Shown piece by piece: positions 1-64,000 of a stretch of 64,000 nt of DNA. The notes beneath the pieces were generated by a model, which was given only the letters and a program-made list of their open reading frames with translations, searched no databases and was not told where the DNA came from. Position numbers and translations under genes: made by a program. Source of the DNA: Bosea vaviloviae. Its GTDB lineage: Bacteria > Pseudomonadota > Alphaproteobacteria > Rhizobiales > Beijerinckiaceae. The stretch is from the NCBI RefSeq assembly GCF_001741865.1, contig NZ_CP017148.1, forward strand, positions 275,756 to 339,755, written 5' to 3'. How positions within the stretch are numbered: the first letter of the stretch is position 1; the number at the start of each line of letters is the position of its first letter.

Positions 1-2
1 TT

Positions 3-203
3 GGCGCCGCGTACTGGCGTCGCATGATACTGGCGGCGGGCGGCCACCAAGAGTTGATCGCTCGCTTCGCAGACGCCCTAGAGAAGCAACAGGGCTCGCC
101 ACGACCGAAGCGCTCCCCGCCAGAGGGAGCTGATCTATCTTCGCTGCTCGAGGCTTACTGGCGCATGCACGCAGAAGGCCCGCGTCGTGGCAAAAACGGG
201 TAG
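3..203 (+). CDS. C-terminal end of an unrecognised protein, cut by the window edge
   Basis: An open frame runs from the left edge to a TAG at 201-203 and gives 66 residues. The segment is mostly helical-looking and ends in a basic tail (GPRRGKNG). It has no motif I recognise, and its start lies outside the window. It precedes a degraded transposase, so it may itself be part of a mobile element. Its status as a real gene is uncertain. Confidence 0.3.
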   Translation, partial: GAAYWRRMILAAGGHQELIARFADALEKQQGSPRPKRSPPEGADLSSLLEAYWRMHAEGPRRGKNG

Positions 204-254
204 AGGGCTGACGCAGTCCGTCGTCAGAGGATTTGAGACCGTTTTCGTTTCTCA

Positions 255-680
255 GGAAACCGCAATGGCCTCATCGTCGATGCCGAGCGGACGCAAGCCA
301 CGGGCTGGGCCGAACGCGCCGCCGCCGAGGCGATGATCGAGACCACCGCGCCGACGGGGAGCGCGACGCTCGGGGCCGACAAGGCCTATTACACAGCCGC
401 GCATGTGGCCGCCCTGCGCGCGCTGCGCGTCACGCCGCATGTGGTGCAAAATCAGACTAACCGCCGCTCCGCCATCGACGGCCGCACCACCCGACACCCC
501 GGCTACGCCATCAGCCAGTGCATCCGCAAGCGCATCGAGGGGCCGTTCGGCTCGATGAAGGCCGCCGGAGGCTTCTGGCAAACAAAACATCGCGGACGCG
601 AAAGAGTGCGGTGGATGTTCACCATCCGGGCCGCAGCCTATAACCTCATTCGACTTCCCTGTCTCTTGGCGACGATTTGA
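255..680 (+). pseudogene. IS5-family transposase, 3' fragment
   Basis: From about 255 the frame reads a typical IS5-family catalytic C-terminus: NRNGLIVDAE, then LGADKAYYT with the second catalytic Asp, then a C-terminal R-x3-E-x6-K signature (RKRIE...SMK) holding the catalytic Glu. The N-terminal half with the first Asp is absent, because the sequence before 255 does not continue the protein. An ATG at 333 is internal to the transposase fold and is unlikely to be a true start. The element is a relic that cannot transpose by itself. It sits at the left border of the AT-rich cluster and suggests past transposition there. Confidence 0.75.
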
Positions 681-719
681 GGGAGAATGGCGCGCAGCAA
701 CGTCACAACGGAAAATCAT

Positions 720-956
720 CGATACTGATCGTGAATTTCAGTAACCTAATAATCGCTCAACTTGGAGCCGCTCTCTTTTGCCGCGTTACCTTTGTATTAA
801 CGAAATTTCTCCGCTTAATAACGTATGAATCATGATTCCCCCATTGACATATCCGTATTATGACATCAGCATGACATATAGCTAGGCAGCCCGCTGCAAT
901 CTAACGTTCAGGCCGAGCAAAATCTGGGTTAACGCGCGAAGGATACCTACGCAACG
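720..956 (+). promoter_or_regulatory. AT-rich leader of the 0.96-9.2 kb gene cluster with TGACAT repeats
   Basis: No gene is seen between the transposase relic and the methyltransferase. The stretch is AT-rich and holds three direct copies of TGACAT at 845-850, 861-866 and 872-877. The first copy extends to TTGACA, a good -35 hexamer, but no convincing -10 sits 16-18 bp downstream. The repeats could be an activator or repressor site for the downstream operon. The promoter itself is not resolved. Confidence 0.35.
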
Positions 957-1757
957 ATGAGCCAAACTCTCGCCCAAACCAGCAATTATGATCCGGTCGC
1001 CCTGCATTACGACAGTACTCGGAATATGCCGCATCAGCTGCTCCAGTCCCTTTATCAACGGGCAGTTGCGGCGGGTATGCTATTACCCGGGACCAAAGTC
1101 CTAGATGCGGGCTGTGGAACAGCCCAGCTCTCTTTACCACTAATCGAAGAAGGGTACCAAGTGCTTGGGATAGATGTGTCCCAAAAAATGCTCGATATAG
1201 CACGCGAAAAAACCAAACAGCACCCCAACGCTGTATTTAAACTCCTCGACGTCCGACAGACGGGACTACCATCTGGCGAGTACTTCACGGTCGTCGTTTC
1301 GAAACTATTTCAGCATGTAGGCTCCTGGGAGAAGGCAGTCCAAGAGCTTGTCCGTGTAACCCAACATTCTGGCTACGTACTTCATATCAACGAAAAAGAC
1401 GCTTTTAAAAACGCTGTCCGCAAGCAATTTTCGGCTCTATGCAATGAGCGCGGCTACAAACGGCGCTATGTTGGAATTGACAATCGCGCCGAGTTGGCAG
1501 GTTCGTTTGAGTCCTGCGGTGCTATTTCAGTACCGTTTGATGCATCTGGCCTTGCTTGGGAAAAGACCATTTCCTACGGGGAAGCGCTGACACATCTACG
1601 TTTGCGGCTCCACTCGGAATTTTGGATCGTTCCCGACAACATATATGACGACCTCCTATCGCAAACAGAAGCGTGGGTTGACAATCATGCGGCTGGGAAG
1701 ACCACCATCGAGCAGATGCGGCCATATCTCACCGTTGAGTCCTTTCGCGTCAGCTGA
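957..1757 (+). CDS. Class I SAM-dependent methyltransferase
   Basis: A 266-residue protein of the Rossmann-fold methyltransferase superfamily (Methyltransf_11/25 type). Motif I is VLDAGCGTAQ at residues 48-57, and the acidic residue after beta-2 is D73 in VLGIDVS. The SAM-binding core is followed by a C-terminal half without a familiar substrate domain, so the acceptor is unknown. It is the first gene of the co-directional cluster ending at 9226, so it probably methylates an intermediate of that pathway. The ATG at 957 is the only sensible start, since the motif-I spacing then fits the family. Base composition is clearly more AT-rich than the plasmid genes from 10 kb onward. Confidence 0.8.
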   Translation: MSQTLAQTSNYDPVALHYDSTRNMPHQLLQSLYQRAVAAGMLLPGTKVLDAGCGTAQLSLPLIEEGYQVLGIDVSQKMLDIAREKTKQHPNAVFKLLDVRQTGLPSGEYFTVVVSKLFQHVGSWEKAVQELVRVTQHSGYVLHINEKDAFKNAVRKQFSALCNERGYKRRYVGIDNRAELAGSFESCGAISVPFDASGLAWEKTISYGEALTHLRLRLHSEFWIVPDNIYDDLLSQTEAWVDNHAAGKTTIEQMRPYLTVESFRVS

Positions 1758-1811
1758 TGCTTAAGTGCTTCCCATAGATCACCCCTGCGCCCTTCTCTGC
1801 GAGAGCGAACC

Positions 1812-2741
1812 GTGATTGTCCCCAAGCGCATTCTGGTTACCCCTGCCTCGCTTTGTGCTGATCGCGACCTACTATCCCCGCTCGCTGCTTTTCACTCCAT
1901 CGAGTATTCCGCGCAGCATCTACCATCAGACCTCGATCGCTACTCAGCCCTAATACTGGGGAACGAAACATTCGACCGCGAGTCGTTCCGTGCTGCCCGG
2001 AACCTGCGTATAATAGTCCGATATGGCGTAACTTTTCACAATGTTGATCTGCGAGCCGCAGCAGATCACAACGTCGTTGTAACACACTGTCCACAGATAG
2101 CGACCACATCCGTAAGTGAGTATGTACTAGCCACTTCTTTGCTTATGATCAAGCAGTTGAATCACGTAAATAAGCGACCTTCTCGTGAGTTGACGGAATT
2201 CAAATTTGCTGACTTTTCGAACAAATCGTTCGGAGTAATCGGACTTGGAAATATCGGGGAACGTGTTGCGCGTACCATGCAGGCACTCGGCTTACGGGTT
2301 CTTATCTATAATCGATCTGATAAATCTCCAACATGCGACAAATTAGGAGTCACGCAAACTACTTTAGAGCGCGTTCTGCAGTATTCAGATATAGTATCTG
2401 TGCATCTAACGCTAAACGACGAAACGCGCGGCTTGATGGGTCACGGGCAATTCAAACACATGCGCGCGGGCGCTCTTTTCATCAACACGTCCCAGGCAGG
2501 TCTCGTTGACCCAGCAGCCTTGGCAGTCGCACTCGAGTCAGGACATTTGGGAGGCGTGGTCTCAGATTTCACCTACCCCGGATTCGATCTAGCAGCTTAT
2601 CCCAATAGTTTCGTTACGCCACACATCTCGAGCCGTTCAATCCTCTCTACCACGCAGAAGGTTGCTTTGGTTGTCGACACAATTCGCGATTACTTCAATG
2701 GATCAAAGCCCCCACTGCCCAATCAAATAAATCCGGCGTGA
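1812..2741 (+). CDS. D-2-hydroxyacid dehydrogenase-like protein (SerA superfamily), catalytic residues altered
   Basis: A 309-residue protein with the two-domain fold of D-isomer-specific 2-hydroxyacid dehydrogenases. The NAD-binding G-x-G-x2-G lies at 144-149 (GLGNIG), followed by a beta-2 region typical of the family, and the catalytic His is H271 in TPHIS. The usual NTxRG motif reads NTSQAG, so the substrate-binding Arg (position 228) is Gln, and the usual Glu of the catalytic relay is not visible near 252-260. The fold and cofactor site are therefore clear, but normal 2-hydroxyacid oxidation is doubtful. Translation starts at GTG 1812. It lies 54 bp after the methyltransferase and 9 bp before the phosphatase gene. 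Confidence 0.75.
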   Translation: MIVPKRILVTPASLCADRDLLSPLAAFHSIEYSAQHLPSDLDRYSALILGNETFDRESFRAARNLRIIVRYGVTFHNVDLRAAADHNVVVTHCPQIATTSVSEYVLATSLLMIKQLNHVNKRPSRELTEFKFADFSNKSFGVIGLGNIGERVARTMQALGLRVLIYNRSDKSPTCDKLGVTQTTLERVLQYSDIVSVHLTLNDETRGLMGHGQFKHMRAGALFINTSQAGLVDPAALAVALESGHLGGVVSDFTYPGFDLAAYPNSFVTPHISSRSILSTTQKVALVVDTIRDYFNGSKPPLPNQINPA

Positions 2742-2750
2742 GCGGAACAG

Positions 2751-3371
2751 ATGTCGGAGTGCCTACATACGTCACCTATAGTCATCATGGCCCGCCACGG
2801 CCAAACCGCAAACGCAGGTCACAACTGGGGACTCCTAGAGGTTCCGCTCAGCACTGCGGGCATCGCAACTGCCGAACAAATGCGCTTAAGACTGCTACCG
2901 TATTGTGCTGTGCGCATATACTGCAGTCCGCAGCAGAGAGCTAAAGATACCGCGACCATCATATCGGGTCGCAATATACCCGTCGAAATAGATAGCCGCC
3001 TTTCGGCGAAAGATTACGGTATCTATAATGGAGAAACAAAGCAGGTAGTGCGCAATATTCGGGGGCCTCATTTGAGTGACGAAGATCTATGGCGATGGAC
3101 TCCTCCCGGCGGAGAGAGCTACATAACTGTGGGGCGCCGTATATTGTCCTTCCTGCGCGCGCTCATTGACCTCCCGCCCGGTGTTGTCATCGCGGTTACA
3201 CACGAAGGCCTTTTGAAGGTATTCTCCTCCCTGATCGCGCAGGATCAGGGGCACATCCGTCTCGGATACGACTATGGCCACACGATTATAGCCTCGATAA
3301 CAAATTCCGCGCTCACCTCCAGCGAGGCGTTCCTCGACGCACTCTTTGAACGCTCAACACCATCGACTTAA
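2751..3371 (+). CDS. Histidine phosphatase superfamily (phosphoglycerate-mutase-like) protein
   Basis: A 206-residue branch-1 histidine phosphatase. The phospho-acceptor motif ARHGQT places the catalytic His at H16, with R15 beside it. A second Arg lies at R63 in SPQQRAKDT, the acid/base Glu is probably E122 in PGGES, and the second His is H151 in VTHEG. All catalytic positions are retained, so it should remove a phosphate from a small molecule. In this cluster it could act on a product of the neighbouring kinase-like protein or on a sugar- or amino-acid-phosphate intermediate. The substrate cannot be read from the sequence. Confidence 0.8.
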   Translation: MSECLHTSPIVIMARHGQTANAGHNWGLLEVPLSTAGIATAEQMRLRLLPYCAVRIYCSPQQRAKDTATIISGRNIPVEIDSRLSAKDYGIYNGETKQVVRNIRGPHLSDEDLWRWTPPGGESYITVGRRILSFLRALIDLPPGVVIAVTHEGLLKVFSSLIAQDQGHIRLGYDYGHTIIASITNSALTSSEAFLDALFERSTPST

Positions 3372-3416
3372 ACTCAAGCATACTGCTTCGCTGTACTGAC
3401 CAAGAAGGACACAATA

Positions 3417-4529
3417 ATGAGCGCTAAGAACGGAGAACGTATCTGTATTGCCTACGGCGGTGGCTACGTCATCGTCAACGGAGCGACTTCTTCTGTGTGC
3501 GAGTTATTAGCATCAGAACTCGGCGGATTCTTCACAATCGGCGCAGAACTCCCTCACGAAGGGAACCTCGTAGGTGAAGTCACATTCCATCATGACCCCG
3601 CAGCCAGGGACGATATCGAGAAGACGTTCCGACGGTCAAAGGGGGTTCCACTAGTCATGCATGCGCCTTCGGATCCGAAACACCGACGATATGGTATCAA
3701 AATTGAGGCGCCGTCGAGCACATATGTTATCCGAACCACAAAGGCCGGGACGTTCAAATACGATCGGGAGACTGCAAAGATTGCCGTCTATCACGCTGAT
3801 GAAATCGACGGTGGAAAGGAGTTGAGGCGAGTCATAAGGGACCAGCTTTTTGTTCCCTGGCTGGAGCAGCAAGGATACTTCGCCATCCATAGCGCTGCCT
3901 TTGCAAATACATTGGGAGATGGAACCCTCGTTGTCGGCCAAGGTGGAAGCGGTAAAACGACGTTCTTCGTCTCGGCACTCGCACAGCGATCTTATCGAAT
4001 GCTCTCTACCGACCGCACCTTAGTCAAGTTAACCGACGAGGGGATCCTGGCCTTGGGAGTTCCGGAGGCGGTGAATTTTCTGCCCGGAACGCTCGCACAG
4101 TTCCCAGAGCTTCGGGACTTATCTGAGAGTTCACCTGCTGAACGCTTCTGGGCGAGGAACTCGAAATTCCATGTGCCGTGGCGGCTTCTCTACGGGCGCT
4201 TCGCGGCCCAGCCCTCCCACAGTAAGGTCCTGCTTAAGAGGATCGTCTTCCCTGAGTACGGGGCACAATGGGAATGTCGCACCCTTAGCCCTGCGGAGAC
4301 GCGCGAGAAACTTGAAGAAGAGTTACTCACAGCAGACCGCGACCTCCCCGTCCCAAACTGGATGGAAATCTACAAGCAAAGAGATACGTCAGCGGAAACC
4401 CTGCTGGAGTCAATGAGCCATGTCCATGCGGAGGCGGTGCGCTGGAATGGGGTCTCCGAAATCTCCCGCTACCTAGCGCACGCAACTCGACCTGAAAGAG
4501 AATCTGTAATGCCTTTGGGACCGCGATGA
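3417..4529 (+). CDS. HPr-kinase/phosphorylase-like P-loop protein
   Basis: A 370-residue protein with a C-terminal HprK-like fold. A conserved AIHSA element with H158 is followed by the Walker A motif GQGGSGKT at 174-181, as in HPr kinase. The N-terminal 140 residues match nothing I recognise. Such HprK-related kinases occur in peptide natural-product clusters, where one subgroup phosphorylates the precursor peptide. That role here is inference. The stop codon overlaps the ATG of the MFS gene (ATGA at 4526-4529), so the two are translationally coupled. Confidence 0.7.
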   Translation: MSAKNGERICIAYGGGYVIVNGATSSVCELLASELGGFFTIGAELPHEGNLVGEVTFHHDPAARDDIEKTFRRSKGVPLVMHAPSDPKHRRYGIKIEAPSSTYVIRTTKAGTFKYDRETAKIAVYHADEIDGGKELRRVIRDQLFVPWLEQQGYFAIHSAAFANTLGDGTLVVGQGGSGKTTFFVSALAQRSYRMLSTDRTLVKLTDEGILALGVPEAVNFLPGTLAQFPELRDLSESSPAERFWARNSKFHVPWRLLYGRFAAQPSHSKVLLKRIVFPEYGAQWECRTLSPAETREKLEEELLTADRDLPVPNWMEIYKQRDTSAETLLESMSHVHAEAVRWNGVSEISRYLAHATRPERESVMPLGPR

Positions 4530-5776
4530 CGAACACAGATCACGAGACAATCACTACAAATGGGTTGTCAGCGGTACTGGAGCTCGTTGCGCTGCCTAAG
4601 TTCTTGCTTTACATTTTGGGGAATACGATTTCGCTCACAGGAAGCTCCATACAGCGGATCGCCATTCTATGGTTTCTCTGGAATGAAGCGAAGTCAACGG
4701 CGGTTCTAGGGCTATTTGCGCTCCTAAGCTTCGGTCCGTCAATGATTACCTTATTATATGGCGGACTACTCGCAGACACTGTCGACCAAATGCGAATTAT
4801 TACTTGGTCTAAAGCCGTTCTCACTATCCAGGCCCTTGTACTCGTGATTGCCGTACCATTTGACATGCTCTCGATAAATTTGGTCCTTGCGCTGGCCGTA
4901 GTCCAAAGTTTGATATACGGAATCAACCAACCCTCGAATTTGGCGTTTATCAGCAACTCGGTTCCTCGTCGGCTCCTCGGCCAGGCGTTAACACTAAATA
5001 CCGTCGGATCATATGTCGCACGCGTCAGTGGCCCTCTTCTGGGTGGGTGGATTCTGAGTACGCACGGGCTCCAGATGGCGTTCGTTGTGAACTTCCTCAG
5101 TTATCTTCCGTTATTCGCAGCTATTGCCATCGTCGGCTCGATTACCTCTTCCTCAACCCATGTGGACAAGCAAAGCAGCCACCAGCGGATCGCAGGAGGA
5201 TTTCAAATTGCCGTAGGGAGAAGAGATATTGCGGTGACGCTGACTGCCTACCTCGCAACCGCAGTAACCATTCGCTCATACGCAGACTTCCTGCCCGCAA
5301 TCGTAGATGGATCCTCGACGGACCACGCACTGTTCCTCGGGTATCTGAACGCCGCGATCGCCGTTGGTGCCTTGCTAGGAACACTGCCTACGGTATACAC
5401 GGCTACTAATTACGCTCGTTACGTTCTTCTGATAGCCTCTAACATCACATTGGCATGTGCGGTAGTTTTTCTTTTTTATCCTACTCCCTTCCCAGTAAGG
5501 CTCTTACTGGCACTGGTCGCCGGAATGTCAACGGTTATCGGAGGGGTTGGCGCACAGACTATCCTCGCCTCGCTGGCTGAGGACTCCTCACGTGGTCGGG
5601 TTCTTAGCATCTATACGCTGATCTTCCGAGGAGGGCCTGCTGCCAGCGGAGCTTTCATCGGTGTCGTCGCGGCTAAGTATGGAATGGCATCCACGTTTGC
5701 TGCCGCGTCCGTACTTTGCGGGCTGGTCAGCGCGGTCGCGTGGAGAGAGCGTCAGCAGCTGAGGGTCGGCCAATGA
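4526..5776 (+). CDS. MFS transporter, drug/product-exporter type
   Basis: A 416-residue, strongly hydrophobic protein with about twelve predicted membrane segments. It resembles the MFS_3/enterobactin-exporter branch: the loop LLYGGLLADTVDQMRII matches the conserved G-x3-D-R/Q motif between helices 2 and 3. Exporters of this branch are typical of biosynthetic clusters, so it probably exports the cluster's end product or gives self-resistance. It overlaps the preceding kinase-like gene by four bases, and its stop overlaps the start of a 29-codon frame (ATGA at 5773-5776). Confidence 0.85.
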   Translation: MTNTDHETITTNGLSAVLELVALPKFLLYILGNTISLTGSSIQRIAILWFLWNEAKSTAVLGLFALLSFGPSMITLLYGGLLADTVDQMRIITWSKAVLTIQALVLVIAVPFDMLSINLVLALAVVQSLIYGINQPSNLAFISNSVPRRLLGQALTLNTVGSYVARVSGPLLGGWILSTHGLQMAFVVNFLSYLPLFAAIAIVGSITSSSTHVDKQSSHQRIAGGFQIAVGRRDIAVTLTAYLATAVTIRSYADFLPAIVDGSSTDHALFLGYLNAAIAVGALLGTLPTVYTATNYARYVLLIASNITLACAVVFLFYPTPFPVRLLLALVAGMSTVIGGVGAQTILASLAEDSSRGRVLSIYTLIFRGGPAASGAFIGVVAAKYGMASTFAAASVLCGLVSAVAWRERQQLRVGQ

Positions 5777-5862
5777 GCGTCCGATATGCAGGTCACCTTG
5801 AGCAGTGTTCCATCCATCCTAAAGTGAGAGCTCGAGGCTATCATTTGAATAGGTTGTCATGA
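5773..5862 (+). CDS. 29-residue coupled reading frame, candidate small or precursor peptide
   Basis: The ATG at 5773 overlaps the MFS stop (ATGA). The frame runs 29 codons without interruption, and its TGA at 5860-5862 overlaps the ATG of the nucleotidyltransferase-like gene at 5859 (again ATGA). It begins MSVRYAGHLEQC and ends RGYHLNRLS, contains one Cys and three His residues, and is basic. Being bracketed by two ATGA junctions fits either a translated coupling peptide or a very small product such as a precursor peptide. There is no homology evidence. It could also be a chance frame that only serves to couple translation. Confidence 0.4.
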   Translation: MSVRYAGHLEQCSIHPKVRARGYHLNRLS

Positions 5863-7415
5863 CTGAGCGCGGAGCCACAGAATTCCTACTTTGGATTGCT
5901 CGCTCTGGCGAGGAAGGGGCACATATCGGTTGGCGTGACCTCGATGATGCTAGGCTTTTCGAGTTAGCAAAAAAGCATCGCGTTGTCGGGCGTGCGCTAG
6001 CTTGCCTGCAACGAGAGGACGCGCACCGGCGACACGCGTCCCTGGTTGAGCTTCTTAGCGAGGAGTTCGTCCGGATTAAAACAGCCGCTCGCTTACAGAG
6101 CGAGGTGACCGAGTCGTTCTTGTCGGTGGCCCGCCAAGCAGGCGGGCAGTTCGTACTGATCAAGGGAAATACCGTATTCGATCTTTTGGGTGGAGAGTTT
6201 CGTCTGCGAAAGACAAGCGATATCGATATGATTTCCAGTAAGCCTGACGCATTGCACAGCCACTTGCTCGATCTCGGGTACGTGCACTCCTGGAAGGCCT
6301 CAAGTCATGAGGAGATAAATATACGATATCAAGGCACATTAGTTGACGTGCACAAGTATTTTCCACTCTTTCGTATGACGCGAGGCGAGCGGGCCATTCC
6401 TGCTCCAATCAACTCGCAGGCCTTCGGGCTTAATCTCCGTACCAACAATCTGGAGCTTGTCGCGCTGGGCGTCGATGAAATCATAGAGGGCTCGATATAC
6501 ATCCCTCACATCGACGGCCATCCAATTCTTCGGCCGGCACCCGCGCTTGCCGCGTTCATCACGGCAATGCATTTGTATGGCGACTTCGTGCGAGCGTATC
6601 CCGCGCTGATGCGGTTTCGACCCTTGGTGCGCTTGTTTGAACTCTTGGAATTAGACGAACTTATCGGGCACGTTGACTTTGATCCTGTCAAGTTTCGCGT
6701 TTATGTGGATTCCCATGGGGTCCGAAACGAAATGGTGCAAGTCGCCAGAATTATGGCTCAAGTGACGGGGAACCGTAGGCTGTTCGAATTACTGGGAGCG
6801 CCGTACTACAATGGAAACGAATACGAATTATTCGTCGCCTTTGGCTTCTCTGTCAGCCGAGAATATGACGTCACCGACCTCTTAATTAGACCTCTCGGGT
6901 TATGTGGACTATTAAGCGGCGAGGCGATTGAAACGCTGGTGTTCGAGGATCGCAGTGTCACGCCACTTGTTGGTGGGAACTCCGCAGTGAAGCCTACATA
7001 CTGGGGCGAAAAGAATTTTCCTGCAATCATTTCTGTATGCCGACAGGAGCGTATGCTAGAATTTACTATCGAATACCTGGAATCCCAACTGCCATCTCCA
7101 TATATTTCTATCACCCTGGGGCAGGATTATTACAGAATATTCCCTGAATGTCGTGGGAGGGAGACTTCTACTATGGTGAATAGCGCGCACGAAATACAGG
7201 CCATGGAGGTGTGTTTGGGGGCTCTAATGCAGAAAGTGCGCGTCTGCATAGAGGCGGGTATGGGGCACCGCGGCGAGGAGATGCTCGACGCGACGTTGAC
7301 TCTCGGAAATGTCTCAGGCGCCACGATGGATCTGGGTCTCTTTGTTCCGTATCGGTGTGTCCTGCCACCTCAATTCGACCAGCAGGGCACGCCCAGGCGT
7401 TCCGCCTTGCCGTAG
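5859..7415 (+). CDS. Nucleotidyltransferase-fold family protein (PF14907-like)
   Basis: A 518-residue protein. Residues about 95-130 carry the hallmark of the uncharacterised nucleotidyltransferase family: FVLIKGNTVFDLL, then KTSDIDMI with the metal-binding D121-x-D123. The protein continues for nearly 400 residues with no familiar motif, which makes it longer than the usual members of about 350-400 residues. Family members are often found next to HprK-like proteins in peptide-natural-product clusters, as here. The substrate is unknown. It starts at ATG 5859, because a stop lies immediately upstream in the same frame. Confidence 0.65.
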   Translation: MTERGATEFLLWIARSGEEGAHIGWRDLDDARLFELAKKHRVVGRALACLQREDAHRRHASLVELLSEEFVRIKTAARLQSEVTESFLSVARQAGGQFVLIKGNTVFDLLGGEFRLRKTSDIDMISSKPDALHSHLLDLGYVHSWKASSHEEINIRYQGTLVDVHKYFPLFRMTRGERAIPAPINSQAFGLNLRTNNLELVALGVDEIIEGSIYIPHIDGHPILRPAPALAAFITAMHLYGDFVRAYPALMRFRPLVRLFELLELDELIGHVDFDPVKFRVYVDSHGVRNEMVQVARIMAQVTGNRRLFELLGAPYYNGNEYELFVAFGFSVSREYDVTDLLIRPLGLCGLLSGEAIETLVFEDRSVTPLVGGNSAVKPTYWGEKNFPAIISVCRQERMLEFTIEYLESQLPSPYISITLGQDYYRIFPECRGRETSTMVNSAHEIQAMEVCLGALMQKVRVCIEAGMGHRGEEMLDATLTLGNVSGATMDLGLFVPYRCVLPPQFDQQGTPRRSALP

Positions 7416-7434
7416 TTCAAAGGAACTTAGCGCA

Positions 7435-8442
7435 ATGATAATACATTTGCCCTGGCTTATCTTTCTCGGCGATGCACGGGATCAGATTGCTGCAAAGACG
7501 GGATTTGCGATAGCGCACTGGCAGCGTGAACGCTGCGTCGGACAAATGCGCTTTGAGAACTGCCGGGCGGACTGTGGGCTTGCTGACGTAGGGCTAGAGC
7601 AAGCTGCTGCAGCAGGCACAAAGACTATGGTTCTTGGGGTTGCCATAGGCGGCGGAGAAATTCCCAAGTCTTGGGAACCCGTCATCATTAGGGCGATGGA
7701 ACTGGGCATGGACATCGCGAATGGGTTGCACACAAGACTGGCGTCGTCGCCAGCAATTGCAGAAGCCGCCGCCCGGTACGGGCGTCGGCTATTCGATGTA
7801 CGACATCCGACTCAAACGTTTGCGCTTGCGACTGGCAAGCCCCGGTCTGGAAAACGAGTTCTTACGGTTGGCACAGACGCGTCGGTCGGTAAAATGCTTG
7901 CGGCTCTGCACATAGCCCGCGGGCTGCAAGCATGTGGAAGAGATGCGCGTTTCAGGGCGACCGGGCAAACGGGAATTCTTGTTTCCGGAGAGGGAGTCGC
8001 AATCGACGCAGTTCCAGGCGATTTCATTGCTGGTGCCATCGAATGGTTGTCGCCTGCAATTCCGGAAGGAAGCTGGGACGTAATAGAGGGGCAGGGCTCG
8101 CTCTTCCATCCTGCGTATGCAGGGGTTACTCTGGGTCTCTTGCATGGAGCGCGGCCGGATTTTCTTGTGATGTGTCACGATCCGGCTCGTGCGCATATGC
8201 GTGGCCTTCCTAACTATCCGGTTCCTGATCTTAAGGCCTGCTTCGATGTGCATCTGAATGGAGCCCGTTTAACCAACCCCGAAGTCAAACCAGCTGGCAT
8301 ATGCTTGAATACGTCGAGTCTTAGCCGTGCCGAAGCGAACATTATGAGGGATAAATTCGAGCGGGAATTCGATCTTCCCACGTGTGATCCGCTCATTACC
8401 GGTGTCGGTCCCATTGTTGATCGAATGCTGCGCGGACTGTGA
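7435..8442 (+). CDS. DUF1611 / DgcN-like P-loop protein
   Basis: A 335-residue protein that starts at ATG 7435 after AAAGGAA. The N-terminal Rossmann-like part (LPWLIFLGDARDQIAAKT) and the P-loop VGTDASVGK at about 145-153 are typical of DUF1611. The C-terminal half holds the family's QTG, IEGQGSL and HDPAR-type elements. Characterised relatives (DgcN) N-acetylate D-glutamate in a D-amino-acid breakdown route together with the epimerase-like DgcA. No DgcA homologue is present here, so the protein may modify another amino-acid-like intermediate. The next gene starts 13 bp downstream. Confidence 0.75.
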   Translation: MIIHLPWLIFLGDARDQIAAKTGFAIAHWQRERCVGQMRFENCRADCGLADVGLEQAAAAGTKTMVLGVAIGGGEIPKSWEPVIIRAMELGMDIANGLHTRLASSPAIAEAAARYGRRLFDVRHPTQTFALATGKPRSGKRVLTVGTDASVGKMLAALHIARGLQACGRDARFRATGQTGILVSGEGVAIDAVPGDFIAGAIEWLSPAIPEGSWDVIEGQGSLFHPAYAGVTLGLLHGARPDFLVMCHDPARAHMRGLPNYPVPDLKACFDVHLNGARLTNPEVKPAGICLNTSSLSRAEANIMRDKFEREFDLPTCDPLITGVGPIVDRMLRGL

Positions 8443-8455
8443 GCAACAGGGAAAA

Positions 8456-9226
8456 ATGTCCAAGCGAGAGAGAAAAAAGTGGCCGGGCTCCGAAAGCGCG
8501 CTTCGGAGGGATACTGGTAAGATTGTCACGGATGATGGAGAACTCAGCTTTGTCGCATATGGCCCTGATCGAGCAGGGAACAAGCCACCAATTTTACTCT
8601 ATATGGATTCTGTGGGGATCCGCCCTGGTCTGGAGGAATTTAGTCGTAGACTCGCCAGGGCCGGACATTGGGTAATTTTGCCAGATCTCTACTACCGAAC
8701 AGGGCCGATAGAGATTGACGCAAGGTATCCGGCTAAGTCTTCTGCTGAGATTCAGCGCCATACGAGCGCGCTAACGGAAGGGGCAATTCTGTCTGACACA
8801 CAACGGATATTGGCCGCGATGACGGAGTTCGGCGGGCGAGCGATCGGCAGATGGATTACGATGGGCTTCTGCATGGGGGGGCGTTTCGCGGTTTGGGCGG
8901 CCGGTCAATATTCTGGGCAAGTTGCGGCATGCGTGTCCGTCATAGGCACTTCATTGGTTAGAGAGACTGGTGAATCGCCGGTGGACCGGCTGTTTTCGGA
9001 GAATATTCCGAGCCTATTTGTGTTTGCTGGCGCTGATGAGTATATCAAACCCGCGTCGGTAGCTGCGATAGAGGAGAGGGTCCGCCGCGCAAAGAACGGA
9101 TCTCAGGTGAAGGTGTGCCCAAGCGTGGGGCATGGGTTTATTTTTCCTGATCGGCACAATTATGACGAAGCAGAATCAGAGCACGCTTGGGAGTTTATAG
9201 AAGAATTTCTAAGAGGGGTACATTAA
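8456..9226 (+). CDS. Dienelactone-hydrolase-family alpha/beta hydrolase
   Basis: A 256-residue alpha/beta hydrolase. The nucleophile motif is GFCMGG at 137-142 with Cys139, as in dienelactone hydrolases. The probable acid is D194 in GADEY, and the catalytic His is H226 in GHGF. The complete Cys-Asp-His triad suggests an active hydrolase for a lactone or ester. It is the last gene of the AT-rich cluster and could open or hydrolyse the final intermediate. The ATG at 8456 follows an A-rich stretch with a weak AGGGA site. An upstream in-frame ATG at 8384 overlaps the previous gene and is less likely. Confidence 0.8.
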   Translation: MSKRERKKWPGSESALRRDTGKIVTDDGELSFVAYGPDRAGNKPPILLYMDSVGIRPGLEEFSRRLARAGHWVILPDLYYRTGPIEIDARYPAKSSAEIQRHTSALTEGAILSDTQRILAAMTEFGGRAIGRWITMGFCMGGRFAVWAAGQYSGQVAACVSVIGTSLVRETGESPVDRLFSENIPSLFVFAGADEYIKPASVAAIEERVRRAKNGSQVKVCPSVGHGFIFPDRHNYDEAESEHAWEFIEEFLRGVH

Positions 9227-9315
9227 CTCTACGTCATTCGGCGTGCGAGGCTGACTCTGACCCATTTCCGCTGCTGCGTGACGAGCTGGCGTGGCGCTCA
9301 CGGCTGGAGCAGCTT

Positions 9316-9525
9316 ATGGCGGGCCGGTTCGGTTTTGCATCCCTGATCTCGCCTGGGCTGGCGGTGGACGGCGTCGACGACAGCGAAGGCGCGCTGGTCG
9401 TGACCGCCCGCAGCAGTGCCCTTCCAGATGCAATAACAAATGCAATCTGCGCCAGCCCGGACCGCCGCACTATCTACGTACCGACATTTATGAATGAGAT
9501 TTATGCGTTCGAACGGACCGCATAG
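9316..9525 (+). pseudogene. Possible ISL3-type transposase N-terminal remnant
   Basis: A short frame downstream of the hydrolase contains a segment (about 9316-9420) of the form LISPGLAVDGVDDSEGALVVTAR. This resembles the N-terminus of ISL3-family transposases, where a valine-rich strand precedes the Cys-rich DNA-binding region. The frame then loses that resemblance and ends at 9525 with no Cys cluster or catalytic domain. If correct, it is a second transposase scar, at the right border of the AT-rich cluster. The match is short and uncertain. Confidence 0.3.
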
Positions 9526-9963
9526 TGAACTGCCTCGGGTTTGTCGGAGGCCGTTCAGTTTGAGGCCGGCCGCCATGGCTCGGCTGGCGCAGAGAGAGCC
9601 CGACGACGAGTGGGTTGAGTTACCACTCGCTTTCCGGCCACCCGATTTTCGAGTGCGCGGGAACAAGGCCGGTGCGATTGGCGACCTGCCGTCCGACGTG
9701 ATCGTGCAAGGCTCGTAAGCATGCGCCGGAGGCCGCCTTGTGGATGGGCATTTGGGCGTCCAGCTTTTCGCGTTCGTAATCCGGCAGCAGTGCCGGCAGC
9801 GGTGCCAGCCACTCGATGGAAATGTCGAATGACAAGCCAGCAAAACCTCCGAGTACGTGCCGTTGGCTGTTCACTGCTAACCGTCGCTTAAATTGCCCAC
9901 CACGATCGAATTTAGACACTATAATGCCTAGGGACGATATGCACAGTCCGCTTCGTTCAGTCC
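9526..9963. other. Non-coding or decayed stretch
   Basis: Several overlapping frames exist on both strands, but none has a start, length and composition that I can defend. The region is probably decayed mobile-element DNA between the AT-rich cluster and the plasmid genes. A TATAAT at 9920-9925 could be the -10 of the small regulator at 9964, but no matching -35 is clear. Confidence 0.4.
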
Positions 9964-10170
9964 ATGGACGTTCGGCGGATCATGGCAAAAAACGTGCGGA
10001 AATTCCGCACGGCGGCACAGCTTTCTCAGGAGGAAGTCGCAACCCGCATGGGAGTTGAACAGACCTATGTGAGTGGTCTCGCACGCGGCGTGCGTAACCC
10101 GACGATCACCACGTTAGACCGTGCCGCAAAAGCGCTTAATGTCGATATCGTCGAGCTCTTGAAGGAATAG
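9964..10170 (+). CDS. Small XRE-family helix-turn-helix regulator
   Basis: A 68-residue protein that consists almost entirely of one Cro/C1-type HTH. Residues RKFRTAAQLSQEEVATRMGVEQTYVSG form helices 1-3, and NPTITTLDRAAKALN completes the fold. There is room for little else, so it probably dimerises through the HTH ends and acts as a repressor. The serine usual in helix 4 (typically EXGRRNP) is replaced by an ARGVRNP version. It stands alone between the decayed region and the convergent ScpB-like gene. Its target is unknown. Confidence 0.75.
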   Translation: MDVRRIMAKNVRKFRTAAQLSQEEVATRMGVEQTYVSGLARGVRNPTITTLDRAAKALNVDIVELLKE

Positions 10171-10220
10171 CAAACCTGAGTCTGTTGCGCGGCCCGCCTG
10201 AGGATCTTGGGCGGCGCAGC

Positions 10221-10904
10221 CTAGACCGCGTCTTCGTCCTCGGACGGCGACGTTTCGGAGTCCGAACCAAAAATCGACATCGGAAGGTCGCCAGCTAGCA
10301 ATCGGTCTTTGCTGAGTAACCCAGCATCCTCGAGCTTTTCGAAATCCGGCAGATCCCGCAGGGTCTCGAATCCGAACTGCGACAGGAATTCTTGCGTCGT
10401 CACGTAGCTATAGGGCGCGCCCGGCTGCGGGCTCCGTGGTCCGGCGGCGATGAAACCGCGCTTGCGGAGATGCCCGATAGTGTCGCGGCTGATCTCCTTG
10501 CCGAACACTTGGCCGAGTTCGGCGCGGGTGATCGGCTGAAAATAGCCGATGCACAACAGCACCAGGCTCTCCGTCTGTGACAACGCCTTGCTATCGGATT
10601 CGCCGAGCCCGGTGGCCCTCCGGATCGCGACAGCGAACCCCTTCTTGGTCCGATGCTGCCAGCCGCCGGCAACGGAAACGAGCTCGTAGGGTCTTTCGCG
10701 CAATTCATCGCGGATATCGTCAATCAGGAGATCGAGGCTGCAATCGCGGCCGACGACCCGGGCGAGCGTTTCACGGCCGACCGGCTCCGGCGAGGCAAAG
10801 ATCACGGCCTCGACGCGCCCCATCCATTCGCGCCAGCGCATCTCCGGCGGCAGGTCCGCGAGCTCCACGTCGAACAGCTCTTCAGTCGGGGTCTGCCGCA
10901 CCAT
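10221..10904 (-). CDS. scpB: ScpB-like chromosome-segregation protein
   Basis: A 227-residue protein with the tandem winged-helix arrangement of ScpB, the kleisin-associated subunit of SMC-ScpAB condensin. Recognisable parts are VEAVIFASPEPVGRETLARVV, ALSQTESLVLLCIGYFQPITRAELGQVFG and SRDTIGHLRKRGFIAAGPRSPQPGAP. The highly acidic C-terminal tail (SEDEDAV) is typical. It starts two bases after the stop of the DUF1403 gene and is in the same operon. No ScpA or SMC gene is nearby, so this plasmid copy may work with chromosomal SMC or have a separate role in plasmid maintenance. Confidence 0.8.
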   Translation of the reverse strand: MVRQTPTEELFDVELADLPPEMRWREWMGRVEAVIFASPEPVGRETLARVVGRDCSLDLLIDDIRDELRERPYELVSVAGGWQHRTKKGFAVAIRRATGLGESDSKALSQTESLVLLCIGYFQPITRAELGQVFGKEISRDTIGHLRKRGFIAAGPRSPQPGAPYSYVTTQEFLSQFGFETLRDLPDFEKLEDAGLLSKDRLLAGDLPMSIFGSDSETSPSEDEDAV

Positions 10905-10906
10905 CG

Positions 10907-11878
10907 TCAGAGCCCATAAAGCCGAAAGCTGGCGCGCCCCGACAATTCCCGCACCGCCTCAAGAGCGGTCAGGCGTTCGAACAATCGTCGTGAACCCCAC
11001 CGCGTCAGGTTTTTCGTCTGCAGCGTGCCGGACACACAATCCTCGTCGAGCAGAAGCTGGATCACCTCCCCTGCTCCTTTAGCGCGCAGCTTCCGCGTGG
11101 CTGCATTGAGGCGGGCCGCTCGCGGTGCCATCTCCCCGGCGCTCCGACAGGCGTCCGTTGCCGCCAACGCGAGCGCCACGCAGATCGCACGTTCAAACCC
11201 CTCTCCTCCCGGACGGTCGCGGCCCCGATCACTCAGGCTGCGGAAGGCAGGCCCGGGCGCCTGCGTCACCAGCAGGGGCACGGCCACCGGCCAGCGCATC
11301 CGCGCCGCGATAGCGAGGTCTGCGATCCACCAGCCGAGCAGGCCTGCATCGGGCCGCAGCCGGTAGGCCTCGGTCGCGATCGCCGCAGCGACCAAAGGCG
11401 CTGGCTGGCCAGAGCCGGCTAGGACTTCAAACTGCTCCCCCAGCGAGACGAGGCTGTCACTCCAGCGCAGGCCAAGCAGATTCGCCACTCTGCGCAAACG
11501 GTCAGGAGAGACGATGGGCGAGCGCTCGGCCAAGCCTTTCCAAGCGGCAAGCAGGTTGCCGGCAGGGCCCGGATCGGCTCCCGGCGCACGCAGGTACCAG
11601 GCGTCGCGCAACTGCGCTTCGCTCTCGGTCCGACCGGTCAGCGCGGCCGCTGCGGCCGCGCCTTTCAGCGCGAGTCGCTGCCGCCAGCTTCCAGCCCAAG
11701 CGGGAGCCATTCGAACGAGATTATCCAATGAGTTCAATGCCGATCCCGCCAGGAACGCGGCCTCGACATCGCTTGTCACGAGCCCATGCGGAACCGCCCA
11801 GGCTGGCACGGTCGGGGGCGCAGAGGCGACACTGGCGGTCGGGTCGGATGCGGGCATTGTGGGGAAAGGACGCTGCAA
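10907..11878 (-). CDS. DUF1403 family protein
   Basis: A 323-residue protein matching the DUF1403 family, which I recognise from the N-terminal PAWAVPHGLVTSDVEAAFLAGSALNSLDNLVR block and the RRLFERLTALEAVRELSGRASFRLYGL end. The family has no established activity and contains several hydrophobic, alanine-rich helices. Its upstream region is shared with the divergent tyrosine recombinase at 11987 and holds a perfect 11-bp-arm palindrome at 11937-11965. The co-operonic scpB gene and the divergent recombinase suggest a role in plasmid inheritance or dimer resolution. This is inferred from context only. Confidence 0.75.
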   Translation of the reverse strand: MQRPFPTMPASDPTASVASAPPTVPAWAVPHGLVTSDVEAAFLAGSALNSLDNLVRMAPAWAGSWRQRLALKGAAAAAALTGRTESEAQLRDAWYLRAPGADPGPAGNLLAAWKGLAERSPIVSPDRLRRVANLLGLRWSDSLVSLGEQFEVLAGSGQPAPLVAAAIATEAYRLRPDAGLLGWWIADLAIAARMRWPVAVPLLVTQAPGPAFRSLSDRGRDRPGGEGFERAICVALALAATDACRSAGEMAPRAARLNAATRKLRAKGAGEVIQLLLDEDCVSGTLQTKNLTRWGSRRLFERLTALEAVRELSGRASFRLYGL

Positions 11879-11936
11879 GAGTGCGCTTATTGCTAACTAA
11901 TATGGCCTAAAGCGCACGGGCTGTCCAAAGCATATA

Positions 11937-11965
11937 ATGTCCGATAAGGTTCCATTATCGGACAT
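11937..11965. repeat. Dif-like palindrome A, 11-bp arms with 7-bp centre
   Basis: ATGTCCGATAA at 11937-11947 is the exact inverse of TTATCGGACAT at 11955-11965, with a 7-bp centre (GGTTCCA). Arms of 11 bp whose inner ends are ATAA and TTAT match the organisation of XerC/XerD dif sites, which have a 6-bp centre. It lies in the divergent promoter region of DUF1403 and the first tyrosine recombinase, 22 bp before the recombinase start. It is either the recombinase core site or an operator for the two genes. Confidence 0.7.
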
Positions 11966-11986
11966 ACTCGAGCAGGTGCCCAACCG

Positions 11987-13099
11987 ATGCCAAGTTCCCA
12001 AGCGAGCCCCCCGAAAATCGACGGTATGGCCGTCGCCCGTATCAATGGCGAACAGCCTGACATCGCCGAGCCGGTCATAGAGATTGGTGCCGCGGAGCCT
12101 GCAACCCTTATCCCGGCGCGCCTGGAAGCTCTTGTCGAGACAGCAACGGGATACGCGAAGGCCGCCAGCTCGGAGAACACGCGCGCCGCCTACGCCAAGG
12201 ACTGGCGGCATTTCTCCTCGTGGTGCCGCCGGGAAGGCCTTGAACCGCTGCCGCCGTCCAGCCAGGTCATCGGGCTCTACATCAGCGCCTGCGCTGCCGG
12301 CGAGCCAAAACGCGGCCTCCCCTCGCTCTCCGTCGCAACGATCGAGCGGCGCCTGTCCGGCCTTGGCTGGAACTTTAACCAGCGTGGCCAGCCGATGGAT
12401 CGCGCAGATCGGCATATCTCGACAGTTCTCGCTGGAATTCGCCGCAAGCACGCGAAACCGCCGAGGCAGAAAGAAGCCGTGCTCGGAGACGATCTGTTGG
12501 CCATGATTGCGACCCTCGGCCATGACCTGCGCGGCCTCCGCGATCGCGCCATCCTGCTGCTCGGTTTCGCCGGCGGCCTTCGCCGCTCAGAGATCGTCGG
12601 TCTCGACGTTGTGCGTGACGACAACAGCGACGGTGCCGGCTGGATCGAGATCTATGCGGACAAGGGCGTGCTGGTAACCCTGCGCGGCAAGACCGGTTGG
12701 CGCGAAGTCGAGGTTGGGCGCGGCTCCAGCGACCACACCTGCCCCGTCGTCGCGCTTGAGAGCTGGGTCCGTTTCGGCCGCATTGCCCGAGGCCCTCTCT
12801 TTCGGCGCATCTTCAAGGACAACAAGACTGTCGACGTCGAGCGGCTGTCTGACAAGCACGTTGCCCGCCTGGTCAAACAGACCGTACTCGAAGCGGGCGT
12901 CCGCTCTGATCTTCCAGAAGGGGAACGCGCTCTTCTGTTTGCAGGGCACTCGCTCCGCTCAGGTCTCGCCTCTTCGGCCGAGATCGAGGAGCGTTACGTT
13001 CAAAAGCATCTCGGCCATGCGTCGGCTGAGATGACGCGCAAATATCAGCGTCGGCGAGACCGGTTCAGGACAAACCTCACCAAGGCGTCCGGGCTATAG
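11987..13099 (+). CDS. Tyrosine recombinase (site-specific integrase)
   Basis: A 370-residue recombinase. The N-terminal SAM-like core-binding domain (about 55-160, with SENTRAAYAKDWRHFSSWC) is followed by the catalytic domain. Active-site residues visible are R199 in GGLRRSEI, H321 and R324 in HSLRSG, H344 in HLGH and the nucleophile Y353 in TRKYQ, so it should be active. The length and the lack of an excisionase gene nearby fit a Xer-like resolvase or a plasmid integrase better than a phage integrase. The palindrome at 11937-11965 lies immediately upstream. The start at 11987 could be internal: a later ATG at 12026 also leaves the domain intact. Confidence 0.85.
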   Translation: MPSSQASPPKIDGMAVARINGEQPDIAEPVIEIGAAEPATLIPARLEALVETATGYAKAASSENTRAAYAKDWRHFSSWCRREGLEPLPPSSQVIGLYISACAAGEPKRGLPSLSVATIERRLSGLGWNFNQRGQPMDRADRHISTVLAGIRRKHAKPPRQKEAVLGDDLLAMIATLGHDLRGLRDRAILLLGFAGGLRRSEIVGLDVVRDDNSDGAGWIEIYADKGVLVTLRGKTGWREVEVGRGSSDHTCPVVALESWVRFGRIARGPLFRRIFKDNKTVDVERLSDKHVARLVKQTVLEAGVRSDLPEGERALLFAGHSLRSGLASSAEIEERYVQKHLGHASAEMTRKYQRRRDRFRTNLTKASGL

Positions 13100-13503
13100 A
13101 AAAAGCCCCCTCCCCCACCCCGCTCAGGCCGCCACCAGCGGTCCGGCAGGGCAGATATTTTACCTTAGCGTTTCAATTTTCCTGCAAGAATTTTAGCTTA
13201 GCGTTTCAATTGAAATCGTTAAGTGAAAGCGACACTCGGCGGCTGCGGCGCAGTCGCAAACCAGGGCTTTGCGGTCATCGCGCGACAGGTCATAGCGAAT
13301 TGAATTCACACCCATAACTGTATCATACCCAAGTCATATCGCAATTCACTTGTTTCACAGCGACATTCGCTCGAACACGCATCTCACTATCGATAATTAC
13401 TTCTTATCGATAGTGATGGACATGAAGCCGGAAATCGGCGATTCTGGCGCTCCAAAACGCCGCCGGCGGCCATCAGCTGGGCTCCGGTCGATCAGGAGCG
13501 CCC
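13100..13503. promoter_or_regulatory. Intergenic region between the two recombinases with iteron-like repeats
   Basis: No gene is seen in these 404 bases, which are much more AT-rich than the flanking genes. The 15-bp sequence CTTAGCGTTTCAATT occurs twice in direct orientation, at 13164-13178 and 13197-13211. A variant, CTTAACGATTTCAATT, lies on the other strand at 13208-13223 and overlaps the second copy to form a near-palindrome. The spacing of the direct copies is 33 bp, about three helical turns. Dif-like palindrome B follows at 13384-13416. The array could be an operator, or accessory sites for recombination or replication. Confidence 0.55.
13384..13416. repeat. Dif-like palindrome B, 13-bp arms with 7-bp centre
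   Basis: TCACTATCGATAA at 13384-13396 is the exact inverse of TTATCGATAGTGA at 13404-13416, with a 7-bp centre (TTACTTC). The inner six bases of both arms (CGATAA, TTATCG) and the centre length equal those of palindrome A at 11937-11965, while the outer bases differ. It lies 87 bp upstream of the second tyrosine recombinase. The shared design suggests a family of recombination core sites, one per recombinase. Confidence 0.7.
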
Positions 13504-14670
13504 GTGACGTCGATCGCCCTGCTCTCGACCGAGTCCGACACGCGGCGCGCCCTGCAGCTCGACGCGCTCGCCGGCATTTTGCCGCTGGAGCGCCGCGATC
13601 AGCTCGCAAAAATCCTGACCGACGAGGATGTCGCAACCCTGCGCCACCTTGCCCGCGAAGGCATGGGCGAAAACTCGCTGCGCGCGCTGGCTTCGGATCT
13701 CGCCTATCTTGAAGCCTGGTCGCTTGCTTCGACGGGATCTGCCCTGCCCTGGCCGGCGCCGGAGGCGCTGGCGTTGAAATTTATCGCCCATCACCTCTGG
13801 GATCCGGCGCGCCGCGCTGAGGATTTTTCGCACGGCATGCCGGCCGACGTGGAGGCTTCCCTGCGCGCCGGCGACCATCTGCGCAGCGACGGGCCCCATG
13901 CGAGCTCCACCGTAAAGCGCCGGCTGGCGCATTGGGCGACGCTGCATCGCTGGAAGGGGCTCGAGAGCCCGCTCGGCACGCCGGCGATCCGGACCGGTCT
14001 GCGCCTGGCTGTCAGGGCCAGCGCAAAACCGCGCCGGCGCAAAAGCAAGCGCGCGGTGACGCGCGACATTTTGGACCGGTTGATTGCGACCTGCCAGTCA
14101 GACCGCCTCGCCGACAGCCGCGATCTCGCCATCCTGCTCGTCGCCTTCGGCTCCGGTGGGCGCCGGCGCAGCGAGGTCGCGCGGTTACGCCTCGAGCAAC
14201 TCACCATCGAGGCTGATGTGCCGCTCGATCCCGATGATCAAGACTCCGCGCGCCTGCCCTGCATGGCGATTGCGCTCGGCCGAACCAAAAACAGCCAAGC
14301 CGACGACGATGCCCGGGTGCTGCTGATAGGGCCTCCCGTCGAGGCCCTGCGCGAATGGCTCGAGCGCGCCGCTATCAGCAAGGGCGCGGTGTTTCGGGCG
14401 ATCGACCGCTGGGAGGCGATCGACGATCGTGCGCTCACGCCCCAGGCAATCAACCTGATCCTCAAGCGCCGCTGCGCCCAGGCCGGTCTCGATCCGATCG
14501 CGTTTTCGGCTCATGGCCTGCGCTCCGGCTACCTGACCGAGGCCGCCCGCAACGGCGTTGCCCTGCCCGCAGCCATGCGCCAGTCCCAGCACCGCTCAGT
14601 CCAGCAGGCCGCGCGCTACTATAACGACGCCGACCAGGCGCTCGGAAAGGCCGCAAGGCTTGCGATCTGA
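13504..14670 (+). CDS. Second tyrosine recombinase
   Basis: A 388-residue protein starting at GTG 13504. The N-terminal core-binding domain (about 35-160) contains LTDEDVATLRHLAREGMGENSLRAL. Catalytic residues are R221 in the GGRRRSE block, H337 and R340 in HGLRSG, H363 in QHRS and Y372 (or Y373) in RYYND, so the set is complete. It is only distantly similar to the recombinase at 11987 and faces the same way, with dif-like palindrome B upstream. Two different tyrosine recombinases near a repABC replicon could form a XerC/XerD-like pair that resolves plasmid multimers. Confidence 0.85.
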   Translation: MTSIALLSTESDTRRALQLDALAGILPLERRDQLAKILTDEDVATLRHLAREGMGENSLRALASDLAYLEAWSLASTGSALPWPAPEALALKFIAHHLWDPARRAEDFSHGMPADVEASLRAGDHLRSDGPHASSTVKRRLAHWATLHRWKGLESPLGTPAIRTGLRLAVRASAKPRRRKSKRAVTRDILDRLIATCQSDRLADSRDLAILLVAFGSGGRRRSEVARLRLEQLTIEADVPLDPDDQDSARLPCMAIALGRTKNSQADDDARVLLIGPPVEALREWLERAAISKGAVFRAIDRWEAIDDRALTPQAINLILKRRCAQAGLDPIAFSAHGLRSGYLTEAARNGVALPAAMRQSQHRSVQQAARYYNDADQALGKAARLAI

Positions 14671-14729
14671 GCTTTTCATGGAGGCCGGGTGCCGTCATGT
14701 TTTCGAGGTGATCCACGAGAGGCGCGGCC

Positions 14730-15020
14730 ATGCCGATGAGCGACGACGAACGGAGACGGTTCAATGAGCAGCTCGACCAGGCGGTCGAAGCCGCCAAGGC
14801 CGCACTGGCGCCGGTGTTCGACAAGGGCGCCTATGACCTGTCGGAGGACGAGCTATCGCTCCTGTCGGAGGTTTCGTTCAAGCTCGGCGTGCTGCGGATC
14901 GTCATCATCGACCGGGATCTGATCGCCGACCAGGTCGAGGCGCGCTGGCAGGAGGAGAAGGCGCGCCGAGCCGCCGCCGTACTCCGCATAGAACAGCGAT
15001 CTTCGAACCCACTCCGGTAG
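14730..15020 (+). CDS. Conserved-looking small hypothetical protein
   Basis: A 96-residue, highly charged, helical protein (DDERRRFNEQLDQAVEAAKAALAPVF, then LSEDELSLLSEVSFKLGVLRIVI). It has no Cys and no membrane segment, and I do not recognise a domain. The ATG at 14730 or the one at 14736 could be used. It follows the second recombinase by 60 bp on the same strand and may share its transcript. The amphipathic helices suggest a small coiled-coil or partner protein. Confidence 0.5.
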   Translation: MPMSDDERRRFNEQLDQAVEAAKAALAPVFDKGAYDLSEDELSLLSEVSFKLGVLRIVIIDRDLIADQVEARWQEEKARRAAAVLRIEQRSSNPLR

Positions 15021-15355
15021 TCTCTATCGGCAATGCCGCGGATCGAGCCCATGCGCCAGGGCACGACGCGGAGCACACAAACCACCGAGCGACTGCTGCT
15101 GCCAGGAGCATTCGTGTTCACGCGGGCAATCAAAAGCGTGACGACGCATCGGATCATTCAATTTTGGCCAGGAACCGTCCGCGCCTGCTGACGCCATCGC
15201 GACCTCGCCGATCGCCACGCGCCCGGCCTGACAGATTTGGCCATCGAACCAGCGGCACGCCTCACGCTCGCAGGGAGCATTGACCGCTCCGCTAAAACTT
15301 GAGCCGTCTACAGCGAACAGCGGACACATTGTCGCCGGGCAGAATATGGCACCCG
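15021..15355. other. Intergenic stretch without a supported gene
   Basis: Frames on both strands are short, of low-complexity composition or lack a credible start. I see no RNA gene, repeat or promoter that I can support here. Confidence 0.4.
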
Positions 15356-15667
15356 TCATTGGAATTCTGAATTTGCCACCCGCTCCGCGCTGCCCGCCGT
15401 GCTCACCTCGGCAAATCCGGCCGCTGAGACCGAGCTATCCCGGTCGATCCGCAGCGACAACCCCTGCCTCAACAGCCAGCGCTCGACCTCCGCCGCGCGT
15501 GCTGGTCCGATGCCCTTTTCGGTCTCAAGCTCGACGCGGCTATAGGCCGCCGCAATCCGAGCCAGATTGGCCGCCCTGTCACGCGACGACCGGCCGCCAA
15601 GCGCCGCATGACGCCCGGAAAGAAGCACGGTCAGGATCGCGCGGGACAGTTTCGCCATGCCGGTCAT
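15356..15667 (-). CDS. Uncertain small protein
   Basis: A possible 103-residue protein starting at an ATG at 15667. Its middle (RAANLARIAAAYSRVELETEKGIGPARAAEVERWLLRQGLSLR) reads like a genuine helical domain rather than antisense noise. The C-terminal 30 residues look less natural. An open frame also exists on the opposite strand. I do not recognise a family, and it may be a degraded gene of the recombinase/replication region. Confidence 0.35.
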   Translation of the reverse strand: MTGMAKLSRAILTVLLSGRHAALGGRSSRDRAANLARIAAAYSRVELETEKGIGPARAAEVERWLLRQGLSLRIDRDSSVSAAGFAEVSTAGSAERVANSEFQ

Positions 15668-15872
15668 CACAAGCCCTCGCAGCGGCGCTTGCAAGGTCTC
15701 GATCGGCCTCAGCAAAATATCCCGACAGAGCGTGGCTGCGCCGCATCACCATAACGCCCGCTTCTTCTCGCGTCGTTGGCCGCCGACCGGCATCTCAGCA
15801 AGGCCGCCGGTTGACGCTTTAGCGGTCCGCGTCGCACAGCATTCGTCCGGACTCGCCCCTCGAGGATCACAC

Positions 15873-16100
15873 ATGGACGAAAAGTCGAAACAGCGTCTCG
15901 AGGCCGACAAGGCCTTTCTCATGCTGCAGGCGCCCGAGAAAGGTGGCGATCACGCTCCCTCCGAAGGCGACATCGCCAACCGGGCTCGGGATGCCAACAC
16001 CGCGCGGCTGAGAGAGTTGCGCCTGCAGAAGGAAGCCCAAGAGCGTGAGGCAGCCCCCTCACCCATCCCCAAGACACGCAAAGACCGAAAACCTGATTGA
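15873..16100 (+). CDS. Small charged hypothetical protein
   Basis: A 75-residue, very hydrophilic protein from ATG 15873 (CACACATGGACG). It is rich in Lys, Arg, Glu and Asp (KSKQRLEADKAFLMLQAPEKGGD) and ends in a basic tail with KTRKDRKPD. No domain is recognised. The composition suggests a soluble, largely helical or disordered protein. It is isolated between oppositely oriented small genes near repC. Confidence 0.45.
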   Translation: MDEKSKQRLEADKAFLMLQAPEKGGDHAPSEGDIANRARDANTARLRELRLQKEAQEREAAPSPIPKTRKDRKPD

Positions 16101-16151
16101 GGCGGTGCACCGCGCCCAACCGGCAACCGCCAAATCTTCCAGACCGAGCCT

Positions 16152-16391
16152 TCAGCGCGAAACCATCTCCAGACGCGGCCGCGTCCCGAGCACACGCCGA
16201 TCGGTGGGGCGCGCGACGAATTCATCAGACGCCCTCAGCGCAGCCAGGACACACGGGCGAACATAGGCGCGCATCTCGATACGCCATTGTTCGGTCATGG
16301 CCTCCCAGCGGAACTGTTTTGGATCGCGCACGGAGTCGTGCAGTGCTTTTGCTGCCGCTTCGACGGCCTCTGAAACGCGAAGCTGATGCAT
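16152..16391 (-). CDS. Small hypothetical protein downstream of repC
   Basis: A 79-residue protein on the same strand as repABC, 130 bp downstream of the repC stop. The sequence (RVSEAVEAAAKALHDSVRDPKQFRWEAMTEQWRIEMRAYVRPCVLAALRASDEF) has the look of a compact helical protein. No known domain is recognised. It could be co-transcribed with repC or be an independent plasmid gene. Confidence 0.45.
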   Translation of the reverse strand: MHQLRVSEAVEAAAKALHDSVRDPKQFRWEAMTEQWRIEMRAYVRPCVLAALRASDEFVARPTDRRVLGTRPRLEMVSR

Positions 16392-16521
16392 AACCGCCCC
16401 TTACTCAACCGAACCGGCACCACTATGGAGCTCTCGGCATTCCAAGCAAAGCGAAAGACGCCAATCGCCGTCGATTAAGCATTGCCTGAGGCGTGTTCTT
16501 CTCAACCATCGGCTTCAACCC

Positions 16522-17751
16522 TCACGCTCGCTGCTTTTCGCGTTTCCGGCTGCCGATCAGTGCCATCAGCATCGGCCCGAGCGAAAACTCTCCGGCCTCG
16601 GCCTTTCGGGTCAGCCCGCGCAGATAGCCGCCGGCGCTGTTGATCGCCTCCCCGCGCTGCAGAATGGCGGCCACGACGATCGCGGCCTCGATTTCGCCGA
16701 GCGCGCTTTGCGCCTCAAACCAGGCGCTGGGACTGATCCCCAGCATTGGCCGAACCACGGCAACAGCGGCTGCGAGATCGCGCCAGTTCGAAATTCCCCC
16801 GCGGCTGTAGTCGATGATGTCCGGACAGGCGTCGAGCACCATCCCCAAGGGATAGGTCCGTTCCGGCATCCTCGCCGGTTCCGGTTCGATCTCGACAATC
16901 GCCCCCCTGCTTTCTGGAAAGCGAGGTTCAAGATCAGTAAGGGAGTCTGGTTTTGAATTCTGTATGTGACGCTCAATATGAGACTCATTGCTGCTCATAT
17001 TCTGGGTTTTGACATGGTCTTCCAACAGGATAAGCACTTCGTCGGCCAGCAGCGAAAGCTCCTCGGCGATCGGCTCGAGTACCAGACGCGTGGCTGAGCG
17101 CGGAATCCGCCCGACGATGCCCCTGTAAAGCCCATGAACCTCCATCCAGTCGGCCGGGCCCTGCCCTCCCCGGCGGGTCGGCACGCCCTCCTCCAGGCCT
17201 GTCGCGATCATCTTGGCGATGTCGCGCCGGCAGATAGTGATGCGCTCACGCACCAGCTTGAGCGCACGGTCCTCAGCCATGACCTCTTCGGCCAAGGCCT
17301 CGAACTCCTCGGCGCGAACAACCAGCGGCGAAAGGTCGAAGCCAAAGGCGAGCTCGATCTCCCCGGCCCTGTCCTTGCGGGCATAGCGCTTGCCGTTGGG
17401 GCTATCGCGGCGGACGATCAGCCCGCAGTCGACCAGGACAGCGAGATGGCGCCGCAATGTCGCCGGCGGCATGCCGTGCGCGCGCAGGCAAAGCTGCTGG
17501 TTCGAGGGGAAGACCACGAGCCCCTCGCCGGTCAGGACGGTCTCGGGATGAAACGTCAGCAGCGCGTTCAGCACAGCCAACGCTCGCTCGGTCACGCCGA
17601 GGCTGTTCTTGGCCGTGCATATCGCGCGGAAGACGTTCCATTTGTGGACCGCTTTTTCCGGCGGCCGCGTTTTCGCGCTCGCCTGGCTTGCCACATGAGC
17701 AAGCGTCAACGATCGCCGCCCGAAGGGCGTCGTCGAGAGTCGTGGTTCCAT
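16522..17751 (-). CDS. repC: Plasmid replication initiator RepC
   Basis: A 409-residue protein of the RepC family, the rate-limiting replication initiator of repABC plasmids. It binds the origin located inside its own gene. The N-terminal winged-helix part (KAVHKWNVFRAICTAKNSLGVTERALAVLNALLTFHPE) is family-typical, as is PSNQQLCLRAHGMPPATLRRHLAVLVDCGLIVRRDSPNGKRYA. The length matches the usual 400-430 residues. It lies 195 bp downstream of repB, and that gap carries the putative antisense RNA on the other strand that would limit repC expression. The DNA at 16925-17035 within the gene is unusually AT-rich. Confidence 0.9.
   Translation of the reverse strand: MEPRLSTTPFGRRSLTLAHVASQASAKTRPPEKAVHKWNVFRAICTAKNSLGVTERALAVLNALLTFHPETVLTGEGLVVFPSNQQLCLRAHGMPPATLRRHLAVLVDCGLIVRRDSPNGKRYARKDRAGEIELAFGFDLSPLVVRAEEFEALAEEVMAEDRALKLVRERITICRRDIAKMIATGLEEGVPTRRGGQGPADWMEVHGLYRGIVGRIPRSATRLVLEPIAEELSLLADEVLILLEDHVKTQNMSSNESHIERHIQNSKPDSLTDLEPRFPESRGAIVEIEPEPARMPERTYPLGMVLDACPDIIDYSRGGISNWRDLAAAVAVVRPMLGISPSAWFEAQSALGEIEAAIVVAAILQRGEAINSAGGYLRGLTRKAEAGEFSLGPMLMALIGSRKREKQRA
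16925..17035. other. oriV: Candidate origin of replication inside repC
   Basis: In repABC plasmids the origin lies within repC, at an AT-rich stretch. Here the AT content rises sharply over about 110 bases of an otherwise GC-rich gene. An 8-bp inverted repeat, AATATGAG at 16975-16982 and CTCATATT at 16994-17001, sits in the middle. This assignment rests on position and base composition only. Confidence 0.5.
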
Positions 17752-17819
17752 GATCCTTGCCTCGTTCAGGGCAAAGAAATCCTGCTCGCCGAAACGGCGC
17801 TAAATCTCTCACGAGACTC

Positions 17820-17904
17820 TTGACGGTGATTCGTGGAAGTGCGATTCTCTCAGTCGCCAAACTTGAAGAGAAGGCTTCCGGAACTCCGTTTCGGGGGCCT
17901 TTTT
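17820..17904 (+). ncRNA. Putative repABC antisense countertranscribed RNA
   Basis: The repB-repC gap holds, on the strand opposite to repC, a promoter-like TTGACG (17820-17825), a 17-bp spacer and GATTCT (17843-17848). A rho-independent terminator follows: AAGGCTTCCG (17871-17880) pairs with CGGGGGCCTT (17892-17901), then a T run. The predicted RNA starts near 17855 and is about 50 nt long, which is the size and place of the ctRNA that represses repC in repABC plasmids. Promoter strength and exact ends are inferred. Confidence 0.65.
17871..17904 (+). terminator. Rho-independent terminator of the antisense RNA
   Basis: A ten-pair stem (eight Watson-Crick pairs and two G-U pairs), an 11-nt loop and a following T-run on the plus strand. 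In known repABC plasmids the equivalent hairpin is both the terminator and the contact loop with the repC leader. Confidence 0.65.
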
Positions 17905-17946
17905 CTTTGCTTCAAACGCTCCTTTTCTGTGTCGAAAATACTCGGT

Positions 17947-18930
17947 TCACGCCTCTGCCCGGCGTTTGAACGCCGCGTAGATCTCGGGAATTGTCTCGAC
18001 GAGATAGGCGCCAAAATCGGCAGCCACCGTTTTGTCGATCGTGACGGTCACCGCTTTCGCATCTTCGCGAATGCTGGCGACACGAAGGCCGTCGTCGGAT
18101 TTCCAGATCGTCGGCCGCACAGCCTTCGGTTTCTTCGGTGCCACCGCATCGAAGATCCTGCTGAAGCGCTCATCTGAACTCAGCGCAGGGAACTGTGCCC
18201 CGCCGGCTGCTTTACGCGCCTTTTCAATTGCAGCCGCTCCGTCGAGCCGCGTCGACAATTCAATCCAACGATCGCGCCCGGCTTTCGGCGCAGGCCCGAT
18301 GGCTTCGATGATGTCATAGGGAATTTTGACGGCGGAGGAGATCAGCCGGGACAATCCTGACTTGTCGACTGACAAAGCCGACATGATCGTCTCGCGATTA
18401 AATCCCCCCTCTTCCAGACGGGCAGCGAAGAGGGCTTTCTCGATGAACGAAAGATCTGTCCGAGCGCTGTTTTCCTGCCCCTGCGCAACGACCAGTTGCT
18501 CGTCCGAGAGCGGTTTGACGATAGCGCGAACAGTTTGGCCGAGCTCCTTCAAAGCTCGCAGCCGGCGCCGGCCATAGGCGATCTGATATCGCCCTTCATG
18601 ATCCGGATGGGGTCGAACCAAGATCGGCACCTGCTGGCCATGCTCACGGATCGATGCGACCAACAGATTATGGTCATCGCCTGCATCTGCCAGACGATCG
18701 GCGATGAGTGATGCGTCAATCAGTTCGGCAGCGAGGTCGAGTACCGCGTGCGCCTTCAGCTGCTCGATCGAACGCGTCACAGCGCCAATGGCGCCACCTC
18801 GCGGCCCAAATGCGCTCGACTGCAGGCCTTGGATCGGCTGTATCGGGCCTGCAGGTTGAGGCGCGGCCGCCGAGTTGCCGGCCGGCAACTTTTCGTCGAG
18901 CAATCCGGCCAAGAGGTTCTTGCGAGCCAT
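17947..18930 (-). CDS. repB: Plasmid partition protein RepB (ParB family)
   Basis: A 327-residue ParB-family protein that binds parS and recruits RepA for segregation. The N-terminal ParB/Srx-like part contains VASIREHGQQVPILVRPHPDHEGRYQIAYGRRRLRALKELG (roughly residues 95-135). The HTH follows (TDLSFIEKALFAARLEEGGFNRETIMSALSVDKSGLSRL), and the C-terminal RepB domain starts near 210. The start at 18930 (MARKN) overlaps the repA stop as TAATG, so repA and repB are coupled. A parS-like palindrome lies inside the 5' part of the gene at 18874-18889. Confidence 0.9.
   Translation of the reverse strand: MARKNLLAGLLDEKLPAGNSAAAPQPAGPIQPIQGLQSSAFGPRGGAIGAVTRSIEQLKAHAVLDLAAELIDASLIADRLADAGDDHNLLVASIREHGQQVPILVRPHPDHEGRYQIAYGRRRLRALKELGQTVRAIVKPLSDEQLVVAQGQENSARTDLSFIEKALFAARLEEGGFNRETIMSALSVDKSGLSRLISSAVKIPYDIIEAIGPAPKAGRDRWIELSTRLDGAAAIEKARKAAGGAQFPALSSDERFSRIFDAVAPKKPKAVRPTIWKSDDGLRVASIREDAKAVTVTIDKTVAADFGAYLVETIPEIYAAFKRRAEA
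18874..18889. other. parS: parS-like 16-bp palindrome inside repB
   Basis: GTTGCCGGCCGGCAAC is a perfect palindrome and fits the repABC parS consensus of the form GTT-N5-GC-N4-AAC. An identical copy lies upstream of repA at 20269-20284. The copy inside repB encodes part of the N-terminal KLPAGN stretch, so the site is kept within coding sequence. Confidence 0.75.
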
Positions 18931-20138
18931 TACCCTCGTCCCCAAGCGGAGAGAACCAGTTGCTCAATCTCGCCGTTGACATTGTCCAACGCCTCGAGCG
19001 CTCGATCATATGTCGAACGGGTGAACTGGTCGCGGCTGACCTCATAGAGGGTTTGCTTGGTGATTCCGGCATCGGAAATGGCCGTGCTCTTGAGCATGGG
19101 GTAATTCAGGACATGTTCTCCGAACATGGAACGCATGAACGACATCATCTGGTTCTGAGGGCCATCGCCAGGCTCATATCGCGTGACGAGATAGCGCATC
19201 CAATCATAACCCATGTTGCCGCCGGCATTGGCGACAACGCCAAGCAGATCAGATGTCATGATGAGAAACTGGCACATCGACATGACGTCGAGCATTTGCG
19301 GATGAACCGTGACGAGAACCGCAGTTGCGCAACACAGGGCCGACAGCGTTAAAAAACCGAGCTGGGGAGGGCAATCGACGACGACAATGTCATAGTCGTC
19401 AGCAACCGACGCCAGAGCCGCGTCCATCCGGGTGAAGAACATCGTCTCCAGCTGCTTCTGGCCCATCAGCGCTTTCGGAGTTTCGTGTTCGAACTCCATC
19501 AGCTCGAGATTGCCCGGAACCAGATCGAGATTGGCGAAGTACGTCTTCCTGATGATCTCTTTCATATCCCGGCGTTCGCCATCATAGCGGATCGCGCCGT
19601 AAAGCGTCTGGTTTTCGCCAACGTCGAATTCCGGCTGGAACCCGTGGAGCGCCGACAGGCTCGCCTGCGGATCGAGATCAATCGCCAGGACGCGGTAGCC
19701 GCGCAGCGCATGATATTGCGCCAGATGGGCCGCGGTCGTCGTCTTACCGCTGCCCCCTTTAAAATTGACCACAGTGATGACCTGAAGATGCTCGTTGCGG
19801 TCGCGGCGCGGAACATATCTGCGATCAGCCTTGCCGCCGATATCAAGAAATTCCCGGAGCGCCTGAATATCCTCGACTGTGTATGATCGCCGTCCCTGCC
19901 GGCCGACATCGACCTGCGGGCCCTTGCCCTCGAGAGACAGCCGCCGCAGGTAGCCGTCATTGATGCCAATCAGCTTTGCAGCTTCGATCGACGAAAAGCG
20001 CCGGAGCGTCTTGCGGGCTTCTGGCGGAAACAGCTGGAGCCTATGAGCTTGCAATTTCGATGAGAGTTCGCGCGCATGGGCGCCGACCAACTCGTGAATC
20101 GCCTTCTTGGGCTGGGCAAGATTGAAGGCAGGTTCCAC
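18930..20138 (-). CDS. repA: Plasmid partition protein RepA (ParA family ATPase)
   Basis: A 402-residue type Ia ParA ATPase. An N-terminal HTH-containing extension (RRFSSIEAAKLIGINDGYLRRLSLEGKGPQVD) is followed by the Walker A motif KGGSGKTT at 127-134. Further elements are DLDPQASLS and VVVDCPPQLGFLT. The protein drives plasmid partition and represses its own operon. The order repA-repB-repC, with TAATG coupling to repB, is the standard repABC layout. Confidence 0.9.
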   Translation of the reverse strand: MEPAFNLAQPKKAIHELVGAHARELSSKLQAHRLQLFPPEARKTLRRFSSIEAAKLIGINDGYLRRLSLEGKGPQVDVGRQGRRSYTVEDIQALREFLDIGGKADRRYVPRRDRNEHLQVITVVNFKGGSGKTTTAAHLAQYHALRGYRVLAIDLDPQASLSALHGFQPEFDVGENQTLYGAIRYDGERRDMKEIIRKTYFANLDLVPGNLELMEFEHETPKALMGQKQLETMFFTRMDAALASVADDYDIVVVDCPPQLGFLTLSALCCATAVLVTVHPQMLDVMSMCQFLIMTSDLLGVVANAGGNMGYDWMRYLVTRYEPGDGPQNQMMSFMRSMFGEHVLNYPMLKSTAISDAGITKQTLYEVSRDQFTRSTYDRALEALDNVNGEIEQLVLSAWGRG

Positions 20139-20494
20139 AGCGAACTCGCGTAAACACGGAAAATGGCGCTCATTGCGCCGATTGCCGTGACAAGATCACC
20201 CGATTCCCTGAGTCTGGCAAGCGATTAAGGGTTAACGAGTGGTTAAAGCAGCGCCCGCCCCTAGCAAAGTTGCCGGCCGGCAACTCGCGCGGCTTGCGCG
20301 CTGGCGCGCCGCCGATGGGTAGCAAGACGTGCCCGGCGGCAAACCCACCGCGTTGTCGAGCGACCGGCCACCTCACGGCCGTGCGGCATACCCTCCCACC
20401 GGGATCTTAAATAGGCGACGCGATGTCGAGGCTTTCGCTGGTCGTGTGGTCAGTGGGAGGAATTTATTGCAGCAGAGGCCATGGTCCTATGGGA
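20139..20494. promoter_or_regulatory. repABC upstream region with a parS-like site
   Basis: This non-coding stretch lies between the repA start and the luxR stop. It contains the parS-like palindrome at 20269-20284 and an AT-rich segment (GATTAAGGGTTAACGAG) just on the repA side. I see no clear tra-box-like element here, so a direct link from LuxR to repABC transcription is not supported by the sequence. Confidence 0.5.
20269..20284. other. parS: parS-like 16-bp palindrome upstream of repA
   Basis: A perfect GTTGCCGGCCGGCAAC palindrome, identical to the copy inside repB at 18874-18889. The position upstream of repA is a common place for repABC centromere sites, where RepB binds and where RepA/RepB autorepression may also act. 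Confidence 0.75.
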
Positions 20495-21217
20495 TTAGAA
20501 AATGGTGCGTGCCCGCATTGCGATGGCGACAGCTTGCGGCAAGGTGTCAGCACCGAGTTTCACCCTAGCGTTGTCGAGATGAAACTTCACCGCCCGCTTA
20601 GTTACGCTCATAATGACGGCCATCTCGTCCATGGATTTGCCGCGAGCGGCCCATTCCAGGCACTCACGCTCCCGCTGCGTGATCCGGCCCGAGGTTGTGG
20701 TCGAGGCCACAGGCAGCTTGGCATCGACGTGCGCGTGAAATGTCAGCCCTATCAACTGGATGATATCGTTTGCCTCCGTGACCATCCTCCCATGCGCTGA
20801 ACTGACGTCATCGACCGCCAAGGTGAAGGCGGCGAATCGATTGAAGCCGCCCGTAATTGCGACCGAGACGCCATGGCGGATACCAAACTCGTCTGCGTCG
20901 TCAAAGAGCCGCTTCTGGGCGCGCAGTGGAAACCGGCAAGCAGCTTCGCGGGTCCACTGCATCGTGGAACGCCCACTTCGGGCAAAGGCGACGACGGGAT
21001 CGACGTCTTGATATCTTTCCGTGAAATAATGCTCACTCCAGCGTTTCGGATAAGACGAGATCAAAACCGGATCAGCCTCGCCAAAGCCGAGATAGGCGAA
21101 ATACCGGAAGCCCATGCTCTCGGCAGCGCGTTGGCCGACGCGCCCGAACTCTGCTTCCACCGTTGATGAGTGCAAGCCGTCGACCAGTTCCTGATAGGCG
21201 AATTCTACGAATTTCAT
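20495..21217 (-). CDS. LuxR-family quorum-sensing regulator (TraR-like)
   Basis: A 240-residue LuxR-type regulator. The N-terminal autoinducer-binding domain carries conserved pocket residues: W60 and Y64 in KRWSEHYF, D73-P74 in DVDPV and W88. The C-terminal GerE-type HTH occupies about 179-240 (ITQRERECLEWAARGKS ... VKFHLDNARVKLGA). The ATG at 21217 follows GGAGG. It is divergent from the luxI gene at 21413, and an 18-bp palindrome at 21335-21352 between them is a likely binding site. By position beside repABC and the virB genes it probably couples conjugation to cell density. Confidence 0.9.
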   Translation of the reverse strand: MKFVEFAYQELVDGLHSSTVEAEFGRVGQRAAESMGFRYFAYLGFGEADPVLISSYPKRWSEHYFTERYQDVDPVVAFARSGRSTMQWTREAACRFPLRAQKRLFDDADEFGIRHGVSVAITGGFNRFAAFTLAVDDVSSAHGRMVTEANDIIQLIGLTFHAHVDAKLPVASTTTSGRITQRERECLEWAARGKSMDEMAVIMSVTKRAVKFHLDNARVKLGADTLPQAVAIAMRARTIF

Positions 21218-21334
21218 GGGGCCTCCGAAGTTGGGGCGCCGGTTTCACGCGCCTGAGAATCCTGTTCGTTGAATGCAAGAGGCCTGCCGGAAAGATGAGC
21301 TGAGATCACGGCCGCAACTTCCGAGTGAATCCGC

Positions 21335-21352
21335 CCTGTCACATCTGACAGG
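21335..21352. promoter_or_regulatory. tra/lux-box-like 18-bp operator
   Basis: CCTGTCA-CATC-TGACAGG is an inverted repeat with exact 7-bp arms and an 18-bp total length, like tra boxes. It lies between the divergent luxR and luxI genes, 60 bp upstream of the luxI start, where an activator site would sit near -35. Confidence 0.7.
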
Positions 21353-21412
21353 TTCTACGAAGAGCCGTACCTGCTTCATTGGCTTACAGATCAACGCGGT
21401 GGGGAGTGGGAC

Positions 21413-22033
21413 ATGCAGGTCATCGAGATCAGCCGCGCCGTATATGGCGCCAACTTCAAACTTCTGATGGGCATGCATCGCCTGCGGCGGAAGGTCTTCA
21501 AGGATCGTCTGGACTGGTCAGTGTCGACAACGGGCGATCTCGAAATCGATCAGTATGACACGCTGGGCGCCAGCTATCTTGTCATCGTTGATAACGGCGA
21601 CGTGCTGGGTTGCGTGAGGTTGTTGCCGACGACCGGTCCGAACATGCTGGCCGACACTTTTCCAGAACTGCTGGACGGGACAACAGCGCCGCGCTCCGAC
21701 AAAATAGCCGAGAGTTCGCGTTTTTGCGTTGATACCGAGCTGTCTGACTCGACCAGCGATGGGGGACTGCGCCGCGCGACACTGATGCTGCTCGCAGCGA
21801 TGCGCGAATGGGGCGAGGCGAGGGGATTAGCGTCCATCGCAACGGTCACCGATTTGCGTATGGAACGTATCCTGCGGCGCGCCAACTGGCTACTCACGCG
21901 CTTGGGCTCTCCTCGGAGGATTGGCTCGACCATGGCAGTAGCGGGGCTGCTCCCAATCCAGGAAGCCCCCTCCAAATGCTGGACTTCTGCCGTCGCTCGC
22001 GAGCAGGACCATCACATGGGGCAGACGGCATGA
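21413..22033 (+). CDS. LuxI-family acyl-homoserine-lactone synthase
   Basis: A 206-residue autoinducer synthase. Conserved family residues are visible: R in HRLRRKVFKDRLDW, the DQYD acidic stretch, R in GCVRLLPT and the E in AESSRFCV. It makes an acyl-homoserine lactone from S-adenosylmethionine and an acyl-ACP. The C-terminal 25 residues, after GLLPIQEAPSK, extend beyond the usual domain. The ATG at 21413 has GGGGAGTGGG upstream. Its stop overlaps the ATG of the next small gene (ATGA at 22030-22033). Confidence 0.9.
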   Translation: MQVIEISRAVYGANFKLLMGMHRLRRKVFKDRLDWSVSTTGDLEIDQYDTLGASYLVIVDNGDVLGCVRLLPTTGPNMLADTFPELLDGTTAPRSDKIAESSRFCVDTELSDSTSDGGLRRATLMLLAAMREWGEARGLASIATVTDLRMERILRRANWLLTRLGSPRRIGSTMAVAGLLPIQEAPSKCWTSAVAREQDHHMGQTA

Positions 22034-22281
22034 TGGCTTGCGATGCAAGCGCGAAGGCAATGGCCGCAAAGCTGCACGAACGCTGCAACGAACCGCTGCA
22101 GGCGATCACGCTCATCGGTCAATGTATGACCAAGGCCCTTTTTGCTGGCAATTCGGCCGTCGTGCTCTTTTGGGCTCTGGTCCATGCCCATTACCGCGTC
22201 GCGGCACTCTACGGCGATACCGAGTCGCCAATCGCCCAGCTTTCCGAAATCGTCATCCCGGATCCATACGGAAACGACTGA
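22030..22281 (+). CDS. Small protein coupled to luxI
   Basis: An 83-residue protein whose ATG overlaps the luxI stop. It contains one hydrophobic segment (LFAGNSAVVLFWALVHAHYRVAALYG) preceded by a cysteine-containing helix (NEPLQAITLIGQCMTKA). No named domain is recognised. Tight coupling to the autoinducer synthase suggests a role in quorum control or conjugation control, but this is only contextual. It ends nine bases from the convergent 22290 gene. Confidence 0.6.
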   Translation: MMACDASAKAMAAKLHERCNEPLQAITLIGQCMTKALFAGNSAVVLFWALVHAHYRVAALYGDTESPIAQLSEIVIPDPYGND

Positions 22282-22289
22282 CGAGACCA

Positions 22290-22994
22290 TCAAACTTCCG
22301 CTGGTCCCACAATGACGTTCGCCATGTCAGACGTCGGTGGATTAGCAGCGACGCCGATGTTGGTTGGGAAATCTCCCGGTCCCTGAGTGCACGATGCCTT
22401 GCCTTCCTTGCAGTTCGGATCGGCCATCGAGCGTGCGGAGCGCGCCATGTCGCAAATCGTGGTGCCGTTGATGTCGGCGAAGCCGGAGCAGCGGCCAGAG
22501 CTGACCATCTTCTGGCAGTTCCCAGTTCCAAGCTGGATGCAGGACGACAGGAAGCCGGCATCGACCTTCTGGCCATCGAAGGTCTGCATTGAAGCAAGTT
22601 GCCGCACCACACCGGCATTGTAGCCGTCATTGGTCAGGTTGGCCCAGGCGTTGACCTGTTGCTGGAGCGAGAGGCAGCCATAGCCCTCGCGATCGGTGCC
22701 CGCATATTTTCGGACGTTGGCGTTGTTAAGCTGGAAGATGCCCGTGCAGCAGCTTCCGTTATAGACGCTCTTGTTGCCACCGGATTCGTAGCGACCGAGT
22801 CCGCCGAGCGAGCACGATGTCGATTTCAGATCGTCTCGCAAAGACGAGTTCCTGACCGCGTCGGTAATGTCCTGGGCCGAGTAGTTCGTGCGCTCGCAAT
22901 ATTGCCCGCGCTGGGCGAAGGCGTCGGAAGTCAGAATTTGCCCGACGGCCAGAGCGACGGCGACGAAGGCGCTCGTCGATTTTGGCATGTGCAT
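22290..22994 (-). CDS. Exported lysozyme/transglycosylase-like Cys-rich protein
   Basis: A 234-residue protein with an N-terminal signal peptide (FVAVALAVGQILTSDAFA). The region LGGLGRYESGGNKSVYNGSCCTGIFQLN resembles the core of goose-type lysozymes and lytic transglycosylases, with a catalytic-type Glu in YESGGN followed by GIFQL. About a dozen Cys residues suggest several disulfides in the periplasm. It likely cuts or binds peptidoglycan locally for the T4SS, in addition to VirB1. The Glu-based activity is inferred. It starts a minus-strand block that runs to 26690. Confidence 0.6.
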   Translation of the reverse strand: MHMPKSTSAFVAVALAVGQILTSDAFAQRGQYCERTNYSAQDITDAVRNSSLRDDLKSTSCSLGGLGRYESGGNKSVYNGSCCTGIFQLNNANVRKYAGTDREGYGCLSLQQQVNAWANLTNDGYNAGVVRQLASMQTFDGQKVDAGFLSSCIQLGTGNCQKMVSSGRCSGFADINGTTICDMARSARSMADPNCKEGKASCTQGPGDFPTNIGVAANPPTSDMANVIVGPAEV

Positions 22995-23003
22995 CTCCCG
23001 CGC

Positions 23004-23573
23004 TTAGTTGATGGCGTAGGTGCGCTGGCAGAACGCAATCGCCTTACCGCCGACGATCGTGCGAAACGCGATCGTTCCCGATTTTGGATCGAATTGCGTG
23101 TAGGAGCTGTCCGCTCGGTTCTTTGCGGGGAGATCCTTGTCGGCATGATCGACGTAGCAGCCGCTCTCGGTCTTGGACGAGACGACTTTTCCATCCTTCA
23201 TCACGACGATGCGGAGCGGGCAGATCGACGGCTCGATCTCGGCGCCGCTGGAGTTCGCGCCGCTGTCGCAGCCGCGTACCAGCGCCGTGCTGATGATCAC
23301 TGTGCGATCGCCGAGCTGATAGGTCGAGGATAAAGCCGTGACGAGAGCATTTCGGCCATTGAGCGGAAGCTTGAGCTCGTTCTCAGCATACGCATTTGCG
23401 GACGCAATCACATCGGGCCAGATGACAGACTGCAGGACATCGCTCGTCAACGGCTGCCGAAAATCATGGAACGTCATCGGCCGCCAGGTCGAGCTCGCCT
23501 CGGGCTGCGCAGCTGCGGTGCCCGCGATGGCGATCGAACAGAGCGCGATGGCTCGTTGCAAAACGGTCTTCAT
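23004..23573 (-). CDS. Exported protein of unknown function, paralogue of 23682-24329
   Basis: A 189-residue protein starting at ATG 23573, with a signal peptide (ALCSIAIAGTAAAQP). The mature part shares with its neighbour the blocks WRPMTFHDF, CPLRIVVMKDGK and a GCYVD element followed by acidic residues. The blocks occur in the same order in both. The conserved Cys residues probably form disulfides in the periplasm. No catalytic motif is visible. It belongs to the T4SS-associated minus-strand block. Confidence 0.65.
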   Translation of the reverse strand: MKTVLQRAIALCSIAIAGTAAAQPEASSTWRPMTFHDFRQPLTSDVLQSVIWPDVIASANAYAENELKLPLNGRNALVTALSSTYQLGDRTVIISTALVRGCDSGANSSGAEIEPSICPLRIVVMKDGKVVSSKTESGCYVDHADKDLPAKNRADSSYTQFDPKSGTIAFRTIVGGKAIAFCQRTYAIN

Positions 23574-23681
23574 GGCCTGCTCCTTTTTCTGACAACGACG
23601 GGGGAGGGTGGTTGATGGCGGGGCAGCGATCACGCGGGCGGAAGGCCGAATGTCCGGGCCGGGTGCTGAGCTGCTGCACGG

Positions 23682-24329
23682 TCACGGCGGCACCGGAATG
23701 CCATGGGAGCAGCCATCGATGGCCTGCCCCTTGATCACCAGTCCGGTTTTCACGGTGCGCGAGGGGACGTCATAGGCGGCGTACGCCGTCGCGACGGGCG
23801 CGACTCGACCGTCGAAGGTGTCAAGTTCGAGAAAGCAGCCTCGGTCGGCGTCGAGCACACGGGTACGGATCCCTTCATATATAACGAGGCGCATCGGACA
23901 GAGTTTTACGCGGACGCCGGCGCCAGCCTGCTTTGATGTGCACTGGGTCGCGGTATTGAGGATCGAGAGGACAACGGATTTCGCAGGGCTCCAGATCACG
24001 AAATGCGCCTCGGTCGCAGGCGCATTGCCACCAGCGAACCGAAAATCGCCTGTCTCTCGATAGGCCTTGTTGTTCGCATCGATCTCGTCTTTCCAGATAT
24101 CGGCAAAGGTCGCAGTCGCGGGCGAGGGCTTCGTCAAATCTGAATAGGAGATGGGTCGCCAGACGCCAGGATCAGGCGTGCGCTGCTGTGCGCTGGCATC
24201 GAGATGCATGCCTTGCCAGACAAGGGCTGTCGCGATTGTCACCGCGCGGCGGACAACGGCTCGGCATCTGCGCGCGTGCCGGGGCTGCAGCACGGGCTTG
24301 GGCGCGCTCGCTGATAGCGTCGAGTTCAT
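23682..24329 (-). CDS. Exported protein of unknown function, paralogue of 23004-23573
   Basis: A 215-residue protein. The ATG at 24329 overlaps the stop of the upstream lipoprotein gene (ATGA), which favours this start over longer upstream frames. An N-terminal signal region (RRAVTIATALVWQGMHLDASAQQ) precedes a domain shared with the downstream neighbour: WRPISYSDL, CPMRLVIYEGIR and GCFLELD. No function is known to me. The tandem pair suggests duplication and divergence, perhaps two subunits of one periplasmic structure. Confidence 0.65.
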   Translation of the reverse strand: MNSTLSASAPKPVLQPRHARRCRAVVRRAVTIATALVWQGMHLDASAQQRTPDPGVWRPISYSDLTKPSPATATFADIWKDEIDANNKAYRETGDFRFAGGNAPATEAHFVIWSPAKSVVLSILNTATQCTSKQAGAGVRVKLCPMRLVIYEGIRTRVLDADRGCFLELDTFDGRVAPVATAYAAYDVPSRTVKTGLVIKGQAIDGCSHGIPVPP

Positions 24330-24913
24330 TCGTAGCGTTTCCGCCACGGCAAGAACCGCCACGGATCGCGCTCTGATTTTTCGCGATTGAGCCAGGCGAC
24401 TGGCGCGCGCGGCGGATCGGTAGTGCCCAGGTGCCAGGCACCACGGTGGCGATAGAAATTCATTGTGTCGCGCCGAAGCGGGTGTCCAGGCGCCAGCCCA
24501 AAATCCACCGCGCAATGCACGACGGGGCCGCGATATCGCGTGATGCGTCCGGTCAAGCTGTCGAGCGCGCCGGGCTTGCATCCAAACAGTCGGATGCCGG
24601 GCGGGGCCCTCTCTTGTTCCGCGACATCGACGCGGTTGAAGCTCGCCCGGTGCCAGGCATGCTCGGCCTGCCTTTGCGTCGGATAGGCGAACGGTTCTGT
24701 CAGCACCGGGGCGAAGGTCTCGCGATCGGGAGCATAGGCGAGACGGCCTGGCGTTACGGGATCGGCGCGGTAGAGAGCGTCCGTCGCCGGTGGTCGATCC
24801 TCCAGGACAAGGGCGTGCTCGGGCTGACTGCAGGCCGACAGCAAGACCACCGATGCGACGACGCCAAGGCGCCGGATGAGGGAGCCCTCTCTCTCGATAC
24901 AGCGCCCCATCAT
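24326..24913 (-). CDS. Lipoprotein of the T4SS-associated block
   Basis: A 195-residue protein with a lipobox LLSAC that puts the acylated Cys at residue 28. It then carries an acidic, proline-rich linker and a C-terminal basic end (WRFLPWRKRYE). No domain is recognised. It overlaps both neighbours by four bases (start with the 24910 gene stop, stop with the 23682 gene start). The membrane anchor suggests a periplasmic or outer-membrane accessory role. Confidence 0.65.
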   Translation of the reverse strand: MMGRCIEREGSLIRRLGVVASVVLLSACSQPEHALVLEDRPPATDALYRADPVTPGRLAYAPDRETFAPVLTEPFAYPTQRQAEHAWHRASFNRVDVAEQERAPPGIRLFGCKPGALDSLTGRITRYRGPVVHCAVDFGLAPGHPLRRDTMNFYRHRGAWHLGTTDPPRAPVAWLNREKSERDPWRFLPWRKRYE

Positions 24914-25542
24914 GGCCGCCCGCCCTCGACCTCGGTCGGCGTCGCCGCGGCGTTCCGACGAAACTCTCCCGGCATTTGGAAGCGGCTGGCCCAGAGCCCG
25001 CGATAGGCTTTTCGCGCGTCCTGCTCGAGCGCCGCATAGGTCCTGAGAGGAGGCTCAACCGGAACGGCGACGGCCAGCCCCTCGCGCAGCATGGTGGCGC
25101 CGAGATCGCCATGCTGCGATGAGGCGCAGCGCGCCTGAATCACGCCGTCGGTCTCATGGATCTTGGCGCAGGCGATCCATTTGCCGAGCGTTGCCGAGAC
25201 GAGCCAGGCCGTCGCCATCACGCCACAAGGCCAGGGCTGACGCCCGAGCGTCGCGCGTTGCGCTGGCGCACAGGCGTCGATCCCGTAGAGCCGGTAGACA
25301 TCGCCGGTCTCGATATCCCGGAATTTCACCCCCTCGATCACCTCGACCCGCAAAGGCGGCGATTGCTGTGAATCCTTGGGAGAATAGAAGCCGGGCTGCT
25401 CGGATTGTGTGGCTCGGTCGGCCTCGGCCGCGGCGCCTATGTCGGCTACGATCGATACCAGTACGGCAGCGCCAAAGTGGGCGATCGGGAATGAGCGCCG
25501 GGTATGACGATCACGCCGCCAAATTTTGCCGACGTCCGTCAT
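24910..25542 (-). CDS. Exported nuclease-fold (SNase-like) protein, catalytic residues degraded
   Basis: A 210-residue protein with a hydrophobic signal-like segment (AAVLVSIVADIGAAAEA). The core VKFRDIETGDVYRLYGIDACAP matches the thermonuclease fold at its beta-strand region, but the usual acidic residue after the P/T turn is missing (Ala instead of Glu). Nuclease activity is therefore doubtful. It overlaps its upstream neighbour by four bases, and the two genes share the same core. Inferred role: a periplasmic DNA-binding or structural protein. Confidence 0.6.
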   Translation of the reverse strand: MTDVGKIWRRDRHTRRSFPIAHFGAAVLVSIVADIGAAAEADRATQSEQPGFYSPKDSQQSPPLRVEVIEGVKFRDIETGDVYRLYGIDACAPAQRATLGRQPWPCGVMATAWLVSATLGKWIACAKIHETDGVIQARCASSQHGDLGATMLREGLAVAVPVEPPLRTYAALEQDARKAYRGLWASRFQMPGEFRRNAAATPTEVEGGRP

Positions 25543-26132
25543 TGAGGCGCTGCCGGACTCGATGAGGCAGAGGAAGCGCCGTCGCGCAGGCTGCGCAGGA
25601 TAATGGCATTCGGCTCAGGAACGTCCGGATACGCCCAGAGGCCGACTTTTGCGCGCGCCGCGACAAGTTGCGCGACGAAATAGGGCTGATGCACGGGCCG
25701 ACCATCGGTCGCGAGCGATGCGAAGCCGAAGCCAGACGCGATCAGCGCGGTGCCGAGATCGATCCGAGAACCGGCTCCCGCTCCGCTATTGCGCGTGGCG
25801 ACGCAGAACACGAAGACGGTTTGAGAATGCGATGGCGCGGCAGCCTGATGACATTGCGGCTGAAGGTCACGGATCAGTGCGACCAGCATCGCGAGCGAAG
25901 CCTCACCGCAGTCGCGCCTGATGCCGGAAGCGTTCGTGAAATTCGTACCGCGCAGACAGGCCTGAACGCCATAGAGGCGATGGGTTACGCCGCCATCCGT
26001 CCAGCTGTCGCCCGTCTCGAAGACGGCCATCGGCGAAATTGCAAACCCGCGAGCAGCACCTGCGTCCTGCGCCAGACTGCCCGAGGCAACGACGCTCACG
26101 AGACCTGCGATCAGGGTGGTCGAAACGCGCAT
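25539..26132 (-). CDS. Exported SNase-like protein, second copy, degenerate
   Basis: A 197-residue protein with a signal peptide (TTLIAGLVSVVASGSLAQ). Its core, SWTDGGVTHRLYGVQACL, aligns with the RLYGIDAC block of the 24910 gene and with thermonucleases, but both the metal-binding Asp (Gln here) and the catalytic Glu are absent. A second Cys-containing half follows. It and 24910 form a degenerate tandem pair within the T4SS-associated operon. Confidence 0.55.
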   Translation of the reverse strand: MRVSTTLIAGLVSVVASGSLAQDAGAARGFAISPMAVFETGDSWTDGGVTHRLYGVQACLRGTNFTNASGIRRDCGEASLAMLVALIRDLQPQCHQAAAPSHSQTVFVFCVATRNSGAGAGSRIDLGTALIASGFGFASLATDGRPVHQPYFVAQLVAARAKVGLWAYPDVPEPNAIILRSLRDGASSASSSPAAPQ

Positions 26133-26135
26133 GGG

Positions 26136-26669
26136 TCAGTAGCCCCGCAGCGCGAAATAGAAGCGCTGCTGACCATTGCCGGTGGTGATATCGACGAAAT
26201 AGGGCTCGTCCCGCGCCTGCCGCGGCTGACTGGGATAGCTGGTCTGGCAGCCGCCCTCTGAGCCTGAGCTGCAGTCGCGCCTCGGCTTGGACAGATCGAG
26301 GCAAACACTGCCATTCGGCGAGGATGCAGCGGCAGTTTCGTCGCGTGGTGTCGCGCTATCGGATGGCGTCCAGCCGACGGGGCAGGGGAGGTAGGGCTCG
26401 TGCCCGAGGCCACTGGTCTGACCTTCAGGGCAAGTAGGCCAGCCGCCGCCCTTGGCGAGCTGGCGGAAGAGCTGGTGCATTACCGGCACGCAATAAGGGA
26501 TGCCCGACCAACTCGGCGCTGTCGCCGCGGCGCAGAGCAGAACCTTGCAGCCGAAGGACGCCTCCTGAGCCTCGCCCGCAGTGGCGACGAGGCCCAGGCC
26601 AACCGCCAGGCTAGCGGCTCTCAGTCGACATCCTAATGCGGATGTCGTCGCACGTTTTGATCGTGGCAT
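26136..26669 (-). CDS. TrbM/KikA-like periplasmic protein
   Basis: A 177-residue protein starting at ATG 26669. It has a signal peptide (SLAVGLGLVATAGEAQ) and a Cys-rich mature part with CKVLLCAAATAP and YCVPVMHQLFRQLAKGGGWPTCPEG. This reproduces the TrbM/KikA pattern of conjugative plasmids, proteins linked to T4SS function in the periplasm. A longer start at TTG 26690 would overlap the divergent virB promoter, so the ATG is preferred. Confidence 0.6.
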   Translation of the reverse strand: MPRSKRATTSALGCRLRAASLAVGLGLVATAGEAQEASFGCKVLLCAAATAPSWSGIPYCVPVMHQLFRQLAKGGGWPTCPEGQTSGLGHEPYLPCPVGWTPSDSATPRDETAAASSPNGSVCLDLSKPRRDCSSGSEGGCQTSYPSQPRQARDEPYFVDITTGNGQQRFYFALRGY

Positions 26670-26683
26670 CGTGTTTCCGGCTG

Positions 26684-26711
26684 TTGCCAACTGTCAGAAG
26701 GTCAATATACT
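26684..26711 (+). promoter_or_regulatory. Promoter candidate for the virB operon
   Basis: TTGCCA at 26684-26689, a 16-bp spacer and TATACT at 26706-26711 precede virB1 by about 36 bp. The site sits between the divergent TrbM-like and virB1 genes. Confidence 0.5.
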
Positions 26712-26746
26712 GACTAGTGACTGATTTGGCGAGAGGCGATTTTCCA

Positions 26747-27487
26747 ATGCGGCTGCCGCTTTCGACGAGCGTGATGATGGTAATGCTGGCGGGAAGCGCT
26801 TTCGCGGAGGAGGCGAGGGCGCCCGCCAAATTCCAAGACAAGCTGCCGCAGCCGACGGCGACACTCGATGCGTCGGGCCGGGTCCGGCCGCTTTCGCAAC
26901 TGCCATCCGCCGTCGAAGTCATCGGCGAGCGCGACCCGGAGCCGGCCTGCAATACCAGCGTCGAGCTGCCCGCCGGCGAGGCCGAGGCTCTCGTGCGAAT
27001 GATTGCCGTCGAGGAGCAATTCGACACCGCGTTCGCGATAGCCGTCGCCAAAGCCGAGAGCCGCCTGATCTCCAGGGCGCAATCCGAGAAGGGTGCTTAC
27101 GGCCTGATGCAACTGACGGCAGAGATGGCCGAGCGCTTCAAGGTCGATCGTTGCGAGCCAACAGGTAATGTCCGCGGTGGCGTCCGCTTACTGCGCCATC
27201 TGCAGTCGCACTATCGCAATCCGTTCTATGTGCTCGCTGCCTACAATGCCGGCGAGCAGACGCTGATCGAGCATCGCGGCGTGCCGCCGTTTCCGGAGAC
27301 CGTGCGCTTCGTCGCCGCGGTCATGAACGACCTCCAGGGCTGGCCCGGTGTCGAGGACGTAGAGCCCCGATCACGCAGTGGGCCCGACGCCGATGGGCGA
27401 CCCGCAAAGACTCCAGCCATCCCAGGTCGTCCCGCGCCCGCCAAGCGGCCGGCATTGGCGGCCGACTTTGTCATGCATGTCGAATGA
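26747..27487 (+). CDS. virB1: VirB1-like lytic transglycosylase
   Basis: A 246-residue exported enzyme that opens the peptidoglycan for the T4SS. The signal peptide (LSTSVMMVMLAGSAFAEE) is followed by a goose-type SLT domain with AVAKAESRLISRAQSEKGAYGLMQLT. The Glu in KAESR is the likely catalytic acid, and YNAGEQ is the conserved C-terminal motif. The ATG at 26747 matches the signal peptide, and a further start at 26717 would add residues without function. Its stop overlaps the virB2 start (ATGA at 27484-27487). Confidence 0.85.
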   Translation: MRLPLSTSVMMVMLAGSAFAEEARAPAKFQDKLPQPTATLDASGRVRPLSQLPSAVEVIGERDPEPACNTSVELPAGEAEALVRMIAVEEQFDTAFAIAVAKAESRLISRAQSEKGAYGLMQLTAEMAERFKVDRCEPTGNVRGGVRLLRHLQSHYRNPFYVLAAYNAGEQTLIEHRGVPPFPETVRFVAAVMNDLQGWPGVEDVEPRSRSGPDADGRPAKTPAIPGRPAPAKRPALAADFVMHVE

Positions 27488-27801
27488 GGACGCTGCCGAT
27501 GCTGCTTTCGAGAAACCTTTTCCGCGTGATGGGCGCGGCCCTGTCGCTGCTGGCAACCGTCGAGGCGCAGGCGCAATCCGGCACGCTGCAGCCGGTGCAA
27601 TCGACCCTGAACCAGCTCGTGCAGGCGCTGACCGGTCCGATCTCGACGGCGCTCGCGACGCTTGCCGTCATTGCATGCGGCTTCTTCGCCTGGGCCGGCC
27701 GCCTCACCTGGGGCGTCGCCGGCTCAGTCATTTTTGGCATCGTACTGGTCTTCGGCTCGGCCCAGATCGTCCAGTTCTTCCAGTCGGCGGTCGGACAATG
27801 A
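27484..27801 (+). CDS. virB2: VirB2-like pilin (TrbC family)
   Basis: A 105-residue protein with a long signal peptide cleaved near AQAQS and two hydrophobic segments. The GPISTALATLAVIACGFFAWAGRLTWG block is typical of the T4SS major pilin. Its stop overlaps the virB3 start (ATGA), and the gene order virB1-virB2-virB3 is standard. Confidence 0.85.
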   Translation: MRTLPMLLSRNLFRVMGAALSLLATVEAQAQSGTLQPVQSTLNQLVQALTGPISTALATLAVIACGFFAWAGRLTWGVAGSVIFGIVLVFGSAQIVQFFQSAVGQ

Positions 27802-28094
27802 GCGGGCGCGATCTCGAACAGCCGCTGATCACTCCGTTGGTCAAGGCTTTGACGCGGGCGCCGACGCTCATGGGGGTGCCGTACCTGTACTTCATGTTCA
27901 ATGGCGTCGCCTCGTCGGTTTGCTTCCTCGTCTCGCACAATCTCCTGATGCTGCTGGTCGCGATCCCGCTGCATCTCTTCGGCTATGTCCTAACACTTCG
28001 CGACGATCGCATCTTCGAGATCCTCTTCGTCAAATCCTCGCGCTGCCCTCCGCGCTCACGCGCCTTCTGGGGCGCCGACAGCTATCGCGTGTGA
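27798..28094 (+). CDS. virB3: VirB3-like inner-membrane protein
   Basis: A 98-residue protein with two adjacent hydrophobic segments (FMFNGVASSVCFLV and LLMLLVAIPLHLFGYVL) and the RDDRIFEILFVKSSR end that typifies VirB3. It works with VirB4 at the inner membrane in pilus assembly. The ATG at 27798 overlaps the virB2 stop. Nine bases separate it from virB4. Confidence 0.85.
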   Translation: MSGRDLEQPLITPLVKALTRAPTLMGVPYLYFMFNGVASSVCFLVSHNLLMLLVAIPLHLFGYVLTLRDDRIFEILFVKSSRCPPRSRAFWGADSYRV

Positions 28095-28103
28095 GGCCCA
28101 AAA

Positions 28104-30515
28104 ATGGTCGCGCGCGCCCTCCTCGATGAGCTGACCTACGGCTCGGTCTCGCGCCGGGAGCGACCGGTCGCGGCGCATATTCCCTATACCCGTCACGTCG
28201 ACGATCACGTCATCAGGACGCGCGACGGCCTGGTCATGACGATCCTGAAGCTTGAGGGCTATTCCTTCGAGACCGCCGACATGAGCGCGGTCAATTCGCG
28301 GCTGCTGGCGCGCAACGACGTTGTGCGCACGCTCGCCAATTCCCGCTTCGCGCTCGTCAGCCACATCATCCGCCGTGAGGTCGAGCCCTCGATTCCCTCG
28401 ACCTTCGACAACGCGCTCTGCCGCGAGATCGATGAGCGCTATCAGGCCGCGCTCTCGACGCGGCGCATGTTCGTCAACGACCTCTATTTGACGATCGTGC
28501 GCCGGCCGCTGCAGGGTCAGGCTGGCACCTTCGAAAGCTCGCTATCGCGACTGCTTGGTCGCAAGGATGCGGGCGGCGAGACTGTCGCGATGCAGACCGC
28601 GCTCAGCGAGTTGCGCGACGCGTCCACCGCCGTCCGCGAAACGCTGTCCGCCTATGGCGCCCGCCCGCTCGGCGTCGTCTCGCGCGATGGCGTCTGGTTC
28701 TCCGAACCGCTGGAGTTTCTGGTTCAGCTCGTCAATGGCGGCCTTCCACGGCCGATGCATCTGCCGCGGATGAAGCTCGCCGACGCGTTGTCACTCAAGC
28801 GCATCTTCTTCGGCCGCAACGCCGTGGAAATTCGTGGCGCCTCGCCTGACGACACGCGGTTCGGGGCGCTAATCTCGATCCGCGAGTACCCCGCTCAGAC
28901 CGGGCCTGGCTCGTTCGACAACCTGCTGCGGGTTCCCCACGAGTTCATCGCGACGCAGAGTTTTGCCATCGTCGATCGCCCTGAAGCCGCCAAGCAGATC
29001 GACCGGGTTTCGCGCCAGGTCGATATGTCCGACGAGGCCGGCTCGATCCTCGCCGATCAGCTAGACGAAGCCAGGGACGATCTCCTCACCTCCGAGGCCA
29101 TCTATGGCGAGCATCATATGACCGTGATGTGCCTCGGGCGCGGCATAGCCGAGGTCGGAGCAACCGTGACGGCGGTTGGGGCCGCACTCACGGACCGCTC
29201 GGTAATCTGGACACGCGAGGATCTCAATTGCGAGCCTGCCTTCTGGGCGCAGCTGCCGGGCAACTTCCCCTACATCGCCCGGAAGTCGATCATCTCGTCG
29301 AAGAATTTCGCAGGCTTCGTCTCGCTGCACAATTATCCCAGCGGGCGGCCCGACAATAACCACTGGGGGCCGGCGATCTCGGTGTTCGAGACGACCTCGC
29401 AGACCGCCTATTATTACAACCACCACATCCGCGATCTCGGCAATTTCACCGTCGTCGGGCCATCGGGTTCTGGCAAGACGGTGTTCCTGTCGTTTATCTC
29501 GGCGCAGTCGCAGCGCGTCACGCCGCGGCCAAAGCTGCTCTTCGTCGACAAGGATCGCGGCGCCGAAATCTTTATCCGAGCGCTCGGGGGGCAGTACGAG
29601 GTGCTGACGCCGGGCGAGCCGACCGGCTTCAATCCGCTGTCGTTGCCCGACACCGCGCCCAACCGCGAATTCCTGTTCCAGCTTTTCGCCTTCATGCTCC
29701 GCCCGGCCAATGGCGGCGCGCTCAGCGCCTCGGAGGAACAGGTCATCCGCAACGCGATCGGCTCGGCGCTGGCTGCGGGACCAGAGGGCCGGACGCTGCA
29801 AGCCTTCTCGACTCTGTTGCGCGGCCGGATCCGGGCAGGGGAGGGCGATCTGCTGGCGCGACTGGAAAGCTGGATGCGGCCTGATCAGCGCGGCTGGCTG
29901 TTCAACAATGAGCAGGATCAGTTCTCGCTGTCACGGATATTTGGCTTCGACATGACCCGGGTGCTGGACGATCCCGTCATCCGCACCGCGGCGCTGATGT
30001 ACATCTTCCACCGCACCGAGGAATTGCTGACCGGAGACCCGGTGATGATCTTCCTTGATGAGGGTTGGCGGCTCCTCGACGATGAGGTCTTTGCGTTCTT
30101 CATCAAGGACAAGCTGAAGACCATTCGCAAGCAGAACGGCATCATCGGCTTTGGCACGCAGTCGGCCGCCGACATCGTCCGCTCCAAATCAGCCAGCACG
30201 CTGATCGAGCAGACCGCCACCAACATCTTCTTCCCGAATCCGAAAGCTGACGACGAAAGCTACGCCCAGGCTTTTCGATTGTCGGAGCGCGAGGTCGCCT
30301 GGATCCGCAACACCGTCCCGGAAAGCCGCTCGTTCCTGATCAAGCATGGCCGCGACAGCGTTATCGCCAAACTCAACCTCGCCGGCATGCCCGACCTGAT
30401 CAAGGTGCTGTCGGGCCGCACCGAGACTGTCGCGGAGCTTACGGCCCTGCGCGCCCGCATCGGTGACGATCCGGCCGATTGGCTGCCGATCTTCATGGGA
30501 AGGAGCGACGGATGA
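28104..30515 (+). CDS. virB4: VirB4-like T4SS ATPase
   Basis: An 803-residue ATPase that powers pilus assembly and substrate transfer. The VirB4 N-terminal region (residues 1-400) is followed by Walker A GPSGSGKT (in TVVGPSGSGKTVF) and Walker B MIFLDEGWRLLDD. The length agrees with the family's usual 780-830 residues. The stop overlaps the start of the next gene (ATGA at 30512-30515). Confidence 0.92.
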   Translation: MVARALLDELTYGSVSRRERPVAAHIPYTRHVDDHVIRTRDGLVMTILKLEGYSFETADMSAVNSRLLARNDVVRTLANSRFALVSHIIRREVEPSIPSTFDNALCREIDERYQAALSTRRMFVNDLYLTIVRRPLQGQAGTFESSLSRLLGRKDAGGETVAMQTALSELRDASTAVRETLSAYGARPLGVVSRDGVWFSEPLEFLVQLVNGGLPRPMHLPRMKLADALSLKRIFFGRNAVEIRGASPDDTRFGALISIREYPAQTGPGSFDNLLRVPHEFIATQSFAIVDRPEAAKQIDRVSRQVDMSDEAGSILADQLDEARDDLLTSEAIYGEHHMTVMCLGRGIAEVGATVTAVGAALTDRSVIWTREDLNCEPAFWAQLPGNFPYIARKSIISSKNFAGFVSLHNYPSGRPDNNHWGPAISVFETTSQTAYYYNHHIRDLGNFTVVGPSGSGKTVFLSFISAQSQRVTPRPKLLFVDKDRGAEIFIRALGGQYEVLTPGEPTGFNPLSLPDTAPNREFLFQLFAFMLRPANGGALSASEEQVIRNAIGSALAAGPEGRTLQAFSTLLRGRIRAGEGDLLARLESWMRPDQRGWLFNNEQDQFSLSRIFGFDMTRVLDDPVIRTAALMYIFHRTEELLTGDPVMIFLDEGWRLLDDEVFAFFIKDKLKTIRKQNGIIGFGTQSAADIVRSKSASTLIEQTATNIFFPNPKADDESYAQAFRLSEREVAWIRNTVPESRSFLIKHGRDSVIAKLNLAGMPDLIKVLSGRTETVAELTALRARIGDDPADWLPIFMGRSDG

Positions 30516-31438
30516 ACAGGATCACCAGACCATGCCTGATCGTGATCGGTCTATTGGGCATCGCGCCGGCCTTCGCCGCAATCCCGACCAATGACGCGAA
30601 GCAACTGGATGAGAAAGCCGCGACGTCGAGCACGACGATCAAACTCGTCCCGATCACGACGCAGCGCAAGACCGCCAATGACAGCGTCAAATGCGCCGTC
30701 ACCACCGGCAAGAAGGCCGAGGTCAAGGACCCTGCCAGCAAGGCCCAGGCTGGCGCAGGCGCGAAGACGATCCAGACCTATGCGCCCGCGATGCCGCCGA
30801 CGCCTGCCGCGGACGCCAAGGGCGGGACGCTGGCGAGCCAGAATCATTTCAAGACGACAGGCGGCGTCGTCGGCGAGCTCGAGGCCAGCAGCACCAGTCT
30901 CACGAGCGCCCAAAGCGCCTTTCGGCAAGCCGGTCAGGAGGTCGGGACGGCTAAAACCGTCATGGCCGCTATCGACATGAACAGCGCGGCACGCACTCAG
31001 AACGGTCTCGCCTGGACGGGCGCCACCAACGCCGCAAACATTTGGGTCACCGCGATCAACGCGCTCAATCTCGCGCGCACGAGCGATCGCAGCCGTGGCG
31101 CCAGCAGCTTGAAGATGGGCGGCGGCCTTACGTCGAATGGCACAATCTGCCCTGTCGGCATGATCGGCAGCGGCACGGTCGCCGATCCCTGCCGCGGTGC
31201 CTCGACCTGCTCGACGATGCCGGTGGGCGCGCCGACCGATCCGGCCTGCGTCAGTGCGCGTTTTGTCGACAGCAGCGGCAACGTCCTGTTCTACCTCGCG
31301 CAGGGTCAGGCTCAGAATTCTGGCGGCCTTGCGGTCAAGTCCGGCGCGGCGCCTCCGAGCGCGAGCGCGTCAGGCACGGCCCTGACCGAAGGTGACATCG
31401 CAGCCGCACTTCAATCCAACGCATCCCAAAACCAGTAG
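30512..31438 (+). CDS. Exported T4SS-associated protein of unknown function
   Basis: A 308-residue protein with a signal peptide (LIVIGLLGIAPAFAA). The mature part is rich in Ala, Thr, Ser and Gly and has four Cys residues in two groups (TICPVGMI and DPCRGASTCS). It lies in the position between virB4 and the virB5-like gene. No clear match to a named VirB family is visible. The ATG at 30512 overlaps the virB4 stop, and the coupling suggests it belongs to the apparatus. It could be an extra pilus- or surface-associated component. Confidence 0.6.
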   Translation: MNRITRPCLIVIGLLGIAPAFAAIPTNDAKQLDEKAATSSTTIKLVPITTQRKTANDSVKCAVTTGKKAEVKDPASKAQAGAGAKTIQTYAPAMPPTPAADAKGGTLASQNHFKTTGGVVGELEASSTSLTSAQSAFRQAGQEVGTAKTVMAAIDMNSAARTQNGLAWTGATNAANIWVTAINALNLARTSDRSRGASSLKMGGGLTSNGTICPVGMIGSGTVADPCRGASTCSTMPVGAPTDPACVSARFVDSSGNVLFYLAQGQAQNSGGLAVKSGAAPPSASASGTALTEGDIAAALQSNASQNQ

Positions 31439-31447
31439 GAGCTTGCC

Positions 31448-32158
31448 ATGCGGATCGCAGTTCTTGCGAGCATCGTCATTCTCAGTGCGAACCTGAGCCA
31501 TGCCCAGGGTGTCCCGGTCATCGACAATGCCAACCTCGCAAAAGCACAGGAGATCGCAACCCACACCCAGCAGATCCTGCAGGCCGATCGCGACATCCTG
31601 CAGTTCACCAAGAAGACGCTCGAGGCTGTGACAGGCGACAAGACGTCGGAGGCTCAGGGCAGTCTCGCGCAGATGGCGCTGGGCGGTGGCTTCTCGATGG
31701 CAAAGGCTCCTTCGCTGGGCTCGGTGATCTCGGGCGGTGCGCTCTCCTTCTCCGGCATGGGCTCAACCTCGCAAAACATTGTCTCCGGGCTGATTAACGG
31801 GCTGCAACTGGTCAAGACGATCACCGGCCTGACCGGCGGCCAATCCCATCCATCGGACAAGGCCTATTCCAACGCGGTGAACGTGGCGGCGACGCTGTCA
31901 GGGCTTATCGACTCGACGCAAGGCGCAATCCAGACGCGCTCGAGCGCCTTCATCCAAGGCGGTCAGCAGATCGGTCAGGCCAAGGATCTGAAGGGCAGCG
32001 TCGATCAGAACACGCAAATCCAGGTCCAGACTGGACAGACAATCAACGAACTTACCGGCGTGGTGAACAACGCGGCGGCCGCCGCGAACCAGCAAAACCT
32101 CGATCGGATCGCCTCCGAGTCGGCTGCCGCTCGCGCCATGGTCTTTTCGCAGCGATGA
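31448..32158 (+). CDS. virB5: VirB5-like minor pilin
   Basis: A 236-residue exported protein with a signal peptide (VLASIVILSANLSHAQ) and the VirB5-style start GVPVIDNANLAKAQEIATHTQQILQ. The long helical middle region fits the VirB5/TraC fold, which decorates the pilus tip. A serine- and glycine-rich insert near residues 80-110 is unusual. The stop overlaps the start of the next small gene (ATGA at 32155). Confidence 0.75.
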   Translation: MRIAVLASIVILSANLSHAQGVPVIDNANLAKAQEIATHTQQILQADRDILQFTKKTLEAVTGDKTSEAQGSLAQMALGGGFSMAKAPSLGSVISGGALSFSGMGSTSQNIVSGLINGLQLVKTITGLTGGQSHPSDKAYSNAVNVAATLSGLIDSTQGAIQTRSSAFIQGGQQIGQAKDLKGSVDQNTQIQVQTGQTINELTGVVNNAAAAANQQNLDRIASESAAARAMVFSQR

Positions 32159-32364
32159 TGGATAGCAGCACCATGTTCGGTCGCGGACCCGTCTTCTATT
32201 TTCTCATGGCATCGATCCTGGCGGTCGCCGTGCTGGCCTGCATGGTCATGGTCGGACGGCTGGTCATTCCGCAGCAACCCGTCGCAGCAGTCTCTCCGCG
32301 GAGCGACACGGAGGCTGCGTCTCGCGCCATGACGTTCTCAACTCCGAAGGATCCTTCGCGATGA
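32155..32364 (+). CDS. Small single-pass membrane protein of the virB operon
   Basis: A 69-residue protein with one transmembrane segment (VFYFLMASILAVAVLACMVMVGRLVI) and a polar C-terminal tail. It is flanked by ATGA overlaps on both sides. No named family is recognised. It probably anchors to the inner membrane as a small T4SS component. Confidence 0.6.
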   Translation: MMDSSTMFGRGPVFYFLMASILAVAVLACMVMVGRLVIPQQPVAAVSPRSDTEAASRAMTFSTPKDPSR

Positions 32365-32552
32365 GGCGGCGTCTCGCCATCATCCTGGGCGCGATCGCTC
32401 TAGGACTTGTTCTCTCGGCCTGCGCCTACAAGCCGCTGAAAGCGCCTTGCGGCCCAGACGAAGGCGGTCAGCCGCTGGCTTATGCCGAACCATCCGCCTC
32501 GCCGGAGCCGTTCGCATCGATTGACGCTTGCGGTCCCATGCAGCCGATCTGA
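32361..32552 (+). CDS. virB7: Small lipoprotein, probable VirB7 counterpart
   Basis: A 63-residue lipoprotein with a signal peptide and lipobox (LVLSAC, Cys at 21). The short mature part has further Cys residues (APCGPDEGG and DACGPM), which could bond to a VirB9-like partner, as in VirB7. The start overlaps the previous stop. It is the only lipoprotein of this size in the operon. Confidence 0.65.
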   Translation: MRRRLAIILGAIALGLVLSACAYKPLKAPCGPDEGGQPLAYAEPSASPEPFASIDACGPMQPI

Positions 32553-32561
32553 GCGGGTGGC

Positions 32562-33689
32562 ATGGGTAATTTCTCGATCACCACGCTGCTGTCGCAGGTC
32601 GATCAGATCGGCCAGAATTACGTTTCGACCGCCTACCAGGCGCTGTCGAATGCGGCGACGCAAGGCGGCGCGACCAGCGTCGCCGGCCTCCTGCTGACGC
32701 TCTACGTGATCTTGTGGGGTGTCGGAATCTGGCAGGGCACGGCGACCGGCGGCCCAGCCGACCATGCCTTCCGGCTGTTTCGTGCGTTCCTGATCTACGC
32801 CATGGCCACGAGCTGGAGCGATTTCCAGACGCTGGCCTATCGGCTGATGAACGATGGCCCATCGGCGATCGGCAATGCGCTCTTGAGCGCGGTGACCTCG
32901 GCCAACAGCACCGGCCTCTCCGCCAATCTGACTTCCGTTAACGGCGTCCAGAACGCGCTGCAGAACATGTGGAACACGACCAACAACGCTACCGAAGCGT
33001 TCCTGCAAAATGCCGGCATCACCAATTGGGGTCCGTATATTTTCGCAGCCGTCTTCTATGTCGTGATGGCGATCCTGATCGGCTTCGCGCTCTTCCTGAT
33101 CGTGCTCTCAAAACTGTTCATGTGGCTGCTGCTGGCGCTGGCGCCGACCTTCATCCTGCTCTTGCTGTTTGGCGTCACGAGCCGCTTCTTCAGCGGCTGG
33201 ATGAGCGCGCTCGTGCAGTATTTCGTGGTGCAGGTGCTGGTTTATGCATTTCTGGCCTTCTACGTCTCGCTGATCCAGCAATCGGTCGACGCGCTCAACG
33301 GCGTCGCAGCGTCGCGCAACGCGACCTGGGCGACGATCGGGCCGGTCGTGCTGCTCGCGATCATCGGCATCCTGCTGCTCGCTCAGATCAACAATGTCGC
33401 GGCTGCGATCGCCGGCGGCCTTCCGATCGGAGCGCCACGGATCGGCGCCTTCTACGCCAACGCCACCGGCTATCGCGCCACGCGTGCGGCCTACGCGCAG
33501 GGCGCGGCGGTCCGTAATCCATTCAACCCAGCCTCGCTCTCGCGACGGGAGGAGCTCTCGGCCCGTCAGCGCGCCCGCGTCGGCTTGCGCTCGAACCAAT
33601 GGGCGCAATCACCGGAGTTTCAGCGCTTGGCCGCGCAGATCAACAATCCCGAGGGCAGCGCCCGACCCAGCACGAGGGCGAACTCATGA
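32562..33689 (+). CDS. virB6: VirB6-like polytopic inner-membrane protein
   Basis: A 375-residue protein with about six predicted membrane segments (for example GLLLTLYVILWGVGIW and LFLIVLSKLFMWLLLALAPTFILLLLFG). The TrbL/VirB6 domain is typical. It forms part of the inner-membrane channel. The C-terminal 60 residues are polar. Its stop overlaps the virB8 start (ATGA at 33686). Confidence 0.88.
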   Translation: MGNFSITTLLSQVDQIGQNYVSTAYQALSNAATQGGATSVAGLLLTLYVILWGVGIWQGTATGGPADHAFRLFRAFLIYAMATSWSDFQTLAYRLMNDGPSAIGNALLSAVTSANSTGLSANLTSVNGVQNALQNMWNTTNNATEAFLQNAGITNWGPYIFAAVFYVVMAILIGFALFLIVLSKLFMWLLLALAPTFILLLLFGVTSRFFSGWMSALVQYFVVQVLVYAFLAFYVSLIQQSVDALNGVAASRNATWATIGPVVLLAIIGILLLAQINNVAAAIAGGLPIGAPRIGAFYANATGYRATRAAYAQGAAVRNPFNPASLSRREELSARQRARVGLRSNQWAQSPEFQRLAAQINNPEGSARPSTRANS

Positions 33690-34408
33690 GCGATGCGACT
33701 TCCACCGAACCTGCAGCAAAGCTCGATCCTCGCTATTTCGCGGATGGCATCACCTGGGAGCACGATCTCGCGCGCCGCAACCGCAATTCCCGCGCGATCG
33801 CCTGGATCGTCGCGACGATCATGACCATCGTCGCGCTCGCCTCGCTCGGCACGCTCGCCTTGCTCGTGCCGCTCAAGACCTACGAGCCCTATATGGTCGT
33901 CGTCGACAAGACGACCGGTTTCGTCGAGGTCAAGCGCCCGATGGCCGAGGGCCCCTTGAGCCAAGACGAGGCGGTCACGACCTTCAACGTCGTGCGCTAC
34001 GTGAAAGCACGCGAGACCTACGACCCCAAGGCATTGAAGGACAACTTTGACCTCGCGCAGTTGCTGGCGACTGGCGACGCCGCGCGCGAGCTCACCGAGA
34101 TCTATTCGCCGGCCAACCCGCAGAACCCCGTCAGATTGCTCGGCGCCAATACGATCATCTCGGTCGCGATCAAGTCGGTGACTTTCCCAAACAACCGCAC
34201 CGCGCTGGTGCGCTTTTCGACCGAGGAGAAGTCGGCCACCTCGATCACGACGCGCAACTGGGTCTCCCTGCTGCGCTTCCGGTACACGGCGTCGCCAATG
34301 CGCAACGAGTACCGTTTCGACAATCCCCTCGGCTTCCAGGCACTCGAATACCGTCGTGATCAGGAGACCGCGCCGTCGCCCGGGACAGTCGGTTCGCCGC
34401 GGTCATGA
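33686..34408 (+). CDS. virB8: VirB8-like inner-membrane assembly factor
   Basis: A 240-residue bitopic protein. A short cytoplasmic part and one membrane helix (AIAWIVATIMTIVALASLGTLALLVPL) precede the periplasmic VirB8 domain. The domain carries TYEPYMVVVDKTTGFVEV and the conserved region NPVRLLGANTIISVAIKSVTF. The ATG at 33686 is set by overlap with virB6 and by the position of the helix. Confidence 0.9.
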   Translation: MSDATSTEPAAKLDPRYFADGITWEHDLARRNRNSRAIAWIVATIMTIVALASLGTLALLVPLKTYEPYMVVVDKTTGFVEVKRPMAEGPLSQDEAVTTFNVVRYVKARETYDPKALKDNFDLAQLLATGDAARELTEIYSPANPQNPVRLLGANTIISVAIKSVTFPNNRTALVRFSTEEKSATSITTRNWVSLLRFRYTASPMRNEYRFDNPLGFQALEYRRDQETAPSPGTVGSPRS

Positions 34409-35214
34409 TTGGTTCGCGTTTCACCTCGCGCGGCGTCCTGGCCGCGATCTGGCTCGCGGCGTCATTTGCGCCAGCCTGGTCAGAGGCCGTGCCGGCGCCC
34501 GGCCGGACCGATCCGCGCATTCGCGACATCGTCTACAACCGCGACAACGTCACGGCGATCGACGCGACCTATGGCACCTCGACCATGATCGTCTTCCAGG
34601 ACAGCGAGAAGATCGAGACCTTGGCCATCGGCGACTCGATTGCCTGGAAGGTCGAGCCCAATCGCAAGGGCAACATCATCTTCCTGAAGCCGGTCGAGAA
34701 GAACGCGCAGTCGAACCTCAACATCGTCACCGACAAGCGGGTCTATTCCTTCGCACTGCGCTCCAACGAGCGACCACCGAAAGGTCAGCTCTACACCGTC
34801 CGTTTCCGCTTCCCCGACGACGAGGCCGATGCGCGCCTGCTCTCAGCCGCAAAGGAGCGCGCCGCCAACCCAAACCTCAAGGATCTGAACATCGCCAATG
34901 CCAACAGCGACTATGCCTATAAGGGCTCATCGGTGAACAAGCCGCTCGCCGTCTTTGACGATGGTACCAAAACCTGGTTCCGGTTCGAGGGGGAGACGCC
35001 GGCGATCTACAGCGTCGATGGCGAGCGCAACGAGGCCCTGGTCAATCATCGCACCGAAGGGCCGTTCGTCGTCGTCGACAAGGTCGCCTCGCAATGGACG
35101 CTGCGCAATGGCCAGGAATCGACCTGCCTGTTCAATCGCCGCACCAGCAACCTTCGAGAGCCGACCGGCCTCGAGCCCTATGCGCCACAGCGGACCGGCC
35201 AGGCCAAGCGCTGA
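34405..35214 (+). CDS. virB9: VirB9-like outer-membrane-complex protein
   Basis: A 269-residue exported protein with a signal peptide (VLAAIWLAASFAPAWSEA) and VirB9/TrbG strands: RDIVYNRDNVTAIDATYGTSTMIVFQ and NLNIVTDKRVYSFAL. The C-terminal domain (KTWFRFEGETPAIYSV) joins the core complex with VirB7 and VirB10. The start overlaps the virB8 stop. Confidence 0.9.
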   Translation: MIGSRFTSRGVLAAIWLAASFAPAWSEAVPAPGRTDPRIRDIVYNRDNVTAIDATYGTSTMIVFQDSEKIETLAIGDSIAWKVEPNRKGNIIFLKPVEKNAQSNLNIVTDKRVYSFALRSNERPPKGQLYTVRFRFPDDEADARLLSAAKERAANPNLKDLNIANANSDYAYKGSSVNKPLAVFDDGTKTWFRFEGETPAIYSVDGERNEALVNHRTEGPFVVVDKVASQWTLRNGQESTCLFNRRTSNLREPTGLEPYAPQRTGQAKR

Positions 35215-35226
35215 AGGGGAGGGGAC

Positions 35227-36585
35227 ATGCCCAGACCGGAAGAGTATCGCTCGATCGAACTGGAGGCCGCGGCCGCCACGGCCGTGGCGCGGTCGCCGAC
35301 CGCGCTCGGCAATCTGCTGAAAATCGGCGTTCCCGTCGGAGCCTTGCTCCTGGCCGGCTGGATGATCTCGTCCTCCTTCCGGCAGAGTCCCAAAAACATG
35401 ACCGCACCGGACACCGAGGAATTCCGGACGACGCAGTTTCCAGCACCCTCGCTCGAGACGCCACGGCCCCAGACCGGGCAGGGCACGATCGTGATCCCGG
35501 CGGCGCCAGAAACGCCGGAGCCCTCGATCCCGCCTCCGCCGGTCGCCCCACCACAGGCCCTGCCAGCGCCACCGGCCCCAGAGTTTTTGGCACCGCCTAC
35601 CATCGCCAATGACGACGAGGCCCGTCGCCTCTCGGAACTGGAGCGGCTGCGGCTCGAGGAAGAACGCCGAAAGTGGGAGCGGCTGCGCGCGCCGCAGGTC
35701 ATCACCGATGCAAGCGGCAGTGCCGCCTCGGGTCCTTCGCCGGATGGCAGTGCCGGGCGCTCGGGCGGTGACCAGGAAACCGACCCCAACCGGCGCTTTC
35801 TGGCTTCCGTCGCCAGCGCCAGTGTCGAAACCGCGAAGGCGACGAAGAACGACCGGATCGACGCGCTGATCGCTCAAGGGACGACTATTCGTGGCGTGCT
35901 GGAAACCGCCGTGCAGAGCGATCTGCCGGGCATGGTGCGCGCCGTCACGGCCGAGAATGTCTGGTCGTTCGATGGCCGCCGCGTCCTGATCCCGGCCGGG
36001 AGCCGCCTTGTCGGAGAATACAAGTCCGGCATGGCGCAGGGTCAGACCCGCGTCTTCATCGTCTGGACGCGGCTTTTGCGCTCCGACGGCGTCTCGGTTG
36101 AGCTCGGCTCCAATGGGGCCGACGAACTGGGGCGCGCCGGCAACTCCGGCTATGTCGACAACCACTACCTCGAACGCTTCGGTGCTGCGGTCGTCCTGAG
36201 CCTGGTCGGCGGGGTGTCCCAGTTCTTGAGCGGATACGGCCAGTCCGACAGCAACAACGGCAATGGTTCGACGATCACGACGACCGATCCCGTCACGGGC
36301 GTCACCACGACCACGCAGATCGGTGCGAACGGGACCAACCAGGTGCTGCAGGCTCGCCAAATCGCGGCACAAAACGTCTCGCAGACCCTGACCAATATCG
36401 CCCAGGAGGCACTAAAGAATTCGATCAACATTCCGCCCACGATCCATCTCGACCAGGGCACGCGGATCACCGTGTTCGTGCGGCGCGATCTCGATTTTGC
36501 TGCGCTCTACCCCGACCCGGTCAAGGAAGCGCTGAGGGAGCTTAGGCGTGAACGCAATCCGCCCGCATCGACCCGTCTTCCTTGA
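35227..36585 (+). CDS. virB10: VirB10-like core-complex protein
   Basis: A 452-residue protein with an N-terminal membrane helix near residues 35-50 (KIGVPVGALLLAGWMI) and a proline-rich spacer at about 90-125. A coiled stretch follows (ARRLSELERLRLEEERRKWERL), then the C-terminal TrbI/VirB10 domain (FDGRRVLIPAGSRLVGEYKSG ... SPMGADELGRAG-like end). It spans inner and outer membranes and gates the channel. It overlaps the start of virB11. Confidence 0.92.
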   Translation: MPRPEEYRSIELEAAAATAVARSPTALGNLLKIGVPVGALLLAGWMISSSFRQSPKNMTAPDTEEFRTTQFPAPSLETPRPQTGQGTIVIPAAPETPEPSIPPPPVAPPQALPAPPAPEFLAPPTIANDDEARRLSELERLRLEEERRKWERLRAPQVITDASGSAASGPSPDGSAGRSGGDQETDPNRRFLASVASASVETAKATKNDRIDALIAQGTTIRGVLETAVQSDLPGMVRAVTAENVWSFDGRRVLIPAGSRLVGEYKSGMAQGQTRVFIVWTRLLRSDGVSVELGSNGADELGRAGNSGYVDNHYLERFGAAVVLSLVGGVSQFLSGYGQSDSNNGNGSTITTTDPVTGVTTTTQIGANGTNQVLQARQIAAQNVSQTLTNIAQEALKNSINIPPTIHLDQGTRITVFVRRDLDFAALYPDPVKEALRELRRERNPPASTRLP

Positions 36586-37606
36586 TAGGGCGCTGGCCCC
36601 TTTGCGGCCCTGGCTCGATGACGACCAAGTCGTCGAGATTTGCGCCAATGGTCCCGGCGAAATCTTTGTCGAGCGCTTCGGGCAAGCCGCGATGGAGCGC
36701 CACGCCCTGCCCGAGCTGACAGCGGCGGCTATCCGTCACCTCAACGAACGCGTTGCCGGCCATTCCGGCCAGAGCGTCAACGAGGAGCATCCACTGCTCT
36801 CGGCTGCTCTCGCCGCCGGCGAACGGTTTCAGGGCGTGCTGCCGCCGGCGACGACGGGCGGCGGTGCCTTCGCCATCCGCAAGCAGGTGATCAAGGAGAT
36901 GGGGCTTGATGACTATCGCAAGCTCGGCTCCTTCGATCAGGTGAAGGTCGCAACTGCTGGCGAGTTCTCCGAAATCGACCGCAAGCTGTGTGCGCTTCTC
37001 GACGGCGGCAAGATTGAGGACTTCATCCGGCTCGCGGTCGTCAGTCGCTATTCGATCCTGCTCGCCGGTGGCACCTCCTCGGGCAAGACCACCTTCCTGA
37101 ACGCGATCCTGAAAGAGGTGCCAGTCGACGAGCGGATCATCACCATCGAGGATACGCGCGAGGTTCGCCCCGTTCAGCCGAACCACCTTGCGCTCGTTGC
37201 CTCGAAGGGTGATCAGGGCGAGGCGCGTGTCACGGTCGAGACCCTGCTGCAGGCCTCGATGCGGCTGCGTCCCGATCGCATTTTTCTGGGCGAGATCCGC
37301 GGGCCGGAAGCCTATTCCTTCCTGCGCGCCATCAACACCGGCCATCCCGGCTCGATCACCACTGTCCATGCCGATAGTCCGCAGGGCGCCTTCGAGCAGC
37401 TCGCGCTGATGGTGATGCAGGCAGGGCTGGGTTTGAGGCGCGACGAAATTGTCGCCTATATCCAGTCCGTCCTGCCGATCGTGATCCAGCAGACCAAGGT
37501 CGGCGGCTGGCGCGGCACATCGGCGATCTATTTCTCGCGGATGGCGGAGTGGCAGGCGAGCCGCAAGCGGCGGGGAGGCGGCCGTGCTGCGCGTCCATCT
37601 CTATAG
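36548..37606 (+). CDS. virB11: VirB11-like secretion ATPase
   Basis: A 352-residue hexameric traffic ATPase. The N-terminal domain (WLDDDQVVEICANGPGEIFVERFG) precedes the catalytic part with Walker A GGTSSGKT, the Asp/Glu-containing TIEDTREV box and a His box (TGHPGSITTVHADSP). The gene overlaps virB10 by 38 bases and virD4 by 23 bases, which supports coupled translation. Confidence 0.92.
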   Translation: MNAIRPHRPVFLDRALAPLRPWLDDDQVVEICANGPGEIFVERFGQAAMERHALPELTAAAIRHLNERVAGHSGQSVNEEHPLLSAALAAGERFQGVLPPATTGGGAFAIRKQVIKEMGLDDYRKLGSFDQVKVATAGEFSEIDRKLCALLDGGKIEDFIRLAVVSRYSILLAGGTSSGKTTFLNAILKEVPVDERIITIEDTREVRPVQPNHLALVASKGDQGEARVTVETLLQASMRLRPDRIFLGEIRGPEAYSFLRAINTGHPGSITTVHADSPQGAFEQLALMVMQAGLGLRRDEIVAYIQSVLPIVIQQTKVGGWRGTSAIYFSRMAEWQASRKRRGGGRAARPSL

Positions 37607-39716
37607 AGCAGGCATCGTCCTCTTCGGGATCCTCGCCTTCTTCCTTCTCTGGAGTCTTGCCTACGAGATCGTCGTCGCCTGGCGCTGGGCCCCGTCTCGG
37701 TTTCCGAGTGAAGGGGCCAATCGCTGGGCGTTGTTTCGGATGCAGAATGCCGACCGCTCGGCCGGCTTTGCGCTGATCGCCTGGAACCATTTCCAGGCGC
37801 GGCTCGCCTATCAGGCCACGCATAGCGAAGCGCTGACGCGCGCTGGCATCGCGGCTGGTGGCGTTATCGCGCTCGGGCTCGGCGGCTGGCTGTTCGGTCA
37901 CATCAACCGTCGACAGATGCCCTTCGGCGCTGCCCGCTTCGGCACCTTACTCGAGGCTGCTAATCAGGGGCTGACCGGAAAGCAGGGGATCATCCTCGGC
38001 ACGATGGGTGGCGTCACGATCCGCTCCGACGAGCCCGCCCACATTCTCGTCGTCGGGCCGTCACGGTCCGGCAAGGGCACAGGATTCGTCCTGCCCAATG
38101 GCTATCTCTGGCGGGGCTCGGCCGTGTTCTTCGATCCGAAGAGGGAGAATTTCGAGGCACTCGCCGGCCATCGCGAGCGCATGGGCAACAAGGTTTTCAT
38201 GTTCTCGCCAGGTTCACGCGACACGCATCGCTATAATCCGCTCGATTTTGTCCGTCGCGACGAGCTGATGGCGACGGACTGCCTCGTCGTCGCCTCCTTC
38301 ATCATGCCCGAAAAGGCCGACGACACCTGGGCAGGGGCAGGGCGCCTCCTGCTCTCGGCCCTGATCGGCTATGTGCTGAGCTCGCCGCTGACGGCACAGG
38401 CGCAGCATATGCGTTCGGTCGCGCGGATGACCACCACCGGCAAGGACATCTCGTCCGTCTTGCGTGCCATCGTCGAAACCGAACAATCGCATCTGCCGAG
38501 CTGGGTCATCGACAGCTTCAACCAGTACATAGCGCTCGAGCCCGAAACCCGAAACTCGGCCGTGTTCAATCTGAACATGGCCATGTCTCTCTGGAACAAC
38601 GGGCTGATCGCGGCTGCGACTGAAGTCTCGGATTTCGACATCCGGGAATTGCGTCGTATGCCGATGACCATCTTCATCGGCTGCACCATCGCAGAACTTG
38701 CGATCTTCCGACCGCTGATCCGCATCTTGTTCCAGCAGATCCACGATATGCTGATGGCGCGGCTGCCTGCCGCCGATGAGCCGCATCAGGTCCTGCTCAT
38801 GCTCGACGAGTTTTACCATGTCGGACGCATGGATGCGCTGATCTCGAAGATCACGATCAGCGCCGGCTACGGCTTCCGGATGTGCCTGATCCTGCAGGAT
38901 CTCGCCCAGCTCGACGAGCTCTACGGCAAGAACACCCGGATCACGACGGTCTCAGGTTCACAGATCAAGCTGTTCATCCAGATCAACGATCTTGAGACGT
39001 CGGAGTTCGTTTCTGAAATGCTCGGTGACACTACCCAGGTCTACAAGACGCCAGTGACCCGGCCGGGGCAGGGGCTGTTCGCGCCCCGCGCTTGGGCGCC
39101 GCATTACACCTCCCGGCCGCTGCGCTCGCCCGTGGAGCTTCGGGAAATGTCGGCGCGGACCGCGATCCTGATGGTCAAGAATTCGAGGTCGTTCGAGGTC
39201 ACCAAGATTCGGCATTATCGAGATCCCCCATATCGGCGGCTTCTGCGTTCAGCGACAAGCGCGCCGGCATTGCCGCCTCTATTGGCCTGGATCGATAAGC
39301 CTGACGCCGCAGGACAGTGCGCACCCGCGGCTGCCGCTTCGCGTCGGGAGAATCAGGACCTCGTTGACAACAGGAGCAAAGCACCATCCCCACCTTCCTG
39401 TCGGCAGCTCGAAAGCGCCGAACTGGAGCAACCGACTGAGTTTACCGGCATGGCCGAGCGACCATCGCAGATTGCGATGGCAGCGCAGACGCGCTCACGA
39501 AAATCATTGTCGTTGGGCAGCCGCAAGCCCGGACTCCCGCCAGAAAGCTTCAAACTGCGCGATCTTCTGACGGCAACCGAGGTCGCGCAGAGAACAGGAT
39601 TTGACGAGATGGCGGCTAACCTGAGCGCCACCGGCTTAGACGATGCCGAGCTCTCAAACGCGCGTTCGATTTTGGAGCGGCTTGCGCAGAGTTTCGGCGA
39701 CGATAATGCCGGTTAG
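37584..39716 (+). CDS. virD4: VirD4-like coupling protein
   Basis: A 710-residue type IV coupling protein that brings DNA or protein substrates to the T4SS. Two N-terminal membrane segments (VLFGILAFFLLWSLAYEIV and AGGVIALGLGGWLFG) precede Walker A GPSRSGKG (in HILVVGPSRSGKGTGFVLPN) and Walker B LLMLDEFYHVG. The C-terminal 200 residues are variable and include a charged tail. Its presence indicates real conjugation or effector transfer rather than a pilus-only system. Confidence 0.92.
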   Translation: MLRVHLYRAGIVLFGILAFFLLWSLAYEIVVAWRWAPSRFPSEGANRWALFRMQNADRSAGFALIAWNHFQARLAYQATHSEALTRAGIAAGGVIALGLGGWLFGHINRRQMPFGAARFGTLLEAANQGLTGKQGIILGTMGGVTIRSDEPAHILVVGPSRSGKGTGFVLPNGYLWRGSAVFFDPKRENFEALAGHRERMGNKVFMFSPGSRDTHRYNPLDFVRRDELMATDCLVVASFIMPEKADDTWAGAGRLLLSALIGYVLSSPLTAQAQHMRSVARMTTTGKDISSVLRAIVETEQSHLPSWVIDSFNQYIALEPETRNSAVFNLNMAMSLWNNGLIAAATEVSDFDIRELRRMPMTIFIGCTIAELAIFRPLIRILFQQIHDMLMARLPAADEPHQVLLMLDEFYHVGRMDALISKITISAGYGFRMCLILQDLAQLDELYGKNTRITTVSGSQIKLFIQINDLETSEFVSEMLGDTTQVYKTPVTRPGQGLFAPRAWAPHYTSRPLRSPVELREMSARTAILMVKNSRSFEVTKIRHYRDPPYRRLLRSATSAPALPPLLAWIDKPDAAGQCAPAAAASRRENQDLVDNRSKAPSPPSCRQLESAELEQPTEFTGMAERPSQIAMAAQTRSRKSLSLGSRKPGLPPESFKLRDLLTATEVAQRTGFDEMAANLSATGLDDAELSNARSILERLAQSFGDDNAG

Positions 39717-40189
39717 CAACACAGCGCTTGCATCGTAGCGGCTACGCCAAGGTGGCAGATGAGTCCGATGTTCTCAATTGGTCAAATACCATCGATATGC
39801 GTTAGGGTCGCTTTGCCCACAGCATCGTGGGTCGGCTGCCAACGTGGCTTCGAAGTCGACGTGAATTCGACGAACCCGTGAGCTCGCCGAAACCAAGGCC
39901 TTCGCCGAAGCCTCCCGGACGATGAAGCCGCGACCGTCCAAGCGCGGGTGCCCAGGCCCCCGCCGCCAGCGCGAGCAGAGCCTGACGCACCCGCGCTGCC
40001 AAAGGCCAATCGTCGCGGATCAACCATAGACGGTGGAAATTTGCACTGGCTTGCTTCGCGATCGCGACGCGTGAAGCCTAGCTATGCGGTCCCCTGAGTG
40101 CCGACCGCAAGTCAGCCGGGCGGCCGAAACAGGTACCAATGATGCCGTCCACTTCGCCCGACATCCTCCGGCGGAAAGCCTCAGCCGAC
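39717..40189. other. Intergenic region after virD4
   Basis: No gene is supported over 473 bases. Small frames on both strands look like random GC-rich sequence. A transfer origin could be expected near the secretion genes, but I see no nic-like motif or relaxase gene to support one. Confidence 0.4.
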
Positions 40190-40465
40190 TTAAGTATGAT
40201 CGGATCGCTTGGCTAAGCGCACGCCGACGCCGCCTCCGTTCTCAGCAATGAACTCAATCCCCGCAGCCTCAAGGGCACGCCGAAGCGCTTCAATCGTCAC
40301 TTTGTTGGCTCTGATTGGTCCAGCCGCGGGCTCCAATCGCTTTATCGTAGCGATAGACACGTTCGACAATTTCGCGAGCGACTTTTGGTCCATCTGCAGT
40401 AGGGCCCGTGCGGCACGGAGCTGCGCTCCAGTGATATTTACGCTAAAGGTATCATTTGATGCCAT
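40190..40465 (-). CDS. XRE-family HTH regulator
   Basis: A 91-residue protein. Residues GAQLRAARALLQMDQKSLAKLSNVSIATIKRLEPAAG form a Cro/C1-like HTH. The following RANKVTIEALRRALEAAGIEFIAENGGGVGVRL matches the C-terminal pattern of small single-domain regulators of this type. A TTG start at 40519 is an alternative with a better ribosome-binding site (AAGAAGG) and adds 18 residues. It stands alone between virD4 and the metabolic cluster. Confidence 0.7.
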   Translation of the reverse strand: MASNDTFSVNITGAQLRAARALLQMDQKSLAKLSNVSIATIKRLEPAAGPIRANKVTIEALRRALEAAGIEFIAENGGGVGVRLAKRSDHT

Positions 40466-40567
40466 AGGGCTTGATTTTCGTTCTGCGTTCTCGTAGGCTT
40501 TCAATGTCACACGCTCCAACTGCCTTCTTTGGAGGTGTGGGCGGTCGAGCAGGGTGGTTGCACACTC

Positions 40568-41215
40568 ATGCCCGACCTAACCAATACCAAGCTGTCTGGA
40601 GCTCGGATCATGGCTGATTCCGACAATACCACGACTTTGCCCTTCGTCACGCCTGGACGGAAGAGTTGGACGACGCCCATAGCTCGCTCTGCGGATTGCG
40701 AGCCAACTCACACAATGACGTTGGCGGACCCGGCCTTGGCGTTGTCACAGGCATGGACCGAGGCTCGTGCCGCGACGGCGGCGCAGTGTCTGAAGCAACA
40801 GCGGCTCGAGACCGCATTGTTAGAGCGAAGGCGTTCTTCGGAGGGCGTCGACGGAAAACCTGCCAGCAGGGCAGGGTACCGCGACGGCATGAGGCGGGCC
40901 TATGCAGAAGCAAAGGCGGCCGAGGCACTGGCAGCTGCGCATGAACAAGAGCTCCTGGAGCGCCTTGCCGGGGCGCCCGCGAACTCGCTGGCTGGGATCG
41001 CCGCAAAGCTCTCCGTCATCGCGATCGAAGCGGAGGACAATACGGACCTGACAGATTTTCCAGTGCCCCACGTTCGATCCGCTCTGGAGGATCTCCGGCG
41101 TTTGATGGGCCGGACCATCCTCGATTCATGTCCCGCTCCGGAGAGCGACCGCGAAGAGGTCGGCAGAACCGACCTTTGCCGAGCTCAACGTCAAGCCATC
41201 CAACGGGAGAGGTGA
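40568..41215 (+). CDS. Hypothetical helical protein upstream of the ABC transporter
   Basis: A 215-residue protein with an Ala-, Glu- and Arg-rich central helix (AQCLKQQRLETALLERRRSS and RRAYAEAKAAEALAAAHEQELLERLAG), likely a coiled coil. No family is recognised. It ends one base before the start of the substrate-binding-protein gene, so it may be in the same operon. Alternative starts at 40529 and 40610 exist. Confidence 0.5.
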   Translation: MPDLTNTKLSGARIMADSDNTTTLPFVTPGRKSWTTPIARSADCEPTHTMTLADPALALSQAWTEARAATAAQCLKQQRLETALLERRRSSEGVDGKPASRAGYRDGMRRAYAEAKAAEALAAAHEQELLERLAGAPANSLAGIAAKLSVIAIEAEDNTDLTDFPVPHVRSALEDLRRLMGRTILDSCPAPESDREEVGRTDLCRAQRQAIQRER

Positions 41216-41216
41216 A

Positions 41217-42089
41217 ATGGCCGCACAAGCTGTGAAAAGGATGAGGCTCTTCGGGATGGCGGCCGCCTTGCTGTTGTTCTGGAACGGGAACGGCGCGTAT
41301 GCCGAAACGACAAAGGAAAGGATCCTACGCGAGGGCAGGATCGTCGTCGGTATCCACAACCGCGCGCCCTGGGGTTTTCGCGACGAGAAGACAGGCGAAC
41401 CCGCCGGATGGCATCCGGACATTCTCAAAGCCGCCTTCGCCGATCTGGGCGTCAAGAACCTGCAGTTCCAGGTGACTGAGTTCGGAGCGCTCATTCCGGG
41501 CCTTCTGGCAGGCCGTTTCGACGCTGTGGCATCGGGTCTCTCGATCACCCCTGACCGCTGCAAGCAGGTGGCCTTCGGCGCGCCGGATCTGCAGGCCCCG
41601 GACGCGGCCATCGTCCTGGCTGGCAATCCTAAGAAGATCCATGGCTATGGCGACATCGCCGCTCGTGAAGACATCGTCATGGGAGCCGGACGCGGCAGCG
41701 TCGTCACCACTAACGCTGTGGCGGCCGGCGTGCCCAACAGCCGCATGCTGCTATTTCCGGACATCGAATCCAATCTCTCCGCGCTACGTGCCGGCCGGAT
41801 AGACACAGCTCTCATGGCATCGCCGACGGTCATCGGCCTTCTGGCCGGGAGGGGGGCGGGCGGCCTCGAACGTGTGGCGCCGTTCGACGTGGGTAAAGCA
41901 CATACCAACTTCGCGGCGATCGCCTTCCGAAAGGAGGATATCGACCTGCGCACCACCTACGATGAACAACTGGCCAAGCTGAAAGCCACCGACGCCTTCG
42001 CTTCGATCATGAAGAAATATGGCTTCGGCGATCAGGAAGCCGTGCCGCCGGGCATCGCCACCACCGACCTCTGCAACAGGCAGCAATAG
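41217..42089 (+). CDS. ABC-transporter substrate-binding protein (ectoine/amino-acid type)
   Basis: A 290-residue periplasmic protein with a signal peptide (FGMAAALLLFWNGNGAYAE). It has the bilobal SBP_bac_3 fold: GRIVVGIHNRAPWGFRDEKTGEPAGWHPDI, PGLLAGRFDAVASGLSITPDR and MKKYGFGD. The pattern is close to EhuB (ectoine/hydroxyectoine) within the polar amino acid family. It is followed directly by two permeases and an ATPase. Substrate identity is inferred. Confidence 0.8.
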   Translation: MAAQAVKRMRLFGMAAALLLFWNGNGAYAETTKERILREGRIVVGIHNRAPWGFRDEKTGEPAGWHPDILKAAFADLGVKNLQFQVTEFGALIPGLLAGRFDAVASGLSITPDRCKQVAFGAPDLQAPDAAIVLAGNPKKIHGYGDIAAREDIVMGAGRGSVVTTNAVAAGVPNSRMLLFPDIESNLSALRAGRIDTALMASPTVIGLLAGRGAGGLERVAPFDVGKAHTNFAAIAFRKEDIDLRTTYDEQLAKLKATDAFASIMKKYGFGDQEAVPPGIATTDLCNRQQ

Positions 42090-42091
42090 GG

Positions 42092-42757
42092 ATGTCCATG
42101 AGCCTGCTCGACATCTGGCTGGGCATTCTGCAGGGGCTTGGCACGACGGCGGCCGTCACCGCCTATGGTCTTGTCTTTGCTGTTCCCTTTGCGCTTGTGT
42201 TCGGCGTCGCCCAATATCTCACGCACGGTGTCGCTCGTCTGCTGGTGACAGGCGTCATCGAGTTCTGGCGCAGCTCCTCCGTCATCATCCTGCTCTTTGT
42301 CTTCTACTACGCGCTACCTGTTGTCGGGGTGACCTTGTCGGCCCTCACCGTGAGCGCCATGGTTCTCGGTCTGAATGCCGGCGGATATGCCAGTCAGGCG
42401 GTGCGGGCCGGTCTTCAGGCCATTCCGACCGGCCAAAAGGAAGCAGGTGCGGCCCTCGGTTTGTCGCGCCCGGCGATCCTCCTCTTGATCGAGCTGCCAC
42501 AGGCGCTGGTCGCGATGGGTCCGACCTTCGTCAACACCCTCATCCAGTTGGTGAAGGCGACAGCGCTGGTGTCGCTCGTGACGCTGACCGACATGACTTT
42601 CCGCGCCAAGGAAATCGCGCAGGTCGAATACAATCCCGTCGCGATCTACACTGCGCTGCTCCTCGCCTTCTTTGTCGTTTGTTACCCGATCGCCCTGGCC
42701 GGACGCTGGCTGGAGGCGCGTGTCGCCGCACCTGGGAGCCGCTCCGGTGGGATTTGA
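42092..42757 (+). CDS. ABC-transporter permease (EhuC-like)
   Basis: A 221-residue HisM-type permease with about five membrane helices. It contains the conserved cytoplasmic EAA loop (GLQAIPTGQKEAGAALGLSRPAILLLIELPQAL) that contacts the ATPase. The ATG at 42092 is 2 bp after the substrate-binding gene, and the stop overlaps the second permease by 11 bases. Confidence 0.85.
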   Translation: MSMSLLDIWLGILQGLGTTAAVTAYGLVFAVPFALVFGVAQYLTHGVARLLVTGVIEFWRSSSVIILLFVFYYALPVVGVTLSALTVSAMVLGLNAGGYASQAVRAGLQAIPTGQKEAGAALGLSRPAILLLIELPQALVAMGPTFVNTLIQLVKATALVSLVTLTDMTFRAKEIAQVEYNPVAIYTALLLAFFVVCYPIALAGRWLEARVAAPGSRSGGI

Positions 42758-43406
42758 TCTGGCCTTCGCCTTGTCCAGCGTGCCGACAATTCTGGGCGCG
42801 ATCGGCACGACCCTATGCGTGGCGCTCGTCAGCTGTATCGGTGCTGCCGCAATCGGTTTTCTTTTCGAGATGGTGCGACGCGTCGGTGGCGTCGTCGGCC
42901 TCACGACCGGTTTCGTGATCGACTTCATCCGGTCGACACCCGTGCTGGCCTGGCTCTATTTTCTCTACTTCGCCCTGCCATTCTACGGCATTCGCCTCGG
43001 CTCGATGACGGTCGGCGTCATGGGGCTCAGCCTTTATTACAGCGGCTATCTGGCCGAGGTTTTCAAGGCGGGGATTGATGCCATTCCGAAGGGCCAGTCG
43101 GAGGCGGCCCGGGCGCTGTCCCTCAGTCGGCGCGATGCTGTCATCTACGTGATCGCGCCACAGATGTTGCGCAACATCGTGGCCCCGCTCGGCAACTATT
43201 TCGTCTCAATCCTCAAGGCAACGCCTTATCTGGCAGTGCTGGCGGTTCCCGAAATGCTGGGACGCGCCTTCGATATTGCCTCAGAAACCTATCGCTACAC
43301 CGAGCCGCTGGTCGTGGCAGGCGTCATCTTCCTGGTGCTCGCATTGGTCATCTCCCACGGCGTCAAGCGTCTGGAACGGCGTCTACTTGCAGTCGGCACA
43401 CGATAA
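42747..43406 (+). CDS. ABC-transporter permease (EhuD-like)
   Basis: A 219-residue second permease, paralogous to 42092-42757, starting at GTG 42747 (VGFDLAFALSSVPTILGAIGTTLCV). The EAA loop reads GIDAIPKGQSEAARALSLSRRDAVIYVIAPQMLRN. The start is chosen to keep the size usual for EhuD. It overlaps the first permease and precedes the ATP-binding subunit by 22 bp. Confidence 0.85.
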   Translation: MGFDLAFALSSVPTILGAIGTTLCVALVSCIGAAAIGFLFEMVRRVGGVVGLTTGFVIDFIRSTPVLAWLYFLYFALPFYGIRLGSMTVGVMGLSLYYSGYLAEVFKAGIDAIPKGQSEAARALSLSRRDAVIYVIAPQMLRNIVAPLGNYFVSILKATPYLAVLAVPEMLGRAFDIASETYRYTEPLVVAGVIFLVLALVISHGVKRLERRLLAVGTR

Positions 43407-43428
43407 CTCACCGAAAGTCAGGCGGAGC

Positions 43429-44178
43429 ATGAGCACACAATTGGATGCTATCGTCGACATCCGGGGCCTCAACAAATGGTTCGGCGCGCTGCATGTGCTG
43501 AACGACATTGACCTTACGGTCGACAGCGGCGCGCGCGTCGTGGTGTGCGGGCCGTCGGGGTCAGGCAAATCGACCCTCATCCGCTGCATCAACGGGCTGG
43601 GAAGCTATCAGAAAGGCACGCTGCGTCTCGCGGGCACGACACTTGGCGTCAATGCCAGGGAAACGGCCGCGGCGCGGCGCCAGACCGGCATGGTATTCCA
43701 GAGCTTCAACCTGTTTCCACACCTGACGGTGCTGTCGAACTGCACACTGGCGCTGCGGCGCGTTGCCGGCCGGAGCCGCGGCGAGGCGGAAGACATCGCC
43801 ATGGCTCATCTGGCAAAGGTCAGAATACCAGAGAAGGCCATGTCCTACCCCGGCCAGCTCTCCGGGGGGCAGCAACAGCGCGTCGCGATTGCCCGCGCAC
43901 TCTGCCTCAACCCCCGCATCATGCTTTTTGACGAACCGACCTCGGCGCTCGATCCGGAGATGATCAAGGAGGTGCTCGACGTCATGACCGCGCTGGCCGG
44001 TGACGGCATGACGATGATCTGCGTCACCCACGAGATGGGCTTCGCCCGCGAAGTCGCCGATCAGGTCGTCTTTATGGACCAAGGATGCATCATCGATCGC
44101 GCGTCTGCGCGCGATTTTTTCGGCACGTCCGGGCACCCCCGCTCACGCCTTTTCCTGGAAACGATCCTAAAGCACTGA
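43429..44178 (+). CDS. ABC-transporter ATP-binding protein (EhuA/GlnQ-like)
   Basis: A 249-residue ATPase. Walker A is GPSGSGKST, the Q-loop is in MVFQSFNLFPH, the signature is LSGGQQQR and Walker B is IMLFDEPTSALDPE. The H-loop is in VTHEMGFAREV. It energises import with the two preceding permeases. The ATG at 43429 has GGCGGAG upstream. Confidence 0.9.
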   Translation: MSTQLDAIVDIRGLNKWFGALHVLNDIDLTVDSGARVVVCGPSGSGKSTLIRCINGLGSYQKGTLRLAGTTLGVNARETAAARRQTGMVFQSFNLFPHLTVLSNCTLALRRVAGRSRGEAEDIAMAHLAKVRIPEKAMSYPGQLSGGQQQRVAIARALCLNPRIMLFDEPTSALDPEMIKEVLDVMTALAGDGMTMICVTHEMGFAREVADQVVFMDQGCIIDRASARDFFGTSGHPRSRLFLETILKH

Positions 44179-44188
44179 GAGAACGTCG

Positions 44189-45202
44189 ATGACGGTTTAC
44201 ACGCAGGTCTGGACGCCGCTCGACTTCGAGGCTGATGGGAAGCAATGCGACTGGCTGCGCGTGCCGCATTCGACGGACTTGTCGGGATATGGCGTGGTGC
44301 CGATCCCCATCGTGTGCATCCGGAACGGGGCGGGTCCCACGGCCCTGCTCATGGCTGGCAGTCATGGCGACGAATATGAAGGGCAGGTCGCGCTTGCCGC
44401 GCTGGCGCGCCAAATTGATCCGGCCGATGTAAAAGGCCGGATCATCATCCTGCCCGCGCTCAATGCCCCCGCGGTCGAGGCCGGCCGGCGCGTCTCGCCG
44501 CTGGACGCAGGCAACCTCAACCGGTCCTTTCCAGGGGATCCCCTTGGCGGTCCAACGACTATGATCGCGCATTACGTCGGCACCGTGCTCCTCGCCATGG
44601 CGGACCTTGCCATCGACCTTCACGCCGGCGGACGCTCTTGTGACTATGTGCCATGCGCCCTGATCAGAAGCGGGGGAAGCGAGAAGGAGCAACGGGAGCT
44701 TGCCGACCTCGCGGTCTCGTTCGGCGCTCCGATCACCTCCATCAGTGACGGCTCCGGCGGCGGCGGCAGGACCACATTCTCGGCGGTCGGACAGAAGGTC
44801 GGGGTGCCGGTGCTTACCGCCGAACTTGGCGGCGCCGCCGCCCTGTCGCGGGAAGGCCTGGCGATCGCGGAGCAAGGGCTGCGACGCGTCCTGCAACGCT
44901 ATGGCCTGTTGTCAGGCACCACCGTCGATTCCTCGTCGCCAACGCGCTTCATGCGGGTTCGGGGCAGGGGGGCTTTTGTCTACGCCATGCGCAAGGGGCT
45001 ATTTGAGCCGGCAGCGGAACTTGGCGCTGTCGTCCAGGCTGGCCAGCATGCCGGTGTCATCCATGCCATCGATCGGCCCTGGCAGGCGCCGGAGCCGGTC
45101 TCGTTCACCGAGAGCGGGATGGTTGCCTGTCGGCGTGTACCGATGCTGACCGAGCCCGGCGATTGCCTTTACAAGCTCCTCGTCGACGTCGATCCCGGCT
45201 GA
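44189..45202 (+). CDS. DoeB-like M14-family deacylase
   Basis: A 337-residue protein of the succinylglutamate-desuccinylase/aspartoacylase group. The zinc site is visible as SHGDEYEG (His and Glu) and the later DLHAGG His, with the family block GNLNRSFPGDP. Its closest functional relatives (DoeB) remove the acetyl group from N-alpha-acetyl-diaminobutyrate in ectoine breakdown, and this fits the ectoine-like transporter just upstream. The exact substrate is inferred. It converges with the GNAT gene, overlapping by 34 bases. Confidence 0.7.
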   Translation: MTVYTQVWTPLDFEADGKQCDWLRVPHSTDLSGYGVVPIPIVCIRNGAGPTALLMAGSHGDEYEGQVALAALARQIDPADVKGRIIILPALNAPAVEAGRRVSPLDAGNLNRSFPGDPLGGPTTMIAHYVGTVLLAMADLAIDLHAGGRSCDYVPCALIRSGGSEKEQRELADLAVSFGAPITSISDGSGGGGRTTFSAVGQKVGVPVLTAELGGAAALSREGLAIAEQGLRRVLQRYGLLSGTTVDSSSPTRFMRVRGRGAFVYAMRKGLFEPAAELGAVVQAGQHAGVIHAIDRPWQAPEPVSFTESGMVACRRVPMLTEPGDCLYKLLVDVDPG

Positions 45203-45693
45203 TCGCTGCAAAGGCGCTCGATCGGAGCGATCATGATCCGCTGGCGACCGATCCGCCCTTCGACGACCCGTCCCGTTGGCGTCAATCCACAGGCCACGTT
45301 CAAGTTGAAGGCGGCGAGATTGGCGACGTTCACACTCGACATGACATGTGTGACGGCCGGCCGTTCCCGTGCGATCCATTGTGCGGCGAGGCGAATTGCC
45401 GCCTTGCCATAACCGCGACCCTGGAGGCGCGTGTCGATCCGCAGATTGTTCAGGGTCATGCAGCCTTTATCCGCCCAGACGGGCAGAGCGGCTTCTTCCC
45501 GCGCGACGATGAAACCCACGATTCTGTCGCCATCAAAAAGCACAAAAGGAATCTGGCGTGGCGGCGATGCTCGCAACTGATTGAAGACGTCGCCGATCGG
45601 CCCGCCGGAATAGGATTCCTTGTCGGGATCGACGGCGATGCCGGCGACGACAGCCTCATCGTCAAGACCGAGCAAATGCAACGAGACTGCCAT
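45169..45693 (-). CDS. GNAT-family N-acetyltransferase
   Basis: A 174-residue acetyltransferase with the acetyl-CoA motif LRIDTRLQGRGYGKAAI (the R-x2-G-x-G/A pattern). FVLFDGDRIVGFIVAREEA is the usual core strand pair. The gene faces the deacylase gene and overlaps its end. The acceptor is unknown, and an amino group on a diamino acid or an antibiotic is possible. It is one of two acyl-group-related genes in this metabolic region. Confidence 0.75.
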   Translation of the reverse strand: MAVSLHLLGLDDEAVVAGIAVDPDKESYSGGPIGDVFNQLRASPPRQIPFVLFDGDRIVGFIVAREEAALPVWADKGCMTLNNLRIDTRLQGRGYGKAAIRLAAQWIARERPAVTHVMSSVNVANLAAFNLNVACGLTPTGRVVEGRIGRQRIMIAPIERLCSDQPGSTSTRSL

Positions 45694-45943
45694 TTGATCC
45701 CCTCCGGACCGTCAAAACCGTGGTCAGCTTTGCACGCATCCTTCCAGCTCAGAGTAACGGAATTCCTGGATTGACTTCCGATGCTGCCGATGGGGCGCGC
45801 AAAGCCTATCCGGCCGACGAGACTGGGCGTATAGCGTCATGGCGACGGAAGTCTTGATCCCCGGAATTGATCACCTGGCCGCGCGAGTGGCTCGGCGCCG
45901 CAGCGGCAGCACGGCCGGAGAGGCGCGAAGTGATCGCGAACAA

Positions 45944-46567
45944 TCAGCCCGGCGTCGCGGTGTCGGCTAATATCGGCTCTCTGATGCCATAGGCACGTCG
46001 CGTGCTTGAGATCGCTTCCGGCGTGACATCAATCAACAGCGCTATGATGTCGCCGTCTTCGTGCTGCAAGACATCTCCCAGTTCAACAATGCTCCACCCA
46101 AGGGTTCGCAGGCGCTTCGGCCAGAACGATTCACACACGACGCTAATCTGGCGAATGCCAAGCTTGCGGGCGACCTCCAACACGCCGCACAGGACCACGC
46201 CAGCAATCGGAGATGATCCGCCACGGCTGCGCAGGGCAGGGCTGATAAAGAAACGGGTCCATTCGAATATGTCTTGCGCCCGCGGCGGCCCGGCCGGTGC
46301 CAGCTCAGGAAACACATTACTGAGCAGGTGAGGCTGCGACGTTGGCACCAGGCGCGAGCCGCCGACGATCTTGCCGATGCTATCAAGCGCAAACACGTAT
46401 ACGGCATGTTCCGTATCGAACGCATCCATCTCGATACTGATAGGTCGCGCTATCGCGCGCCAGCGCCGCCGTTTAACGTAGATATCATAGCGAATACGGA
46501 AGTATCTCTCCAATACGAGTCTGTACTGTCTTCTATTCGACCATGTGACAACCTGGATTTGTATCAT
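45944..46567 (-). CDS. Second LuxI-family acyl-homoserine-lactone synthase
   Basis: A 207-residue autoinducer synthase. Conserved positions include R/F in FRIRYDIYVK, W in RRRWRA, D in EMDAFDTEHAVYVFALD, R in GGSRLVP and E in DIFEWTRFF. The ATG at 46567 has GGAG 7 bp upstream, and the upstream TTG is less likely. It differs strongly from the luxI at 21413, so it probably makes a different signal. A 12-bp perfect palindrome lies 51 bp upstream of its start. Confidence 0.85.
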   Translation of the reverse strand: MIQIQVVTWSNRRQYRLVLERYFRIRYDIYVKRRRWRAIARPISIEMDAFDTEHAVYVFALDSIGKIVGGSRLVPTSQPHLLSNVFPELAPAGPPRAQDIFEWTRFFISPALRSRGGSSPIAGVVLCGVLEVARKLGIRQISVVCESFWPKRLRTLGWSIVELGDVLQHEDGDIIALLIDVTPEAISSTRRAYGIREPILADTATPG

Positions 46568-46614
46568 GACCCGCTCCAATTGATGGAGTGAAGGCCGCCG
46601 CTACCGAAAACCGT

Positions 46615-46632
46615 ATGCCGGAATTCCGGTAT
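46615..46632. promoter_or_regulatory. lux-box-like palindrome upstream of the second luxI
   Basis: An 18-bp inverted repeat, with 16 of 18 bases symmetric, is built on a perfect CCGGAATTCCGG core (46618-46629) flanked by ATG and TAT. It lies between luxR (stop at 46635) and luxI, where a LuxR activator would bind. The half-site ATGCCGG also occurs in the palindrome at 51328-51346. Confidence 0.55.
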
Positions 46633-46634
46633 TG

Positions 46635-47360
46635 CTAAATCTGAATTTCGTGCCTGCGCAGCGCTTTCACAATGGCGTGGGCGACATTGATGGCATCGAG
46701 CTTATCACGGATGTTGCGATGATGGCTCTCGACGGTGTTTGTCGTTACGCCGAGGATGCTGGAGATGTCATCGGTCGACTTACCCTGAGCGCTCCACTGC
46801 AGCAGCTCCCGCTCGCGTGACGTCAAGGGCGTTTTGATCTCCTCGCGTTCGGCTCGGAAGCCGCTCAGCTTGTGAAACGTATGGACACAGAGCGTTTCGA
46901 TCAAAGGCAGCGCTCCTGGTGGGATCTCGATACGATCACTTGCAGCCGTCACCACCGCCGGGCCGGCAAGCGGTACGTGGACAGGCGCGCAGAGTCCGTC
47001 CTTCATGCCGAATTCTGCCGCCTCGTCCATAACCAGACGACCACGAACCGTCATACGATCCGCTGGCAGTTGATGCCACAGGAAGGGCTTCGCCGTAAGG
47101 CGGCTGTGCGCGGCGCATGGATCGTGAGGGAAGTGGCCTTGCGACTTGTAGCGCATGAACCATTCGCGCGGCCACCCATCGTACAGGATCGCGCGATGCC
47201 ATTCGCTGTCGTGCGGGATCGGCAGTCCGGAGATGAGAAAGCTACGGAGGCCGTAGTTTCCGATCGAAGTTCGAAATATCTTGAGAACGTCGTCAGTCGA
47301 TTGTGCTGAATCGATCTCAGAAATTTCCGCCAAAAGTTCCAGAACCGCCGCGTTGTTCAT
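46635..47360 (-). CDS. Second LuxR-family quorum-sensing regulator
   Basis: A 241-residue LuxR-type regulator starting at ATG 47360 after AGGTG. The pocket residues W67/Y71 lie in REWFMRYKSQGHFPHDP, D80-P81 follows and W95 is present. The C-terminal HTH is at about 175-240 (LTSRERELLQWSAQGKSTDDISSILGVTTNTVESHHRNIRDKL). It lies upstream of the second luxI on the same strand. It probably responds to that signal and regulates this metabolic region. Confidence 0.85.
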   Translation of the reverse strand: MNNAAVLELLAEISEIDSAQSTDDVLKIFRTSIGNYGLRSFLISGLPIPHDSEWHRAILYDGWPREWFMRYKSQGHFPHDPCAAHSRLTAKPFLWHQLPADRMTVRGRLVMDEAAEFGMKDGLCAPVHVPLAGPAVVTAASDRIEIPPGALPLIETLCVHTFHKLSGFRAEREEIKTPLTSRERELLQWSAQGKSTDDISSILGVTTNTVESHHRNIRDKLDAINVAHAIVKALRRHEIQI

Positions 47361-47493
47361 CTTTGCACCTCGCTGGACCTCGCAAAGTAGGCGTCGAAGG
47401 CGTCTTGTCTCGATCTTCAACTTTCAGGATTCGAATGGTCATAACAGGAGCCAGAGCCGGCGCTTTATTTGAAATTTTATTTTCTCTTAACGA

Positions 47494-47760
47494 CTAATCG
47501 TGGTCATCATCTGGCACTTGTTTCGCCGATCGGCGGCTGCGGCGTTCTGGAGTCCTCGCCGTTATCAGATCCTGGGGTGCGACGCCCAACGCGTTCGAAA
47601 GGACTTCTAAGGTGTCCAACGTAGCGTTGCGCCGCCCGGCTTCCACGCTGCTGATATAGGCCCGCGTGCGCCCCGAGACGAACGACAGCTGCTCCTGCGA
47701 GAGCTTTCTTTCTCTTCGAAGCCGCTGCACGTTCAGACCAAACACAGCGCGGAGTTTCAT
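47494..47760 (-). CDS. XRE-family regulator
   Basis: An 88-residue Cro/C1-type repressor. The HTH block VQRLRRERKLSQEQLSFVSGRTRAYISSVEAGRRNATLDTLEVLSNALG is followed by a basic and acidic tail. The ATG at 47760 is chosen because two operator-like sequences lie immediately upstream (47784-47808). The longer start at 47820 would translate through them. It is divergent from the threonine-synthase-like gene and upstream of luxR on the same strand. Confidence 0.8.
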   Translation of the reverse strand: MKLRAVFGLNVQRLRRERKLSQEQLSFVSGRTRAYISSVEAGRRNATLDTLEVLSNALGVAPQDLITARTPERRSRRSAKQVPDDDHD

Positions 47761-47783
47761 CCCGGCAAACGTGCGGCGATGCT

Positions 47784-47808
47784 CACTATGGTGCGACACA
47801 CTATAGTG
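47784..47808. promoter_or_regulatory. Two tandem 10-bp operator-like sites between divergent genes
   Basis: CACTATGGTG (47784-47793, one mismatch from a palindrome) and CACTATAGTG (47799-47808, a perfect palindrome) lie 15 bp apart centre to centre. They lie between the XRE gene and the threonine-synthase-like gene. The arrangement is typical of autoregulated XRE operators. Confidence 0.6.
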
Positions 47809-47886
47809 CACATTCTGCATTGACAGGGACGTAGTCGCCTGTTTGAACCAGTTGGCGACTGAACGATCCTGTACAGAGGAATTGGG

Positions 47887-49260
47887 ATGGCCGGCCAGCC
47901 TGTTAGCGCGCTCCCAGTAGTCGACGCAGCCCCGGCATCTAGCCATCGGGCAAAACGGGAGGACCAGTATCCCAAGGATCACGCAGCCTCTGGTGCTGCG
48001 AACGTCATCGGGCTCAGCTGCATCCGCTGCGGCGCTTCCTATCCGGCCAGCATCGAGATAGATTCCAGGGGCTGTCCGGCTTGTCGCGAAGCTGCGCCGG
48101 TCAATCTCAAGCCTGTCTACGCTTCGCCTGTTGATCCGCTCTCGATCGCCCCAAACGCGCCCCAGTCCATGTGGCGCTATGCCCATGCACTGCCATGCTC
48201 GCTGGAGAACGCCGTTTCGCTCGGGGAGGGGCAGACGCCTTTGATTGGAGCCGCACGGATCGGTCTTGCGTTGGGAGTCCCGAACCTCTTCATCAAAGAC
48301 GAGGGCCGAAACCCGACCTGGTCGCACAAGGACAGGTTCTCGACGGTTGCGGTGTCGGTGGCACGCGCTCAAGGGGCAAAGGTGGTGGCGACGGCCTCGT
48401 CCGGCAATGCCGGAGCCTCACTGGCCGCCTACGCCGCACGCGCGGGGCTGCAGTGTGTTGTCACTACGTTTGGCGGCTCGGCCAACGCAATGCTGGCGCA
48501 GATCAGGAAATACGGTGCAACCGTTCTGCCGCTCGCCGACAAGATGGATCGCTGGACCCTGCTTGCCGAAGCTGCGACACGCTATGGCTGGTTTATCGCA
48601 TCGCCCTATCACGCGCCCGTCGTTGGCAGCCACGCCCTCGGCATCGAGGGCTACAAGACCATTGCTTATGAAATCGTTGAGCAGTCCGGTGGCATCGCCC
48701 CCGACTGGTGTGTTTTGCCAGTCTGCTACGGCGACGCGCTGTTCGGTGTCTGGACGGGATTTCAGGAGCTGTTTGCGCAAGGCGCGATCTCGCGACTGCC
48801 CAGGATGGTGGCAGCCGAGGTGCATGGATCGCTGGCGCAGGCGCTCGCCACCGGTAGCGACAGGCTCGAAGAACGCAGCCTGGCATTCGAAAGCCTCGCC
48901 GTCTCGATCGGTGCGCCACGCAGCACCTATCAGGCCCTGAAAGCATTGCGTGAGTCCTCCGGCCACGCCGTCCCGGTGAACAATGACGGGCTCGTGGACA
49001 TGCAGGAGCGCCTCGCCCGCGATGAAGGTATTTTCGCCGAACTGGCGTCGGTCACACCACTACTTGCAATGGAGCGACTGCGCGAAGGAGGTGTCATAGC
49101 CCCCGATGATCATGTGGTGGCAGTTACCACCGCCAGCGGGTTGAAGGATCTGGATCGATCGGTCGGCCAACCTGGGGATGACACGATATTTCGATCGACG
49201 GACGATGCCTGGGATTGGCTTGGCCGCAATGCTGCCGCGCTGATGGCTTTGCAAAGGTAG
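47887..49260 (+). CDS. Threonine-synthase-like PLP enzyme with N-terminal Cys ribbon
   Basis: A 457-residue fold-type II PLP enzyme of the threonine synthase group. An N-terminal zinc-ribbon-like unit (C45-x2-C48 and C63-x2-C66) precedes the catalytic domain, with LGEGQTPLIG, the PLP Lys K148 in TWSHKDR, and the phosphate-binding SSGNAGAS loop near 171-178. All essential residues are kept. It could make threonine or an alternative from O-phosphohomoserine, or act on O-phosphothreonine made by the nearby kinase-like gene. It converges with the 49273 gene. Confidence 0.75.
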   Translation: MAGQPVSALPVVDAAPASSHRAKREDQYPKDHAASGAANVIGLSCIRCGASYPASIEIDSRGCPACREAAPVNLKPVYASPVDPLSIAPNAPQSMWRYAHALPCSLENAVSLGEGQTPLIGAARIGLALGVPNLFIKDEGRNPTWSHKDRFSTVAVSVARAQGAKVVATASSGNAGASLAAYAARAGLQCVVTTFGGSANAMLAQIRKYGATVLPLADKMDRWTLLAEAATRYGWFIASPYHAPVVGSHALGIEGYKTIAYEIVEQSGGIAPDWCVLPVCYGDALFGVWTGFQELFAQGAISRLPRMVAAEVHGSLAQALATGSDRLEERSLAFESLAVSIGAPRSTYQALKALRESSGHAVPVNNDGLVDMQERLARDEGIFAELASVTPLLAMERLREGGVIAPDDHVVAVTTASGLKDLDRSVGQPGDDTIFRSTDDAWDWLGRNAAALMALQR

Positions 49261-49272
49261 ACGGCCCAGGGA

Positions 49273-50325
49273 TTAGTGAGAGCGTCCTTCATTCTTGAAT
49301 TCGCCATGGACGATCTGGTCGAGGCTGCGTCTCGCCCACTTGAACCGCATCCAGTCAGCCTCGGACCCAGGCTCGATGATCGTGAGCTCGCGGGGCTCGG
49401 AAGGCGGCGAGCAAGGCCAGCCGGGTAACGAACCAAGCCAGGTGTCATCGAAGACCGTTTCCGCGTATCGGTGACCCTCGTCCGGCATGATGACCGCGAC
49501 CCGGGCTCCGGGCCGCGTGCTCGCAGCCCATCTGCCAACCAGGGCCGCGGCAGCGCTGGTCGGCCCCTGGAAGATGCCATGCTCACGCAGCAGGCGGCGG
49601 GCCTCACTGAATGCCGGATATGCCCCAACCCAGTGGACTTCATCGATGAGGTCATGCCTGAGATTGCCCGGCAAGATGCTGTTGCCGAGACCGCGCAACA
49701 ACCGCTTGCCGGCAGGTTGTCCAAAAAGGATACTTCGGTGAGTGTCTACCGCAATCACAATAAGATGCGGAAAGACCGTGCGCAGAAACGTTCCCGTCCC
49801 GCACAGGGAGCCGCCGCTCCCAACACAGCCGACAAGACAGTCGATCTCGCCGAGCGTCCGCACAAGTTGTTCGGCCAGCCTTGCATAGGCGAGCGCGTTT
49901 CCTGAATTGTCATATTGCCGTGGCCAGAAGCAGTTGGGGTCCTCGCGGCGAATGTGATCGAGTCGCTGCAGACGCTCCAGTTGATCGCCATTGCCAGCTT
50001 GGTCCTCCGTGACAATCATTTGCGCGCCTAAACCATCGAGCCGTGCCTGGTACTTCGCGTCTACAAGGCTCGAGGCGGAGACCAGTGTGAGCCTGTATCC
50101 GCGTGCTGCCGACAGCAGCGCAAGAGCCATGCCGAATGTTCCGGATGTCGTCTCGACGATGCGCATCCCGGCCTCGAGTGCGCCCTCGGCGACGGCGCGG
50201 TCCAGGATATAGCGCGCCGGCATGAGCTTCATCAGTGGGAAGGCTGCCGCGATCAGATTGGGAGCGAGCGCGGCCATGCGAGGCGTTTCGAGCGCGCGGA
50301 AATAGTCAGGGTCCAAGGCTACCAT
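49273..50325 (-). CDS. Cysteine-synthase-like PLP-fold protein with non-canonical lysine region
   Basis: A 350-residue fold-type II PLP-enzyme relative. The substrate-binding TTSGTFG loop at 59-65 and the glycine-rich GCVGSGGSLCG phosphate loop are clear. The usual P-x-G-S-x-K-D-R motif is not: the equivalent stretch reads MPARYILDR, with Leu41 where the Schiff-base Lys is expected. The nearest Lys is K33 (in PLMKLMPAR). Related proteins of this type exist, so K33 may be the cofactor lysine, but this is inferred. It overlaps the upstream kinase-like gene by 7 bases. Confidence 0.7.
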   Translation of the reverse strand: MVALDPDYFRALETPRMAALAPNLIAAAFPLMKLMPARYILDRAVAEGALEAGMRIVETTSGTFGMALALLSAARGYRLTLVSASSLVDAKYQARLDGLGAQMIVTEDQAGNGDQLERLQRLDHIRREDPNCFWPRQYDNSGNALAYARLAEQLVRTLGEIDCLVGCVGSGGSLCGTGTFLRTVFPHLIVIAVDTHRSILFGQPAGKRLLRGLGNSILPGNLRHDLIDEVHWVGAYPAFSEARRLLREHGIFQGPTSAAAALVGRWAASTRPGARVAVIMPDEGHRYAETVFDDTWLGSLPGWPCSPPSEPRELTIIEPGSEADWMRFKWARRSLDQIVHGEFKNEGRSH

Positions 50326-51257
50326 CTCGCCCCGTCGTCGTTGATCTGGTGAAACTCGACGTCGCAGAAGCCGCCTCTTTGCACTGATGCCGCGACGCTT
50401 TCCGCGCGCTGCCGAAAATTCGTTCCGGCGGGGTCGAAGATGATACCGAGCAACGAGCCGCTATGCGCCACCTGGACGCCGCAGGCGCCAGCGCCTTCCG
50501 CAATCTCGATGACACGTTCAAGATGGGGTTTGGGCAGGTGCCGCTGGTTGAGCAGAGCACTTGCGGTCGCCGCACGCCCAAGGTTCTTCGGATCCTGATA
50601 GCGAACCGCATGGGCGATCAGGGCACGCAGGACTCGGAACTGCTGGATTTCCGCACTCTTATAGCGTGCGGGTGGCAGATGGAGCGTATCAATTGGTAGA
50701 CCGCCAGTCGGCTTGAAGCCGACCAACAGTAGAGGCGGCAACGAGCCGCCAAAATCTTCCAGAACGACGCCCTCCCGTTGAGCGAAGAGGACGGCGTGCT
50801 CGTCGAAGGCGATGGCGTCGCTAGCTTGTTCAGCGGCGACCGCCAGTCGGCTGATACGAGAAGGCTGCAACCGGGCAGTATGGGCCGCCGCCACAGCGCG
50901 AACCGCGGCGACGACATCCGCGGTGGACGAACCGTAGCCGTGACCGACAGGAATATTACTTTCAATGTTAAGGACGCCACCTTCAACGACGCCCAAATGG
51001 TCCAGCGTCTTCCGCGCAGCTAAGCCCGCCTTGATCTTGTCGTGTGGCCGCACAGTAAGAACGCGTCTAGCCGTGCAGGTGAATGTCGCCTTCGCCCGCG
51101 AACTGGCGAGCGGGAGGGTGACCAGACCGCGATGGAGTCGGCCGGCCGGACCTTCGAAGACACCCTGCAGCAGTTCTCCATGGTGACCTATTGCAGCCCC
51201 GGCGCCGATCTTTGGCAACGATTCACCGTTCGGGGTTAGTCGGGTGACTGCATCCAC
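50319..51257 (-). CDS. GHMP kinase, PduX-like (L-threonine kinase family)
   Basis: A 312-residue small-molecule kinase. The N-terminal IGHHGELLQGVFEG corresponds to the PduX motif CGELxQG, and the phosphate-binding SNIPVGHGYGSSTADVVAAVRA (residues 100-120) is the GHMP signature. PduX phosphorylates L-threonine for cobamide synthesis, but no cobamide genes are nearby. With the two PLP enzymes it may produce O-phospho-threonine as a precursor for an unusual amino acid. It uses GTG 51257 with AAGGAG upstream. Confidence 0.7.
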   Translation of the reverse strand: MDAVTRLTPNGESLPKIGAGAAIGHHGELLQGVFEGPAGRLHRGLVTLPLASSRAKATFTCTARRVLTVRPHDKIKAGLAARKTLDHLGVVEGGVLNIESNIPVGHGYGSSTADVVAAVRAVAAAHTARLQPSRISRLAVAAEQASDAIAFDEHAVLFAQREGVVLEDFGGSLPPLLLVGFKPTGGLPIDTLHLPPARYKSAEIQQFRVLRALIAHAVRYQDPKNLGRAATASALLNQRHLPKPHLERVIEIAEGAGACGVQVAHSGSLLGIIFDPAGTNFRQRAESVAASVQRGGFCDVEFHQINDDGARW

Positions 51258-51655
51258 GATTCGCTCCTTGCGATCCGCATCTGATGCGATGGTGGTCTCG
51301 GCGGTGCCAATCCGCCCTCATCAAATTCCGGCATTGACAATGCCGGGCCGCGGCTCGCGGGCTATCATTAGGCTTCGAGAATCAGATGCCGAAACCATAC
51401 TGCTGGTATGCGTAAGCGGCTGGTGCGCGCTGGCTTGACCTCAGTCAGTACGACCGCGCCTGACCACGCTCGCGATCCTACACCTGCCGGCACGCAGCCT
51501 GACGGTGGCGGCTGCCTCTGAATTTGAGAGGCAGGATTCTAAAAATCACCATCGACCGATGTGCGCCAGGAGCGGAAGTTGGGTCTCCGCCTTGAAGCGG
51601 ACCTCCGCTGCGCAGCAGCGTCAGAACCGATCCTACCCAAAGCTGACGCCTATCA
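51258..51655. other. Region upstream of the kinase gene, including a lux-box-like palindrome
   Basis: No gene is supported in these 398 bases. The stretch holds the 19-bp palindrome at 51328-51346 and then GC-rich sequence up to the IS element. Confidence 0.45.
51328..51346. promoter_or_regulatory. 19-bp palindrome upstream of the GHMP kinase gene
   Basis: CCGGCATTG and CAATGCCGG flank a single A and are exact inverses. It lies 71 bp upstream of the kinase start. It shares the half-site ATGCCGG with the lux-box-like site at 46615-46632, which suggests the same regulator binds both. Confidence 0.55.
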
Positions 51656-53205
51656 AGTCGTCCGTGAACAATCGGTAAGCTATTGATACTGCGATTGGAT
51701 TTGTGGTTCTGAAGTCGTCGATTTTGCCGGTTATGCGGGCTTCGACCGTGGTTTCCTTGCAATTTGATCTGGGCGTTAGACCGTGATTCCATCGCCGTCA
51801 TGGGCGGCGATGGAGGGGCTTGGATGCGGCCGAGGGAACCGGTGGAGAGCGGTCAGCGTGATCTGTTCCGGGCGCGGCTCGACCAGATCATTGCCCTCGA
51901 CCATGCCTTGGTCCGGCTGGCGCGGACGATTGACTGGAGCTTCCTGGAGCGGTCCTTCGGCGCGGTCTACACCGACGCCGCCGGTCGCCCGCCGCTGCCA
52001 ACGCGGCTGATGGCGGGGCTCGCCATCCTCAAGCACATGCACGACCTGTCCGACGAGGCTCTGTGCGAGCGCTGGGTCGAGAACCCGTATTTCCAGTTCT
52101 TTTGCGGCGAGGAGTTCTTCCAGCACGAACTGACCTTCGAGCGCTCGTCGCTGACCCGCTGGCGCCAGCGCATGGGCGAGGAACGCCTGGCCACCCTTGT
52201 GCAGGAAAGCCTGGCGGTCGCCGTCAAGACCGGCGCGGCCAAGCCCGCCGACTTCACCCGCGTCATCATCGACACCACGGTGCAGGAGAAGGCGATCGCC
52301 TTCCCGACCGACGCCAGGCTGATGCACACGGCCCGCCAGCGGCTGGTGCGCCTGGCGAACAAGGCCGGCGTCGATCTGCGCCAGAGCTATGCGCGGGTCG
52401 GCAAGCACGCGCTGATCGCGCACCAGCGCTACGCCCACGCCAAGCAGTTCAACCGGGCAAACCGGGCGCTCAAGGCAATCCGCACCATGCTCGGCCGGGT
52501 CATCCGCGATATCGGCCGACGCATCCGGGGCGAGGCGGACCTGGAAGCCGCCTTCGCCCTGCCGCTCTCGCTCGCCCGCCAGGTCCACGCCCAGGACCGG
52601 CGCCAGCGCGGCAGGAAGATCTATTCGCTGCATGCGCCCGAGACCGAGTGCATCGGCAAGGGCAAGGCCCACAAGCCCTACGAGTTCGGCGTCAAGGTGT
52701 CCGTCGCCACCCCGCTCGATCGCTGCAAGGGCGGCCAGTTCGTCGCCCATGTGAAGGCGATGCCGGGAGCCCCTTACGACGGCCACACGCTCGCCACCGT
52801 CATCCCCGCAATCGAGGCGAGCACCGGCGCTCCGCTTCAGCGCCTTCTCGTCGATCGCGGCTACAAGGGCCACAACGCGCCCGAACCCTATCGCTTCAAA
52901 GTCTTCATCCAGGGCCAGAAGCGGCGCGTCACAGCGGCCATCAAACGCCAGCTCCGGCGCCGGTCCGCCGTCGAGCCGGTCATCGGCCACCTCAAGAACG
53001 AGCACCGCATGACCCGCAACCGCCTGGCCGGCTCCCACGGCGACGCCGCCAACGCCGTCCTCGCCGCCGTCGGCTACAACTTCCGCCTCCTGCTCAAATG
53101 GCTCTGGCTTCTGTGCGCCCTAACCCTGACCAGGCTCGCCGGCACAAACTCGCCAGCCATGTCGCCTCAGGGCACCTGATCACCGTTCTTCACGGACGAC
53201 TATCA
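51652..53205 (+). mobile_element. Complete IS5-family insertion sequence
   Basis: The element spans 51656-53201 (1546 bp). Its ends begin with the same 13 bases, AGTCGTCCGTGAA, followed by CAA on the left and GAA on the right. It is flanked by a 4-bp direct repeat, ATCA (51652-51655 and 53202-53205). One intact transposase gene fills it. The perfect target duplication and intact gene point to a recent insertion. Confidence 0.85.
51800..53179 (+). CDS. IS5-family transposase
   Basis: A 459-residue DDE transposase from ATG 51800. The N-terminal DUF772-type domain has PLPTRLMAGLAILKHMHDLSDEALCERW. Catalytic residues are the Asp in VIIDTTVQEK, the Asp in LLVDRGYKGH and the Glu in RSAVEPVIGHLKNEHRM, with the IS5 R-x3-E-x6-K signature. 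It is probably functional. A TTG start further upstream (51764) is possible but less likely. Confidence 0.9.
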   Translation: MGGDGGAWMRPREPVESGQRDLFRARLDQIIALDHALVRLARTIDWSFLERSFGAVYTDAAGRPPLPTRLMAGLAILKHMHDLSDEALCERWVENPYFQFFCGEEFFQHELTFERSSLTRWRQRMGEERLATLVQESLAVAVKTGAAKPADFTRVIIDTTVQEKAIAFPTDARLMHTARQRLVRLANKAGVDLRQSYARVGKHALIAHQRYAHAKQFNRANRALKAIRTMLGRVIRDIGRRIRGEADLEAAFALPLSLARQVHAQDRRQRGRKIYSLHAPETECIGKGKAHKPYEFGVKVSVATPLDRCKGGQFVAHVKAMPGAPYDGHTLATVIPAIEASTGAPLQRLLVDRGYKGHNAPEPYRFKVFIQGQKRRVTAAIKRQLRRRSAVEPVIGHLKNEHRMTRNRLAGSHGDAANAVLAAVGYNFRLLLKWLWLLCALTLTRLAGTNSPAMSPQGT

Positions 53206-53395
53206 AGCCGGTTTGGCGAAGTGTGGTGTTCCGGGGCATTGCTCTTGGTCCGGATAATGGATCGCGATCCAACTGAGGCCCAGACGCTGATGAAAGGGTG
53301 TTCTTGCGTCCATTTGAGGGCCTTGCTGCACCGCTGGTCAGTCTTCTAGACAAGGTATTTTCGAGCAAAAAAGCAAGTTATGGGGGTGTTTTGAC

Positions 53396-54307
53396 GTGCG
53401 GGAGGACGCATACAGCATTTTTCTCATGCTAACCGGCAACGTATGCGCCACGCTACGCTACAAGGTGCATTCGATCGACATGCCTGCCGGAAAGGCACTA
53501 AAGTTCCTGAAGCGGAGGGCGGCGAAGGATTTGACATCGTCGCAGAAGTGCAATCTGCCCGCGCTCATCACGCACATGGAGTATAACGCTCAATGCCGCG
53601 CAGGCACGCACATGGAGCTGTTTGAGCCCTTGTTCCGAAAGCTCCGAGCCGGCGCGACGCCTCTCATGATGATTACGCTCGTACAGGACGGAGCCATCAA
53701 AGCGGACGCCTCAATCCCTCTAGACGACACCAACCTCTACCTTCGCCCGGAATTCATGGACGGATACCAGATGGACGATTGGCTGACGAAATACCGGAAG
53801 GGCTCCAGCCTCGACCTGCCCCAGCTGATCCATGATGACTACTACGAAGCCATTAAGCTCACGTACAACGCCGGGAAACTGGTGTCCTCGATGAAGCTCC
53901 TGCTGTCCTGCATCGACAGTCTGGCCTACGTCGAGTACGGCGACGACGGAAATCCGTTTATCGCGTGGCTGGACATGTTCGCGGATTTGCCCTCCCTCGG
54001 CATCACGCCTCAAGAACTTTGGGAGTTACGGAACGGCCTCGTTCATATGACCAACCTCAGCTCCAAGAAGGTGCGCACCAACAAGGTGCGGCAAATCTCG
54101 TTCAGGGTCGGAGCTGACGGCTCGTACGGGCGGGACGGAATCTACTTCTTCGATTTCCAGAAACTGATCGACGTATGCTCGGTAGCCATTAACGGATGGA
54201 TCGCTTCTTATAATGCCGAGCCGTCAAAGTTCGCTAAATTCATCGAGCGTTACGACCAGACGATTTCAGACAGCCGGGTTGCCACTATGTCAAAGGCCGC
54301 ACCCTAA
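53396..54307 (+). CDS. Unknown protein with a HEPN-type R-x4-H motif
   Basis: A 303-residue protein starting at GTG 53396 (or ATG 53426). The C-terminal half is helical and contains LWELRNGLVHM, with R212 and H217 matching the R-x4-6-H motif of HEPN ribonuclease domains. The N-terminal 140 residues carry no recognised domain. HEPN proteins are frequent in defence and toxin systems. The location before a nuclease/STAND gene supports this, but the domain call is tentative. Confidence 0.5.
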   Translation: MREDAYSIFLMLTGNVCATLRYKVHSIDMPAGKALKFLKRRAAKDLTSSQKCNLPALITHMEYNAQCRAGTHMELFEPLFRKLRAGATPLMMITLVQDGAIKADASIPLDDTNLYLRPEFMDGYQMDDWLTKYRKGSSLDLPQLIHDDYYEAIKLTYNAGKLVSSMKLLLSCIDSLAYVEYGDDGNPFIAWLDMFADLPSLGITPQELWELRNGLVHMTNLSSKKVRTNKVRQISFRVGADGSYGRDGIYFFDFQKLIDVCSVAINGWIASYNAEPSKFAKFIERYDQTISDSRVATMSKAAP

Positions 54308-54535
54308 AAAAGCCGAACCGCACCCACGTATCGTCTGTGGGAAATCCCGATCGTTCTCGTCCACGCCAAGAACGGTCATTCGTTTCGTGGCGCATGGCAG
54401 ACCTTCGGTCGAACTCTCCGAACCGAAGGGGCAGAAATTGTTTCCTGCCTAAAATGGGAGACTATACCGCCGTTCATAGCGCTCGTATCACTGTGGCCGC
54501 CGGGCCCAGCGCCCAGCTGGTCCGAGGCCGATCAC

Positions 54536-57448
54536 TTGACTAATCAGCTAGCGTTGCAGCAGCGTCCCGCGGTGGTCGACCCCGTACAACTCAATCGCAT
54601 TGAGGCGGTCCACCGTGGCTTCCTTTTCCAGCATCTGTACGCCGCCCGCAGCCTGCTGCTTGCCCCCGGAACAGACGTCATCTCGGTCGTCGTCGAGAGC
54701 GACGAAGATGTCGAGGTAGTGCGCCCGGGCGGTCGCACCTATGTGCAGGTTAAGTGCCGAGGCGCCGTCCTCGGCTTCAGCGAGATCGAAGACGCGCTCG
54801 CGAGGTTCGACGCTTACCGCGCTCTCCATGCCCAAGGCGAGCGAACGGGTCGCGCCGCGTTCGTCATCGCCACAAACGCGGCGCTCACGCCGTCCCTTGT
54901 GAAGAAGATGTCGAGCGCAGACTGGCCGAAGGACGTGCGGATCGACCACCCAAGTGCGCTCATACCCTCAGACCCAGTCACGCCAGTACCTGCAGCGACC
55001 TTGCATGACGCCTTCGTCACCTGCCGCGACCTTGCGGCCTTGCTCCCATTCGCGATGTTGGCGCCGGAGACTCTCGTCTGGAAGTTGGCGGGGGCCGTGA
55101 TGCTGGCGGCCGCCGGCGCCGTGCCGCGAGTCGACCACGCCTTCCAGATCCATGAACTCGCCGCGCTCTTTGAGCAGCTCGTGATCCAACTGCAGGATCT
55201 ACCCACACCGCCGCCGCTCTATCGGCCCCAGACAAACGAGCCGCCGCTGGTTACGGACGCGCCAGTGCGGTTGGTCACCGGGTACTCGGGCGCAGGGAAG
55301 ACTTCGTGGGTGTCCCAGGCTGCGGTACATGCGCCCGGTGTCATCACTTACTTTGACGCTCGGGACACGCCGGGCACGGCCCTCGCCTCTAGTCTCGCCC
55401 GCGAGTTCGCTGCCCGCCTGTTCGGTAACGAGCCCGGCGGCCTCGGCCAGGTTCTACTCCCGGGCGCCTCTGGGTTGGAGATCCTGAACATGATCGGCCG
55501 ACAAGCCTCGGCCCGAAGCCTGGCGGCGACAGTGGTGGTCGACAACGTCCAGAGTCCCCCCGCCGCCGACGTCAGGGCTCTTGTTCAGGCCGCCCCAGGA
55601 ATTCGGTTCGTACTCCTCGGTCAGCCTGGGACGAACGTGCAGGCCTTATCGGCACTTATCCCAGCTGTACCTGAGCACCTGGGCGGATGGTCACCCGACA
55701 CAATCGCGGCAGAAATCGCAGCCCGGGGCTGCCGGGCCAACGCTGCCGCATCGCAAGCCCTACTCGACCTTACCGGCGGTCTGCCGCTGTACGTTCAGAA
55801 CGCTGTTGGGCTTGCGGCGGCGGAGAACGCCGGCTCTATTGCCGACTTCTGCGCCAGCGTAAGTGCCCGCACGCATTCCGTGGAGACCGCGCAGGAGTTG
55901 ATCCTTACCAGGGTCGTCGAGGGACTGCCGGAGGAGACGCGGCGAGCAGTGGCCGTCCTTAGCCTCGTCGATGTGCCTCTGCTGCGCCCGGAGGTCGTCG
56001 ATCTCTTGCAGGGCGCGCTGGGTACCGACGACGTGGAAGCTGCCGGACACCTGCGGCGCCTTAGGACCGCGGGGGTAGTCGAGACATACGGCGGCGACAG
56101 ACTGAAAGTCCACGACGCGGTTCGCTTGCCTGCGGGTGTCCAACTCATCGGACTCGGGCAACAATTCGGCGATGGCGCGCGCAGAAGCCTCCGAGACGTG
56201 CTTACGAAGTCACTGGTCGCGCGATGGGACCACCGGAAGCTGGCCTTACATTTAAGAAACCTAGCTGCGACCGGCGACATCAAAACCCTTGTTCAGGTCG
56301 GAACGGAAGAGTTGTTCCATGAACTCGGCCTATGGGCTGAGATCAAGCCACACCTGGAAGCCGCCGCCTCTGAAGCTACCGATCCGGAAGATCGCTTCTG
56401 GGCCCTCGACGGCATTGTGTTCAACGATATGCGGGTTGGAGAAGACGGCGGCACTCTCGGAAATATCGAGAGAATGAAGCGACTTGTGTCTGAGCATGGG
56501 CTGGGCGTTAGAGAGCGCATGGCGGTAGGCATGAAGGAGATGAACGTCCTGGCCCGCGAGGGCGATGCGGACGGCATGTCTCGCGTCATGGCGAGCGTGG
56601 CTGCGGAGCTCAATCCCGAGCCGTCCTATCAAAGGATATTCCGGTACAACGCCGCGGTGGCTCTATTCCACGTCGGCGAGGCAGAGGTCGCCGCATCACG
56701 GTCGCTGGAGATTGCAAATGAGTACTACACGCTGCTGGGCCTGACGCCGAAAATGGTAATGGGGCGCAATGCGCCCGAGTTGCGCCCCCTGCTCAAGTAT
56801 ACCGACAGCCTTCCAGATGACCTCAAGCATCTAGCGGATTGTCTCGACCTACACGCCAAGGCAACCGATGCCGCCGGCGGCCGGGCTCCGTTCGCCCGCA
56901 TCCATGCCCTCAAATTTTACGATCTCGCGCGATCGCCAGAGTCGCTCATGCGCGTCGGCCAGGACTTGGCCGACGAGTTTATTCGGCACAACGATTACAC
57001 CGGAGCTCGACAAATACTGGAGAACAGCCTTCTCCCACTGTTGCATAATCTGCGGCTAGCTGCCTACATCATTCCTGTTCGCTCCCAACACGCCGTGATC
57101 CTGGCATACTGCGGCGACTTCGGCGCCGCCGAGACGGAGATGGAGAGGCTGGCTCCGTACGAGCCCGGCCTGACCGATCAGGGGCTTCAAGAACTTCGTG
57201 GGCAGCGGCGGCTCATCGCGGATCTCCGCCAACACGGCGCTCCTCCGCAGTTCGTGCCACCGCCCGGCGCACCGACCACGGTGGAGCAGATGAGAAAAAT
57301 GTTGGCGAGCGGACAGACCCCCACTGCCACAGAATCTGGGTTTCCCCCGCCCTGGAGGCACGTGCGCAACCTTCGCAAGGTCGGGCGAAACGACCGTTGC
57401 CCCTGCGGATCGGGGAAGAAGTACAAGAAGTGTCACGGGAACGTCTGA
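54536..57448 (+). CDS. Nuclease-STAND NTPase defence-like protein with C-terminal SEC-C motif
   Basis: A 970-residue protein starting at TTG 54536. Residues about 22-110 resemble a DUF4297/Cap4-type restriction-endonuclease-fold domain: E54-S-D-E-D58 followed by Y-V-Q71-V-K73. A P-loop NTPase follows, with Walker A GYSGAGKT at 250-257 and Walker B VVVD337. The middle region (about 400-900) looks like an array of helical repeats. The last 20 residues are a SEC-C zinc motif (CPCGSGKKYKKCH). This layout (nuclease, NTPase, repeat sensor) is that of Avs-like antiviral STAND proteins, although the SEC-C end is unusual. Confidence 0.7.
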   Translation: MTNQLALQQRPAVVDPVQLNRIEAVHRGFLFQHLYAARSLLLAPGTDVISVVVESDEDVEVVRPGGRTYVQVKCRGAVLGFSEIEDALARFDAYRALHAQGERTGRAAFVIATNAALTPSLVKKMSSADWPKDVRIDHPSALIPSDPVTPVPAATLHDAFVTCRDLAALLPFAMLAPETLVWKLAGAVMLAAAGAVPRVDHAFQIHELAALFEQLVIQLQDLPTPPPLYRPQTNEPPLVTDAPVRLVTGYSGAGKTSWVSQAAVHAPGVITYFDARDTPGTALASSLAREFAARLFGNEPGGLGQVLLPGASGLEILNMIGRQASARSLAATVVVDNVQSPPAADVRALVQAAPGIRFVLLGQPGTNVQALSALIPAVPEHLGGWSPDTIAAEIAARGCRANAAASQALLDLTGGLPLYVQNAVGLAAAENAGSIADFCASVSARTHSVETAQELILTRVVEGLPEETRRAVAVLSLVDVPLLRPEVVDLLQGALGTDDVEAAGHLRRLRTAGVVETYGGDRLKVHDAVRLPAGVQLIGLGQQFGDGARRSLRDVLTKSLVARWDHRKLALHLRNLAATGDIKTLVQVGTEELFHELGLWAEIKPHLEAAASEATDPEDRFWALDGIVFNDMRVGEDGGTLGNIERMKRLVSEHGLGVRERMAVGMKEMNVLAREGDADGMSRVMASVAAELNPEPSYQRIFRYNAAVALFHVGEAEVAASRSLEIANEYYTLLGLTPKMVMGRNAPELRPLLKYTDSLPDDLKHLADCLDLHAKATDAAGGRAPFARIHALKFYDLARSPESLMRVGQDLADEFIRHNDYTGARQILENSLLPLLHNLRLAAYIIPVRSQHAVILAYCGDFGAAETEMERLAPYEPGLTDQGLQELRGQRRLIADLRQHGAPPQFVPPPGAPTTVEQMRKMLASGQTPTATESGFPPPWRHVRNLRKVGRNDRCPCGSGKKYKKCHGNV

Positions 57449-57564
57449 CCGACTTAAAGGTCGATCTCCAGCACGGAAACGGCTCAGGACGCTGAAGGGT
57501 TTTTCGGTCTCCTTTGCCGGAGCGAACCGGGGCATTCTTTCGATCAGGAAAGGACCCCACATTC

Positions 57565-58314
57565 ATGACGACCCAGGATCTATTGAACAGGATTGCCGAC
57601 CTTGGCGAGCGGCCACGCAACACGCCGTCGGCTCCGCCAGTTGAGGTGGTTGCCTTTGTCGTGCGTTGGAACCGTGGACTGCGTCAGTGGAAAACTTCCA
57701 CGCTTGCTGATTTTGCGCGGGTTTCGGTTTCCACGGTGGAGCGCGTCGAGCGCGGAGAGCGCGTGAGCGTGGAGGCGCTAGATCGCATCGCACAGGCCTT
57801 TGGATATGAAGCTGGGTATTTCACGGCGCCGCGCCTGCCGCTCCCGCCGGAAGAAGCGGCCGCGGCAATGACAGAAACCTATTCGAACTTGGAACCTGTC
57901 GCGGTCGCGCCGATGAAATCGCATCGCGCGGTGCGCGAAGCGGCACGGTGCGATGCGTATCTCATCCATCGTCCGGGCGTGCCGGACACCTATGACGACG
58001 ATATCGCCAACCTCGCCGAATGGCTCGATCTCGCCTCGTTCGTTCTGTCGGAGCTGATCGCCGCGGGGCCCTCGATGGAGGGGCGGAGGCGCGAACTTTA
58101 TAACGGGATTCTCGCTAGCGTTGGCGAGCTCGAACGTCGCGGCCTGACGATCCTGTCCGGCGTGATGTCCGCCCCCCAAGATCGGTTGCCGGATTGGAAG
58201 GTGGCCGTGGTTTCGATCACGCCGAGGCTTACTGATCCCGGCGCGGCCAAGCGGCGTCATCTGATGGTGGACCGCCGTGTCGTGGCCCTCCCGGCCCGGT
58301 CTTCAGCCACCTAG
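57565..58314 (+). CDS. XRE-family regulator with a C-terminal domain
   Basis: A 249-residue protein from ATG 57565. The HTH is at about 35-75 (LRQWKTSTLADFARVSVSTVERVERGERVSVEALDRIAQAFG). A C-terminal helical domain (DDDIANLAEWLDLASFVLSELIAAGPSMEGRRRELYNGIL) has no name I recognise. It precedes the QueC-like operon by 150 bp and may control it or the previous gene. There is no overlap with neighbours. Confidence 0.7.
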   Translation: MTTQDLLNRIADLGERPRNTPSAPPVEVVAFVVRWNRGLRQWKTSTLADFARVSVSTVERVERGERVSVEALDRIAQAFGYEAGYFTAPRLPLPPEEAAAAMTETYSNLEPVAVAPMKSHRAVREAARCDAYLIHRPGVPDTYDDDIANLAEWLDLASFVLSELIAAGPSMEGRRRELYNGILASVGELERRGLTILSGVMSAPQDRLPDWKVAVVSITPRLTDPGAAKRRHLMVDRRVVALPARSSAT

Positions 58315-58414
58315 ACACGCTCCGCATTCCCAGAGCTTCACACAATCGGGCCGTCGCTCTGGCGCCCCAATCTTGGCGCGGGGGGCAACAGGCCTGACAC
58401 GCTCGCATGTTACG

Positions 58415-58453
58415 TTGACATTGTCCGATTTTATTTCTATATTTCTGACATTG
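58415..58453 (+). promoter_or_regulatory. Strong promoter with flanking TGACATTG repeats
   Basis: TTGACA at 58415-58420, a 17-bp spacer and TATATT at 58438-58443 form a near-consensus sigma-70-type promoter for the operon starting at 58465. The sequence TGACATTG occurs at 58416-58423 and again at 58446-58453, 30 bp apart on one face of the helix. The repeats overlap the -35 element and the start site, as a repressor site would. Confidence 0.7.
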
Positions 58454-58464
58454 GAGATCGGGCG

Positions 58465-59034
58465 ATGAGCGACGGACCGCATAGAAGCCTGCCGATGCGA
58501 CGGCCCTGGAAAGAGGTCGCCAAGCGAGGAGACCAGCGCACTTACGACGCTGCGCAGGTCACCGAAGCCGCGACCTATGCCCTTGCCAGCGATTTCAAGA
58601 ACGAAGTCTCGGGAGCGTTGATCAGCGCGCTGAAGAACGTCTTTAACGGCCGGGAGAACTCGTTGCGACTTCCCGAGATCGCACTCGATCAACTGGAGGC
58701 TGCCAAACCGTTGGCAGCCGGCTCGGTATTCGGCGCGAATGCCGTGTCCTGGTGCGTCCAGCTCGTTCACGAAGGCCGGATGGACCCGGAAGCGCTTTAC
58801 GAGGCCGTAGGACTCGCGGCCAAAGAACGCGGCTTCGCGGCAACGCGTCAGGTTGAGGAGCATTTCCTCCGCAAATCCAGCCAGCGACGTGCCGATGGCG
58901 TCAGCGCGAGATTGGGCGATGCGATATCCGCAATGTCGGAGGGACGTCTGGGCACGATCTTGATCGTGCCGGCGCCGAGCCCACGTCGTGCGCCGAGGAA
59001 GCGAACCGATATCAACGACGGAGTGCCGCTCTGA
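58465..59034 (+). CDS. Unknown small protein, first gene of the QueC-like operon
   Basis: A 189-residue protein from ATG 58465. The N-terminus reads SLPMRRPWKEVAKRG, a helical middle follows, and a flexible basic tail ends it (SPRRAPRKRTD). No domain is recognised. It is not clearly similar to any known protein. Its stop overlaps the start of the QueC-like gene (TGATG), and the two are coupled. By position it could be a substrate or partner of that enzyme. Confidence 0.6.
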   Translation: MSDGPHRSLPMRRPWKEVAKRGDQRTYDAAQVTEAATYALASDFKNEVSGALISALKNVFNGRENSLRLPEIALDQLEAAKPLAAGSVFGANAVSWCVQLVHEGRMDPEALYEAVGLAAKERGFAATRQVEEHFLRKSSQRRADGVSARLGDAISAMSEGRLGTILIVPAPSPRRAPRKRTDINDGVPL

Positions 59035-60416
59035 TGAACGCTCCGGCCCGATTTCTCGACCTCAACCAATTGGCAGTCGATGTGATCGAAGGCGGCACCC
59101 CAGTGCGCCGAGGTTATGTCGCTTGCTCGCTAGGGACGAACATCACCTTCTCCACGAAGATTCTCGAAAGCTTTTCGTCGACCAACTGGCAGGCAGTCGT
59201 CTACGACGCGCTCGTCGTCGCGGCGTCAGTGGAGTTCTGCGACCGAAGTCTGGCTCGCAGCGCGCTGAACTGGGGCCGTCGCTTCGAGGTCCGGATAGCG
59301 GTTCATGAACCCGAACGGTGGTCGTCACGCCCAGTGATGCGATCTCTGGTCGACGCACTGAATCTGCTCACCGGCGACGATTGGCACTTCGAATTTCATG
59401 CGCGGCGCACGCCGGCGGACACGCCCGCGCAGAACCGAATGGAATTCCCCTCGGATGCTGACGCGGTCATCGCCTACAGCGAGGGCATGGATTCGCGTGC
59501 GGTGGCTGGGCTTGAGGGCAAGCGCCTCGGCAGCCGCCTCGTGCGGGTTCGCGTAGGCACGAAACGACCTGACATGCCGAAGAAGGAGCGCGCGCGGCTG
59601 CCGTTCACCGCCGTGCCGTACGAGGTCAGGCTCGACGGCAACAACGCGGAAACGACCGCGCGTAGTCGCGGTTTCAAGTTCGCTCTGGTCGCCGCGATAG
59701 GCGCGTATCTGATCGATGCTCCGACCGTGATCGTGCCAGAGAGCGGACAGGGCGCATTGGCTCCGGCAATTCTGCCCGTCGGCCAGGGTTATGCGGATCA
59801 CCGCAACAACCCCGTTTTCACGGCGCTGATGGAGAAGTTCGTCAAAGCCCTGCTCGGACACGGGGTTCGTTACAGATACCCGCGCTTGTGGATGACGAAG
59901 GGGGAGACGCTGCGCGAATATATCGACAACTGCGGACCCGAGTCCTCGTCGTGGGCATCGACGCGTTCGTGCTGGCAGCAGTCGCGACAAGCTTCCGTCG
60001 CGGGCACCAGGCGCCAATGTGGCGTTTGCGCTGCCTGCATGCTTCGTCGTCTGAGCGTCCACGCCGCCGGCGAGGCCGAAGCGAATGAAACCTACGTGTG
60101 GGAGAGCCTGAACGCGCCGACGTTTGAAGTAGGGGCCAACGCCGACTTTCAACACGTCACGGCAGCTCTGAGCGAATATGCCCTTGCGGGGGTGTTGCAC
60201 TTCGAGCACTTCGCATCATTCCGCGATACCCCTCAGCACGAACTCCTCAAACGCCGCGCTCAAAACGAACTGGCACGATCCTTGGGAGAACCAGCGGAGG
60301 TGGTTTCCAAAAGCCTGGACCGGCTACTGCAACAACATGCCACGGAATGGCGGGCATTCACGAACGGGCTCGACGAAAACTCGTTCGTGAGGAGATGGAT
60401 AGATACGGCACCATGA
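59034..60416 (+). CDS. QueC-like (7-cyano-7-deazaguanine synthase-related) protein
   Basis: A 460-residue protein with a PP-loop ATP-pyrophosphatase fold of the QueC kind. The loop is YSEGMDS at 148-154, where QueC has SGGMDS. A C-terminal zinc site consists of C313, then C329-x2-C332-x2-C335. The N-terminal 130 residues are extra compared with QueC. QueC-like proteins of this kind occur in defence operons (QatC of Qat, Cap9 of type IV CBASS), and this gene has similar defence-like neighbours. It overlaps the next gene by four bases (ATGA). Confidence 0.75.
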   Translation: MNAPARFLDLNQLAVDVIEGGTPVRRGYVACSLGTNITFSTKILESFSSTNWQAVVYDALVVAASVEFCDRSLARSALNWGRRFEVRIAVHEPERWSSRPVMRSLVDALNLLTGDDWHFEFHARRTPADTPAQNRMEFPSDADAVIAYSEGMDSRAVAGLEGKRLGSRLVRVRVGTKRPDMPKKERARLPFTAVPYEVRLDGNNAETTARSRGFKFALVAAIGAYLIDAPTVIVPESGQGALAPAILPVGQGYADHRNNPVFTALMEKFVKALLGHGVRYRYPRLWMTKGETLREYIDNCGPESSSWASTRSCWQQSRQASVAGTRRQCGVCAACMLRRLSVHAAGEAEANETYVWESLNAPTFEVGANADFQHVTAALSEYALAGVLHFEHFASFRDTPQHELLKRRAQNELARSLGEPAEVVSKSLDRLLQQHATEWRAFTNGLDENSFVRRWIDTAP

Positions 60417-61588
60417 TCAAATCAGCGCACGAATTAAGCCCCGCTGAATTGGGCGAGAGATTGAAAGTCGCTCGGGAGACCGCAAACGTTAAGCAGGAAG
60501 CCGCCGCGAAGTCGGCGGGGATCGCGCGGACGACGCTTATCTCCATTGAAAAGGGTCAGCGGCCTGCGCGGATCGAAGAGCTTCAGGCGCTGAGCCGCTG
60601 CTACGGCGTATCGATCAATTCGCTACTCCGCCGTGAGGCGGTCCATGTGGATCTCGTGCCGCGTTTCAGGTCGCTCCCCGAGACGGGAGATACCGGAATT
60701 GATCAGGCTGCTCGAACGCTCAACGATCTCGTTCGGGCGGAGGTCGAGCTTGAGAACATCCTGGGTGTTAAAAGGGCACACAATTACCCCGTCGAGAAAT
60801 CCATTCTGCCTGGAGATGTGCGAACCCAGGCTGAGCATGATGCCCAGAATCTGCGCAACTGGCTGGGGCTTGGCGAAGGGCCAGTCCAGGATCTGTTCAC
60901 TCTGATGGAGCTTCAGCTCGGTGTGCGGATCTATAGTCGCAAGCTCGATCCGAAGGTTTCGGGCCTGTTTGCCTTTGATGACGCCGTTGGCGCATGCATC
61001 CTCATTAATTCCAGCCATCGGAAAGATCGCCGCAATCAGACGGGCGGGCACGAGCTTGGGCATTTTACCGCAACCCGGCGGCTGCCGGAGGTCTATCAGG
61101 ACGAAAAATACGAAAACTCCCGCGAGGAGAGATACGCAAATGCGTTTGGTAGGGCATTTCTTACGCCCGCCCGCGCGGTGATGGAAAAATTCAAGGAGCT
61201 CACGACCGGATCGAGCCACCTCACGCGCAGGCACATCATCTTACTCGCGCATTTCTTCGGCGTCTCTCGGCAGGCCATGGTGATGCGCCTCGAGGAGCTC
61301 GAGCTGACAAAAAAAGGGACCTGGGATTGGTTTCGAGACAACGACGGCATCAGCGATGAACAGGCGCGCCAAGTGCTCGGGTCCGCGGCCTATGATGCGT
61401 CCGTGGTCGACAGCCCACTGTCGTCGCGGCTGTTTTTGCTCGCGATCGAAGCCTGGAAGAAAGATCTCATTAGCGAAGGCCAACTGGCGGAGATGCTGAA
61501 GCTGGGACGCACGCAGGTTCGCGAGCTGCTCGACGAAGCAGCGGCGGAAGAGGACGAGGCGGATGACCTTTTCAAGCTGCCTCACTGA
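60413..61588 (+). CDS. XRE-ImmA/IrrE fusion (HTH plus zinc protease domain)
   Basis: A 391-residue protein. The HTH spans about residues 10-70 (ELGERLKVARETANVKQEAAAKSAGIARTTLISIEKGQRPARIEEL). The C-terminal ImmA/IrrE domain carries the zinc motif H213-E-x2-H217 (GGHELGHF). Such proteins sense a signal and cleave a partner repressor or act as antitoxin. The gene overlaps the QueC-like gene (ATGA) and the PIN gene (26 bases). It most likely regulates or inactivates the PIN protein. Confidence 0.85.
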   Translation: MIKSAHELSPAELGERLKVARETANVKQEAAAKSAGIARTTLISIEKGQRPARIEELQALSRCYGVSINSLLRREAVHVDLVPRFRSLPETGDTGIDQAARTLNDLVRAEVELENILGVKRAHNYPVEKSILPGDVRTQAEHDAQNLRNWLGLGEGPVQDLFTLMELQLGVRIYSRKLDPKVSGLFAFDDAVGACILINSSHRKDRRNQTGGHELGHFTATRRLPEVYQDEKYENSREERYANAFGRAFLTPARAVMEKFKELTTGSSHLTRRHIILLAHFFGVSRQAMVMRLEELELTKKGTWDWFRDNDGISDEQARQVLGSAAYDASVVDSPLSSRLFLLAIEAWKKDLISEGQLAEMLKLGRTQVRELLDEAAAEEDEADDLFKLPH

Positions 61589-62201
61589 GGAGGACAGTAC
61601 GCTCGCTCTCGACTCCAGCGTCGTAATCAACCTCTTGGCCACGCAGCGAGCTCGCCCCATCCTTCGAGCTCTGTCCCGGCCCATCCTGATCACCGACAAT
61701 GTGGTTCGAGAAATCGACCAGGGCGCGACCAACGGACGTGCGGAAATCGATCTGCTGAGGCAGATGATAGTAGATGAAACCGTACGCATTATCGAACTCA
61801 GCGAACAGGCATTGCACACCTTCTTCGAGCTGGTCGCTGGCAGTGCCGCGGAGTCCCTTGGTGACGGCGAGGCAGCAACGCTTGCCTTCGCCTCTGCCAA
61901 TCACTGTTCAGCGGCTATCGACGAGAAGAAGGCTACGAGGCTGTCCGCTGCCCGATTCACAAGCCTCCGGCTCGCCACGACCGTCGATATTCTCGCGCAC
62001 GACGCCGTGCGGTCGGCGATCGGACAAGGCGCATTGGCGGAAGCCGCTTTGCAAGCGCTTCAGCAGGCGCGAATGCAAGTGCGGGAGCATCAGTTTGGTT
62101 GGGTGCTAGATCTCATCGGTCCCGATAATGTTGCGACCTGCACAAGCCTGCGGCGCCTCGCAAACCGCCACGCAAATGGCTTGAAAGCCAAAACCGCCTG
62201 A
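61563..62201 (+). CDS. PIN-domain protein
   Basis: A 212-residue PIN-like nuclease. Acidic residues are D17 in ALDSSVVINLL, E50 in VVREID, D in SLGDGEAATLAFA and D in AIDEKKA. These make up the PIN active-site set, so RNase activity is plausible. The C-terminal 60 residues are helical. It overlaps the ImmA/IrrE gene by 26 bases, and that pairing is seen in toxin-antitoxin-like modules. It is the last gene of the four-gene operon. Confidence 0.75.
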   Translation: MTFSSCLTEEDSTLALDSSVVINLLATQRARPILRALSRPILITDNVVREIDQGATNGRAEIDLLRQMIVDETVRIIELSEQALHTFFELVAGSAAESLGDGEAATLAFASANHCSAAIDEKKATRLSAARFTSLRLATTVDILAHDAVRSAIGQGALAEAALQALQQARMQVREHQFGWVLDLIGPDNVATCTSLRRLANRHANGLKAKTA

Positions 62202-62229
62202 TGGCGTTTCGGCGCAGCGTAGCGACCCG

Positions 62230-63112
62230 CTAAGGCGTCCGGCGGCCTCGACGCCCGGCAATGATCGCGAGCATGTTGACAACAGATAATGTTCCCTCCG
62301 CGCATAGAGCGGCGGTTCGGAAATCGGCAAGCCGCTTGTGCTGAAGCGCGAGAGCAAGTCGTACGGCAGCCTTTGCGTGCGCCCGCGCTTCCTCGTTGCT
62401 AGAGCCCTTAAGTTCGGTTTCGAAGATCGCCTCCAGCATGCGCTTGGCGTCGGTATCACTCGGCGTCTTATCGTCGACAAGCGGATGGCGAGCCGGGTCA
62501 TAAACCTCCTGCGCCACCGAGATGAGCACTTCCCGGCAGAGGAGGCCAACGCCTTGGTAGTGTTCTTCGGTGACTGCGGCGTCGAGACGGGATCGCATTT
62601 CCTGGCTCTGCCGATCGACCTTCTGCCAGCCAGTGGGTTCTTCGAAAACCACGGCCCTGCGGGCCGACTGAGCTGAGAAAATCGGCTTGCCTGAGACTAC
62701 CCTGGCAGGAACGATCTGGAAACCGTCGACAGCCAAGGCTTCGTTGTAGATGCCGACGAGCGTATCCACCATCTCGATGTCAGGGCGCACGATCGGATGA
62801 ACGGTCTCACACAGGAAGCGCAAGAAATCCGCGTCCGAGGCATGCAGGAGATTGAACCGGCCGGTCGTAGAAGACCCACCCACTGTCCCAATCGTCCGCA
62901 TTACGCACCGTGTGCTGGTAAATGTCGCCGGCCGCATCCTTATATCGATGATCGAATGAGGGAAGCTTCGACAGATCGTAAAGTCGCGAGAGAAACTCAT
63001 CGTCCTGGAGGCGACCCGCCCAGCTGATATTGGCGACGCTGAAGGTGTCGATGATCGTTCGGCGCGTTATCTCTGAAATTTGGTTGGGTGCTTCACCTGC
63101 CGTTTGATTCAT
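62230..63112 (-). pseudogene. AbiJ-NTD3-type protein, interrupted by a frameshift
   Basis: The gene starts at ATG 63112 (MNQTAGEAPNQISEI) and reads as the AbiJ N-terminal domain 3 family: RTIIDTFSVANISWAGRLQDDEFLSRLYDL, then DIYQHTVRN and DDWDSGWVFYD. Near 62859-62866 the frame changes by one base: the next expected residues (RFNLLHASDADFLRFLCETVHPIVRPD) lie in another frame, which then runs to 62230. An extra C in the run ACCGG would explain it. It is probably inactive, unless the frameshift is a sequencing error. Full-length protein would be about 294 residues. Confidence 0.7.
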
Positions 63113-63538
63113 TGGTTTCCCGCCGTCCCCCAAAAAGGCCATACGCGCCGGCTCACCGAGCCGCTTATGATGTTGTCTCGCCCTGCCGGGCAACAGGCGA
63201 TGCCAAATTACTGCTGCAGAATCGCTATGAGTTGAGGAAGCAAGAGCATAGCGGGCAGTAATAATAAGAACGGTAGCTGAGAAGAAAACTAGGCCGGGAA
63301 CCTCTTCGACTGCGGACCGCTTGGCAGTTGTCCGAAATACGCCAGGGTGGGCTGCGCGTCCCATCAGCAAACTTGACCGCCGAAACCGGACATCGTAAGT
63401 GTCCGCTAGGGGCCAACAGCGCCGTCAGTCGCGGCTAGAAGTGCGCGCCAAACGTCATCTGGTTCCATAATCTTGGTTATGCGAATCAAAGCTTGTAGGC
63501 AGCGATCTACGCATCCAAACGCTCGACGTACATGCCTT
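63113..63538. other. Stretch without a supported gene
   Basis: I see no gene, RNA or repeat that I can support. Short frames on both strands look spurious. Confidence 0.45.
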
Positions 63539-64000
63539 TTACTTTGCTTGGATAAACAATACGGGCTCTACCGCGATAGTATTCGAGCCCCTGTCGCCTT
63601 TGGACGCAGCATAAGTGCTTTGGCGCTCACGAAGTGTGAATCCAACATCGATCTTTTTGTGAGGTGCGGCTTCGCCAGCGAGCCTCTGCAGCAGCACCTG
63701 TCCATGCCTGCCCATCTCGACACGATCAACGCTCACGGTCGTCAGCGCAGGGTTGATCGACGTGGCGATTGGTAGATCGTCAAAGCCACATATCGCAAGC
63801 TGATCCGGCATCGACACGCCGCGCCTTTGGCATTCGAAGATGGCGCCGACAGCCATTACGTCGGTGGAACAGACCAGCAGGTCGATCGGCTTCGAAAGGT
63901 TTAAAGCACGACCGACTGCCTCGCCTCCCCTAGAAAGCTATTCTGGTAGCGGAAGACGAGGCCGTCCATGTCCAGACCAAGTTCGCGCGACGCAGCCAGA
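63539..64000 (-). pseudogene. LacI-family regulator, C-terminal part with a frameshift, cut by the window edge
   Basis: On the minus strand the frame up to 63539 reads the LacI/GalR sugar-binding C-terminus: GGEAVGRALNLSKPIDLLVCSTDVMAVGAIF and ICGFDDLPIATSINPALTTVSVD. Upstream of about 63935, the expected protein (ASRELGLDMDGLVFRYQNSF) continues in a different frame, so a frameshift lies at about 63925-63940. The N-terminal HTH is outside the window. The gene is probably a relic. Confidence 0.65.

Follow-up and report, generated by a model that had tools for sequence, protein, structure and literature searches.

The window, a stretch of 64,000 nucleotides of the plasmid-like contig NZ_CP017148.1 of Bosea vaviloviae, carries at positions 58465..62201 four genes, all on the + strand and overlapping at their ends, and the coordinates agree with those of the initial annotation. 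The genes and the block that precedes them are as follows:

58415..58456, + strand: promoter/operator-like block, conserved across loci
58415-58420, + strand: -35 element TTGACA, within the near-palindrome TGACAwTGTC
58438-58443, + strand: -10-like element TATATT, with a spacer of 17 bases to the -35 element
58444-58451, + strand: half-site TCTGACAT
58453-58456, + strand: GGAG
58465..59034, + strand: gene 1, helical partner protein, 189 aa
59034..60416, + strand: gene 2, QueC-like enzyme of QatC architecture, 460 aa
60404..61588, + strand: gene 3, XRE helix-turn-helix and ImmA/IrrE (M78) zinc protease, 394 aa from the ATG at 60404
61563..62201, + strand: gene 4, PIN-domain nuclease, 212 aa

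An alternative, longer start of gene 3 is the ATG at 60347.

The same four-gene order was found at 32 of the 32 distinct loci examined, the window counted among them, a recurrence far beyond chance; a frameshifted gene occurs at two of these loci. The gene 2-type enzyme and the gene 3-type protease are present in exactly the same 10 of 397 order-level genomes, and in these genomes and the plasmid collection the XRE-ImmA and QueC-like genes were never apart at the thresholds used. The sole separated cassette gene in the sample was an orphan PIN gene on a Microvirga plasmid (L054), flanked on each side by 6 kb in which no XRE-ImmA of the cassette was seen. The cassette is one unit, kept together in many bacteria, and the question of separability raised by the initial annotation is answered, within this sample and save for that orphan, in favor of linkage. 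Twenty-four plasmid records carry the cassette, 13 of them typed as conjugative and 6 as mobilizable. The sources named for relatives of genes 1 and 2 are alpha-, beta-, and gammaproteobacteria, and the relatives, where named, bear the labels "hypothetical protein" or "7-cyano-7-deazaguanine synthase/QueC family protein".

The block motif lies 47–59 bases 5' of the gene 1 start in 31 of the 32 loci, against 0.055 of 32 expected from mononucleotide shuffles, the pattern having been composed after these regions were viewed and some of the loci being close relatives. An exact 14-mer of the block occurs once in the host genome. From its sequence, we infer that the block may serve as both the promoter and the XRE binding site.

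Gene 2 scores 24 bits against the Pfam QueC family, just above the cut-off of 22, and 110.9 bits against NCBIfam QatC, far below the cut-off of 280; the PADLOC QatC profile matches it at 1e-29. Its predicted fold matches QatC over the full length, with the N- and C-terminal extensions present, and QatC proteins are its nearest kin outside its own family, which forms a clade apart from QatC and a sister type (FastTree supports 0.80 and 0.77). Its motifs are the PP-loop SEGMDS (residues 149–154), YADHR (253–257), and the zinc motif CGVCAAC (329–335). The altered PP-loop remarked on earlier is real and family-wide, with S[DE]GxDS in 137 of 144 aligned relatives and S[NK]GxDS in 7, and the zinc site is indeed retained (CGxCA[AN]C in 144/144). 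In the base-recognition motif YxD(YR), D255 is kept in all 144 and Y253 in 140, and a profile alignment with canonical QueC (HHalign probability 95%) supports the YxD register. This pair of residues favors a ligand resembling 7-deazaguanine or guanine over that of QatC. The 10 QatC-type outgroup proteins (8 QatC, 2 of the sister type) all have SGGxDS, with T-x-T in nine and T-x-S in one (L029); equating this T-x-T with T278/T280 of QatC is an interpretation of the alignment.

Gene 1, left unassigned by the initial annotation, has no match in Pfam or NCBIfam. Its AlphaFold2 model is all-helical, with nine helices (mean pLDDT 89.8), and Foldseek returned no PDB match to it at E ≤ 0.001. The protein starts with MSDGPH (N-terminus MSDGPHRSLPMRRPWKEV) and ends with NDGVPL. 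Among the best 120 of 341 relatives, 102 have M[ST]DGP[HF] as their annotated start; in the untrimmed alignment, 145 of 151 rows show the motif in the first aligned columns, and D3 and G4 are kept in 18/18 representatives. The N-terminus is the best conserved part of the protein (conservation 0.77 vs 0.39, untrimmed, 18 representatives). An earlier count (0.86 vs 0.46, 12 representatives) was discarded, its rows having been chosen and trimmed by the motif itself. Such strict conservation backs a putative modification of the gene 1 N-terminus by the QueC-like enzyme.

For the remaining two genes, the domain assignments of the initial annotation stand. Gene 3 matches HTH_3 (2.1e-12) and Peptidase_M78 (3.1e-16) in Pfam, resembles RmrA and CapP of PADLOC (HTH + M78), and keeps HExxH both in the window's own copy and in 32/32 relative rows, L003 and L035 being one locus. 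In gene 4, D17, E50, D101, E103, and D120 are invariant among 18 members; Pfam PIN is matched by 7 of the 18, at best with 5.2e-6, the window copy itself having no Pfam match, and PADLOC PDC-S70 is matched at 1.6e-8.

The cassette is not Qat and not type IV CBASS, in keeping with the difference in gene sets pointed out earlier. Qat, too, has a QueC-like enzyme (about 450 residues) extended at both termini and, directly upstream of it, the gene for an all-helical partner whose extreme N-terminus is conserved and which has a Trp farther into the chain. However, Qat adds the KAP-family ATPase QatA and the TatD nuclease QatD, both absent from the cassette, which has XRE-ImmA and PIN instead. Neither KAP nor TatD was found among the eight window proteins scanned, and no TatD is annotated in 14 annotated plasmid neighborhoods; unspecified AAA/ATP-binding proteins lie outside the cassette at L005, L007, L019, L020, L021, and L022. 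QatC has the Thr pair T278/T280 and SGGxDS, whereas gene 2 has YxDYR and S[DE]GxDS. The gene 1 N-terminus parallels MGTS of QatB and MGGS of the CD-NTase while differing in sequence (M[ST]DGP), and mostly has P10 and W15, against Pro16 and Trp18 given for QatB in PMC13279940. Type IV CBASS shares the YxD pair, through Cap9, and a conserved partner N-terminus, where Cap9 conjugates 7-deazaguanine to Gly2 of the CD-NTase; however, Cap9 has about 185 residues and no extensions, and the cassette lacks both the CD-NTase and Cap10. No CD-NTase or TGT-like gene was found among the eight window proteins scanned. Canonical QueC has the PP-loop ATPase fold, zinc site, and YxD in common with gene 2 but is about 220 aa long, half the length, with SGGxDS and linkage to queD/queE. 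CapH/CapP and other XRE + ImmA/IrrE regulators combine HTH and an M78 zinc protease as gene 3 does, which, unlike CapH/CapP, is a single polypeptide and shares its unit of four genes with a QueC-like enzyme.

With regard to novelty, the four-gene combination was not found described in the literature searched, as the initial annotation supposed, but the idea at its core, that a QueC-like enzyme acts on the N-terminus of a partner, is already in print for CBASS and has been put forward for Qat (PMC11996544; PMC13279940).

Canonical QueC is encoded in 8 of 12 carrier genomes and absent from 4. The host is among the 8, with the gene separate, on its other contig, a point in favor of the reading given by the initial annotation. 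In 6 of the 12, the host included, QueE is not clearly detectable and there is no proper QueD, so that the supply of 7-carboxy-7-deazaguanine (CDG) is unexplained and CDG may be unavailable. No queD or queE is annotated in the 14 plasmid neighborhoods, leaving aside the radical SAM proteins at L016 and L019 (about 460 and 380 aa), and none of the window genes scanned beside the cassette is either gene.

The analysis shows the gene order and co-occurrence, the motifs, the intactness of the catalytic residues, the conservation of the operator, and the predicted folds. Defence genes were counted in 10 of the 14 plasmid neighborhoods. We favor, at a probability of roughly 0.55, a mobile, self-contained anti-phage cassette that has a protein-modification reaction derived from QueC at its core; the best reading of the sequences is a further QueC-based N-terminal modification system with a Ser/Thr acceptor and a protease and RNase as output, and from the defence-island context its role is probably anti-phage. 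By analogy with Cap9 acting on CD-NTase Gly2, gene 2 would very plausibly bind gene 1, whose Met is removed, and activate a carboxylated base with ATP, joining it to the N-terminal Ser/Thr of [ST]DGP[HF]. The modified complex, or a change in it induced by infection, might perhaps act as a sensor or licence. XRE-ImmA could plausibly repress the cassette through the TGACAwTGTC operator and restrain the PIN nuclease until a trigger switches the zinc protease, derepressing the operon and releasing the RNase; RNA cleavage would then halt the cell or the phage.

Several observations count against this preferred reading. Residue 2 of gene 1 is Ser/Thr, whereas QatB and CD-NTase need Gly; an acid (or Asn/Lys) replaces a glycine in the gene 2 PP-loop; gene 1 has no sequence relation to seven QatB proteins (HHalign probability 0.2%). 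The divergent gene 1 copy at L022 has a GTG start and reads MRDGIW, from which Met loss would not be expected. The missing QueE and QueD may also tell against a CDG-based reaction, and toxin-antitoxin genes are likewise found in such islands.

The last point touches another explanation, a plasmid-maintenance or stress toxin-antitoxin module in which PIN is the toxin, XRE-ImmA the antitoxin and repressor, and genes 1 and 2 an input from metabolism, the whole having no part in defence against phages. XRE and PIN make a toxin-antitoxin-like pair, the cassette travels on largely conjugative or mobilizable plasmids, and VapBC and AbiE are neighbors in several regions. However, the XRE-ImmA and QueC-like genes are unparted, so the QueC-like pair is no loose add-on, and the orphan PIN lacks its supposed antitoxin nearby; we consider this module unlikely. 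It is quite unlikely that the cassette is a divergent Qat subtype, with a QatBC-like core working as in qatABCD and only qatA and qatD exchanged for the protease and PIN. The predicted QatC fold and nearest kinship of gene 2 would suit it, as would the defence against some phages by QatBC alone stated in PMC13279940, but gene 1 is unrelated to QatB by profile and lacks MGTS, the base-recognition and PP-loop motifs differ, and the gene 2 clade is separate.

QatC reportedly does not rescue queuosine formation in E. coli from which queC has been deleted. A nucleobase-metabolism operon, with a small molecule of the 7-deazaguanine type as the product of gene 2 and with the other genes as regulators, would account for the retained YxD and zinc site and for the four carriers without canonical QueC, but the patchy spread, the neighborhoods without annotated queD/queE, the PIN nuclease, the QatC-type extensions, and the QueC already present in eight carriers make it very improbable. 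As a long shot, modification itself could be the sensing step: for carriers unable to make CDG, the invader or the surroundings would be the only source of a carboxylate of 7-deazaguanine or of some similar base acid, and gene 1, once tagged, would license the ImmA protease, which would set the PIN RNase free. This would be a further immunity based on conjugating a nucleobase to a protein, with Ser/Thr at the N-terminus as acceptor.

If the preferred reading is true, the cassette would join type IV CBASS and Qat as another immune unit based on QueC. It would be a natural hybrid of QatC architecture and the QueC/Cap9 base-recognition pair, and would tie the tagging of a protein with a nucleobase to an RNase under protease control. 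Because gene 2 should bind a guanine-like base, it helps make testable the question of what QatC attaches. The N-terminal motif and the operator provide simple search handles.

A sister QueC-like pair, a 259-aa MGHIRLG protein and a 617-aa QueC-like protein, was seen at L030 and L055, with no cassette protease or PIN alongside at the two loci read. It differs in having Gly at position 2, the QatC-type motif, and SGGxDS; its partner is likewise encoded upstream and resembles gene 1 in the strict conservation of its N-terminus and in having LPxxxxW at positions 9–15. Residues 8–47 of gene 1 match the MGHIRLG family at an HHalign probability of 28%, which is suggestive only.

The four overlapping plus-strand genes of the cassette (58465–62201) form one unit. 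By tblastn and inspection of reading frames, 21 relatives in named records (L002–L022) have all four genes in this order, as do 11 of 11 non-host family members in the genome samples of the class and the order (L025, L026 and L035–L043, whose 1.5 kb flanks show the PIN gene in part only). One locus was sampled twice, as L003 and L035 (100% identity over 4374 bases), and the only other whole-cassette pairs matching at 90% or more are the close relatives L007/L008 and L012/L013. The order is thus present at 32 distinct loci, the window counted and L035/L003 counted once, so that the check proposed in the initial annotation, a search for this order in other genomes, gave 31 loci besides the window. 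Gene 1 of L022 was recognized by position and GTG start alone; a match covering 80% or more of gene 2 was found in 24 plasmid records, and among the 18 of them that were opened, two cassettes are damaged (L009, gene 1 frameshifted; L015, gene 2 split).

Ten of the 397 genomes in the order sample contain the QueC-like gene (E ≤ 1e-25), and exactly these ten contain the XRE-ImmA gene (E ≤ 1e-60). The class sample gave matches at E ≤ 1e-10 in 11 of 385 genomes, three from the cassette family and eight QatC-type or sister-type. Among plasmid records, 24 carry the QueC-like gene and the same 24 the ImmA gene (E ≤ 1e-40); matches to the PIN gene (E ≤ 1e-5) come from 25 records, of which a Microvirga plasmid is the additional one:

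L054, 5953–6591: orphan cassette-type PIN gene, Microvirga plasmid NZ_CP069355

The other three cassette genes were not found in the 6 kb read on each side of it. Of the proposed inseparability of the genes, the part concerning the QueC-like and ImmA genes therefore stood in the sampled genomes and plasmids, and the part concerning the PIN gene has this one exception. Window gene 1 as a query finds only 15 of the 24 plasmid records because gene 1 diverges fast. The four proteins give correlated pairwise distances (Spearman 0.76–0.91 over 19 loci, with L009, L015 and L022 left out), and part of this correlation would be expected from common descent alone. It should be noted that queries with the QueC-like, ImmA and PIN genes each match two places on the NT-26 plasmid NZ_FO082821.1 (the L021 record), which may carry two cassette copies.

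The gene coordinates of the initial annotation were confirmed: the gene 1 stop and gene 2 start meet at 59034, genes 2 and 3 share 13 bases, and genes 3 and 4 share 26. Family searches gave no match for gene 1 and assigned gene 2 to QueC/QatC. The proposed ImmA/IrrE identity of gene 3 is borne out by HTH and Peptidase_M78 matches and by the HExxH protease motif, kept in the window copy and in 32 of 32 relative rows examined. Window gene 4 falls into the PADLOC candidate family PDC-S70, and its PIN assignment holds through relatives: 7 of 18 members scanned match Pfam PIN (the window copy is not among them), and D17, E50, D101, E103 and D120, which we take to be the acidic set of PIN nucleases, are kept in the 18-member alignment.

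Of 32 upstream regions, 31 have a TTGAC[AT]..TGTC-type sequence 47–59 bases before the gene 1 start; the expectation from mononucleotide shuffles is 0.055. The pattern was written after the regions had been seen, and some regions come from close relatives, so that not all are independent. Farther upstream, the sequences differ among loci by eye. The window copy is TTGACATTGTCCGA at 58415–58428, with TATATT 17 bases past the -35 box and a further TGACAT half-site ahead of GGAG; the host genome holds no second exact copy of this 14-mer, and three more places match it with one mismatch. We infer that the block is the cassette's own promoter, with a putative XRE operator over the -35 box.

The strongest conservation in gene 1 is at its N-terminus. 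Among the best 120 of 341 relatives, M[ST]DGP[HF] stands at the annotated start in 102 and at an annotated or internal start in 115, the other five starting late; it falls within the first six aligned columns in 145 of 151 rows (120 relatives and 31 loci, neither trimmed nor picked by motif). In a set of 18 representatives sharing less than 60% identity, D3, G4 and W or Y15 are present in all, P5 and S/T2 in 17 (L022 has Arg at position 2) and P10 in 12, and mean conservation is 0.77 for residues 1–10 versus 0.39 from residue 21 onward. A C-terminal [DN][DEQ]G is also kept. The predicted model is all-helical (pLDDT 89.8), with no significant PDB relative by Foldseek.

N-terminal modification of gene 1, taken by itself, has a probability of about 0.75 and is the best reading of the conserved N-terminus, the QatC fold, the YxD pair and the published parallels. 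The order of events among modified partner, protease and nuclease is conjecture. A second QueC-like pair, all copies on the minus strand, was also found:

L030, 745–3352, minus: sister QueC-like pair
L055, 5256–7863, minus: sister QueC-like pair
L056, 345–2991, minus: sister QueC-like pair

The partner is about 259 aa long, and of its best 120 relatives 113 hold the motif MGHIRLG, in 109 of them as the annotated start. The QueC-like protein that follows it (615–617 aa) has a long extension at the C-terminus and a base-recognition motif of the QatC type; we found no description of this pair.

The simplest form of the modification reading would use 7-carboxy-7-deazaguanine (CDG). Canonical QueC is strong in 8 of 12 carrier genomes and TGT is present in 11. 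QueD is over the cut-off in three, under it at E < 1e-20 in three more, weak in two (the window's host included) and absent from four. QueE, surveyed with an alphaproteobacterial query and TIGR03365 only, was found by the query in six carriers and by the model in the same six plus a 22-bit match in G627; neither found it in the window's host. One carrier (G754) is only 83% complete and another (G100) is 10% contaminated. Half of the 12 carriers may thus be without CDG, a count made in carriers only, and the base-supply pattern counts against a simple CDG model. Gene 2 might instead obtain its ligand by salvage or from an outside source, or use another guanine-like acid. A further locus in the host is

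L087, 5245–6610, host contig C1: canonical QueC beside a membrane protein

where the membrane protein resembles a queuosine-precursor transporter; this is possibly a salvage arrangement in a genome without detectable QueE.

A role of the cassette in defence is likely, given its mobility, patchy occurrence and neighbours, which include AbiE, Shedu, Lit, VapBC and restriction genes. At least one clear defence-type neighbour is present in 10 of 14 annotated plasmid neighbourhoods (L006, L007, L008, L011, L012, L014, L016, L020, L021 and L022), by our own raw count, which leaves out a Fic protein (L005) and a reverse transcriptase (L013) as unclear; the annotated neighbourhoods of L015 and L019 have none. 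The cassette was not described in the literature searched on QueC/QatC/QatB, deazaguanylation, IrrE and PIN, which took in few subscription papers and no bioRxiv preprints.

The window is the end of the second host contig (G000:C2:275756–339755; contig of 339,755 bases). Reading frames at 16.5–20.1 kb, named from their translations, are repABC-like, and the contig is therefore probably a repABC plasmid. By our own reading, 16522–22033 holds LuxR-type and autoinducer-synthase-like frames besides the repABC-like genes. The cassette is flanked by the following:

54536–57448, plus: 970-aa protein upstream of the cassette, weak AAA match, C-terminal SEC-C motif
57514–58314, plus: HTH protein immediately before the cassette promoter
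62230–63000, minus: AbiJ_NTD3-domain protein (domain match) just downstream of the cassette

The N-terminus of the 970-aa protein weakly matches PADLOC LmuA, and its gene appears to be a separate defence gene of nuclease/ATPase type. The position of the HTH protein is occupied by other kinds of genes in the annotated plasmid regions.
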